The position numbers were made by a program, and so were the translations under genes. From assembly GCA_946546925.1 (NCBI GenBank), contig CAMNOS010000008.1:1-40680 (forward strand): 40,680 bases of DNA, read 5' to 3'. The stretch is from an uncultured Butyrivibrio sp. (GTDB taxonomy: Bacteria > Bacillota > Clostridia > Lachnospirales > Lachnospiraceae). Below the pieces are notes generated by a model. It was not told the DNA's origin, ran no database searches, and saw only the letters and a list, made by a program, of their open reading frames with translations. Numbering within the stretch: the first letter of the stretch is position 1; every line of letters begins with the position of its first letter. Of this stretch, positions 1-40,680 are shown piece after piece.

Positions 1-172
1 CAAGTGCCTTCATGGAAGGGGAAACCGCAAGACAAATAGTCTTGTCGGACCTCTCAGGGTCGGCAACGACAAGATTGGTGGTCATCACATCAAGCCCTCT
101 TTCTGCGCACTCCACAGAAGCATAGAAGGACTTTAAGTCTATGCAGATATATACTCGTTCTTTGCTTTCCAT
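1..172 (-). CDS. Y-family DNA polymerase (UmuC/DinB-like), N-terminal part
   Basis: Reading the minus strand from the ATG at 172 gives an uninterrupted 57-residue start that leaves the window at base 1. It contains ICIDLKSFYASVE (residues 9-21), the Y-family polymerase signature in which the first aspartate binds metal and the SFYASVE stretch forms part of the active site. Such enzymes copy past damaged template bases. The start cannot lie further downstream, because the catalytic aspartate is already at residue 12. No Shine-Dalgarno sequence precedes the ATG, and the promoter -10 box ends only six bases before it, so the mRNA is probably leaderless. A LexA box lies in the promoter spacer, so induction by DNA damage is expected. 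UmuC/UvrX-type is favoured over housekeeping DinB, but most of the gene is outside the window. Confidence 0.85.
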   Translation of the reverse strand, partial: MESKERVYICIDLKSFYASVECAERGLDVMTTNLVVADPERSDKTICLAVSPSMKAL

Positions 173-178
173 GCAACT

Positions 179-208
179 ATTATAACGAACAAACGTTTGC
201 CAAGTCAA
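179..208 (-). promoter_or_regulatory. Promoter of the Y-family polymerase with embedded LexA/SOS box
   Basis: On the minus strand TTGACT (208-203) and TATAAT (184-179) are separated by 18 bases. The spacer contains CGAACAAACGTTTG (186-199), which fits the Bacillus-type LexA (DinR) consensus CGAACRNRYGTTYG at every defined position. A repressor bound there would block polymerase directly. The predicted transcription start falls at about 172-173, essentially on the start codon. Confidence 0.85.
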
Positions 209-250
209 CTGCAGGATTGCCTGATCTTTGACCGAAGTTTTTGACACTTT

Positions 251-279
251 TTGACCTTGTCAGCAGAAAAGATGATAAA
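251..279 (+). promoter_or_regulatory. Possible promoter of the DUF853 ATPase gene
   Basis: TTGACC (251-256) and GATAAA (274-279) are separated by 17 bases, about 50 bases before the start codon. The match is moderate, and the overlapping TTGACA at 241 is an alternative -35. Confidence 0.4.
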
Positions 280-327
280 ATAAAAAGAGCTTTATTAATA
301 GAAGATAAATGTTGGAGGAGGTACTGA

Positions 328-1905
328 ATGTATAAAGACGGTAAGATATGGATTGCCAATACTGAGGAGGGGGAGAATGTATTTCTTTTGCCCGGAATGG
401 CTAATCGTCACGGCCTGATAGCAGGCGCAACGGGAACAGGTAAGACTATAACATTAAAAGTTCTGGCTGAGTCCTTTAGTGACATGGGTGTTCCGGTTTT
501 CCTTGCTGACGTCAAAGGAGACCTGTCCGGAATGGTCCTTGAGGGCAAGGACAGCGAGGACATGCAGAAGAGAATACTTAAGTTCGGACTTTCTGAGGCG
601 GGCTTTGAGTATAAAAAATATCCTTCGACTTTCTGGGATGTTTTTGGAGATAAGGGAATCCCGCTTCGCACAACAGTTTCCGAGATGGGGCCGCTGCTTC
701 TTGCGAGGATATTAGGACTCAACGATCTTCAGAGCGATCTTTTGTCAATCGCCTTTAAGATAGCGGACGATCAGGAACTCCTTCTTATCGATACCAAGGA
801 TCTCAAGGCCATGCTCAACTACATGTCAGAGAGCAGGAATGAACTCGCAGCTGATTACGGCAACATAAGTCCTGTGTCTATAGCGGCGATCGTGAGATCG
901 GTAGTCGCACTTGAGATGGCAGGAGCTGAGAAGTTCTTCTTTGAGCCTGCTCTGGACATTCATGACTGGTTTAAGACCGACGATGACGGCAGAGGAATGA
1001 TCAATATTCTTGATTCCACAAGCCTTATTAATAACGGAACATTGTATGCCACATTCCTCCTCTGGATGATGTCTGAACTGTTTGAGACACTTCCGGAAGT
1101 GGGAGACCTGGACAAACCGAAGATGGTATTCTTCTTTGATGAAGCGCACCTTCTGTTCAAGGATACTCCGAAGCACCTCATGGATAAGATCGAGCAGGTT
1201 GTCAAGCTCATAAGGTCCAAGGGCGTGGGAATCTACTTTGTAACACAGAATCCCAGGGATATCCCGGACGGAGTCCTTGCACAGCTTGGCAACAAGATAC
1301 AGCATGCGCTTCATGCCTACACTCCTTCAGACATGAAAGCTGTGAAGGCTGCTGCAGATTCCTTCAGGGTTAATCCGCAGTTCAAGACAGCAGACGTCAT
1401 TCAGGAGCTTGGAACCGGAGAAGCTGTCTGCTCATTCCTTGATGAGACCGGAACTCCCACAGTATGTCAGAAGGTTAAGATCCTTCCGCCACAGTCCTTT
1501 ATGGGAGGCATCGATGACATGACAAGGAACAGGGAGATCAACAACAGCCGCTTCTATGACAAGTATTTTGAACCCCACGATCCTGATTCTGCTTATGAGT
1601 TTCTTCAGAGAAAGGGCATAGCTGATGCTGAGGCAGCCGCCAGACTCAAGGCTGAAGAGGAGGCGCGCAAGGCAAAAGAGAAAGAAGAAGCCGCAGCCAG
1701 AAAGCAGGAAGAGAGGGAGAAGGCTGCAGCAGAGAGGAAAAAGAAGCAGACCGCAAAGACCATCGGCAATTCCGTTGTGGGAACCGTTGGCCGCGAAGTT
1801 GGAAAGAGCGTGGGAGGAAAGTTCGGCAAGTTCGGAAAGACCTTGGGCGGAAACCTGGGTGCAAGCCTTGGACGAGGCATTCTCTCAACACTGTTCAGGT
1901 CCTGA
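328..1905 (+). CDS. DUF853 / HerA-like ATPase (YjgR family)
   Basis: This 525-residue protein belongs to the HerA/FtsK-like ATPase superfamily, and the length and N-terminus match E. coli YjgR (DUF853). Walker A is GATGTGKT (33-40). Walker B is MVFFFDEAHLL, with D271 and E272. An LIRSKGVGIYFVTQNP segment follows, typical of the family. The last 90 residues hold an Ala/Glu/Lys-rich charged helix, probably coiled coil, and then a Gly-rich tail. A strong GGAGGAGG site precedes the ATG. The substrate is not known; DNA or protein translocation is the usual suggestion for the superfamily. It is divergent from the SOS polymerase gene and ends in its own terminator, so it is probably monocistronic. 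Confidence 0.9.
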   Translation: MYKDGKIWIANTEEGENVFLLPGMANRHGLIAGATGTGKTITLKVLAESFSDMGVPVFLADVKGDLSGMVLEGKDSEDMQKRILKFGLSEAGFEYKKYPSTFWDVFGDKGIPLRTTVSEMGPLLLARILGLNDLQSDLLSIAFKIADDQELLLIDTKDLKAMLNYMSESRNELAADYGNISPVSIAAIVRSVVALEMAGAEKFFFEPALDIHDWFKTDDDGRGMINILDSTSLINNGTLYATFLLWMMSELFETLPEVGDLDKPKMVFFFDEAHLLFKDTPKHLMDKIEQVVKLIRSKGVGIYFVTQNPRDIPDGVLAQLGNKIQHALHAYTPSDMKAVKAAADSFRVNPQFKTADVIQELGTGEAVCSFLDETGTPTVCQKVKILPPQSFMGGIDDMTRNREINNSRFYDKYFEPHDPDSAYEFLQRKGIADAEAAARLKAEEEARKAKEKEEAAARKQEEREKAAAERKKKQTAKTIGNSVVGTVGREVGKSVGGKFGKFGKTLGGNLGASLGRGILSTLFRS

Positions 1906-1934
1906 TCAAATTTCATAGAGTTTAAAGAGAAATT

Positions 1935-1983
1935 GCCTATATGGTGGTTATGCATTGGCGTAAACACCATATAGGCTTTTTTT
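1935..1983 (+). terminator. Intrinsic terminator after the DUF853 gene
   Basis: A perfect 12-bp stem, GCCTATATGGTG (1935-1946) with CACCATATAGGC (1965-1976), has an 18-base loop and is followed by seven T. Confidence 0.9.
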
Positions 1984-2037
1984 GTGCAAATAGCACACGA
2001 GTTTATTAATTTTTTATTGAAAAGTAATGAATTTCTA

Positions 2038-2066
2038 TTGTTAAACCCGCTTTTTTCCTATATAAT
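2038..2066 (+). promoter_or_regulatory. dcw cluster (mraZ) promoter
   Basis: TTGTTA (2038-2043) and TATAAT (2061-2066) are separated by exactly 17 bases. The predicted start of transcription, about 2073, is immediately before the GTGG operator array. This is the only strong promoter seen before the one at ftsZ, so it probably drives mraZ through ftsQ. Confidence 0.8.
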
Positions 2067-2074
2067 GAATTCAG

Positions 2075-2119
2075 GTGGTAAAAAGTGGCAAAAAGTGGTT
2101 TAAAGTGGTAGAAAAGTGG
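2075..2119 (+). promoter_or_regulatory. MraZ operator: phased GTGG repeats
   Basis: GTGG occurs at 2075, 2085, 2095 and 2105, each preceded mostly by A-rich sequence, and a fifth copy at 2116 follows at 11 bases. A GTGG/AAAGTGG direct-repeat array just downstream of the promoter is the known form of MraZ binding sites in Firmicutes and mollicutes. Autorepression of the cluster is therefore expected. The fifth copy contains the mraZ GTG start codon. Confidence 0.8.
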
Positions 2120-2556
2120 GAGCAGCATTCAGAGGAGAATACAGTCATTCCATAGACGCAAAGGGAAGACTCATAATTCCGGCTAAGTTCCGTGACCTTC
2201 TCGGCGATCAGTTTGTGGTTACCAGAGGGTTTGACGGATGCCTTTTTGTGTTTGCCCAGGCGGGGTGGGATGAGTTTGAAGCCAAGCTCCAGGCGCTTCC
2301 CATGGATTCTCCGGATGTCAGAACACTCACACGATTCTTTCTCGCAGGTGCGACAGATGCCGAGCTGGATAAACAGGGCAGGATCCTTCTGCCGCAATCG
2401 CTTCTGAAACACGCAAGGATAGAGAAGGACGCTGTTATTGCCGGCGTTGGAAACAGAGTGGAGATCTGGAACAAGGATGACTGGGACAAGGCCAGCACCT
2501 TTGAGGATATCAACGAGATTGCTGCTAAGATGAGTCAGTTCGGATTGCGCATCTGA
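2116..2556 (+). CDS. mraZ: Transcriptional regulator MraZ
   Basis: This 146-residue protein has the duplicated SpoVT/AbrB-like DNA-binding fold of MraZ. The first half carries the [20 protein letters not shown] motif and the second half [15 protein letters not shown]. It is a DNA-binding repressor of the division and cell wall cluster. The start is a GTG inside the last operator repeat. An in-frame TAA at 2101 excludes any start further upstream. No convincing Shine-Dalgarno sequence is present, only the G-rich operator repeats themselves. It opens the cluster, with rsmH 28 bases downstream. Confidence 0.95.
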
Positions 2557-2584
2557 GGCGCATGCATTGACCGGAGAACAGAAG

Positions 2585-3526
2585 ATGGAGTTCAGACACT
2601 ATTCGGTACTCCTTGGTGAGTGCATCGACAACCTGAATATCAAGCCTGACGGAGTATACGTCGACGGAACATTGGGAGGCGGAGGCCATTCTTTTCACAT
2701 AGCAGAGAAACTCTCAAGTCTGGGCCATCTGTATGGGATCGATCAGGATGAGGACGCCATAAAGGCCGCAGGTCTAAGGCTTCTTCCTTTCAAGGAGAGA
2801 GTTACCATAATCCGGGACAACTACGAGAACGCGGTAAAAAGGCTGAGGGAACTTGGAGTAACAGGTGCCGACGGAATCCTTCTGGATCTGGGAGTTTCTT
2901 CCTATCAGCTGGACAACGCGGAGCGGGGCTTTACTTATAAGGAAGATGTACCGCTTGATATGAGGATGGATCAGAGGCAGCCGCTTACTGCCAGAGATAT
3001 AGTCAATGAGTATTCAGAGACGGAGATCTTTCATATAATAAGGGATTTTGGCGAGGATAAATTTGCTAAGAATATAGCCAAGCACATATGCCTCGAGAGA
3101 CAGAAGAACCCGATAGAGACCACATTTCAGCTGAATGAGATAATAAAGGCTGCGATACCTGCAAGAATGCGCGAGAAGACAGGTCACCCTTCAAAGAGAA
3201 CCTATCAGGCGCTTAGGATAGCGTTAAACAGGGAGCTGGATGTGCTTCAGAACTCCTTAGGCGGATTCATTGATTTTCTGAAGCCCGGCGGAAGGCTTTG
3301 CGTGATAACCTTCCACTCACTGGAGGATCGGATAACCAAGAATGCCTTCAGAACAGCCGAGGACCCATGCATCTGCCCACCGGATTTTCCGGTTTGCACC
3401 TGCGGGAGAAAGTCCAAAGGAAAGGTGATAACAAGAAAACCAATCCTTCCCGGAGATAAAGAGCTTTCGGAGAACAAGAGATCTCAGAGCGCCAAGCTCA
3501 GAGTTTTTGAAAAGATTAAAGAGTAA
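2585..3526 (+). CDS. rsmH: 16S rRNA (cytosine-1402-N4)-methyltransferase RsmH
   Basis: RsmH (MraW) uses S-adenosylmethionine to methylate N4 of C1402 in 16S rRNA. The 313-residue product has the family N-terminus [11 protein letters not shown], the SAM-binding [11 protein letters not shown], the [12 protein letters not shown] motif, the [15 protein letters not shown] helix and the [11 protein letters not shown] motif near the C-terminus. The ATG at 2585 is chosen over the in-frame TTG at 2567 because GGAG (2573-2576) sits eight bases before it and because homologues start at this point. It is the second gene of the cluster, and the FtsL-like gene follows after 19 bases. Confidence 0.96.
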
Positions 3527-3545
3527 CAGAAAGGAGCATTTGAAC

Positions 3546-3983
3546 ATGGCAAGCGAGTATATTCGTGGTACATCCGTAAGAAAACCAAATAGAGCCTACG
3601 AAAAGTATCCTGTCCGTGTTCATGAGACACAGGTAAAGAGAAGGAATCACATGAGTCTTGGATACCTTCTGTTTCTGTCATTGGCAATGGCTTTGATGGT
3701 TGGAACACTTGCGTTCTACCTCTCAGTTCAGTCTCAGATAACAAACAGTGTAAAAAATATCGCAGCCTTAGAAAGTCAGTTAAATAATTTGAAACAGGAC
3801 AATGATGAGGCGTATAATAGAGCAAGTGGCAATGTGGATCTGGATGAGGTGAAGAGGATCGCAATCCAGGAATATGGCATGACCTATGCTTCAGAGGGTC
3901 AGATCGTAACCTATTCGGACGGAGGCGGCAACGACTATGTAAGGCAGCTTGCGCCGATACCGGAGGCAGGCAAAAAGAATTAA
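3546..3983 (+). CDS. FtsL-like septum formation protein
   Basis: This small bitopic membrane protein (145 residues) lies at the ftsL position between rsmH and the penicillin-binding protein. A basic cytoplasmic N-terminus of about 35 residues is followed by one membrane segment (about 37-60). A short heptad-like coiled-coil stretch comes next (about 62-90), then a C-terminal extracellular tail. FtsL bridges the early and late divisome and works with DivIC and FtsQ/DivIB. Sequence conservation in this family is low, so the call rests on topology and position. The start at 3546 has AAGGAG (3531-3536) nine bases upstream; the in-frame ATG at 3507 inside rsmH has none. Confidence 0.8.
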   Translation: MASEYIRGTSVRKPNRAYEKYPVRVHETQVKRRNHMSLGYLLFLSLAMALMVGTLAFYLSVQSQITNSVKNIAALESQLNNLKQDNDEAYNRASGNVDLDEVKRIAIQEYGMTYASEGQIVTYSDGGGNDYVRQLAPIPEAGKKN

Positions 3984-4026
3984 CCTCCTGCCATTAGAAG
4001 TTTGGAAGGAAATGTAGTACGTAATA

Positions 4027-6288
4027 ATGAAAAAGAGAAGATCCGGAAATAGTCAGAAGTTCACTATAGGGATGAAGAAAAAGCTGGTAGTGCTGTTTGT
4101 ATTGGCACTGCTGGCTTTCGTTGGGTTAGGGGTCAGGCTTATTCTGATAACCAAGAATAACGGCGAAGAGTATGAAAAACAGGTTCTGTCGCAGCAGCGC
4201 TATGACTCAACGACGCTCCCTTTCAGGCGGGGTGAGATACTTGATTCCAAGGGGACAATCCTTGCCTACAGTGAAAAAGTGTATAATGTGATACTTGATG
4301 CAAAGCTTCTTTTGCGTGATGAGAAGTTTCTTGAGCCCACGATTACGGCTCTGGTCAGAGAGTTTGGCCTTAACTCGGGTGAGATAAGGCAGTATCTTGC
4401 AGATCATCCCACCTCCCAGTATTATATCCTGGCTAAAAAGCTTCCTTATGATGATATCAAACATTTTCAGGACATGATCACACCCGGCATGGATGATTAT
4501 GACTCCAATATTCAGGGAATATGGTTTGAGTCAAACTATATCAGGAAATATCCCAACGGATCACTTGCCTGTGATCTTATCGGATTCACTACCGGTGACA
4601 ACAACGGTACCTATGGCCTCGAGGAGTACTACAATGACACTCTTTCAGGGAGCGCAGGAAGAGAGTACGGATATCTGGATGAGGATTCCAATCTTGAGAG
4701 GACGACTATCCCCGCAACAGATGGGGACAGTATTGTTACCACGATAGATGGCAATCTTCAGAATATCGTGGAGAAGCATCTCAAGGAGTTCAACGACACC
4801 TACGCCAATAACGTCAGGGCGGGCAACGCCTGCAACAACGTGGGATGCATAATGATGGATGTCAACACGGGTGAAGTCCTTGCAATGGGCAGCTATCCGA
4901 CATTTGACCTCAACAATCCAAGAGACCCATCATGCCTTATCGGAATGCCTGCAGTTGATGAGAAAGGCAATAAATTAAAGGGAGATTCCGTTTTTGACTC
5001 CGGCGTATATATTACAGAGGAACTTCTTGAGAGCTTTTCGGACGAACAGCTCTACCAGAATTACAACGCCCTTTGGAAGAATTTCTGCATTTCAGACACC
5101 TATGAACCCGGATCAGTAGCCAAGCCGTTTACTGTTGCTACGGGACTTGAGAGCGGATCAATCACGGGAGACGAGGTGTACAACTGCGGAGGTAATCTTG
5201 AGGTCGGCGGATGGAAGATCAAGTGCCATAATACTTACGGTGATGGCGCTGTATCCGTTGAAAGAGGAATTGAGATCTCCTGTAACGTTGCAATGATGCA
5301 TGTTGCACAGGCGACAGGAGTGAGCACTTTTACCAAGTTCCAGAAGGATTTTGGATTCGGACTCAAGACTAATATTGACCTTGCCGGAGAAGCAAGAACT
5401 GAGGGCCTTACTTATAATGCTGCCAATATGACGCCTACGGACCTGGCTGTCAATTCTTTCGGACAGGGCTTTAACGTGGACATGATCGAGGCTATAACGG
5501 GCTTTTGTTCGCTTATAAACGGCGGCTACGTATACGAGCCTCATGTAGTCAAAAAGATCGTATCAAGCAGCGGAACTACGATTAAGAGTATAGAGCCGAG
5601 AGTGCTCAGACAGGTTATATCATCAAGCACTTCAGATAAGATAATCCAGTACTGCAACAAGGTTGTATCGGGTGAGAACGGTACAGGTAAGACAGCGCGT
5701 CCTGCGGGATATATGATAGGCGGCAAGACAGGAACGGCTCAGACACTTCCCCGTGGAAACAGACAGTATGTCGTTTCCTTTATGGGCTATGCCCCTGCTG
5801 ATGATCCCGAGATAGCCATTTATGTGGTTGTTGACAGACCCAATGCACAGTTCCAGGATGATGCGAAGTTTGCCACAAGGATAGTCAGGGCAGTGCTCAC
5901 AGAGGCGCTTCCATATCTCAACTATCCAATGACTGAGCCTCTTTCAGACAAGGAAAAGGCAGAACTTGAGGAACTTCGTGAGAAAATGGTGACCTCCGCT
6001 GTTGTTGAGGAAGAAACGGAGCAGGCTGAAGGCGAAGAAGCCGAAGAAGAGGCAGTGGAAGGTGCTTCGGAGGAAGAAACTCAGGCGCAGTCTGAGGATT
6101 CTTCTTCAATCTGGGAGTCATTTGACGTAGACGCATCAACGGGGTATTATATTGACCCGAATACAGGTAATCTTATCGACCCGAACTCCGGTCATGCTTT
6201 CGGAGGCGACGATCTTCCGGATTTTGACGGATCGCAGGCTCCTGAGGAATCATCTGAAGGCGAAGCGGCAGAGGGCGGCAATCAATAA
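4027..6288 (+). CDS. ftsI: Class B penicillin-binding protein, FtsI/PBP2B type
   Basis: This septal peptidoglycan transpeptidase has 753 residues. One membrane anchor (about 18-42) is followed by a pedestal (dimerisation) domain containing RRGEILDSKGTILA, then the transpeptidase domain. The catalytic motifs are intact: SxxK at S363-V-A-K366, SxN at S418-C-N420 and KTG at 567-569. It lacks PASTA repeats, which argues for the vegetative enzyme rather than SpoVD. After the transpeptidase there is a roughly 110-residue extracellular Glu-rich tail containing a duplicated IDPNTGN/IDPNSGH motif. A GGAAGGA sequence lies about 16 bases before the ATG, longer than usual, so translation may be weak or coupled to the gene upstream. 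Confidence 0.93.
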   Translation: MKKRRSGNSQKFTIGMKKKLVVLFVLALLAFVGLGVRLILITKNNGEEYEKQVLSQQRYDSTTLPFRRGEILDSKGTILAYSEKVYNVILDAKLLLRDEKFLEPTITALVREFGLNSGEIRQYLADHPTSQYYILAKKLPYDDIKHFQDMITPGMDDYDSNIQGIWFESNYIRKYPNGSLACDLIGFTTGDNNGTYGLEEYYNDTLSGSAGREYGYLDEDSNLERTTIPATDGDSIVTTIDGNLQNIVEKHLKEFNDTYANNVRAGNACNNVGCIMMDVNTGEVLAMGSYPTFDLNNPRDPSCLIGMPAVDEKGNKLKGDSVFDSGVYITEELLESFSDEQLYQNYNALWKNFCISDTYEPGSVAKPFTVATGLESGSITGDEVYNCGGNLEVGGWKIKCHNTYGDGAVSVERGIEISCNVAMMHVAQATGVSTFTKFQKDFGFGLKTNIDLAGEARTEGLTYNAANMTPTDLAVNSFGQGFNVDMIEAITGFCSLINGGYVYEPHVVKKIVSSSGTTIKSIEPRVLRQVISSSTSDKIIQYCNKVVSGENGTGKTARPAGYMIGGKTGTAQTLPRGNRQYVVSFMGYAPADDPEIAIYVVVDRPNAQFQDDAKFATRIVRAVLTEALPYLNYPMTEPLSDKEKAELEELREKMVTSAVVEEETEQAEGEEAEEEAVEGASEEETQAQSEDSSSIWESFDVDASTGYYIDPNTGNLIDPNSGHAFGGDDLPDFDGSQAPEESSEGEAAEGGNQ

Positions 6289-6303
6289 TTTGGAGATTTT
6301 ATC

Positions 6304-7269
6304 ATGAACGATTATGCACTAAGGACACTTCTTCCGGCACTTGTCTGCTTTTTTATGGCAGTGCTCATTGGACCGAAGGTCATAGATATTCTAAAAAAGC
6401 TCAAGGCCGGTCAGACGGAGAGAGAAGAGGGTCTTGAATCCCACCAGAAAAAAACAGGAACTCCCACAATGGGGGGAGTGATATTTCTTTTGCCCGTTGT
6501 CGTAGTCGGTCTTTTCTATGCGATCGGGCACAAAGAAGTAATACCTGTCCTGATCCTGACGGTTGGCTTTGGGATAATCGGATTTATTGACGATTACATT
6601 AAAGTTGTAAGGAAACATAATCTCGGACTGAGAGCATGGCAGAAGATTCTGGGACAGTTTGCGGTCACAATGCTCTTTGCGGTATATGTGCTGAACTTTA
6701 CCGATATTTCTCTTGGAATGAGGATCCCTTTTACACAGATAACACTTGATTTTGGCATTTTTAACATTCCGATAATGTTCTTTATTGCGCTTGGTACCGC
6801 CAACGGAACGAATTTTACAGACGGTGTTGACGGCCTGTGCGGGTCAGTAACAGCTGTTGTCGCCGCATTTTTTGCCATTGCGGGAATGCACTACGGCGCA
6901 ACGGGTGCAGAGGTTATGTCATCCGCAATGGTTGGCGCTCTTCTTGGTTATCTTGTCTACAATGTTTATCCGGGCAAGGTAATGATGGGAGACACCGGAT
7001 CACTTGCTATCGGAGGTTTTGTTACCGGAATAGCATACGTTATGCAAATGCCCATATTTATCGTAATAGTCGGTTTTATTTATGCTTTCGAAGTAATATC
7101 TGTGATCATTCAGGTATCTTACTTTAAAATTACACACGGCAAGAGATTCTTCAGAATGGCGCCCATTCATCATCACTTTGAGAAGGGCGGCTGGTCAGAG
7201 ACAAGGGTTGTAAATGTATTTACAACAGTTACGATTCTTCTTTGTCTTATCGCTTATGCCGGATTATAA
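6304..7269 (+). CDS. mraY: Phospho-N-acetylmuramoyl-pentapeptide transferase
   Basis: MraY transfers phospho-MurNAc-pentapeptide from UDP to undecaprenyl phosphate, making lipid I at the inner face of the membrane. The 321-residue polytopic protein has the paired acidic residues D96-D97 in GFIDDYIKV. It also has NFTDGVDG (170-177), GDTGSLAIGG (229-238) and the triple histidine H289-H291 in the cytoplasmic loop, all catalytic or substrate-binding. Length and ten-helix hydrophobic pattern are normal. TTGGAG lies eight bases before the start. It follows the PBP after 15 bases and feeds the same pathway as murD. Confidence 0.97.
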   Translation: MNDYALRTLLPALVCFFMAVLIGPKVIDILKKLKAGQTEREEGLESHQKKTGTPTMGGVIFLLPVVVVGLFYAIGHKEVIPVLILTVGFGIIGFIDDYIKVVRKHNLGLRAWQKILGQFAVTMLFAVYVLNFTDISLGMRIPFTQITLDFGIFNIPIMFFIALGTANGTNFTDGVDGLCGSVTAVVAAFFAIAGMHYGATGAEVMSSAMVGALLGYLVYNVYPGKVMMGDTGSLAIGGFVTGIAYVMQMPIFIVIVGFIYAFEVISVIIQVSYFKITHGKRFFRMAPIHHHFEKGGWSETRVVNVFTTVTILLCLIAYAGL

Positions 7270-7299
7270 CGTTTGTTTTGTTTTTAAGAGGGGAAAGAA

Positions 7300-8676
7300 A
7301 TGAAGGCAGATTTAAAAGGTAAAAAGGTTCTTGTCATAGGCTCGGGACTTTCAGGTGTCGGCTCAGTAAGTCTTCTTGGCAAGGTTGGAGCAAACCCTGT
7401 ACTGCTTGAAGAAAACACCAGGGTATCAGAAGAGGATATAAGGGCCAAACTTCATGAGAAGGACAGGGATAACACCGAGATAATAGTGGGCGAGATCAGG
7501 GATGAGGCTCTTGACAGCCTTTCTCTTGTGGTGCCAAGTCCCGCAGTTCCCCTTGATTCACCTACGATGCTGAGGATAAAAGAGAGAAATATCCCCATCT
7601 GGAGCGAGATTGAGCTGGCCTACAATTTCTCAAAGGGCCGCATGATCGCGATCACAGGAACCAACGGCAAGACTACAACCACGACACTGGTGGGTGAGAT
7701 CATGAAAGCTCACTTTGATTCTGTTTACGTTGTTGGCAACATCGGGGTTTCTTTTGCTGAGAGCGCTCTTGAAATGAGGGACGATACAGTCATCGTAGGA
7801 GAGATAAGCTCATTCCAGCTCGAGGCGGTCGATAATTTCCATGCTGAAGTTTCGGCGATCCTCAACATAACACCCGACCATCTCAACAGACATCACACCA
7901 TGGAATGCTATGCCTCGATGAAGGAGAACATAACTGTCAATCAGACCGGGGACAACACCTGTGTCCTTAACTATGACAATGAATATACGCGCGATTTTGG
8001 GAAAAGATGTCCCGCGAAGGTGGTATATTTTTCCACAAAAGAGAAGCTTTCTGACGGATTTTTCCTTGATGGCGAAGAAATCATAATGAGTAACAACAAT
8101 ATCCGCACCACGATCATGAACATTCATGACATGAATCTTGTGGGGCTTTGCAATGTGGAAAACGTTATGGCTGCCATTGCCATGTCGCTCGCCATGGGCG
8201 TTCCGCTTTCTACGATCCTCAGAGTGGTAAGGGATTTCAAGGCTGTTGAGCACAGGATAGAATATGTCGCCACCAAGAGGGGAGTAGACTATTACAACGA
8301 CTCAAAGGGAACCAACCCCGATGCCGCCATTCAGGGCATCAGGGCAATGAGTAAGCCAACGATCCTCATCGGAGGCGGGTATGACAAGGGAAGCGAGTAC
8401 GACGAGTGGATCGAGTGCTTTGGAGATACTGTCAAACTCCTTGTTCTCATTGGTCAGACCAGGGAGAAGATTGCAGAATGTGCAGAAAAGCACGGATTTA
8501 AGAATTATGTGTTTAAGGACAGCTTTGAGGAAGCTCTCGAGTTTTGTACAGAGAGCGCCAATGCGGGGGATGCGGTACTTCTTTCTCCTGCCTGCGCAAG
8601 CTGGGATATGTTCCCCAACTATGAGACAAGGGGCAGGAAGTTCAAGGAGTACGTCAATAAGATTACTGAAGCATAA
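7300..8676 (+). CDS. murD: UDP-N-acetylmuramoylalanine--D-glutamate ligase
   Basis: MurD adds D-glutamate to UDP-MurNAc-L-alanine using ATP, in the cytoplasm. The 458-residue protein has an N-terminal Rossmann-like UDP-binding domain and the Mur-ligase P-loop GTNGKTTTT (120-128). The central domain includes VGEISSFQLE and ILNITPDHLNRH, and the C-terminal domain begins near HRIEYV. The late motif YYNDSKGTNPDA binds the amino acid and nucleotide. GAGGGG precedes the ATG. It is the only cytoplasmic Mur ligase in the cluster; murC, murE and murF must lie elsewhere. Confidence 0.96.
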   Translation: MKADLKGKKVLVIGSGLSGVGSVSLLGKVGANPVLLEENTRVSEEDIRAKLHEKDRDNTEIIVGEIRDEALDSLSLVVPSPAVPLDSPTMLRIKERNIPIWSEIELAYNFSKGRMIAITGTNGKTTTTTLVGEIMKAHFDSVYVVGNIGVSFAESALEMRDDTVIVGEISSFQLEAVDNFHAEVSAILNITPDHLNRHHTMECYASMKENITVNQTGDNTCVLNYDNEYTRDFGKRCPAKVVYFSTKEKLSDGFFLDGEEIIMSNNNIRTTIMNIHDMNLVGLCNVENVMAAIAMSLAMGVPLSTILRVVRDFKAVEHRIEYVATKRGVDYYNDSKGTNPDAAIQGIRAMSKPTILIGGGYDKGSEYDEWIECFGDTVKLLVLIGQTREKIAECAEKHGFKNYVFKDSFEEALEFCTESANAGDAVLLSPACASWDMFPNYETRGRKFKEYVNKITEA

Positions 8677-8687
8677 AGGGGATAACA

Positions 8688-9836
8688 GTGGGATTAACGG
8701 CTATTATTAGAAAAAACAGAGAGGAATCATATATTGATTACAGTCTGATCTTTATCATTCTCTTTCTCCTTGCTTTCGGACTAATCATGCTCTATTCCAC
8801 GAGCTCCTACGAAGCGGGGCTTGATTTCGGGGATTCTGCATACTATTTCAAACATCAGCTGTTTCCTACACTTCTGGGGCTTGTGGCAATGATGATAATG
8901 TCATATATCCCCTACAGGATACTTGCAAGACTTGCGATGCCCATATACATAGTGGCAGCCGTAATGCTGCTTATGATCATTCCCTTCGGAAAGACCATCA
9001 ACGGAGCCAAGAGATGGATCTATATCATGGGTATATCCATACAGCCCGCAGAGATAGCCAAAGTTGCTGCGATCGTGTTTACTGCTACGATAATTATCAA
9101 GCTTAACAGAAGCCTGGTTACAGGTAAGGGGTTTGTTGCTGCAGCTCTTTTCCCTGCGATCCTTGCGGTGATGGTGTACGGAATTACGAGGAACTTAAGC
9201 TCTGCCATTATTATTATGGGAATCACCGTGATAATGTTGTTCGTGTCTACGCCCGGGTATAAGAGATATATCATAGCGGCAGTGGCTGTTCTTTCTCTTG
9301 CTGCGGCACTTGTTCTGATCATAGCCAACTCTGAGCAGACAAGCGGAATGAACTACAGATTTGAGAGAGTCCTGGCCTGGCTGGATCCGACGGCTCACGC
9401 TTCAGGCAAGGGATTCCAGACACTTCAGGCGCTCTATGCAATAGGATCGGGAGGCGTTTTCGGAAAGGGCCTCGGAGAGAGCATGCAGAAGATGGGATTT
9501 ATACCGGAGGCGCAGAATGACATGATCTTTTCTATAATCTGCGAAGAACTCGGGCTTTTTGGTGCAATTGCCGTAATGCTTATGTTCCTTCTCATGATAT
9601 GGAGACTGATGATCATAGCAAATAATGCCCCTGATATGTTTGGAGCCCTCCTCGTTGTAGGCGTTATGGCGCATATTACGATTCAGGTGGTCCTCAACAT
9701 AGCGGTTGTGACCAACACCATCCCCAATACCGGAATTACACTGCCGTTTATCAGCTACGGAGGTTCGGCTGTTATCATTCAGCTGGCTGAGATGGGAATT
9801 ACCCTGAACGTTGCCAGAAATATAGGCAAAGATTGA
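8688..9836 (+). CDS. ftsW: SEDS glycosyltransferase FtsW
   Basis: FtsW polymerises lipid II into septal glycan strands, in partnership with a class B PBP. The 382-residue protein has about ten membrane helices. Family motifs seen are LYSTSSYEAG near the N-terminus, NGAKRWI and IQPAEIAK, then a large outer loop with GKGLGESMQKMGFIPEAQNDMIFSIICEELG, and PNTGITLPFISYGGSA near the end. The GTG start at 8688 has AAAGGGG six bases upstream and follows murD after only 11 bases. Assignment to FtsW rather than RodA or SpoVE rests on its position in the division cluster. Confidence 0.92.
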   Translation: MGLTAIIRKNREESYIDYSLIFIILFLLAFGLIMLYSTSSYEAGLDFGDSAYYFKHQLFPTLLGLVAMMIMSYIPYRILARLAMPIYIVAAVMLLMIIPFGKTINGAKRWIYIMGISIQPAEIAKVAAIVFTATIIIKLNRSLVTGKGFVAAALFPAILAVMVYGITRNLSSAIIIMGITVIMLFVSTPGYKRYIIAAVAVLSLAAALVLIIANSEQTSGMNYRFERVLAWLDPTAHASGKGFQTLQALYAIGSGGVFGKGLGESMQKMGFIPEAQNDMIFSIICEELGLFGAIAVMLMFLLMIWRLMIIANNAPDMFGALLVVGVMAHITIQVVLNIAVVTNTIPNTGITLPFISYGGSAVIIQLAEMGITLNVARNIGKD

Positions 9837-9843
9837 TTTTGAC

Positions 9844-10641
9844 ATGGCAAGAAGAAAAAAGAAAAAAGTAAGAGTAAAAGAAAACCCGTTTCTTAAGATC
9901 AAGGATTCGCTTTATTTCCACAAGAGCCTTTATATCATAGCACTGGTTCTTGCGGTGGTCTGCCTTGTTCTTCTGGCTGGATTCAAGTACATAAACGATA
10001 AGTATACGGTAACCAATATCTATGTCAGCGGCAGCACCCACTATACCAACGATCAGATAATCGATATGGTGCTTCAGGGAAGGATGAGCCACAATTCCCT
10101 GTACCTTTCCTATAAATACAGGGATAAGAGCATCGAGGACATCCCTTTTGTGGAGAAGATCGATGTGGATATAGTTTCACCGGACACAATAAGGATCAAT
10201 GTCTATGAAAAGGCTGTTGCCGGATATATGTCCTATCTTGGGCGCTATATCTACTTTGACAGGAACGGGATCGTGGTTGAGAGCTCCCTTGAACGCTCTG
10301 ACCTTGTGCCTGAAGTGATGGGGCTTTCTTTTGATTATATAATCATGCATGAGAAGCTCCCGATAGACAATGAGAAGGTTTTTGAAGAGATCCTGGACAT
10401 AACGCAGCTGCTTTCAAAATATGAGCTGAAGGCCGACAGGATACTGTTTGACAGCGAATACAATGTCTACCTGTATTTCGGTAATATCGAGGCCAGTCTG
10501 GGAACAGAAGCCTACATTGATGAGAAGATAATTCAGCTTCAGTATATTCTGCCAAAACTTGAAGGCAAAAGCGGTATACTTGAGATGAAAGATTTTGACG
10601 AAGACACCAAAAACGTCACATTTGAAGAAAAAAATCAGTAA
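9844..10641 (+). CDS. ftsQ: Cell division protein FtsQ/DivIB
   Basis: This bitopic divisome protein has 265 residues. A strongly basic cytoplasmic N-terminus (RRKKKKVRVK) is followed by one membrane helix (about 30-47). A POTRA domain (about 53-122) begins with VTNIYVSGSTHYTNDQI, and a beta domain follows. It links FtsL/DivIC and the synthase pair. No clear Shine-Dalgarno sequence precedes the ATG, which lies seven bases after the ftsW stop, so translational coupling to ftsW is likely. In many Firmicutes murG or murB lies between ftsW and ftsQ; neither is present here. Confidence 0.88.
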   Translation: MARRKKKKVRVKENPFLKIKDSLYFHKSLYIIALVLAVVCLVLLAGFKYINDKYTVTNIYVSGSTHYTNDQIIDMVLQGRMSHNSLYLSYKYRDKSIEDIPFVEKIDVDIVSPDTIRINVYEKAVAGYMSYLGRYIYFDRNGIVVESSLERSDLVPEVMGLSFDYIIMHEKLPIDNEKVFEEILDITQLLSKYELKADRILFDSEYNVYLYFGNIEASLGTEAYIDEKIIQLQYILPKLEGKSGILEMKDFDEDTKNVTFEEKNQ

Positions 10642-10682
10642 ATTGAAGTGAAAATTGTGAACATTTTATTAATAAAAACAGG

Positions 10683-10711
10683 TTGATAATTAACGGAAAA
10701 AATTATATCAT
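10683..10711 (+). promoter_or_regulatory. ftsZ promoter
   Basis: TTGATA (10683-10688) and TATCAT (10706-10711) are 17 bases apart, in the 112-base gap between ftsQ and the preferred ftsZ start. A private promoter would allow FtsZ to be made in excess of the other division proteins. Confidence 0.65.
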
Positions 10712-10753
10712 AGCTATTAGGAGTCTATGAGGTATATAGAAGGAGGAGTTGTT

Positions 10754-12016
10754 TTGCTGGAGATTAAGTCTAACGAGGCAGAGAATGCCTGCAAGATCAT
10801 CGTCGTTGGGGTAGGCGGTGCAGGCAACAATGCTGTAAATAGAATGGTTGATGAGAATATTACCGGTGTGGAGTTCATCGGTATTAATACTGATAAGCAG
10901 GCACTTCAGCTCTGCAAGGCGCCCAAGCTTCTTCAGATCGGTGAGAAGCTTACTAAGGGACTTGGAGCAGGAGCTAAGCCTGAGGTTGGACAGAAAGCGG
11001 CAGAAGAGAGTGCAGAGGAGATTTCGGCAGCCCTCAAGGGTGCCGATATGGTTTTCGTTACCTGCGGAATGGGTGGCGGAACCGGTACCGGTGCAGCTCC
11101 CGTGGTTGCCAAGCTTGCCAAGGAGATGGGAATCCTCACCGTTGGCGTGGTTACCAAGCCTTTCAGATTTGAGGCCCGCGTCCGTATGCAGAACGCCCTT
11201 ATGGGAATAGAGAATATCAAGCAGCATGTAGATACGCTTATCGTTATCCCCAACGAGAAGCTTCTTGAGATTGTTGACAGGCGTACAACGATGCCTGATG
11301 CCCTTAAGAAGGCCGATGAGGTCCTTCAGCAGGCAGTACAGGGAATCACTGATCTTATCAATGTTCCCGCAATTATCAATCTTGACTTTGCCGATGTATC
11401 AACTGTCATGAAGGAGAAAGGCATTGCTCATATCGGTATCGGTAGCGGCAAGGGCGATGACAAGGCTACAGACGCAGTTAAGATGGCTGTAGACAGCCCG
11501 CTTCTTGAGACACAGGTCAACGGCGCTACAGATGTCATCATCAATATTTCCGGTGATATCACACTTACTGATGCATCTGAGGCTTCCGAGTATGTGCGTC
11601 AGTTGGCAGGAGATGATGTCAATGTTATTTTTGGTGCTATGTATGACGAGAGCAAGACTGATACATGTACCGTTACTGTAATTGCTACAGGTATAGAAGA
11701 CAAGATCAACAACAACGCAGCAGTTGCTCAGGTTCAGGCACAGGCCGCTCAGGCAGCAAGAGCTCAGGCAGAGGCAGCTGTTCGTCAGAGCCAGCAGAAC
11801 CAGATGGCTGCTCAGCAGACTACAGTTCAGCAGTCAGTTGTAACACCTGTTACAGCTACTCAGCCGACTATTTCAACCATCGGTACTCCTTCAGCAAGTG
11901 AGCAGATTTCTGCTGCTACTGCATCGAGACCTCTTTCACTGAACAGACCTTCAGAGATCAAGAGTACGGTTGAACCCAAGTCTCTCAAGATACCTGATTT
12001 CCTTCAGAGAAAGTAA
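10754..12016 (+). CDS. ftsZ: Cell division GTPase FtsZ
   Basis: FtsZ is the tubulin-like GTPase that polymerises into the division ring. The 420-residue product has [15 protein letters not shown] at the N-terminus and the tubulin signature [10 protein letters not shown] (107-116). The T7-loop region is NLDFAD. A Gln/Ala-rich linker of about 80 residues is followed by the conserved C-terminal peptide ([11 protein letters not shown]) that binds partners such as FtsA or SepF. The TTG at 10754 is preferred because AAGGAGGAG lies five bases upstream and because the product then starts MLEIK, as in B. subtilis (MLEF). An in-frame ATG at 10727 with AGGAG three bases upstream is an alternative. No ftsA is adjacent. 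Confidence 0.96.
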
Positions 12017-12031
12017 TTATATAATTTTACT

Positions 12032-12060
12032 GCCCTCCGCATCAGCGGGGGGCTTATTTT
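12032..12060 (+). terminator. Intrinsic terminator after ftsZ
   Basis: GCCCTCCGC (12032-12040) pairs with GCGGGGGGC (12045-12053), with one G-T pair, around an ATCA loop. TTATTTT follows. Confidence 0.85.
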
Positions 12061-12102
12061 GTGTTCTAAATTAAATAATGTATAGAAAAAGCCGAAAAAC
12101 CA

Positions 12103-12152
12103 TGATACAATAATTTGTGTAGCGTATTTTTTGTTTACACAATATACAGTAG
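12103..12152 (+). promoter_or_regulatory. nrdR control region: extended -10 and two NrdR-box-like sites
   Basis: TGATACAAT (12103-12111) fits an extended -10. Two 16-base sites resembling the NrdR box (acaCwAtATaTwGtgt) start at 12105 (ATACAATAATTTGTGT) and 12137 (ACACAATATACAGTAG). Each matches at 13 of 16 positions and they are 32 bases apart, the spacing known for paired NrdR boxes. The first overlaps the -10. Autorepression by NrdR is inferred. Confidence 0.6.
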
Positions 12153-12187
12153 TGGACAGATCAATACAAAAAACTGGAGGATTAGCC

Positions 12188-12703
12188 ATGAAATGCCCTT
12201 TTTGCGGGAAAGATGACACTAGAGTTATTGATTCAAGGCCGGCAGATGATAATACTTCCATAAGGAGAAGGAGAGTCTGTGATTCCTGTGGCAAGAGATT
12301 TACAACTTATGAGAAGGTCGAGACCATTCCGCTTATTGTTATCAAGAAGGGCGATGTTAGAGAACCCTATGACCGTGCCAAGATTGAGGCCGGAGTTCTC
12401 AGGGCATGCCACAAGAGACCTGTAAGTGCCGAACAGATCTCCAAGATTGTTGACGCCGTCGAGACGGAAGTCTTTAATCTTGAGCAGAAGGAGATCCCCA
12501 GCAGAGCCATTGGTGAGATCGTTATGGACAAGATGAAGAACCTTGATCCTGTTGCATATGTGAGATTTGCATCCGTATACAGAGAGTTCAAGGATGTTAA
12601 TACTTTCATGGACGAGCTCAAGTCGGTGCTCAAGAAGGAAGCGGATGGGACTATAACAGATACAACTGACAAGAACACGCCTCTTTTAAAGGAGCAGGGA
12701 TAA
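12188..12703 (+). CDS. nrdR: Transcriptional repressor NrdR
   Basis: NrdR represses ribonucleotide reductase genes and senses ATP/dATP. The 171-residue protein has the N-terminal zinc ribbon with C3, C6, C31 and C34, the conserved DSRPADDNTSIRRRR stretch and RFTTYE, followed by an ATP-cone domain (about 49-139). The ATG at 12188 has TGGAGG seven bases upstream and gives the canonical MKCPFCG start. No nrd genes are near. It directly follows ftsZ; in many spore-forming clostridia a spoIIGA-sigE-sigG block lies between these two genes. Confidence 0.96.
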   Translation: MKCPFCGKDDTRVIDSRPADDNTSIRRRRVCDSCGKRFTTYEKVETIPLIVIKKGDVREPYDRAKIEAGVLRACHKRPVSAEQISKIVDAVETEVFNLEQKEIPSRAIGEIVMDKMKNLDPVAYVRFASVYREFKDVNTFMDELKSVLKKEADGTITDTTDKNTPLLKEQG

Positions 12704-12710
12704 GGATATG

Positions 12711-12740
12711 AACCCGGGATGGCTGCCATTCCCGGGTTTT
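12711..12740 (+). terminator. Intrinsic terminator after nrdR
   Basis: AACCCGGGA (12711-12719) pairs with TCCCGGGTT (12730-12738). The T-rich stretch TTTTGTGTT overlaps the end of the stem. Confidence 0.75.
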
Positions 12741-12747
12741 GTGTTCC

Positions 12748-12776
12748 TTGACATTTTATTATCAAAAACGTATATT
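12748..12776 (+). promoter_or_regulatory. Promoter of ABC importer operon 1
   Basis: A perfect TTGACA (12748-12753) and TATATT (12771-12776) are 17 bases apart, 55 bases before the binding-protein gene and just after the nrdR terminator. Confidence 0.85.
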
Positions 12777-12830
12777 GTACTTTGTATCAGCTGAAAAGCG
12801 GCTGTAACTAAATATTGAGGAGGATTTAAC

Positions 12831-14360
12831 ATGACAGGAAGAAGTTTTAACAGAAAGGCAGTGTCAAAACTTCTGACAATAGTGTTAGCGACACTGACTA
12901 TTGCATTGAGCGGATGCTCAAGCGACAAGACAGCAGGTGATGACTCTTCTAAGATTACGATAGGTATACCTCAGGACATATCGGGTCTTGACCCCCACAA
13001 CATAACAGGGGCCGGAACCAAAGAGGTACTGTTTAATGTTTTTGAAGGTCTGGTCAAGCCGGACGAGAACGGTAATCTTAATCCTGCTGTAGCTAGTGAC
13101 TACACGATTTCAGATGACAGTAAGGTATATTCATTTACCTTGAGAGATGGAATCAGGTTCCATGATGGAAGCGCTGTTACGGCAGAGGATATCAAGTATT
13201 CTTTGGAGCGTAACTGCGGTCTTGACGGCAGTGAACCTCTGATCAAGTCTTTTTCCAACATTGAGAGCGTAAGTATAGTCGATGACAGCCATGTGGACGT
13301 TGTACTTACCGAGGGAGATTCTGATTTCCTCACTCAGCTAACCGTTGCGATCATTCCTAAGTCCAACCAGACACCTGACTCGACTCCCATAGGCACCGGC
13401 CCCTACAAGTTTGTTTCATGGTCACCGCAGGAGAGCGTGGTCATGACAAGATTTGATGATTATTGGGGAGAGAAGGCATTTATCAAGGATGTTACCTTCA
13501 AGATCACATCCAATCCAGATGCGATTGTTATGGACTTAAAGGGCGGTTCCATTGATATGTTCCCCCGCATAACAAGCACTCAGGCCGAGCAGCTTAAGGA
13601 TGAGTTCATGATCTATGAAGGTACAATGAACCTTGTTCAGGCATTGTACATCAACAATGCAGAGAAGCCTTTTGACGATGTGAGAGTAAGGCAGGCTTTG
13701 TGCTATGCCATCAACCCTCAGGAGATAATGGATTTTGTTTCCGACGGAGCGGGAGCTGAGATAGGAAGCGCAATGTTCCCTTCCTACTCCAAGTACTTCC
13801 TTCCTGAGCTCAATGACACCTATAACACTGATACAGATAAGGCAAAAGAGCTCCTTGCTCAGGCAGGCTATCAGAACGGTTTTGAGTTCACTATAACGGT
13901 ACCATCCAATTACACCCAGCATGTGGACACGGCCCAGGTAGTATCCGAACAGCTTAAGGCCATAGGTGTAACAGCCAACATTCAGGAGGTTGAGTGGAAT
14001 ACATGGCTCTCTGATGTATATACTGACAAGAATTATCAGGCTACCGTGGTAGGCATTGATGCTTCGACTCTGTCTGCATCTTCACTTCTTGCAAGATATG
14101 TATCCGATTCACCCAAGAACCTGGTACACTTTAACAGCAGGGAATACGATGAGACTTACAGCAAGGCTGTGGCTACAGCTGATGACAAAGAGAAGACAGA
14201 GTACTATAAGGAGTGCGAGAGGATCCTCTCTAAGGAAGCTGCAAGTGTATATATTCAGGACCTTCCGGAGTTTGTGGCCCTTAACAGGAAGTTCACGGGA
14301 TATGTATTCTATCCGATATATGTCCAGGATATTGCCAGGATAAGGCCTGTTGAGCAGTAA
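12831..14360 (+). CDS. Family 5 solute-binding lipoprotein of ABC importer 1
   Basis: This 509-residue SBP_bac_5 (OppA/DppA/NikA class) protein binds peptide, nickel chelate or a related ligand outside the membrane and passes it to the permeases. The N-terminus is a lipoprotein signal with lipobox LSGC, cysteine at residue 29. The family hallmarks ISGLDPHN, FEGLVK and FTLRDGIRFHDGSAVTAEDI are clear. GAGGAGG precedes the ATG. It heads a five-gene operon. The ligand cannot be read from sequence, but the short partner ATPases (269 and 250 residues) resemble Nik/Dpp-type systems as much as Opp. Confidence 0.92.
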   Translation: MTGRSFNRKAVSKLLTIVLATLTIALSGCSSDKTAGDDSSKITIGIPQDISGLDPHNITGAGTKEVLFNVFEGLVKPDENGNLNPAVASDYTISDDSKVYSFTLRDGIRFHDGSAVTAEDIKYSLERNCGLDGSEPLIKSFSNIESVSIVDDSHVDVVLTEGDSDFLTQLTVAIIPKSNQTPDSTPIGTGPYKFVSWSPQESVVMTRFDDYWGEKAFIKDVTFKITSNPDAIVMDLKGGSIDMFPRITSTQAEQLKDEFMIYEGTMNLVQALYINNAEKPFDDVRVRQALCYAINPQEIMDFVSDGAGAEIGSAMFPSYSKYFLPELNDTYNTDTDKAKELLAQAGYQNGFEFTITVPSNYTQHVDTAQVVSEQLKAIGVTANIQEVEWNTWLSDVYTDKNYQATVVGIDASTLSASSLLARYVSDSPKNLVHFNSREYDETYSKAVATADDKEKTEYYKECERILSKEAASVYIQDLPEFVALNRKFTGYVFYPIYVQDIARIRPVEQ

Positions 14361-14399
14361 AACTACATTTTTTAGCGGATAAGACAATTTAAGAACTGC

Positions 14400-14434
14400 C
14401 CTGAGTAATCGGAATGATCTTTTCGATACTCAGG
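14400..14434 (+). promoter_or_regulatory. Hairpin between binding protein and permease genes
   Basis: CCTGAGT (14400-14406) plus ATCG (14408-14411) pairs with CGAT (14424-14427) plus ACTCAGG (14428-14434), with one bulged A. No T-run follows, so it is not an ordinary terminator. Such hairpins often stabilise the upstream mRNA of binding-protein genes, so that more binding protein than permease is made; that role is inferred. Confidence 0.55.
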
Positions 14435-14457
14435 CTCAAAAAGCGAGGTATATACAG

Positions 14458-15405
14458 ATGAAATACATCATTAAAAAGCTTGGAATGATGATAGCTACTT
14501 TACTGGTTGTTTCTATCTGCGTGTTCCTCGCTTTTAGTATTATTCCGGGAGATCCGGCACTGAGGCTTCTGGGAACGGAAGCATCCCCTGAGCTGCTTGC
14601 ACAGACGAGACAGCAGATGGGACTCACAGACCCTCTGCCGGTAAGGTACCTACGGTGGTTTCTGGGCTTTATAAGGGGAGATTTTGGGGTGTCATACAAC
14701 TACAAAACTCCGGTTGCGGGGATGATAGTCAGCAAGATTCCAATAACCCTGACAATGGCAGCTATGGCCTTTCTCATGACGATACTTATATCCATCCCGC
14801 TTGGGATATTTACGGCCAAGCATGAAGGGAGCTGGCTTGACAGAGGCATTATTGTTATTAACCAGATTATAATGGCGGTGCCTCCTTTTTTTTCAGGTAT
14901 TCTTATAACCTTTATTTTCGGAATGATCTTAAGGCTCTTTACACCGGGCGGTTTTGTGAACTACACCGCGGATGTGGGCAGGTTTGTCAGATATCTCTTT
15001 TTTCCGTCTGTTGCAATAGCGCTGCCCAAGATAGCGATGACAGTCAGGATGCTGAGGGGAAGCCTTATCGATGAGGCTGCCAAGGATTACTCCAGGACAG
15101 CCTACAGCAGAGGCAATAACACCAACGGAGTGCTGTACAGGCACATTCTGAAAAATGCCCTCATCCCGGTAATTACCTTTCTGGGAATGACACTGGCTGA
15201 TATGGTGGCCGGAAGTATCGTGATAGAGCAGGTATTCAGCATCCCCGGCATAAGCAGGATACTGCTGACAAGTATCAGCAACAGAGATTACCCGGTGGTT
15301 GAAGCTATCATCATGGGAATAGCGACCATAGTCATCGTCGTGAATTTCCTTGTTGATGTAATATACAGAATTATTGATCCGAGGATAGGATTTGAGGATG
15401 AGTAA
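14458..15405 (+). CDS. ABC importer 1 permease (OppB/DppB/NikB type)
   Basis: This 315-residue integral membrane permease has six predicted helices. The N-terminal FSIIPGDPALRLLG and QMGLTDPLPVRYLRW are typical of the OppB/DppB/NikB subfamily. The EAA loop that contacts the ATPase (about DEAAKDYSRTAYSRGN) is followed by VIEQVFSIPGISR and NRDYPVV. GAGGT lies eight bases before the ATG. It overlaps the start of the second permease gene by eight bases. Confidence 0.92.
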   Translation: MKYIIKKLGMMIATLLVVSICVFLAFSIIPGDPALRLLGTEASPELLAQTRQQMGLTDPLPVRYLRWFLGFIRGDFGVSYNYKTPVAGMIVSKIPITLTMAAMAFLMTILISIPLGIFTAKHEGSWLDRGIIVINQIIMAVPPFFSGILITFIFGMILRLFTPGGFVNYTADVGRFVRYLFFPSVAIALPKIAMTVRMLRGSLIDEAAKDYSRTAYSRGNNTNGVLYRHILKNALIPVITFLGMTLADMVAGSIVIEQVFSIPGISRILLTSISNRDYPVVEAIIMGIATIVIVVNFLVDVIYRIIDPRIGFEDE

Positions 15406-16222
15406 AGTTGGAAAAAAACTCAAAAAGAATATGAGAGACAATCCGTACCTGGCGGCGGGACTGGTTATTACCGGCATGGTTCTTCTGTTGATCATTGTGG
15501 GACTCTTCTGGACACCCTATGAGCCTACGGCAATGAATGCCAAAGAGAAGCTTTCCGGGATATCACTTCGCCATCCAATGGGGACAGACAATATGGGCAG
15601 GGACGTGCTAAGCCGCGTTATGTACGGAAGCAGGATAACTCTCTTTATTGCAATGGGAACGGTGGCCATAGGTGCGTTTGCAGGGACCATAATCGGCGCC
15701 GTGACTGGTTATTTCGGAGGCATGCTCGATGAGGTGATGATGAGGATAATAGACGCTATGTTCGCTTTCCCGAGTATTCTTCTTGCACTTGTCATCATCA
15801 GTATCTTCGGAACCGGCTGGGTGCAGCTGCTCGTATCACTCGGAATAGCCTTTGTGCCCAGTTTTGCCAGGATTGTGAGGGGAGAAGTTCTAAGGTGCAG
15901 AAACATGGACTATGTCGAGAATGCAAGGCTTCAGGGTGTATCTGACCTTAGAATGATATTTGTGCATATACTTCCAAATATTAAGGGCGTGCTGGCATCG
16001 GCGATACTTATCGGTTTTAACAACGCGGTGCTTGCAGAGGCAGGCCTGTCTTACCTTGGGGTGGGATCGCAGCCGCCATATGCAAGCCTTGGAAGGATGC
16101 TGTCGGATGCGCAGCAGTACATGTTCACAACGCCCAGCTATGTGCTCTGTCCGGGCATAGTGATAGTTCTCATGGTACTCGGCTTTGCATTTCTCGGAGA
16201 GGGGATCAGCAGATGGAAATAA
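15398..16222 (+). CDS. ABC importer 1 permease (OppC/DppC/NikC type)
   Basis: This 274-residue partner permease has the characteristic HPMGTDNMGRDVLSR motif after the first membrane helix, the EAA-type loop around MDYVENARLQG, and AEAGLSYLGVG near the end. The ATG at 15398, with AGGA seven bases upstream, is preferred over the in-frame TTG at 15392. Its start overlaps the previous gene and its end overlaps the ATPase gene by ten bases, so the permeases and ATPase are translationally coupled. Confidence 0.92.
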   Translation: MSKVGKKLKKNMRDNPYLAAGLVITGMVLLLIIVGLFWTPYEPTAMNAKEKLSGISLRHPMGTDNMGRDVLSRVMYGSRITLFIAMGTVAIGAFAGTIIGAVTGYFGGMLDEVMMRIIDAMFAFPSILLALVIISIFGTGWVQLLVSLGIAFVPSFARIVRGEVLRCRNMDYVENARLQGVSDLRMIFVHILPNIKGVLASAILIGFNNAVLAEAGLSYLGVGSQPPYASLGRMLSDAQQYMFTTPSYVLCPGIVIVLMVLGFAFLGEGISRWK

Positions 16223-17022
16223 TTCTGGATGTAACCGATCTTCATATTGAGTTTCACGACCATGACCAGCCTGAGGTCGCAGTTGAGGATTTTGACCTCA
16301 TGCTTGGAAAGGGCGAGATTGTCGGTATAGTGGGTGAGTCAGGCTCCGGCAAGAGCATGAGTGCACTTGCCATAGCGGGACTCCTTAACAGAAAGAGCCT
16401 TACAAAGAGCGGAAGGATCATGTTTGACGGACAGGACCTTCTTACCTGTGACAGGAAGACTTTAAGGTCCTATCAGGGAGATGAGATATCCATTATCTTT
16501 CAGGAACCGATGACGAGCCTTAATCCGGTCAAAAGAATCGGCTGGCAGGTGGAAGAGCCTCTTTACATCCACCATCCGGAGATTGACAGGAAGGCAAGAA
16601 AAGAGATGGCGATAGCAGCCCTTTTGTCGGTCGGACTCGAAAACGCCGTGGACGTGTACTATATGTACCCCCACGAACTGTCTGGTGGAATGAGGCAGAG
16701 AGTCATGATCGCAGCGGCGATGATAGGCAATCCCAAGATTCTTATCGCAGATGAGCCTACAACCGCACTTGATGTTACTGTTCAGGCGCAGATAGTGGAG
16801 CTTCTCAAAAAACTGAACAGGGAGAGGGGAACTTCCATCATTTTCATATCCCACGACCTGAGCCTTGTAAACCAGCTGTGCCAGAGAGTAATTGTCATGC
16901 AGCAGGGCAATATTGTGGAATCGGGCAGGACTTCGGAAGTCTTTAAGAGACCGAGAAACCCGTATACCAAGAAGCTTATCGCGGCAATACCCAAGATCGA
17001 CCTTTCGCGCAATGAGGAATGA
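16213..17022 (+). CDS. ABC importer 1 ATPase (OppD/DppD/NikD type)
   Basis: This cytoplasmic ATPase of 269 residues has Walker A GESGSGKS (41-48), the Q-loop IIFQEPMTSLNP, signature LSGGMRQR, Walker [13 protein letters not shown] and H-loop ISHD. It lacks most of the C-terminal oligopeptide-transporter extension (about 60 residues, with a Cys cluster) seen in full OppD proteins, and ends soon after RNPYTKKLIAAIP. The length is normal for NikD-like ATPases. GAGGGG lies upstream, inside the permease gene. Confidence 0.93.
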   Translation: MEIILDVTDLHIEFHDHDQPEVAVEDFDLMLGKGEIVGIVGESGSGKSMSALAIAGLLNRKSLTKSGRIMFDGQDLLTCDRKTLRSYQGDEISIIFQEPMTSLNPVKRIGWQVEEPLYIHHPEIDRKARKEMAIAALLSVGLENAVDVYYMYPHELSGGMRQRVMIAAAMIGNPKILIADEPTTALDVTVQAQIVELLKKLNRERGTSIIFISHDLSLVNQLCQRVIVMQQGNIVESGRTSEVFKRPRNPYTKKLIAAIPKIDLSRNEE

Positions 17023-17024
17023 AC

Positions 17025-17777
17025 ATGAGTGATAACGAGGTTTTAAGAGTAACTGATCTCAACGTCTTTTATAAGAACAGGAAGAGAAAACTCTTTTCAA
17101 ACAATAAGAAAATACAGGCCCTCTTTGATGTGAACGTCGCGGTGGAGGAAGGGGAGGTGCTTGCGATCGCAGGCGAGTCCGGAAGCGGTAAATCGACTCT
17201 TGCAAGGGCAATCGTTGGGATAAACAGGGATTATACCGGAGAAATCTGGCAGAAATATGCTGATCCGCAGATGGTCTTTCAGGATCCATACAGTTCCCTG
17301 AACCCTTCGAAAAAAGTGCGCTGGCTTCTGGAAGAACCTTTAAGGGTCGACAGAACGAGGAAGTGGTCGCCTCTCGAGATGGACAAGCGCGTATATGAGA
17401 TACTGGAAGAAGTAGAACTGCCTGTCGCTCTTTTGGACAGATATCCCTCGCAGCTTTCGGGAGGACAGAGGCAGAGGGTCTGCATAGGCATGGCTCTCAT
17501 GAAATCCCCAAAGCTTCTTATCGCTGACGAACCGGTATCCGCCCTGGATGTGACGATTCAGGCTCAGATCCTTGAACTTTTAGAGAACCTCCACAAGAAG
17601 CACGGGATATCAATTATTTTCATATCTCATGATCTCAGGGTTGTATACAAGATAAGCGACCATGTACTCATCATGAAGGACGGAAGAGTGGTTGAGTATG
17701 GAGAGACCAGGCAGCTGTACAGGTCTCCGCAGGCTCATTACACGAAGAGTCTTCTGAAGGCTGCCGGAATTGTGTAA
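17025..17777 (+). CDS. ABC importer 1 ATPase (OppF/DppF/NikE type)
   Basis: This is the second ATPase, 250 residues, with Walker [10 protein letters not shown] (50-58), Q-loop [12 protein letters not shown], signature LSGGQRQR and Walker [13 protein letters not shown]. An Arg/Lys-rich insertion (RKRKLFSNNKK) in the N-terminal strands is characteristic of the OppF side. Two ATGs are in frame. 17025 is preferred, since GAGGA is six bases before it but abuts the ATG at 17019. Like its partner it lacks the C-terminal extension. It is the last gene of the operon; no clear terminator follows before the promoter at 17813. Confidence 0.92.
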   Translation: MSDNEVLRVTDLNVFYKNRKRKLFSNNKKIQALFDVNVAVEEGEVLAIAGESGSGKSTLARAIVGINRDYTGEIWQKYADPQMVFQDPYSSLNPSKKVRWLLEEPLRVDRTRKWSPLEMDKRVYEILEEVELPVALLDRYPSQLSGGQRQRVCIGMALMKSPKLLIADEPVSALDVTIQAQILELLENLHKKHGISIIFISHDLRVVYKISDHVLIMKDGRVVEYGETRQLYRSPQAHYTKSLLKAAGIV

Positions 17778-17812
17778 ATTTCGTATATTATATCTACAAA
17801 ATACCGAGTTTA

Positions 17813-17841
17813 TTGGATTTTTAGGAATTTTTCATTATAAT
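17813..17841 (+). promoter_or_regulatory. Promoter of the small unknown protein gene
   Basis: TTGGAT (17813-17818) and a perfect TATAAT (17836-17841) are 17 bases apart, leaving a leader of about 70 bases before the start codon. Confidence 0.75.
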
Positions 17842-17917
17842 GGTATAAAGACAGGCCTGTTTAGACCGATATATTCTGTGAATAAATATGTATTATATTT
17901 GAAAGGAGGAATAGGAT

Positions 17918-18328
17918 ATGGCTATGAATGTGAACGGCTACATGCCCGGATTTAACGCATATAATATTCCCTCTGTCAAGGACAACTCACAGATCATCCC
18001 TCCGGTGGAAGACAAGGTAAGACAGGAAAACGCGCCGGCACGGGAGGATAAGAAACAGGATTTTGATCTCTCTGTAGAGGTACCTGCAAGAGAGAACGCT
18101 TCAATCGAGAATGTGGCAATATCCTTTGGACAGTATGACAGTTCATCAATTGACCTCTTCGGAGACATAGGACTTGCATCAAGAGATATGAAACAGGCAA
18201 TATCAGGAATGCAGAAGGATCATATCCTTCACGAGTATCAGTACTTTGTAGGAAAAGACCTGGCAGGAAGAGAGAACCAGAACATCATAGCGGGAAACTC
18301 TGACGGAATTGTTCTTAAACTCAATTGA
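17918..18328 (+). CDS. Small conserved-looking protein of unknown function
   Basis: This gene encodes a 136-residue soluble protein that I do not recognise. It has no signal peptide, membrane segment or Cys motif. The first half is rich in Pro, Asn, Glu and Lys and probably disordered (PAREDKKQ, PARENAS). The second half is more ordered, with FGQYDSSSIDLFG and a helix SRDMKQAISGMQKDHILHEYQYFVG. The start has an excellent AAGGAGGA seven bases upstream, and the gene has its own sigma-A-type promoter and strong terminator, so it is surely expressed. The short modular layout resembles small partner or regulatory proteins, but no function can be assigned. Confidence 0.8.
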   Translation: MAMNVNGYMPGFNAYNIPSVKDNSQIIPPVEDKVRQENAPAREDKKQDFDLSVEVPARENASIENVAISFGQYDSSSIDLFGDIGLASRDMKQAISGMQKDHILHEYQYFVGKDLAGRENQNIIAGNSDGIVLKLN

Positions 18329-18359
18329 CCTGTAGAAATAAGAACCCATAAATAACGTT

Positions 18360-18394
18360 GGCCTAAGAAAGAATGATCTTTCTTAGGCCTTTTT
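18360..18394 (+). terminator. Intrinsic terminator after the small protein gene
   Basis: A perfect 13-bp stem, GGCCTAAGAAAGA (18360-18372) with TCTTTCTTAGGCC (18377-18389), has an ATGA loop and is followed by five T. The AT-rich stretch 18395-18512 shows nothing else recognisable. Confidence 0.92.
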
Positions 18395-18512
18395 GTAAAC
18401 GTTACTTGAATTGGATAGTCGTGTAACTTGTGTACCAGTTAATATTACAACATATATATCTAAAAATAAACTAAAAAAATTATAAAATTTATAAAGAAAA
18501 AAATCGACTTCA

Positions 18513-18521
18513 TGATACAAT
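18513..18521 (+). promoter_or_regulatory. Extended -10 promoter of the YfhO-CotH-VTC cassette
   Basis: TGATACAAT (18513-18521) fits the extended -10 form, and no good -35 is present 16-18 bases upstream. The same nine bases precede nrdR. The predicted transcription start, about 18528, is next to the ATG at 18529, so the mRNA may lack a leader. Confidence 0.5.
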
Positions 18522-18528
18522 ATTCTAT

Positions 18529-21147
18529 ATGTGCGCACATACTAAGACAAACGGAAAAGTTAATATGCTCCACGGAGTTGTTTCGGCTGCCATTGTAGCC
18601 CTCATATTTATTGCTGTGCTTGTCATAGAGGGCATTACTCCTTTCGGCGACGGAACATTTCTTATGTTTGACTTAAAGAGGCAGTATGTGGACTATTATG
18701 CCTATTATAAGACGGTTCTCTCAGGAGAGAACAATGTGCGCTACTCTTTTTCAACAACTCTTGGCTCAGGCACTATAGGCTTTTTTGCCTACTATCTTAC
18801 AAGCCCGTTTCTGGCGCTTTTATCACTTTTTGACAGCAGACATATCTGTACCGGGATAAGCATTGTCATAGGGCTCAAGCTCATTCTGGCAGCCTTTCTG
18901 ATGGATTCTTTTCTTCAGCGCTACATAGGCAGATCTGACAGGATAATTCCTTTTGATGCGAAATCTGTCTCAGTGTATCTGGGGGCTGTCTCCTGGGCTT
19001 TTTCGGGCTTTTTGTTCGCACACAGCATGAATATGATGTGGATGGATGTAGTGATTCTGCTTCCGGTCTATATACTTTGTCTTGAACTTCTTCTTGCGCA
19101 GGACCGCAAGGTTCCCTTTATTGTCGTTCTCTGGGGGATGCTGGTACTCAATTACTACATAACCTATCAGGTAATCCTGTTTACAGTACTCTGGACCATA
19201 ATGAGGCTTTTTGTCTCAGAATACGAAAAGCCCGTGAGGCTGATACTGCGAGTCGCCTGCTGCGGAGTGGTATCCGGTGCCATGTCAGCGGTTCTTCTTC
19301 TTCCGACAGGCATTGAGCTTATGAACAGCCCCAAGGATATAACCAAACTGGGACTTGAGCTTACAGGCAAGAACCTGACACCTGTTGACGTCTTTTCCAA
19401 GCTTCCGACCTTTGCCTATGACTACATCGAAGCGAGGTTTGGATATCCGCAGATTTATTGCGGAATGCTGATGGTATTTCTACTGCTGATGTATTTTATG
19501 AGCAGAAGGATTCCGCTTCGGGAGAGGATAGGGATGCTGGCCATAATTGTCATCATGCTTGCATCCTTCTGTCTGGATATCCTGAACATTATCTGGCACG
19601 CAGGAATGGAACCGTCAGGTCATCCTTACAGACAGGCATATCTGTTCGTGTTCGTGATGATACTCTGTGGTGTCAGGGCGCTCTCAGACCTTGAGAGCGG
19701 GATAACTCCGGTCAATATGGGAATATCTTTTGCCTTGATGGCAGTGACACTCTACCTGATAAGACTTGGCAGATACGACCATGTCTCTGACTATACGATA
19801 CTTGCAGGATATGCGTTTGTCATTTTCTACGCAGGTGTTTTTATAATTTTCCTCGCAAGTACGAGGAGAAAGAAGAAACTGATCCCGTTTATCTTTTGCC
19901 TTGTCTTTTTATCCAATGCAGCGGACCTTACAGCCAATGCTGTTTACACCTACCATTATCAGGCGATGCTCAGCGAAAAGGCCGGCGAATACTCACTTAC
20001 GGTGTCGAATAACCTTGAAGCTGTCAATTTTGTCAAAAAGAAAGACAAGTCTTTTTACAGAATGGAGAACCTAAAGCCCAGACAGCAGAATGATGCCCTT
20101 GCCTACAACTATAACGGAATAACCCACTACAGCTCTGCGGGAATGATCTATGTCAGGTATTTTCTGCAGAGGCTGGGATTTAACGATGACAATCTATATA
20201 CGAGCTACGGCAGTGACAACACTGAGACCGCGGACAGCATCCTTGGCCTGAAGTACCATATCTCAGATGACGGGGCTCTGACCCAATACAATTACGAGCA
20301 GATTTTTGACTCTGCTGTGGATGTATATGAGAATCCATATCCGATGTCTGTTGCGGTACAGACCAGCGGATTTGACCTTGCGGGAATATCGGATCCTGCT
20401 GACAATAAAGCCGACAGCAATCTGTCCCATGTCCCGGCGCTGGATGCTTTTGCACTGCAGGAGGAGATATATGCAAGACTCCTCGGAAGGCAGGTTCATA
20501 TATTTGACGATGCCGCTGTGACTAAGTCAGAGCTAATGAGTGAGAACGAAAAGTATTTCTACGATTTTGAGGTTACATCTGAAAGGGACGGCGAGATGTA
20601 CATGTACATCGACGGTCTTATCGGAGAAGCTCTGAATCTGTCCCTATTTGTAGACGATGAATTCCTGACATCCTACGGCAATGCCTCCTGTACCAAGGTT
20701 TTGAAGCTTGGATACAGGAACAGGGGAGACAAGCTCAGGGTCCGTCTGCAGGGCGAAAACAGGGACGATAATTTCGGAAAGGCAAGATTTGTAACCGAGA
20801 ACGTGGATGAACTTGAGAGAGCTTATAAAGAGCTTGAAAGCCGCTTTTGCAATGTGACCAAAAAGTCATCTTCGAACATTCTTATTAAGACCGGTGACTG
20901 CGACGGAGTGTTCCTGACCGTGCCTTTTGAAGAGGGATGGACGGTCATGGTGGATGGCAGGGCCACTGAGCCCGTTGCCATATATGACTCCCTTACTTAT
21001 ATTCCGATTGCAAACAGCGCATCTTCTCACACGATCGATATGACCTTTATGCCTGTGGGAATATGGGTCGGGGTTGTACTGTCGCTCCTTGGCCTTTTGA
21101 TTCTTGTTTATATTGCGCTTTCCGGCAAGAATGGGATTTTGTTATGA
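18529..21147 (+). CDS. YfhO-family polytopic membrane protein (GT-C-like)
   Basis: This 872-residue protein has about 12 membrane helices in the first 470 residues, a long extracellular C-terminal region (about 480-840) and one last helix (about 846-866). After the first helix the outer loop carries GDGTFLMFDLKRQYVDYY, with acidic residues D41 and D48 as expected for a GT-C-type active site. YfhO proteins in Bacillus and Listeria take part in glycosylating lipoteichoic acid, using undecaprenyl-linked sugars; the same here is inference. The ATG at 18529 lacks a Shine-Dalgarno sequence; the ATG at 18565 is the alternative. Its stop overlaps the CotH start (ATGA), making it the first gene of a coupled cassette. 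Confidence 0.85.
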   Translation: MCAHTKTNGKVNMLHGVVSAAIVALIFIAVLVIEGITPFGDGTFLMFDLKRQYVDYYAYYKTVLSGENNVRYSFSTTLGSGTIGFFAYYLTSPFLALLSLFDSRHICTGISIVIGLKLILAAFLMDSFLQRYIGRSDRIIPFDAKSVSVYLGAVSWAFSGFLFAHSMNMMWMDVVILLPVYILCLELLLAQDRKVPFIVVLWGMLVLNYYITYQVILFTVLWTIMRLFVSEYEKPVRLILRVACCGVVSGAMSAVLLLPTGIELMNSPKDITKLGLELTGKNLTPVDVFSKLPTFAYDYIEARFGYPQIYCGMLMVFLLLMYFMSRRIPLRERIGMLAIIVIMLASFCLDILNIIWHAGMEPSGHPYRQAYLFVFVMILCGVRALSDLESGITPVNMGISFALMAVTLYLIRLGRYDHVSDYTILAGYAFVIFYAGVFIIFLASTRRKKKLIPFIFCLVFLSNAADLTANAVYTYHYQAMLSEKAGEYSLTVSNNLEAVNFVKKKDKSFYRMENLKPRQQNDALAYNYNGITHYSSAGMIYVRYFLQRLGFNDDNLYTSYGSDNTETADSILGLKYHISDDGALTQYNYEQIFDSAVDVYENPYPMSVAVQTSGFDLAGISDPADNKADSNLSHVPALDAFALQEEIYARLLGRQVHIFDDAAVTKSELMSENEKYFYDFEVTSERDGEMYMYIDGLIGEALNLSLFVDDEFLTSYGNASCTKVLKLGYRNRGDKLRVRLQGENRDDNFGKARFVTENVDELERAYKELESRFCNVTKKSSSNILIKTGDCDGVFLTVPFEEGWTVMVDGRATEPVAIYDSLTYIPIANSASSHTIDMTFMPVGIWVGVVLSLLGLLILVYIALSGKNGILL

Positions 21148-22673
21148 AAAAGAATCACCACCTTCTTATCAAGCTTGCAGTTATTTTTTTCTGCGTGCTT
21201 TCGGTAGCTTTTTTGACGGCTAAGAGCATTGACAGAACGGGCTTGGATGAAACTTATTTTATGTACGCTACCTGCGACGGAATGAAGATAAATGTCTTTT
21301 CGTCAGATGGGGACTATTATCTCTTTCTGCCGGCTTTTGCCAAGGAGGAGGATCTTCATTACTCCTATGAGGCTTTGAAACACGATATTAAGGTATTAAA
21401 GTCCGACAGCCTTCCTGCGATATTCATTTCTACCAATTCAGGCTCAATTGACGGCATACTTGCCGACAAGGAATACAAGGAAGCCGGTAAGATGACTGTG
21501 ATCGGACCGGATGGTTTTAAGCACATCTCTGTCGGTCTTGAATACATGAAGGGAAGAGGTAACTACTCCTGGAACAACTGGGACAAAAAGCCCTTCAAGA
21601 TAAAGCTCAACAGGAGTGCATCGATACTGGGACTTGGTGAGGGAGAGGACTTTTGCCTTCTCGCCAATGCTTCGGATCCTACACTTATAAGGAATGACCT
21701 GGCAAGGCGACTGGAAATGGCAGTCGGAATTCCATACGCATCTGTCGGCAGATTTACTGATCTATATGTCAACGGGGATTACATGGGTAACTACTATCTT
21801 TGCCCGAGCATAGAGATTGGTGCTGACAGGATCGACATCACCGACATGGATGAGGTCCAGGACAAGGTCATAAAAAGACTCAACAGAGATGCGATAAGCG
21901 TCTATGAAACTCCGACTCTGCGCGGGTGGAATCTGCCTGAGTCTGTGGATGATATTACCGGCGGATACCTTGTTGAGAGGGAATTCGGCGACAGGTATGA
22001 CCTGGAATACGGCAGTTTCAATAATGGCTTTGTCACAGCAAGGGGAGAACACTATATTGTCTTATCTCCACGGTACTGTACCGTATCTGAGATAAACTAT
22101 ATATCAGATTTTTTCCAGAAAGCTGAGGATGAGATATTTGGCGGGGGTAACTTTGCCGAATATATCGACACGGAGTCTTTTGTCAGAAGATATCTTGTGG
22201 AAGAGGTCCTGAAAAATTATGACGGCGGTGTGAGCAGTGCCTACTATTACAAGGACAAAGACGCAGTTGACGGGCATATCTATGCCGGACCCGGATGGGA
22301 TTTTGACATGAGCCTGGGCAATTATCTGGACTGGATGGAGTATGCATCTGAGGATGCCACCGGGATAACAAAGCTATATCTGTCCGAGCACTCAAGCATA
22401 GTCTTCAGGCGCCTCATCGGGGACGATGACTTTGACAGGATCGTGAGGGATTCTTTTACGACAGATGTCCTTCCTTTTTTTGAAGAGGTTCTTGATACGG
22501 GGCTGGATAAGTATGAAAAAGAGCTTTCGGCGTCGGCTGCAATGGACAGCATACGCTGGAGCGACATGTACCGTGAAAAAGGCTATACTACCAATGACAG
22601 CGCGCAGTATAATAACCTGAAAAGCTTTATTGAGGAGAGGCTAGCCTTTCTTCAAGGAGAATGGTCTGACTGA
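21144..22673 (+). CDS. CotH-family atypical kinase, membrane-anchored
   Basis: This 509-residue protein has one N-terminal membrane helix (about 8-25) and an extracellular CotH domain. Visible family motifs are KGRGNYSWNNWDKKPFKIKL (136-155), which includes the nucleotide-binding lysines, NASDPTLIRNDLARRL, GNYYL, and GPGWDFDMSLGN, with D386 and D388 in the metal-binding position. CotH of B. subtilis phosphorylates spore coat proteins; relatives occur widely in non-sporulating bacteria on secreted or surface proteins. Its start overlaps the YfhO stop and its stop overlaps the VTC start. The ATG at 21144 is chosen because an upstream in-frame ATG at 21063 would add 27 non-signal residues inside yfhO. 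Confidence 0.88.
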   Translation: MKKNHHLLIKLAVIFFCVLSVAFLTAKSIDRTGLDETYFMYATCDGMKINVFSSDGDYYLFLPAFAKEEDLHYSYEALKHDIKVLKSDSLPAIFISTNSGSIDGILADKEYKEAGKMTVIGPDGFKHISVGLEYMKGRGNYSWNNWDKKPFKIKLNRSASILGLGEGEDFCLLANASDPTLIRNDLARRLEMAVGIPYASVGRFTDLYVNGDYMGNYYLCPSIEIGADRIDITDMDEVQDKVIKRLNRDAISVYETPTLRGWNLPESVDDITGGYLVEREFGDRYDLEYGSFNNGFVTARGEHYIVLSPRYCTVSEINYISDFFQKAEDEIFGGGNFAEYIDTESFVRRYLVEEVLKNYDGGVSSAYYYKDKDAVDGHIYAGPGWDFDMSLGNYLDWMEYASEDATGITKLYLSEHSSIVFRRLIGDDDFDRIVRDSFTTDVLPFFEEVLDTGLDKYEKELSASAAMDSIRWSDMYREKGYTTNDSAQYNNLKSFIEERLAFLQGEWSD

Positions 22674-23392
22674 TGTATTACAGAGTTGAAGATAAATATA
22701 TTATCTACGAAGATCAAATAGCATATCTGAGGATGCGCCTTGAGCAGGTAATGGAGAAAGACTCCCACGGAGAAGGGGGCGGATACCTCATAAGGAGCAT
22801 CTACTTCGATGATATGTTGGGAAGCGCTCTTTTTGAGAACGAGTCAGGTGTAGATGAGCGCAGCAAATTCAGGATAAGGTCATACGACCTTGATGACTCC
22901 TTCATAAGACTTGAGGAAAAGAGTAAAAAGAGCGGTTTTACCCACAAAGATTCTGCAGTAATCGGAAAGAACTGCGTGCTTGAACTTATCAAAAATGCCG
23001 GGACGGCGGGGAGCGCTGCTGCTTCAAAGTGCCTTCTTTCTGAGGATGGTTTTCTTTGCAAAAAGCTCTATACATATATGAACACAAGGCTTATGTATCC
23101 GGTGAACATCGTGGAATACAAGAGGGAAGCCTTCGTTGAGAGAGCCGGCAATGTAAGGATAACCTTTGACCGCAATATCAGTGCATCGGATGATGTTGAG
23201 CGCTTTTTTGAAAGGGATATTCATGGGACTCCTGTCATGGAGAAGGGAGCCCATATTCTGGAAGTCAAGTATGATGAATTCCTTCCGGATCATATAAGGA
23301 AAATAATTGATACAGGGTCTCTTAGCAGAACGGCTTTTTCCAAATACACCATGGCCGCAAAATGGAGAGAACAGAACGGAGAGTGCTTATGA
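22673..23392 (+). CDS. VTC-domain polyphosphate polymerase family protein
   Basis: This 239-residue cytoplasmic protein consists of one VTC domain, the triphosphate-tunnel fold that in yeast Vtc4 makes polyphosphate from ATP. The basic and acidic residues that line the tunnel can be followed along the sequence: R4 and K8, KFRIR (R67, R69), LEEKSKKSG (E82, K83), VEYKR (K150, R151), DRN (R167), ILEVKYDE (E197, K199) and FSKY (K224). All expected positions look intact, so it is probably catalytic. It overlaps both neighbours by one to four bases (TGATG and ATGA). Whether the product is polyphosphate, and where it goes, is unknown. Confidence 0.87.
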   Translation: MYYRVEDKYIIYEDQIAYLRMRLEQVMEKDSHGEGGGYLIRSIYFDDMLGSALFENESGVDERSKFRIRSYDLDDSFIRLEEKSKKSGFTHKDSAVIGKNCVLELIKNAGTAGSAAASKCLLSEDGFLCKKLYTYMNTRLMYPVNIVEYKREAFVERAGNVRITFDRNISASDDVERFFERDIHGTPVMEKGAHILEVKYDEFLPDHIRKIIDTGSLSRTAFSKYTMAAKWREQNGECL

Positions 23393-24063
23393 GTTTTCAG
23401 GATGTGATCAAAAAATCAGTGATGGAGGGGTTTACAGCCAATGACATACCTCTGGCGCAGATGGTATCAATTCTTGCGATCGCCTTTCTGATAGGCGTCT
23501 ATATCTTTTTTATATACAGACTTGTCAACAGGTCGGCTCTTTATAACAGGAGCTTTCACGTGGCCATGGCGATGATATCCGTGGTAACTGCAGGGATAAT
23601 CGTTGCAATGCAGTCGAGCATAGTCATTTCTCTGGGTATGGTCGGTGCTCTGTCCATAGTCAGGTTCAGAACGGCCATCAAGGACACCATGGATCTTCTG
23701 TTTCTGTTCTGGTCCATCGGAGAGGGGATAATCTGCGGCGCCGGGCTCTTTGAGCTTGCAGTGATCGTGGCTCTTGTGGTTACAGCGGGTATCTTCATCC
23801 TCGAACTTGTTCCCATAAGCAAAAAGCCCTACGTCCTTATTGTCAATTCTTCCGATACGGGAGCTGAGGAGGAGATACTTAAGCGGGTATCAGAGAACAG
23901 CAGATCCTATAAGGTAAAGTCAAGGAATCTTAAAAAGACCGGGCTCGATATGATCATTGAGGTTTCCACCAGATCGGAAAAAGAGCTTATGGAAGCTCTG
24001 AATTCGATTGAAAAGGTAGAGAACATTTCACTTCTTACCCATGAGGGAGAGCTTAGAATATAG
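23389..24063 (+). CDS. DUF4956 membrane protein
   Basis: This 224-residue protein has about four membrane helices in residues 24-141 and a soluble C-terminal domain of about 80 residues with a ferredoxin-like strand-helix pattern (KPYVLIVNSSD, LDMIIEVS, ISLLTHEGEL). The family signature SLGMVGALSIVRFRTAIKD (81-99) followed by DLLFLFWSIGEGIICGAG is complete. DUF4956 resembles the MgtC-type membrane fold. In genomes it often accompanies VTC-domain and CotH proteins (from memory, not checked here). Function is unknown; a membrane channel or scaffold for the VTC product is a reasonable guess. It is the last gene of the cassette, followed by a terminator. Confidence 0.88.
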   Translation: MSFQDVIKKSVMEGFTANDIPLAQMVSILAIAFLIGVYIFFIYRLVNRSALYNRSFHVAMAMISVVTAGIIVAMQSSIVISLGMVGALSIVRFRTAIKDTMDLLFLFWSIGEGIICGAGLFELAVIVALVVTAGIFILELVPISKKPYVLIVNSSDTGAEEEILKRVSENSRSYKVKSRNLKKTGLDMIIEVSTRSEKELMEALNSIEKVENISLLTHEGELRI

Positions 24064-24082
24064 AAGTCATGAACATAAGAAA

Positions 24083-24114
24083 ACCACCTGTGTACTTGCA
24101 GGTGGTGCTTTTTT
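24083..24114 (+). terminator. Intrinsic terminator after the DUF4956 gene
   Basis: ACCACCTG (24083-24090) pairs with CAGGTGGT (24099-24106), and GCTTTTTT follows. Confidence 0.88.
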
Positions 24115-24122
24115 GGGAGGAG

Positions 24123-24151
24123 GGGTTGTCTGGTGGGGAACCGGACAACCC
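24123..24151. other. Strong GC-rich hairpin without T-run
   Basis: GGGTTGTCTGG (24123-24133) pairs with CCGGACAACCC (24141-24151), 11 pairs including one G-T, around a 7-base loop. No T-run follows on either strand. It stands in a gene-free region nine bases after the preceding terminator. No function is assigned. Confidence 0.6.
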
Positions 24152-24477
24152 GTGTATGAAAAAAAGTATTGTTGGGGGTTCAGAAGTTGTGTCCTTCTGA
24201 TGAATATTACTATAAAGGGTAAATTTGGACAATTTATGTCAGAACTCTAAAAGAAATATAATCTATTATAAAATAAAAACAAACTTCATAAACTAAAAAA
24301 CAGATTGGAGATTTACTTTCCCGGAAGGCGCATAAAGCCTGTAATTCTGTTTCATTTTGACCGAATTAATGTGTTTTTGGTGTAGATTTTCGGACGGGAA
24401 TCGTATATCATATAAATAGATAATATTAACGCGATTTTTTCTTGCTATGATTGGAATAGATAGAAGAGAACTAAGAG

Positions 24478-24562
24478 CAGCAAAAGCTGAGAAGGTTTTG
24501 TAAAGCTTATGCTGAAAGGATAAAGAGATCCTGCGCATATCATTCGTGCGTGGGGTCTTTTT
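24478..24562 (+). ncRNA. Possible small RNA 3' part: two hairpins, the second a terminator
   Basis: CAGCAAAAGCT (24478-24488) pairs with AGCTTATGCTG (24504-24514), with one mismatch. A 12-bp stem with three G-T pairs follows, 24526-24537 with 24547-24558, ending in TTTTT. No gene ends here, since the last stop is at 24063 and its own terminator is at 24083, so this terminator must end some other transcript. A TATAAT at 24257-24262 with only a weak -35 could start a transcript of about 290 bases. No known RNA family was recognised. Confidence 0.4.
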
Positions 24563-24702
24563 AATTGTTTCCAACCAAATAGACTGAATTGTATACATAA
24601 AAACATTAATTCAATTTATGTCCGTCTATGAAAGACAAGTGTCTTTTGCTGACAAATTCTTGATGTATATTAATCAATTGTAGCGATTTTAACCTTGAAT
24701 AC

Positions 24703-24731
24703 TTGACATAAAGTAATATAAATTTTAAACT
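24703..24731 (+). promoter_or_regulatory. Promoter of the Opp operon 2 leader
   Basis: TTGACA (24703-24708) and TAAACT (24726-24731) are 17 bases apart. The -35 is perfect and the -10 is moderate. It would give a leader of about 165 bases before the first permease. Confidence 0.6.
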
Positions 24732-24852
24732 TAACGAGACTTGCATATGGATATAAAACGTTAAGTGCAATGACGTACGGGCAAGTAGTATGTGATTGCA
24801 TTTTTTATGTCATAATCTATTGTTTTAATGCGGCAAAGTGGTAACGCTTTGC
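24729..24852 (+). promoter_or_regulatory. Structured leader with possible attenuator before Opp operon 2
   Basis: Three pairings are visible. (a) ACTTAACG (24729-24736) with CGTTAAGT (24759-24766). (b) AAGTGCAAT (24763-24771) with ATTGCATTT (24795-24803), running into six T, like a terminator. (c) GCAAAGTG (24833-24840) with CGCTTTGC (24845-24852), closed by a GTAA tetraloop. Pairings (a) and (b) share bases 24763-24766 and exclude each other, the arrangement of an antiterminator and terminator. No known riboswitch consensus was recognised. Pairing (a) overlaps the -10, so it could instead be an operator. Confidence 0.45.
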
Positions 24853-24903
24853 GGGGATGATATATGCAGTCAGTTTTATCATTAAGAAATGGGTGGAGAA
24901 GCT

Positions 24904-25833
24904 ATGAATACTAAGACATTGATGTACATTGTCAAGAGAGTCTTTCTGGCAATTGTCACGATCTGGGTGGTTATCACGGTAACTTTCTTTGTAATGCACG
25001 CAGTTCCCGGCGGTCCTTTCACCGGTGAGAAGGCTGTGAGCGAATCTGTTATGGCTGCTATGGAGGCTAAATACGGTCTGGACAAGCCTCTTGGAGTGCA
25101 GTATCTGACATATCTCGGAGATATCGTAACTAAATTTGATTTTGGTCCCTCGCTTAAACAGAAGGGCAGAAGTGTCAATGATATTATCTTTGATGGAATG
25201 AAGACGTCAGCCAAGCTCGGTATCATCGCTGCGGTCATTGCGCTTATATCCGGCGTTATCCTTGGTTCCGTTGCTGCACTTCGCAGGAACAAACTCATCG
25301 ACAGGATAATAATGATCATCACAACAGCGTTTGTGTCAATGCCTTCATTTATCATGGGTTCTCTTCTTCTCATAGCATTTGCGATCAACCTTAAGTGGTT
25401 CCCTGCTAACGGTGCATCCAAGAACGGACTGGTACTTCCTGTAATAACGCTTTCACTGTATCCGATGGCTTATATAACAAGGCTCACAAGATCTTCAATG
25501 CTTGAGGTCCTCGGACAGGACTACATCAGAACAGCCAAGGCCAAGGGAGTTTCGGGAGTTAAGATCATCTTCGGACATGCGCTTAAGAATTCACTTATTC
25601 CGGTTATCACGTATTTCGGTCCCATGCTTGCAGGTATCGTAACAGGATCTCTTGTTGTAGAGCAGATCTTTGCGGTTCCCGGCATCGGAAGAAGCTTTGT
25701 AAACAGCATCACCGGTCGTGATTATCCCCTTGTTATGGGCACAACAATCGTACTTGCAGCCCTGATCGTTATCATGAACCTTATAGGCGACATTATGTAT
25801 AAGGTTGTTGACCCAAGGATCACACTGGAATAA
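24904..25833 (+). CDS. oppB: Oligopeptide ABC importer permease OppB
   Basis: This 309-residue, six-helix permease has an OppB-type N-terminus (VKRVFLAIVTIWVVITVTFF, VPGGPFTGEK). The coupling loop is QDYIRTAKAKGV, and FGPMLAGIVTGSLVVEQIF, PGIGRSF and TGRDYPLVMG follow. The ATG at 24904 has GGTGGAG five bases before it; an upstream in-frame start at 24889 would overlap that site. It is the first gene of a second importer operon in the order B-C-D-F-A. It is closer to classical OppB than the permease at 14458. Confidence 0.93.
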   Translation: MNTKTLMYIVKRVFLAIVTIWVVITVTFFVMHAVPGGPFTGEKAVSESVMAAMEAKYGLDKPLGVQYLTYLGDIVTKFDFGPSLKQKGRSVNDIIFDGMKTSAKLGIIAAVIALISGVILGSVAALRRNKLIDRIIMIITTAFVSMPSFIMGSLLLIAFAINLKWFPANGASKNGLVLPVITLSLYPMAYITRLTRSSMLEVLGQDYIRTAKAKGVSGVKIIFGHALKNSLIPVITYFGPMLAGIVTGSLVVEQIFAVPGIGRSFVNSITGRDYPLVMGTTIVLAALIVIMNLIGDIMYKVVDPRITLE

Positions 25834-25880
25834 TTACCACAGTCTGTTAATCATTATTTACATATATTAGGAGAACGAAA

Positions 25881-26939
25881 ATGGATATCAGTAAGTTAAG
25901 CGCACAGGTCAACATGGATGATTTCATTCCTGCTACCGATGCGGAAAAAGAATATATGGTGCAGATGCGTCCTTCATCAACTTTCTTTAAGGACTCAGTC
26001 AAGAGACTTCTTAAGAACAAAGTTGCGACTGTCTGCTTCTTTATAATAATCATCATCGCTCTTGCAGCGATCTTTGTTCCGATGTTCTGGCCATATTCCT
26101 ACGACCAGATGCTGGGTATGACTCCCGGTAAGCCCGTAGATAACAGCTTCAAGGACCTTAGGCCCTTTGAATACGGCAAGTCAGAGATAACAAGAATGGC
26201 CAACGGAGAGTCAGTTGTTCCTCATATCTTCGGAACGGATTCCCAGGGAAGAGATTACTTCATCCGTGTGGTTTACGGAACACGTATTTCACTTGCAGTC
26301 GGCTTTTTTGCCAGCCTCATTGTTCTTGCAATCGGTATGACAATCGGATCGATCGCAGGATATGCCGGAGGAGCCGTTGACCTTGTGATAATGCGTATAG
26401 TTGATATCATATATTCGCTTCCGGATATGCTCATGGTAATTCTTCTTTCGTCAGTCCTGAAGGTTGTCATGGAAGGAGCTCTGGACGGAACTGTCCTTGC
26501 CAAGATAGGTTCCAATATCATAAGTCTTTTCATAGTCTTTGGTGTGCTGTACTGGGTATCAATGGCAAGACTTATAAGGGGACAGATCCTCTCCTTAAGA
26601 GAGCAGGAGTACGTACTTGCTGCAGAAGCAGCCGGTGCGAAGGGAAGATGGATCATTTTGAAGCATCTCATTCCCAACTGCTTCTCAGTTATCATTATCT
26701 CAACAGCGCTTCAGATTCCCAGTGCCATTTTCACTGAGAGTTACCTCTCATTCCTTGGACTTGGTGTAAACGCACCCATGCCTTCACTGGGGTCCCTTGC
26801 TTCAGATGCGCTGAACGGTATTACATCATATCCTTACAGACTGATAATTCCTGCGATCGTCATCTCACTTATAGTTCTTTCCCTCAACCTGTTTGGAGAC
26901 GGACTTAGAGATGCATTTGATCCCAAGCTCGATACCTAA
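25881..26939 (+). CDS. oppC: Oligopeptide ABC importer permease OppC
   Basis: This 352-residue partner permease is longer than the 274-residue relative in operon 1. It has a cytoplasmic N-terminus of about 45 residues and a large outer loop after the first helix (about 75-120), as in true OppC. The motifs HIFGTDSQGRDYFIRVVYG, the coupling loop QEYVLAAEAAGAKG and FTESYLSFLGLGV are present. AGGAGA lies seven bases before the ATG. Confidence 0.93.
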   Translation: MDISKLSAQVNMDDFIPATDAEKEYMVQMRPSSTFFKDSVKRLLKNKVATVCFFIIIIIALAAIFVPMFWPYSYDQMLGMTPGKPVDNSFKDLRPFEYGKSEITRMANGESVVPHIFGTDSQGRDYFIRVVYGTRISLAVGFFASLIVLAIGMTIGSIAGYAGGAVDLVIMRIVDIIYSLPDMLMVILLSSVLKVVMEGALDGTVLAKIGSNIISLFIVFGVLYWVSMARLIRGQILSLREQEYVLAAEAAGAKGRWIILKHLIPNCFSVIIISTALQIPSAIFTESYLSFLGLGVNAPMPSLGSLASDALNGITSYPYRLIIPAIVISLIVLSLNLFGDGLRDAFDPKLDT

Positions 26940-26962
26940 AGTAATAGTAAGGAGATACAGAG

Positions 26963-27949
26963 ATGAATTTATTAGAAGTAAGAGATCTGCGGACCTCATT
27001 CTTTACAGATGCCGGTGAGGTCAAGGCAGTCAATGGAATATCATTTAACCTGGACAGAGGTAAGGTCCTGGGTATCGTTGGAGAGTCGGGAAGCGGCAAG
27101 TCTGTTACTGCTTACTCAATAATGCAGATACTTGCCGGAACCGGAAGAATTGTTTCAGGTTCCATCAAGCTCGACGGACAGGAGCTTGTGGGAGCCGGTG
27201 AGAAGGTGATGAAGACCGTCAGAGGCAACAAGGTGTCAATCATTTTCCAGGACCCCATGACAAGTCTTAATCCCACCTATACAATAGGTCATCAGCTGAT
27301 GGAGGCTATACTTCTCCACACTGACAGGAATAAGGAACAGGCCAGGGAGCGAGCTATTGAGATGTTAAAGCTCGTTAATGTAAATGAGCCTGAAAAGAGA
27401 ATGAACCAGTACCCTCATGAGTTCTCAGGCGGTATGAGACAGAGGGTTATGATCGCCATGGCTCTTGCCTGCGAACCGGATATCCTTATCGCAGATGAGC
27501 CAACGACAGCGCTTGATGTTACCATTCAGGCACAGATACTTGACCTTATGAAGTCACTTCAGCAGGAACTTGGAATGGCCATCATCATGATCACCCATGA
27601 CCTTGGAGTTGTGGCTCAGATGTGTGATGAAGTCATAGTTATGTATGCCGGTTCTATCTGTGAACAGGGCACGGCTGATGAAATTTTCTACAATCCCTGC
27701 CATGAGTATACTAAGGGACTTTTGAGGTCCATTCCTACAGAGGGCAAAGAGGGCAAGAAGCTTGAGCCTATAAGCGGTACGCCTATCGACCTTCTGAACA
27801 TGCCAAAGGGATGTCCTTTTGCACCAAGATGTGACAATGCCATGAAGATCTGCCTTCGTGAGAGAGCAGAGCGCATGCAGATCAATGATGATCATGCTGC
27901 CGGCTGCTGGATGAATGTCAAAAAGCTGATGGAAGGCGGTGAGAAGTAA
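26963..27949 (+). CDS. oppD: Oligopeptide ABC importer ATPase OppD
   Basis: This 328-residue ATPase has Walker A GESGSGKS (40-47), Q-loop [12 protein letters not shown], signature FSGGMRQR, Walker [13 protein letters not shown] and H-loop ITHD. Unlike the ATPases of operon 1, it has the full C-terminal oligopeptide extension with the Cys-containing motif [15 protein letters not shown], seen in Opp/Dpp ATPases where it can hold an iron-sulfur cluster. AAGGAGAT precedes the ATG. The stop overlaps the oppF start (TAATG). Confidence 0.95.
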
Positions 27950-28941
27950 TGAGCGAAGCACTTACCAGGACAAACCTTGTTGATATTAAACACCTAAAAG
28001 AATATTTCAATGTCAATGTCGGATTTTTCAAGACCAAGCCGCTAAAGGCTGTTGACGATGTCTCTTTTACCATTAAAAAAGGTGAGACTCTTGGTCTTGT
28101 AGGAGAGTCAGGCTGCGGCAAGACAACCGTAGGCCGCACGATCCTCAACCTCTACAAGCCAACTGCCGGAGAAATCTGGTACGACGGCAAACTGATCAAG
28201 ACCAAGGAAGACATCAAGGAATTCCGCAAGAAGGCCACAATGGTTTTTCAGGATCCCTATTCTTCACTGAACCCAAGGATGACTGTATCAGATATTATCG
28301 CTGAGCCTCTTGACGTGCATGAACTCTACACGAGCAAGCAGGAGAGGAGAGACCGTATCCTTGAGCTTATGGGATATGTCGGACTTAACTCTGAGCATGC
28401 TTCAAGATATGCCCATGAATTCTCAGGCGGACAGAGACAGCGTATCGGAATCGCAAGAAGCCTTGCGGTCAATCCTGAATTCATCGTCTGCGACGAGCCT
28501 GTATCTGCTCTTGACGTATCAATCCAGGCTCAGGTCATCAACATGTTTGACGAGCTTCAGGACAGGCTGGGGCTTACATATCTCTTTATCGCCCATGACC
28601 TTCTGGTTGTAAGGCACATAAGTAACAGAATCGCTGTTATGTACCTTGGCAAGATGGTTGAGCTGGCTGATGCGGATGAGATATACAATCATCCATTGCA
28701 CCCATACAGCAAGTCCCTTCTTTCAGCTGTACCTGTGCCTGATCCCAAGGTCGCAAGGGCCAATAAGAGGATTGTTCTATCCGGAGATATACCGAGCCCT
28801 CTCAATGCACCTTCAGGATGTCCGTTCAGAACAAGATGTCAGTATGCTAAGCCTGAGTGTGCAGAGCACATGCCCGAATTCAAGGAAGTTTCAAAGGGAC
28901 ATTTTGTAGCCTGCCACAGGACGGAAGAGATCAACGACTGA
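27949..28941 (+). CDS. oppF: Oligopeptide ABC importer ATPase OppF
   Basis: This 330-residue ATPase has the OppF-type N-terminus ([23 protein letters not shown]), Walker [10 protein letters not shown]-loop [12 protein letters not shown], signature FSGGQRQR and Walker [13 protein letters not shown]. The C-terminal extension [15 protein letters not shown] carries the Cys motif. It is translationally coupled to oppD. A 121-base gap follows, holding the promoter and operator of the binding-protein gene. Confidence 0.95.
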
Positions 28942-28995
28942 TTATTATTTTAAATATCATAAGATTGTATACAAAAATACTTGTGTTGCTCAAAA

Positions 28996-29025
28996 ATGTG
29001 ATATACTAAATGTTGTATATCACAT
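28996..29025 (+). promoter_or_regulatory. Palindromic operator over the oppA promoter
   Basis: ATGTGATATAC (28996-29006) and GTATATCACAT (29015-29025) form a perfect 11-bp dyad with an 8-base centre. TGATATACT (28999-29007), an extended -10, lies in its left arm, so the predicted transcription start, about 29014, is inside the dyad. It is AT-rich and has no T-run, so a protein-binding site is more likely than a terminator. The regulator is unknown. Confidence 0.6.
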
Positions 29026-29062
29026 CTTTGATATAAAAAACTTCATAATAAGGAGGAAAATT

Positions 29063-30973
29063 ATGAAAAAGAAGTTAGTTTCTTTGGTGCTTGCAACAAG
29101 CATGGTTCTTTCACTTGCTGCATGCGGTAGTACAGAAGCACCAGCAGCAACAGATGCCGGACAGACAGCAGAGACAGCAGAGACTGCAGAGACTGCTACA
29201 GACAGCCAGGCACCTGCTGACACAACTACAGCTGATGCACCTGCAGCAGAGCCTGTTGGTGAGCAGGTTATCAATGTATGTCTTGCTTCAGAGCCTGCTA
29301 CACTCGATCCCGCTCTTAACTCAGCAGTTGACGGTGCTACACTTATCACACACCTCTTCTCAGGTCTTGCAAAGTGGGGACTTGATGCCAACGGCAATCT
29401 TGAGCTTCAGCCCGACTGTGCAGAGGAACTTGTTGATGGTGTTGTTAACGAGGACGGAACAGTTACTTACACTTATACTCTTAAGGATGGCCTTACATGG
29501 TCAGACGGACAGCCTGTAACAGCAGGTGATTTCGTATTTGCATGGAACCGTGCTGCCAGCCAGGCTCTTGCTGCTGACTACGGCTACATGTTCGAAGTCG
29601 TTGACGGATATGCTGATATCTGGGCTGACGGCGCTACAGGTGATGAGAAGCTCAACGTAACAGCAGTTGATGACAAGACACTTGAGGTAACACTTATCAA
29701 CACAGTTGCATACTGGAATGAGCTTCTTGCATTCCCTACATACATGCCTGTACGTGAGGATGTTGTTTCCAACGAGTCATGGGCTACAGATCCTTCAACT
29801 TATGTAAACAATGGTGCTTACACCATGACATCATGGGATCACAACTCAGTTATCACTCTTACAAAGAATGAGAACTTTGTTGATGCCGCTGATATAACAA
29901 TGAACCAGATCAATTTCTACCTTTCAGATGATGCCAACAACCAGCTTGCTAACTTTGAGAACGGCGACTGGCAGTTCATCGATGACGTTCCCACCAACGA
30001 GATCGCTTCCCTCAAGGAGAAATATCCTGATGAGTTCGTAACAGCAGGTCAGCTTGGAACATACTATGTATGCTGGAACATCAACGAGCAGATCCTTCCT
30101 GCAGGTAACACACTTACAGGACTTGACAAGGCAAAAGCTGAGAACGAGATCCGTAACGCACTTGCACTTCTTATCGACAGAAACTACATCGTTAACGATA
30201 TTGCACAGGGCGGACAGGTTCCTGCTTCTTCATTCGTAGCTATGGGACTTACAGATGCTGACGGATCACAGTTCTATGAGAACGCCGGCCCTGACAGCAG
30301 CTTCACAGGTTACTACGATGTAACTGAGGGTGCTTACGAGGCTAACTGGACATCAGCTATCGATACCCTCAAGAAGTACTACACATTCGACGAGGCAACA
30401 CAGCAGTTTACAGACTTCCCTACACTTACATACCTCTACAACACATCAGAGGGACACAAGGCAATCGGTGAGGCTATTCAGGCTACATTCGCTGGTATCG
30501 GCATCACAATGAACCTTGAGAACCAGGAGTGGGCTACATTCCTTGATACACGTAAGGCAGGTAACTACTCAATCGCTCGTAACGGTTGGCTTGGTGACTA
30601 CAACGATCCTATTTCATTCCTTGATATGTGGACAACACAGTCAGGTAACAACGATGTTCAGTTCGGTAAGGGCGACAACGCTAAGGTTCAGGCTTACTCA
30701 CTTGACATCACAGATCTTGGTTACGATACAAAGGTTGAGAACGGAACATGGTCTGAGACATATGATGTACTTATCGCAGACATCAAGACCTGCACAGATG
30801 TTAATACTCGTTATGAGCTTATGCACAGAGCAGAGGATCTTCTTATGTCAACAGGCTGCATCTGCCCTATCTACTACTACACAGATCTTTACATGAAGAG
30901 CAGCAACGTTCAGGGCTTCTTCTCAAGTCCTCTCGGATACAAGTACTTCATGTACTGCACAATCACAGGCTGA
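29063..30973 (+). CDS. oppA: Oligopeptide-binding lipoprotein OppA
   Basis: This 636-residue family 5 solute-binding protein has a lipoprotein signal with lipobox LAAC, cysteine at residue 21. A Thr/Ala/Glu-rich low-complexity linker (about 22-70) lifts the domain off the membrane. Family hallmarks are ASEPATLDPALN, YTYTLKDGLTWSDGQPVTAGDFVFAW, and TYLYNTSEGHKAIGEAIQ near the end. A very strong AAGGAGGA precedes the ATG. Codon choice is narrow (ACA, CTT, AAC, GAG, GGT), far more so than in its neighbours, which indicates high expression. It has its own promoter and terminator at the end of the opp operon. Confidence 0.95.
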   Translation: MKKKLVSLVLATSMVLSLAACGSTEAPAATDAGQTAETAETAETATDSQAPADTTTADAPAAEPVGEQVINVCLASEPATLDPALNSAVDGATLITHLFSGLAKWGLDANGNLELQPDCAEELVDGVVNEDGTVTYTYTLKDGLTWSDGQPVTAGDFVFAWNRAASQALAADYGYMFEVVDGYADIWADGATGDEKLNVTAVDDKTLEVTLINTVAYWNELLAFPTYMPVREDVVSNESWATDPSTYVNNGAYTMTSWDHNSVITLTKNENFVDAADITMNQINFYLSDDANNQLANFENGDWQFIDDVPTNEIASLKEKYPDEFVTAGQLGTYYVCWNINEQILPAGNTLTGLDKAKAENEIRNALALLIDRNYIVNDIAQGGQVPASSFVAMGLTDADGSQFYENAGPDSSFTGYYDVTEGAYEANWTSAIDTLKKYYTFDEATQQFTDFPTLTYLYNTSEGHKAIGEAIQATFAGIGITMNLENQEWATFLDTRKAGNYSIARNGWLGDYNDPISFLDMWTTQSGNNDVQFGKGDNAKVQAYSLDITDLGYDTKVENGTWSETYDVLIADIKTCTDVNTRYELMHRAEDLLMSTGCICPIYYYTDLYMKSSNVQGFFSSPLGYKYFMYCTITG

Positions 30974-30991
30974 TAACAATTTGCCTTATGC

Positions 30992-31024
30992 GGCCACGGT
31001 TCACACGAACCGTGGCCTTTTTTT
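30992..31024 (+). terminator. Intrinsic terminator after oppA
   Basis: A perfect 11-bp stem, GGCCACGGTTC (30992-31002) with GAACCGTGGCC (31007-31017), has an ACAC loop and is followed by seven T. Confidence 0.95.
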
Positions 31025-31048
31025 GTGTAATTATGTGCATGTTTCACA

Positions 31049-31077
31049 TTGACGAGCCTTCCTTGTGGGAATATAAT
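31049..31077 (+). promoter_or_regulatory. Promoter of the SulP transporter gene
   Basis: TTGACG (31049-31054) and TATAAT (31072-31077) are 17 bases apart, about 33 bases before the start codon. Confidence 0.85.
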
Positions 31078-31109
31078 ATCGTTTGGTTTTTAAATGGGAG
31101 GATGGATAG

Positions 31110-32756
31110 ATGAATTCAAAAGATAAGTTAAAACCGATGCTGTTTTCAAATCTTAAGAATTACAGCGTCAAGCAGTTTGGATCGGATGTTGTCGCCGGAA
31201 TAATCGTTGCGATCATAGCGCTTCCACTTTCGATAGCGCTTGCTCTTGCGTCCGGAGTTGGGCCTGAAGAGGGTCTTTATACTGCAATAGTTGCAGGATT
31301 TATTATTTCGTTTCTTGGAGGAAGCAGAGTACAGATTGCCGGACCCACAGCGGCTTTTGCTACGATAGTAGCGGGAATAGTTGCCACGAAGGGTATGGAG
31401 GGACTTGCTCTTGCTACCATTTTCGCAGGAATTCTTCTTATACTTATGGGAGTTTTCAGACTGGGAACTCTTATCAAATTCATTCCATATACAATTACAA
31501 CAGGCTTTACCGCAGGTATTGCAGTGACAATTCTCGTAGGACAGATCAAGGACTTCCTTGGACTTACGTATCCTGCAGGAACAGTTACCGTAGAGACCAT
31601 GGAGAAGGTGAGTGCAATTGTCTCCAATATAGGAACAATCAATTTCTCAGCGCTTCTTGTAGGTGTTATCTGCCTTGCCATACAGATCGTGTGGCCTAAG
31701 GTGAGTAAGAAGATACCGGGATCCCTTGTGGCAGTATTAGTTGGAATACTGATGGTCAAAGTAATAGGTCTGAACGTCAACACAATAGGTGACCTCTATG
31801 AAATCAAGGGAGCACTGCCTACACTCAGGGTACCGACTTTTGACTTTGCTACGATACGTTCCGTGGCAGGAGATGGTTTTACCATTGCAATCCTTGCCGC
31901 CATTGAATCACTTTTATCCTGTGTTGTTGCTGACAGTATGATAAACAGTCACCACAGGTCCAACATGGAGCTCATCGCTCAGGGTGCAGGTAACATCGGA
32001 TCGGCTCTTTTTGGTGGAATCCCCGCTACGGGAGCCATCGCAAGAACAGCCGCCAACATCAAGAACGGCGGTAGAACTCCTGTTGCAGGAATGGTGCACT
32101 CTCTTTGCCTTGTGCTTGTACTTGTGGTTCTTATGCCCTATGCAGCTCTCATACCAATGCCTACGATTGCAGCAATCCTCTTTATGGTTGCCTACAATAT
32201 GTGCCAGTGGAGGACTTTTGTACATCTGTGTAAGACTGCTCCAAAGAGCGATATTTTTGTACTGGTTATCACCTTTGTACTCACTATTGTATTTGATCTT
32301 GTCGTTGCAATTGAGATTGGAATGGTCCTTGCATGCCTGCTGTTCATGAAGAGGATGAGCGAGGAATCCGGTATCCGCGGCTGGAAATACTATGATCCGG
32401 ATGATGACCCGGATGGTCCTGAGCTCAAAGAGATACCCAAGCACGTGAGAGTGTATGAGATAAGCGGCCCCATGTTCTTCGGCGATGCAGACCTCATAGC
32501 ACAGATTGGCTTTAAGGATTTCACAAGGGCTCTGGTAATCCGTATGCGTGGAGTTCCCGCAATTGATGCAACGGCAATGCACTCCTTTGAGCAGCTCTAC
32601 GAGAAGTGCAAGGAGAACGGAGTTCAGCTTGTATTCTCCCATGTCAATGAACAGCCTATGGAGACCATGGAGAAGGACGGCTTCGTAGAGCTTGTCGGAA
32701 GAGAGAACTTCCAGCCTCATATCGACGACGCACTGAAGAGAGCAGCGGAAATCTGA
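31110..32756 (+). CDS. SulP-family inorganic anion transporter with STAS domain
   Basis: This 548-residue secondary transporter has 10-14 membrane helices (about 30-420) and a cytoplasmic STAS domain (about 440-545). Family signs are DVVAGIIVAIIALPLSIALALASGVGPEEGLYTAI, RVQIAGPTAAFATIV, NIGSALFGGIPATGAIARTA and the STAS stretch ALVIRMRGVPAIDATAMHSFEQL. Members carry sulfate, bicarbonate, chloride or dicarboxylates; the substrate cannot be told from sequence. The STAS domain has an Asp-Ala-Thr where anti-sigma antagonists have the phosphorylated Ser/Thr. GGGAGG lies eight bases before the ATG. Promoter and terminator make it monocistronic. Confidence 0.94.
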   Translation: MNSKDKLKPMLFSNLKNYSVKQFGSDVVAGIIVAIIALPLSIALALASGVGPEEGLYTAIVAGFIISFLGGSRVQIAGPTAAFATIVAGIVATKGMEGLALATIFAGILLILMGVFRLGTLIKFIPYTITTGFTAGIAVTILVGQIKDFLGLTYPAGTVTVETMEKVSAIVSNIGTINFSALLVGVICLAIQIVWPKVSKKIPGSLVAVLVGILMVKVIGLNVNTIGDLYEIKGALPTLRVPTFDFATIRSVAGDGFTIAILAAIESLLSCVVADSMINSHHRSNMELIAQGAGNIGSALFGGIPATGAIARTAANIKNGGRTPVAGMVHSLCLVLVLVVLMPYAALIPMPTIAAILFMVAYNMCQWRTFVHLCKTAPKSDIFVLVITFVLTIVFDLVVAIEIGMVLACLLFMKRMSEESGIRGWKYYDPDDDPDGPELKEIPKHVRVYEISGPMFFGDADLIAQIGFKDFTRALVIRMRGVPAIDATAMHSFEQLYEKCKENGVQLVFSHVNEQPMETMEKDGFVELVGRENFQPHIDDALKRAAEI

Positions 32757-32766
32757 TAATACATTT

Positions 32767-32808
32767 ATGAGCAGCACACGATTTTTATTGTGTGCTGCTC
32801 ATCGTTTT
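32767..32808 (+). terminator. Intrinsic terminator after the SulP gene
   Basis: A perfect 13-bp stem, ATGAGCAGCACAC (32767-32779) with GTGTGCTGCTCAT (32790-32802), is followed by CGTTTT. The stretch 32809-32990 after it shows nothing recognisable. Confidence 0.85.
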
Positions 32809-32990
32809 GTAGAAGCCAATAATTCAGAAAGCATACTGTCTGCATTACTGCATTGTTGCAATGCTCAGGGAAGGGAAATAATCGTCTCATTATGCAATAA
32901 TGTTGGTAGGGGGCCGGGTAACATGTGTTAATTTAGCGCTTTGTTTCAAGAAACATGCTTCTGTTAAAAATCCACTGATCATATAACTTA

Positions 32991-33050
32991 ATAAAGTGAA
33001 CACCATGTCAAGGACGCGCACGATTCATTTTGGAGGTAATTTACGCCAAT
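32991..33050 (+). repeat. Left inverted repeat of the MITE-like element
   Basis: This 60-base arm matches the right arm at 52 positions. The mismatches cluster at two places in the middle, while the outer 11 and inner 12 bases are identical. In one frame it reads MSRTRTIHFGGNLRQ. Confidence 0.7.
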
Positions 33051-33393
33051 TATCTAATCATCTATATTTTGATTTATTTTAAAAAAGATATAATCAAAAA
33101 TAATCGTTCATCCAAAATTAAAAATCCTTGAAAAGAGATGCCTCAAAATTGCACAAGAAATTTCTAATGTCTTGAATAACTGGCATTATCCATAAATTGG
33201 GGCTGCCTTTTTTGTGAATAATCACAGTCATCAACCATTAGTTAAGCCTAAATCCAGGTGTTCTTTCTGTAAATCAGAGGAATTTCAACAACTTTTTTCA
33301 GAAAACACTAAAAAAAGTTGTCTCAAAAAAACTTGACAACTGAATAAAGAAAAACTCAAAAAAGTTGTATCAGGTTTCAATAAAATAATCAGC

Positions 33394-33453
33394 ATTGGCG
33401 TAAATCACCATCAAAATGAATTGTAAGTGTCCTTGACATGGAGTTCACTTTAT
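33394..33453 (-). repeat. Right inverted repeat of the MITE-like element
   Basis: On the minus strand it reads MSRTLTIHFDGDLRQ in the frame that matches the left arm. On the plus strand it contains an outward-facing TTGACA (33433-33438), which may serve as the -35 for the gene at 33546. Confidence 0.7.
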
Positions 33454-33462
33454 AGATACAGT
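33433..33462 (+). promoter_or_regulatory. Possible hybrid promoter at the right end of the MITE-like element
   Basis: TTGACA (33433-33438) inside the inverted repeat and TACAGT (33457-33462) just outside it are 18 bases apart, 83 bases before the lipoprotein gene. No better promoter was seen in the gap. Confidence 0.45.
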
Positions 33463-33545
33463 GTTTTTTAAACAAAAAGCCATGTTTCCAGAATAATGGC
33501 ACTAAATGCCGGATAAGAATAGGTAAGTCAAAATGGAGAAATAGT

Positions 33546-35021
33546 ATGACAAAAGTATATGGTGTATTTCTAGCTGTAGTACTGACATTCACAACGCTTG
33601 TAGGCTGCGGAACAGGAGCTAAAACATCAGCTGATGAATCTGTTGTCAAAGAACAGGAAAGCGGGCAGATAAATACCAAAGCTGATTTAAAGTCTGATGT
33701 CAAAGAACATAATATTCCCCCCGCAGATACTCCGGAGGCAAATCCTCTAAAGGGACTTGTCCCCTTTGCCGAAGCCACGTCATTTCCTCATACAATGGAG
33801 TGGTTCTATATAGCGGTAAATGAGGTTGAGACTAAAGAGGGTGTCTATGACTGGACAACACTTGAGAGGTACCTTGAGCCAATTGCCCAAAGAGGTCATC
33901 AGGCAGTTCTGAGGTTTTACTACGACTACCCCGGAGAAAAATCGGGTGTTCCGCAGTATCTGATAGATAAATACGGCCTTGAGATGAGACCCTACAACGA
34001 GCCGGATGACCTTGGAGGATCAGGACTGTCCCCTGATTATTCCAATGCTGACTTCAGAAAATCCATGCAGAACTTTATTGCTGCTTTCGGCGCAGAATAT
34101 GACGGCGATCCCAGGATCGGTTTCATTACAGAAGGGCTGCTTGGATTCTGGGGAGAGTGGCACAACTGGCCATTCGATGAGGATACATCTGACGGAAAGC
34201 CCAATTGGAGTATTCCGACACAGGTGTATACTGAAGTATATGAAGCTTTTGATAATGCATTTGATATCACACAGCTTTTAGTCAGGGAGCCTAAGCCGGG
34301 AACAGACAATGCATCCTTTGGCACCGGATTTCACGATGACTCTTTTGCATATGAAACTCTTTCGGTGGATGCCGGCGGACAGGACTATAGCTTTATGCAG
34401 AAACTTAAGGATCAGGGGGTAGCGGATGCCTGGCAGAGAGGATGTATAGGAGGAGAAGTATATCCGCCCATTCAGAAAAAAGTATTCAGAGATACTCTGA
34501 CAGGAATATTTGGAGAGAAGGTCCAGAACTGGAATAAATGCGTAGGCGAAACCCACGTAAGCTGGCTCTTATGCGATGAGATAAAAGAGTACCGGGGAGC
34601 AGCCAGAGAAAATGCAATAAGGGCATCAAAAGGGATGGGATATGACCTTCAGGTTACAAGGGCCTTTTACAGCGATGCAGTGGACATGAATCTGCCTCTT
34701 TCCGTTAAGGTTGAGATAAAGAATAACGGAGTCGCCCCTTTTTACTATGATCATCGCACATGGCCTGTGATGATAGGCATAAAAAAGGGCGATAACATCA
34801 TCAAAGACTGGGAGATGGACTGGGATCTTCCCGAAGTTAGAGCTGATCAGAAACCGGTAGTGTTCGAGGCAGCAATAGACAGGCACGGACTCGACGCAGG
34901 CACCTACACTCTCTGCATCAAAGTTAAAAACCCTCTTGAGGGTGGGTGCCTTTTTCACTTCGCCAATAAAGCAGAGGCATCAGACGGGTGGCTGAGTCTT
35001 GGCAGATTTGAGGTCAGGTGA
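33546..35021 (+). CDS. DUF4832/DUF4874-type extracellular lipoprotein
   Basis: This 491-residue lipoprotein has lipobox LVGC, cysteine at residue 21, and a linker to about residue 58. The body starts NPLKGLVPF, followed by MEWFYIAVNEVETKEGVYDWTTLERYLE and AVLRFYYDYP, which recalls a glycoside-hydrolase-like TIM barrel (DUF4874). Next come EGLLGFWGEWHNWP, with possible catalytic acids, and a C-terminal beta-sandwich (DUF4832; VKVEIKNNGVAPFYYD, GTYTLCIKVKNP). It is probably a cell-surface carbohydrate-active or carbohydrate-binding protein, but no activity is proven for the family. TGGAG precedes the ATG by eight bases. Confidence 0.8.
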   Translation: MTKVYGVFLAVVLTFTTLVGCGTGAKTSADESVVKEQESGQINTKADLKSDVKEHNIPPADTPEANPLKGLVPFAEATSFPHTMEWFYIAVNEVETKEGVYDWTTLERYLEPIAQRGHQAVLRFYYDYPGEKSGVPQYLIDKYGLEMRPYNEPDDLGGSGLSPDYSNADFRKSMQNFIAAFGAEYDGDPRIGFITEGLLGFWGEWHNWPFDEDTSDGKPNWSIPTQVYTEVYEAFDNAFDITQLLVREPKPGTDNASFGTGFHDDSFAYETLSVDAGGQDYSFMQKLKDQGVADAWQRGCIGGEVYPPIQKKVFRDTLTGIFGEKVQNWNKCVGETHVSWLLCDEIKEYRGAARENAIRASKGMGYDLQVTRAFYSDAVDMNLPLSVKVEIKNNGVAPFYYDHRTWPVMIGIKKGDNIIKDWEMDWDLPEVRADQKPVVFEAAIDRHGLDAGTYTLCIKVKNPLEGGCLFHFANKAEASDGWLSLGRFEVR

Positions 35022-35134
35022 GCAGGATGTAAACAGTAACTTAAATCTTTATAAAAAGACGATATTGCAAAAAGAAATGTATTAAAATAGAAATGAGGCG
35101 CAGTCGAGATGTTTCTTTCAAAAGAGGGTATCAT

Positions 35135-37447
35135 ATGCCGAAAAAAACTGACAGGAGAAAGATTACTGAAACAACAAGTGCACTTCTTATTATGTCTTCG
35201 TTTCTGACGCTGGCAATACTTGTGCTTGGGATCATTCTTGTAAAGAGGTCCAATGAGCAGATGAAATATCATATCGATGCAAGACTTATGGATATCACTG
35301 AGACTGCGGCAGATATGATCGACGGAGATGAGTATCAGAAGATCACCAAAGGCAGTTTTGGCACACCGGAGTATCAGAGGATTTACGATATTCTGTCGTA
35401 TTTCCAGTCCAATATTGACCTTGAGTTTATTTACTGCATTGATATCCATGATGACGGCACATTTACTTTTTCAATCGATCCTGCGCCGGTGGATGCTGCT
35501 GAGTACGGAGAAACAGTTACGGTGACAGATGCACTGATAAATGCGAGTAAGGGGATTTCTGATGTGGATGATGTTCCCTATGAGGATGCCTGGGGGAGAT
35601 TCTACAGTGCTTATTCCCCCATCTATAATTCCCAAGATGAAGTTGTAGGAGTTGTTGCCTGTGACTTTTCCTCCAAGTACTACGACAGGCAGCTCAACAG
35701 AAATATCAAGATAATTGTAGGAGGGCTGATTGCAAGCTTCCTTATCGGAATTGCCATAATTGCCACATATTCAGTCAAAATAAAGAAAAGAGAAGAGCTG
35801 GACAGGATAAATGTCCAGGCGGCCAAGATGATAAGTGCCCTGGCTTCTGATTATTGGAGCGTGTACTACGTTGACCTGGATAACGACAGAGGTGTCTGCT
35901 ACAGTGCCCATGCCAAGATTGACGACGGACTTAAAGAGGGCCAGGAGTTTAATTATGCTCAGACTTTCAGGGAATATGCCGAGCGATATGTGACAGAAGA
36001 GTACAAGAAGGGATTCCTTGAGTTTGTAAATGCTGATTCTGTCAGGAACAATTTGGAGCACGAAGCCATTATCGCATACAGGTATCTTGTTCACAGAAAC
36101 AACCAGGACTCCTATGAAATGCTCCGCATGGCAGGAGTAAGAAGGCCTGAGGACAGGGATGATCATATAGTTCACGCTGTTGGTGTGGGCTTTTCTGACG
36201 TGGATCTGGAGACGAGGCAGACTCTGGAACAGAGACAGGCTCTCATCGATGCCCTAAAGCTTGCGGAAGAGGCCAGCATGGCCAAGACAAGGTTCCTGTC
36301 AAATATGAGCCATGAGATCCGTACTCCCATGAATGCCATCATAGGCTTTGACAGACTTGCCCTTGAGGAAGAAGGAGTGCCGGATCAGGTAAGGGAGTAT
36401 CTTGAGAATATCGGAAGCAGCACCGAGCATCTCCTTGGACTTATCAATGATATCCTGGACATGTCCCGCATCGAGTCCGGGAAGATGATAATAAAAAACG
36501 AGGAGTTTTCGATCCTGGGTCTCATAGAGACCATCAATACAATGATAGAGGGTCACTGCAGCGACAAGAACATCACCTATAAATGCGTCAGAGAGGGAGA
36601 TATAGGTGAGTATTATATGGGCGATGATGTAAGGCTCAGAGAGATACTCATCAACATCCTCAGTAATTCCGTCAAATACACAGATGAAGGCGGAAAGATC
36701 AGCTTCACGATCAGGCGGACGGCACTTTTCGACAAGAGGGCAACAATTCTTTTCATTATAAAAGACAACGGAATCGGAATGGATAAGGATTTCCTTCCGA
36801 AGATATTTGATTCTTTTTCACAGGAGAATGTTACTCACCTTAACAAATACGGAAGCACCGGCCTTGGGATGGCTATTACCAAGAATCTTATTGATATCAT
36901 GAACGGCAAGATAAGGGTTGAGAGTCAGAAGGGAGAAGGTACCACCACCTTTATCACACTTACATTCGAAATGTCGGAGCACAGGGAAGAAGAGAGGGCA
37001 ATAAGAGGAAACAGCGAAGAATCTAAAAATGCAGCAGAGGAGTTTTCTTTTAAGGGAAAGAGAATCCTTATTGCCGAGGATATGGACATAAATGCCAGGA
37101 TACTTATGAAGATACTTGAGCAGAAAGAGATAATCGCAGACAGGGCAGAGGACGGAAAGAAAGCCCTGGATCTTTTTGCCGCATCGACTCTTTATTACTA
37201 CGACGCAGTTCTCATGGATATGAGAATGCCTGTGATGGACGGGCTTGAGGCTACTGCCGCTATCAGGGCACTTGGGAGGGAGGATGCCGAAAAGGTGCCG
37301 GTGATTGCCCTTACCGCCAATGCCTTTGAGGAAGATGTGGAGAGGAGCCTGCAGGCGGGGCTCAACGCACACCTCAGTAAACCGCTTGAACCGCAGAAGC
37401 TTTTCGATACGCTTGAGAAACTCATGAGAGAGAATATCAGGGGATAA
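35135..37447 (+). CDS. Membrane hybrid sensor histidine kinase / receiver
   Basis: This 770-residue protein has a membrane helix (about 15-37), an extracellular sensor of about 150 residues (dCache/Cache-like), a second helix (about 191-214) and a cytoplasmic PAS-like segment (about 225-355). Then come HisKA with phospho-acceptor H393 in SNMSHEIRTPMN, HATPase (N-box NILSNSVKYTD, DNGIGM, GSTGLGMA) and a C-terminal receiver with D695 in VLMDMRMPVMDG. No DNA-binding output domain is present, so a phosphotransfer protein or separate regulator is needed. The ATG at 35135 is chosen because GAGGG lies five bases upstream; the in-frame ATG at 35093 has no ribosome site. It lies 11 bases before the permease-kinase fusion gene. 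Confidence 0.92.
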   Translation: MPKKTDRRKITETTSALLIMSSFLTLAILVLGIILVKRSNEQMKYHIDARLMDITETAADMIDGDEYQKITKGSFGTPEYQRIYDILSYFQSNIDLEFIYCIDIHDDGTFTFSIDPAPVDAAEYGETVTVTDALINASKGISDVDDVPYEDAWGRFYSAYSPIYNSQDEVVGVVACDFSSKYYDRQLNRNIKIIVGGLIASFLIGIAIIATYSVKIKKREELDRINVQAAKMISALASDYWSVYYVDLDNDRGVCYSAHAKIDDGLKEGQEFNYAQTFREYAERYVTEEYKKGFLEFVNADSVRNNLEHEAIIAYRYLVHRNNQDSYEMLRMAGVRRPEDRDDHIVHAVGVGFSDVDLETRQTLEQRQALIDALKLAEEASMAKTRFLSNMSHEIRTPMNAIIGFDRLALEEEGVPDQVREYLENIGSSTEHLLGLINDILDMSRIESGKMIIKNEEFSILGLIETINTMIEGHCSDKNITYKCVREGDIGEYYMGDDVRLREILINILSNSVKYTDEGGKISFTIRRTALFDKRATILFIIKDNGIGMDKDFLPKIFDSFSQENVTHLNKYGSTGLGMAITKNLIDIMNGKIRVESQKGEGTTTFITLTFEMSEHREEERAIRGNSEESKNAAEEFSFKGKRILIAEDMDINARILMKILEQKEIIADRAEDGKKALDLFAASTLYYYDAVLMDMRMPVMDGLEATAAIRALGREDAEKVPVIALTANAFEEDVERSLQAGLNAHLSKPLEPQKLFDTLEKLMRENIRG

Positions 37448-37458
37448 AAGGAGCAGCA

Positions 37459-40386
37459 ATGGATAAAGGAAATGTTTCAGGAAGCAAACATAAGCTTGAG
37501 AGATATCTTTTGCCCATAAATGTCTGGGCGTTGTCTTTTGGATGCGCTGTTGGCTGGGGGGCATTTGTGATGCCCGGCACAACATTTCTTCCCACGGCCG
37601 GTCCGATAGGAACCAGCTTTGGAATGATACTTGGCGCTTTTGTCATGTTCATCATAGGGATCAATTACCACTATCTGATGAACAAGTTTCAGGACTCCGG
37701 CGGAACTCTGACCTATACCGTAAAGACATTCGGATATGATCACGGGTTTATGAGTGCCTGGTTTCTGATCCTTGTTTACATTGCGATAATCTGGGCCAAT
37801 GCCACTGCACTCGCGCTTATCAGTAAGAACCTGTTCGGAAAGACCTTCCAGTTTGGATTCTATTACCAGATACTTGGTTATGACGTTTACTATGGAGAAG
37901 TGCTTCTTTCGGTGGGAGCGATCCTGATCTGCGGTATTCTCTGCATAAAGAGCAAGAGCGCTGCAGCCTGGGCACAGACTGTACTTGCATTTGTGCTTAT
38001 AATCGGTATAGTGATCGTGACAGTGGGGGTGGCAGTAAAGAGTCCACAGCCCCACAGCCTTCCGGAGCCTGTGTTCGCAACAGGAAAGGGCAATCCTCTA
38101 AGGCAGTTCTTTTCCATAATCGCTCTGTCTCCCTGGGCTTATGTAGGATTTGAATCTATATCAAACTCTGCTTCCGGGTTCAGGTTTTCAGCCAAAAAAG
38201 CACTGCCCATAATGACAGCTGCTCTTCTTGCGGCAGTTGTTGCTTACGTCGCCCTGGCGCAGATTGCGGTTGCCATAATACCCTCAGGGTTTTCCAACTG
38301 GGAAGACTACATTGGAAAGCTTGGAAGCCTTGAGGGTCTTGAGGGACTTCCCACTTTCAATGTGGCACATATGGCCATGGGCAATATGGGACTTCACATA
38401 CTCGGGACTGCGGCACTTGCCGGAATGCTGACAGGACTTATTGGCAATTTCATCGCAGCCAGCAGACTTCTTCTTGGCATGGCTGACGACGGCATGCTGC
38501 CGAGATGGTTTGGAAAACTCAATAAGGATAATACACCTCAGAACGCAATGATCTTTCTTATGGGAATCTCAATTCTCATACCTCTTCTTGGAAGAACTGC
38601 CATTGGATGGGTTGTGGATGTGAACACTATAGGTGCAGTCATTGCCTATGCATATACGTCAGCTGACGCTTTTGTCAATGCCAGAAAGGATGGGAATAAA
38701 GAGGTACAGGTCACAGGAATTACAGGTCTTGTCATGTCGCTGTTCTTTTTCCTGTATTTTATGCTCTGGTTCTCAAACGGAATGAGTACCGAGAGTTATC
38801 TCATCCTGGCAAGCTGGAGCATTTTGGGATTTCTCTATTTTCGTATTGTCTTTGAAAATGACACCAGGAAGCGTTTTGGAAAGTCCACGATCGTATGGAT
38901 AGTTCTTTTGTTCCTCATCTTTTTAACATCACTTCTCTGGGTTAAAAGAGCTACAGATGAGATGACTGTTGAAGTTGTAAACAACATAAGCAGTTTTTAC
39001 GAAAGTCAGAATATTGATAAGAGCGCAGAGACCATCAGACTGACAGGGAGCTATATACAGACACAGCTTGAGAGCGTCGACAGGAGACTGACAAGAAACA
39101 GCATCGTTCAGATGAGCCTGAATATGATCTCCCTCATCATAATGTTCAGCATCTATTCCATCATGTCTAAGAGGGAGAAAGCGGCTGAAGTAGAGACAAT
39201 AAAGGCCAATGAGAGGAGCAGGGCCAAGACTGTCTTTCTCTCCAACATGTCTCATGACATCAGAACTCCCATGAATGCCATCATCGGGTATGTGAACCTG
39301 GCCGAGGAAGAAAACGTTACCAAGGAAGAGCTTCAGGATTATATTCAGAAGATTAAGGGATCAAGCAACCATCTGCTGGCCCTTATCAACGACGTCCTTG
39401 AGATGAGCCGGATAGAGAGCGGCAAGATTGAACTTGAGCCGGTTCCCGTGGACCTTAAGGATGTCTTTAACGGGCTTAAGAATCTCTTTGTCACACAGAT
39501 GTCAGAAAAGAGGATTGAATTTGTGGTGGACAGCAAAGAGATCAGGGACAGCTATGTATACTGCGATAAGAACAGACTGAACAGGATACTTCTCAATCTT
39601 GTGAGCAACGCCTACAAGTTCACTCCTGAGGGCGGTACGGTCAAAGTTATTGCAAAAGAAATGCATTCTGTTGGGGATGATAAGAATATATATGAGATCA
39701 GAGTTTCAGACAGCGGGATTGGCATGTCCAAGGAATTTGCTGCAAAGGTTTTTGAGGCCTTTGAGAGGGAGAAGACAGCCACGGTGAGCGGCATTCAGGG
39801 CACCGGTCTTGGCATGAGCATCGTAAAGAATCTGGTTGAGATGATGGATGGAGACATCAGAGTCAGAACAGAACAGGGTAAGGGAACAGAGTTTATTGTC
39901 ACAATTAAACTTGATCCCATGAGCCCTGAAGATCTGGAGAAGCTTCAAAAGCAGAAGATGCAGGACAAAGAAAAGAAGAGTGCAGAAGCTGACTTTAGCG
40001 GCAAACGAATACTTCTTGTAGATGATGTCATGGTCAACCGGCAGATCGCCAAAAAACTCCTTGAAAGGAGCGGCTTTACGGTGGAAGAAGCAGATGACGG
40101 AAATAAAGCTGTTGGCATGATAGAAGCAGTATCGCCTGGATATTATGACCTGGTTCTCATGGACATACAGATGCCTGTGATGGATGGGTATGAGGCCACA
40201 AGAGTGATCAGGAATATGCCTGATAAACGCAGGGCAAGCCTGCCAATTATTGCAATGACAGCCAACGCATTCTCAGAGGATATTAAGAAGGCGTCGGAGG
40301 CAGGAATGAACGGACATATTGCAAAACCAATCGACGTAAAAGCTATGCTTGAGGTTCTCTCGGATATCCTGTATGGTAAATACTGA
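37459..40386 (+). CDS. APC amino-acid permease fused to histidine kinase and receiver
   Basis: In this 975-residue fusion, residues 1-465 look like a complete APC-superfamily permease of about 12 helices: GCAVGWGAFVMPG at helix 1, WAYVGFESISNSASGF at helix 6, and SRLLLGMADDGMLPRWFGKLN in the long inner loop. Two further helices (about 477-495 and 552-569) flank a short outer segment of about 55 residues. Then come HisKA with H599 (SNMSHDIRTPMN), HATPase (NLVSNAYKFTP, DSGIGM, GTGLGMS) and a receiver with D902 (VLMDIQMPVMDG). AGGAG precedes the ATG. It is probably a sensor that uses substrate transport or binding as its input. It forms an operon with the kinase upstream. Confidence 0.93.
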   Translation: MDKGNVSGSKHKLERYLLPINVWALSFGCAVGWGAFVMPGTTFLPTAGPIGTSFGMILGAFVMFIIGINYHYLMNKFQDSGGTLTYTVKTFGYDHGFMSAWFLILVYIAIIWANATALALISKNLFGKTFQFGFYYQILGYDVYYGEVLLSVGAILICGILCIKSKSAAAWAQTVLAFVLIIGIVIVTVGVAVKSPQPHSLPEPVFATGKGNPLRQFFSIIALSPWAYVGFESISNSASGFRFSAKKALPIMTAALLAAVVAYVALAQIAVAIIPSGFSNWEDYIGKLGSLEGLEGLPTFNVAHMAMGNMGLHILGTAALAGMLTGLIGNFIAASRLLLGMADDGMLPRWFGKLNKDNTPQNAMIFLMGISILIPLLGRTAIGWVVDVNTIGAVIAYAYTSADAFVNARKDGNKEVQVTGITGLVMSLFFFLYFMLWFSNGMSTESYLILASWSILGFLYFRIVFENDTRKRFGKSTIVWIVLLFLIFLTSLLWVKRATDEMTVEVVNNISSFYESQNIDKSAETIRLTGSYIQTQLESVDRRLTRNSIVQMSLNMISLIIMFSIYSIMSKREKAAEVETIKANERSRAKTVFLSNMSHDIRTPMNAIIGYVNLAEEENVTKEELQDYIQKIKGSSNHLLALINDVLEMSRIESGKIELEPVPVDLKDVFNGLKNLFVTQMSEKRIEFVVDSKEIRDSYVYCDKNRLNRILLNLVSNAYKFTPEGGTVKVIAKEMHSVGDDKNIYEIRVSDSGIGMSKEFAAKVFEAFEREKTATVSGIQGTGLGMSIVKNLVEMMDGDIRVRTEQGKGTEFIVTIKLDPMSPEDLEKLQKQKMQDKEKKSAEADFSGKRILLVDDVMVNRQIAKKLLERSGFTVEEADDGNKAVGMIEAVSPGYYDLVLMDIQMPVMDGYEATRVIRNMPDKRRASLPIIAMTANAFSEDIKKASEAGMNGHIAKPIDVKAMLEVLSDILYGKY

Positions 40387-40585
40387 TGAAACGACTGTCG
40401 ATTATGTTAAAGCCAGCCTCTTCATGTGGGTTGTGCTTGCAGAGGGTGGTCCGTTCCATGCCAGAGGACATTTTGAGGAGTATCATGACAGGCTGATAAG
40501 GACCGGAAGGCAGGAGGCGGCTGATGCGCTTGCCCGGAAGGAGGAATCCTACAAGCCTGTAACTAAGCGAAATGAAGAACAATAA
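40373..40585 (+). CDS. Small protein of unknown function between kinase and transporter genes
   Basis: This 70-residue open frame overlaps the end of the kinase gene by 14 bases and the start of the ChrA-family gene by 14 bases. Codon choice matches the neighbours, and the translation looks protein-like, with VDYVKASLFMWVVLAEGGPFH and a charged helix with EEYHDRLIRTGRQEAADALARKEE. No ribosome site precedes the ATG at 40373, so translation would depend on coupling. I do not recognise the family. A different 36-residue frame starting at 40386 is less convincing. Confidence 0.55.
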   Translation: MVNTDETTVDYVKASLFMWVVLAEGGPFHARGHFEEYHDRLIRTGRQEAADALARKEESYKPVTKRNEEQ

Positions 40586-40680
40586 GTTAGTTGTACTTTT
40601 CTATGAAACACTGAAAATCAGTGCGTTTACATTTGGAGGGGGATTTGTGATAATCCCCCTCTTAAGGCGCAAATTTGTAG
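40572..40680 (+). CDS. Chromate transporter (ChrA/CHR family), N-terminal part
   Basis: The 36 codons from the ATG at 40572 to the window end give a product with FYETLKISAFTFGGGFVIIPLLRR. This is the characteristic start of CHR-family transporters (FxxxLKIGxxTFGGG followed by IPLL). In Firmicutes these are often short half-length proteins encoded in pairs; the rest lies beyond the window. The natural substrate of most CHR proteins is uncertain despite the name. The start is preceded by only a weak ribosome site and overlaps the small gene before it. Confidence 0.8.
   Translation, partial: MKNNKLVVLFYETLKISAFTFGGGFVIIPLLRRKFV

Follow-up and report, generated by a model that had tools for sequence, protein, structure and literature searches.

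Organization of the four-gene cassette

The window analyzed here is a 40,680-nucleotide stretch of DNA from an uncultured Butyrivibrio sp. (assembly GCA_946546925.1, contig CAMNOS010000008.1). Four genes follow one another on its forward strand: YfhO (18529-21147, 872 aa; PF09586, 1e-140), CotH (21144-22673, 509 aa; Pfam 9.1e-30), VTC (22673-23392, 239 aa; PF09359, 3.2e-37) and DUF4956 (23389-24063, 224 aa; Pfam 4e-12). All four family names given in the initial annotation were correct by Pfam, and the overlaps it had reported at every junction were found, measuring 4, 1 and 4 bases. The CotH start at 21144 is our reading of the ATGA overlap; the longest open reading frame for CotH begins at 21063, and that for DUF4956 at 23362.

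The gap separating YfhO from the ORF before it contains a terminator-like hairpin on the forward strand (18360-18389), and a terminator-like hairpin followed by a T-run (24083-24106, same strand) probably ends the transcription unit, in agreement with the single terminator described initially. The single promoter described with it was not recovered, as a scan of the forward strand from 18390 to 18529 yielded no sigma-70-like match. We infer a single transcript because of the gene overlaps and the two flanking hairpins. The genes flanking the cassette resemble, by eye, peptide ABC transporter genes.

The best relatives of the window VTC were three Butyrivibrio sp. MAG records with 61-68% identity. 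The window's genome, which is 80.6% complete, carries three VTC genes, with a DUF4956 gene after each one.

YfhO is a lineage-specific member

The Pfam match of YfhO is full-length (residues 21-852 of 872 against profile positions 3-835 of 835), and we take the protein to be a GT-C-like glycosyltransferase. The nearest NCBIfam models, PgfM1 and PgfM2, both scored far below their cut-offs. In the phylum sample, 22 of 348 genomes carried YfhO, and its match stood beside the CotH-VTC-DUF4956 trio solely in the window's genome. The four-gene run is conserved in three relatives (L109, L110 and L111), and YfhO is fused to CotH in two more (L112, and L113, which is cut by the contig start). A role of YfhO as a defining member is not supported outside the Butyrivibrio-like lineage, the two fusions notwithstanding, and YfhO was rejected as a core part since it is lineage-specific in the phylum sample. 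It is a Butyrivibrio-like addition to CotH-VTC-DUF4956.

CotH and its anchored class

From its N terminus onward, the window CotH comprises a membrane helix (residues 5-31), a beta-rich region (41-120) and a kinase fold (about 88-509). Phmmer with the CotH sequence alone found no solved relative; fold comparison found some. By alignment and spacing, D360 and D386 correspond to D228 and D251, the catalytic aspartates of B. subtilis CotH (PMC7821199, accessible part). The alignment was made without B. subtilis CotH itself, and the spacing of the two aspartates in a short type (L049) is 23, equal to that from 228 to 251. When CotHs were split by length rather than by anchoring, D360 was kept in 59/59 and D386 in 58/59 of those of at least 430 aa. 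The reading of CotH as an atypical kinase is supported by the kinase fold and the two conserved aspartates.

CotHs counted as anchored if their mean hydrophobicity over 17 residues reached 1.4 or more, looking up to 20 residues into the domain; this rule is not a signal-peptide predictor. Among 70 CotH ORFs of the phylum sample, 58 had such a hydrophobic N-terminal segment, nine did not, and three (G309, G057:C21 and G225:C23), being fragments or frame-broken, were left unclassed. G160, with a CotH below cut-off, was excluded from this count and from the CotH-VTC Fisher test. A VTC gene lay within 8 kb of 39/58 anchored CotHs and 0/9 unanchored ones, and was found anywhere in the genome for 57/58 and 5/9, respectively. 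The short unanchored types (9/70 ORFs), unlike the window CotH, were never beside VTC.

In the family sample, five of the 93 genomes with CotH had no VTC-DUF4956 pair. Three of them were inspected (G367, G427 and G497; not G385 or G494): their CotHs were 595-1949 aa with N-termini that looked signal-like by eye, and VTC and DUF4956 were absent from the stretches around these CotHs. In the phylum sample, G068 is another exception. Because of such pairless genomes, the rule that CotH comes with the pair is strong, not absolute. The B. subtilis control genome had CotH and 0 matches to VTC and DUF4956; the substrates of its CotH are spore-coat proteins, and ATP was used in the assays of that kinase (PMC7821199, accessible part). 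Corynebacterium glutamicum, another control genome, matched all three of the CotH, VTC and DUF4956 families. Compared with this spore kinase of B. subtilis and B. cereus, the window CotH adds the N-terminal membrane helix and the beta region.

Neighbors at related loci encoded polyprenyl-phosphate sugar transferase, LytR-CpsA-Psr, GT2, GtrA and PMT_2 proteins. The surface phosphorylation first suggested for the cassette would fit the anchoring of CotH, its intact kinase fold and these glycan-synthesis surroundings.

VTC is a putative polyphosphate polymerase

By Pfam, the window VTC consists of a VTC domain only, with no SPX or membrane domain of its own, and no membrane segment was seen by eye, as expected from the earlier description of a protein lacking its own anchor. 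Phmmer with the VTC sequence alone found no solved relative; comparison with the VTC profile found Vtc4, Vtc2 and Vtc3 in the PDB, together with a weak, unrelated row for YEATS4 at 0.0038. The tunnel residues, previously called complete, are intact: K8, R67, R69, K83, K92, R151, R162, E197 (the metal Glu), K199 and K224 align with Vtc4 and are kept. Residues aligned to the Vtc4 tunnel were invariant or nearly so across 124 VTCs. K224, the equivalent of the catalytic Lys-458 of Vtc4 (PMC4641920, accessible part), was present in 123/124.

Hydrolytic tunnel enzymes are described in the accessible part of the same paper (PMC4641920) as carrying four glutamates at positions that are basic in Vtc4. 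After the Arabidopsis tunnel-enzyme residues had been placed on the window VTC by our own motif alignment, three of the four discriminating positions were basic (R4 in all 121 sequences without a gap, K92 and K199 each in 124/124) and the fourth was acidic (E6 in all 121 without a gap). The three basic positions favor a polymerase without proving it, and the window VTC is probably a polyphosphate polymerase, as judged from its sequence.

DUF4956 is a remote homologue of MgtC

Five membrane helices are predicted in DUF4956 between residues 22 and 139, followed by an ACT-like domain at the C terminus (144-223). In its AF2 model (pLDDT 77.6, pTM 0.62), five helices were read as membrane helices. 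Alignment to MgtC by hhalign gave a probability of 97.3 (E 1.8e-11) over 192 columns, covering the membrane and ACT parts, and PF02308 matched one DUF4956 of the window's genome at 5.6e-5, a score that misses the curated cut-off. Foldseek with DUF4956 gave 0 matches at E <= 0.001; among the matches listed, all were ACT-like or other ferredoxin-like domains, none was MgtC, and they covered 144-223 only. By profile comparison, DUF4956 is a remote MgtC homologue. The biochemical role of the MgtC family is disputed, and to our knowledge no MgtC protein is known to act as a channel. One member of the DUF4956 family, SIR_1592, has already been described as MgtC plus ACT in the accessible part of PMC12345266.

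G86, R92, F93, R94 and G113 were present in 124/124 DUF4956 sequences and K98 in 103/124. The third predicted membrane helix would end in R92 and R94, which positive-inside reasoning would place on the cytosolic face.

VTC and DUF4956 form the core pair

Of the 348 phylum-sample genomes, 59 contained VTC, and precisely those 59 contained DUF4956, leaving 0 discordant genomes; these counts ignore phylogeny. With one row kept per split CotH or VTC match (71 CotH, 70 VTC and 68 DUF4956 rows), 66 of the 70 VTC matches had a same-strand DUF4956 no more than 1.5 kb away. As for the other four, CotH sits between VTC and DUF4956 in G125; in G058, VTC and its DUF4956 each stand at the start of a different contig; and the VTCs of G247 and G281 are short or broken copies. 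Among 175 genomes of the family sample, which was counted at genome level and overlaps the phylum sample in at least G000, G131 and G204, both genes were present in 128, VTC only in six (five of them weak matches) and DUF4956 only in one, again with phylogeny ignored. The trees of the two proteins mirrored each other: the patristic distances of 124 pairs correlated at r 0.938, compared with 0.183 at most among 500 permutations. Shared descent contributes to this correlation.

On comparative genomics, the pairing of VTC and DUF4956 could hardly be firmer. DUF4956 is probably the membrane partner of VTC, a role that the initial annotation had offered as one option and that is strongly supported by the co-occurrence and adjacency of the two genes and by the mirroring of their trees. 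That annotation had also put forward co-occurrence across genomes as a check on the whole cassette: VTC and DUF4956 held together (the same 59 of 348), and the foursome as a core did not, YfhO being lineage-specific. In 13 of the 59 pair genomes of the phylum sample there was no CotH at all; therefore, the pair also has another role.

Partners were counted on the same strand within three genes of the pair, for the 61 of 66 adjacent pairs that the ORF caller recovered. CotH accompanied 36 of these, Cthe_2159 16, both one and neither eight. A named set of 63 pairs had CotH in 42, both in four and neither in 17, and in 10 of these 17 a locus end came before the third called gene. All six partners tested from the Cthe_2159 cluster belonged to that Pfam family. 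The split between CotH and Cthe_2159 required three changes on the VTC tree; none of 200 label shuffles came out below 12.

Relation to Pel loci and other known systems

The combination had been thought to be explained by no known pathway, which needs correcting: the CotH-VTC-DUF4956 trio is reported beside pel genes as a Pel accessory set (PMC7112168 and PMC12345266, accessible parts). In S. intermedius (SIR_1592-1594), the Gram-positive Pel accessory genes CotH-PPP-DUF4956 represent the same three families beside polysaccharide genes, according to the accessible source text. The window differs from such loci in that YfhO replaces other accessory genes, the order is YfhO-CotH-VTC-DUF4956 with overlaps, and PelG was not found.

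The accessible part of PMC12345266 states that the trio arrangement is not found outside the Pel locus. Of 36 trio genomes in the phylum sample, 19 were searched and PelG was found in two; in one of these (G099), PelG lies just before a trio. The trio known as a Pel accessory is widespread with other surface-glycan genes too; 17/19 trio genomes searched, the window's among them, were without PelG. The window's genome (80.6% complete) gave no PelG match, and with neighbors resembling, by eye, a peptide ABC transporter, the reading of the cassette as a Pel accessory was rejected there. The genes recurring after CotH-VTC-DUF4956 were not accepted as pel genes either, since Pfam on L149 and L180 identified them as GT2, sugar transferase and LytR-CpsA-Psr.

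Deletion of DUF4956 in S. intermedius raised Pel and deletion of CotH lowered it, and in one medium aggregation fell to less than half with either deletion; for the VTC gene (SIR_1593), the accessible part of this source (PMC12345266) mentions no deletion phenotype. Three further papers (PMC6848847, PMC10434189 and PMC8250860), in their accessible parts, merely name a DUF4956 or CotH gene.

The eukaryotic VTC complex (Vtc1, Vtc3 and Vtc4) resembles the window system in its aligned tunnel polymerase residues and in combining a cytosolic enzyme with a membrane partner. It differs in that the window VTC has no SPX or membrane domain and its partner is an MgtC-like DUF4956. The NELoc-2 locus of C. 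perfringens contains two VTC genes with a small membrane protein after each, CotH and GT2 in the accessible part of PMC2879425; YfhO is not listed in that part, and the membrane proteins after VTC are annotated there as tubulin/FtsZ GTPase. Fam20 secretory kinases of animals are also counted among the closest known systems.

Proposed mechanism and alternative explanations

We propose, with a probability of about one in three, that polyphosphate made by VTC is exported by DUF4956 and that CotH draws on it outside the cell to phosphorylate what YfhO glycosylates. ATP is normally scarce outside the cell. VTC and DUF4956 would act as one machine, in which VTC would use ATP on the inner side of the membrane to build polyphosphate. 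The chain would be taken up by the conserved basic motif of DUF4956 (RFR, then usually K98) and moved out as yeast VTC does into the vacuole. Anchored CotH outside would transfer phosphate from the exported chain to a surface glycan or glycoprotein, and in the window YfhO would make or extend the CotH substrate by sugar transfer outside.

The computed basis of this mechanism is the near-obligate pairing, the intact residues, the kinase fold, the anchoring, the glycan context and the YfhO-CotH fusions. Polymer synthesis, export, the donor role and the substrate are what we infer from it. Synthesis and export of polyphosphate by the pair are, in our view, likely by homology to the yeast complex, in which synthesis is coupled to translocation (PMC9911596, accessible part). 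The data suggest exported polyphosphate as a possible extracellular phosphate source; they do not prove it. The bold step is the donor role: the anchored CotHs sitting with the pair would be explained if CotH used the exported polymer. That VTC and the MgtC-like DUF4956 form a synthase-exporter, with the anchored CotHs as polyphosphate-dependent glycan or glycoprotein kinases, is a tentative generalization. The published mutants do not clearly support the donor step: matching phenotypes would be expected of a simple supply line, and the S. intermedius mutants therefore speak against such a line. Eight papers of the open-license literature searched mention CotH as well as polyphosphate; no proposal of polyphosphate as a CotH donor was found in the accessible parts of that literature.

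Secreted bacterial kinases have no obvious phosphate donor, and the pair beside an anchored CotH makes that question directly testable. DUF4956, of the MgtC family by homology, gains a concrete hypothesis, that of moving polyphosphate. If true, the proposal would describe a cell-surface phosphate-donor system without direct use of ATP, spread over clostridia and also other bacteria as exchangeable sets in which CotH or Cthe_2159 is the partner.

Polyphosphate exported by VTC-DUF4956 may instead be a surface or matrix polymer, which CotH and Cthe_2159 act on or bind with no donor use. The same pairing evidence applies, and this rather unlikely explanation gains from the 16/61 pairs in which Cthe_2159, carbohydrate-binding by its Pfam name, occurs without CotH and from the 8/61 with neither partner within three genes; it leaves unexplained why only anchored CotHs adjoin VTC (39/58 against 0/9).

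Equally doubtful is a regulatory role, with the MgtC-like DUF4956 as a membrane regulator sensing a ligand via ACT, the VTC product serving as a signal that tunes polysaccharide synthesis, and CotH phosphorylating surface proteins from another donor. The MgtC homology over 192 columns, the ACT-like domain and the opposite Pel shifts upon DUF4956 and CotH deletion, as reported in the accessible source, are consistent with it, but another donor outside would be needed, and the invariant R92 and R94 at the membrane-helix end would have no explanation.

VTC might also transfer phosphate to a lipid or sugar carrier flipped by DUF4956, giving a lipid-linked donor for CotH or a glycan pathway. The acidic E6, where Vtc4 is neutral, may alter the chemistry, and related loci carry lipid-linked glycan genes; this is nevertheless improbable, as three of the four discriminating tunnel positions are polymerase-like and the nearest solved VTC relatives are Vtc4, Vtc2 and Vtc3. 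That the four genes are merely co-transcribed neighbors with unrelated jobs, as the joining of YfhO to the trio solely in the window's genome of the phylum sample might suggest, is very hard to reconcile with the VTC-DUF4956 co-occurrence, the four-gene run kept in L109, L110 and L111, and the YfhO-CotH fusions in L112 and L113.

Genomic context of the cassette and related loci

In the window, peptide-type ABC transporter permease- and ATPase-like genes, recognized by eye, were located on both sides of the YfhO-CotH-VTC-DUF4956 cassette (14458-17777 and 24889-28941). A Pfam search with the 136-aa ORF (17918-18328) immediately upstream of the terminator-like hairpin preceding YfhO yielded no match.

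The genome of the window carried a third VTC-DUF4956 pair (L009:8563-10108), and a check of its neighboring genes revealed neither CotH nor Cthe_2159, the alternative secreted partner. This pair was adjoined by an O-antigen-ligase-like gene, with a Pfam score below the cut-off, and by two-component-like genes. A tandem pair of CotH genes was positioned 5' of VTC in related loci L121, L125, L131, L138, L148, L149, and L155, where a gene run also came after VTC; in L149, this run comprised GT2, sugar transferase, and LytR-CpsA-Psr genes.

VTC genes in Treponema MAGs (L127, L152, L159, L160, L162, and L167) shared 41-43% identity with the window VTC and were adjoined by DUF4956, which suggests either transfer from clostridia or binning errors. 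Proteins encoded by contig L207 of G427, a genome containing CotH without the VTC-DUF4956 pair, appeared Bacteroidetes-like by eye, and this contig is possibly contamination.
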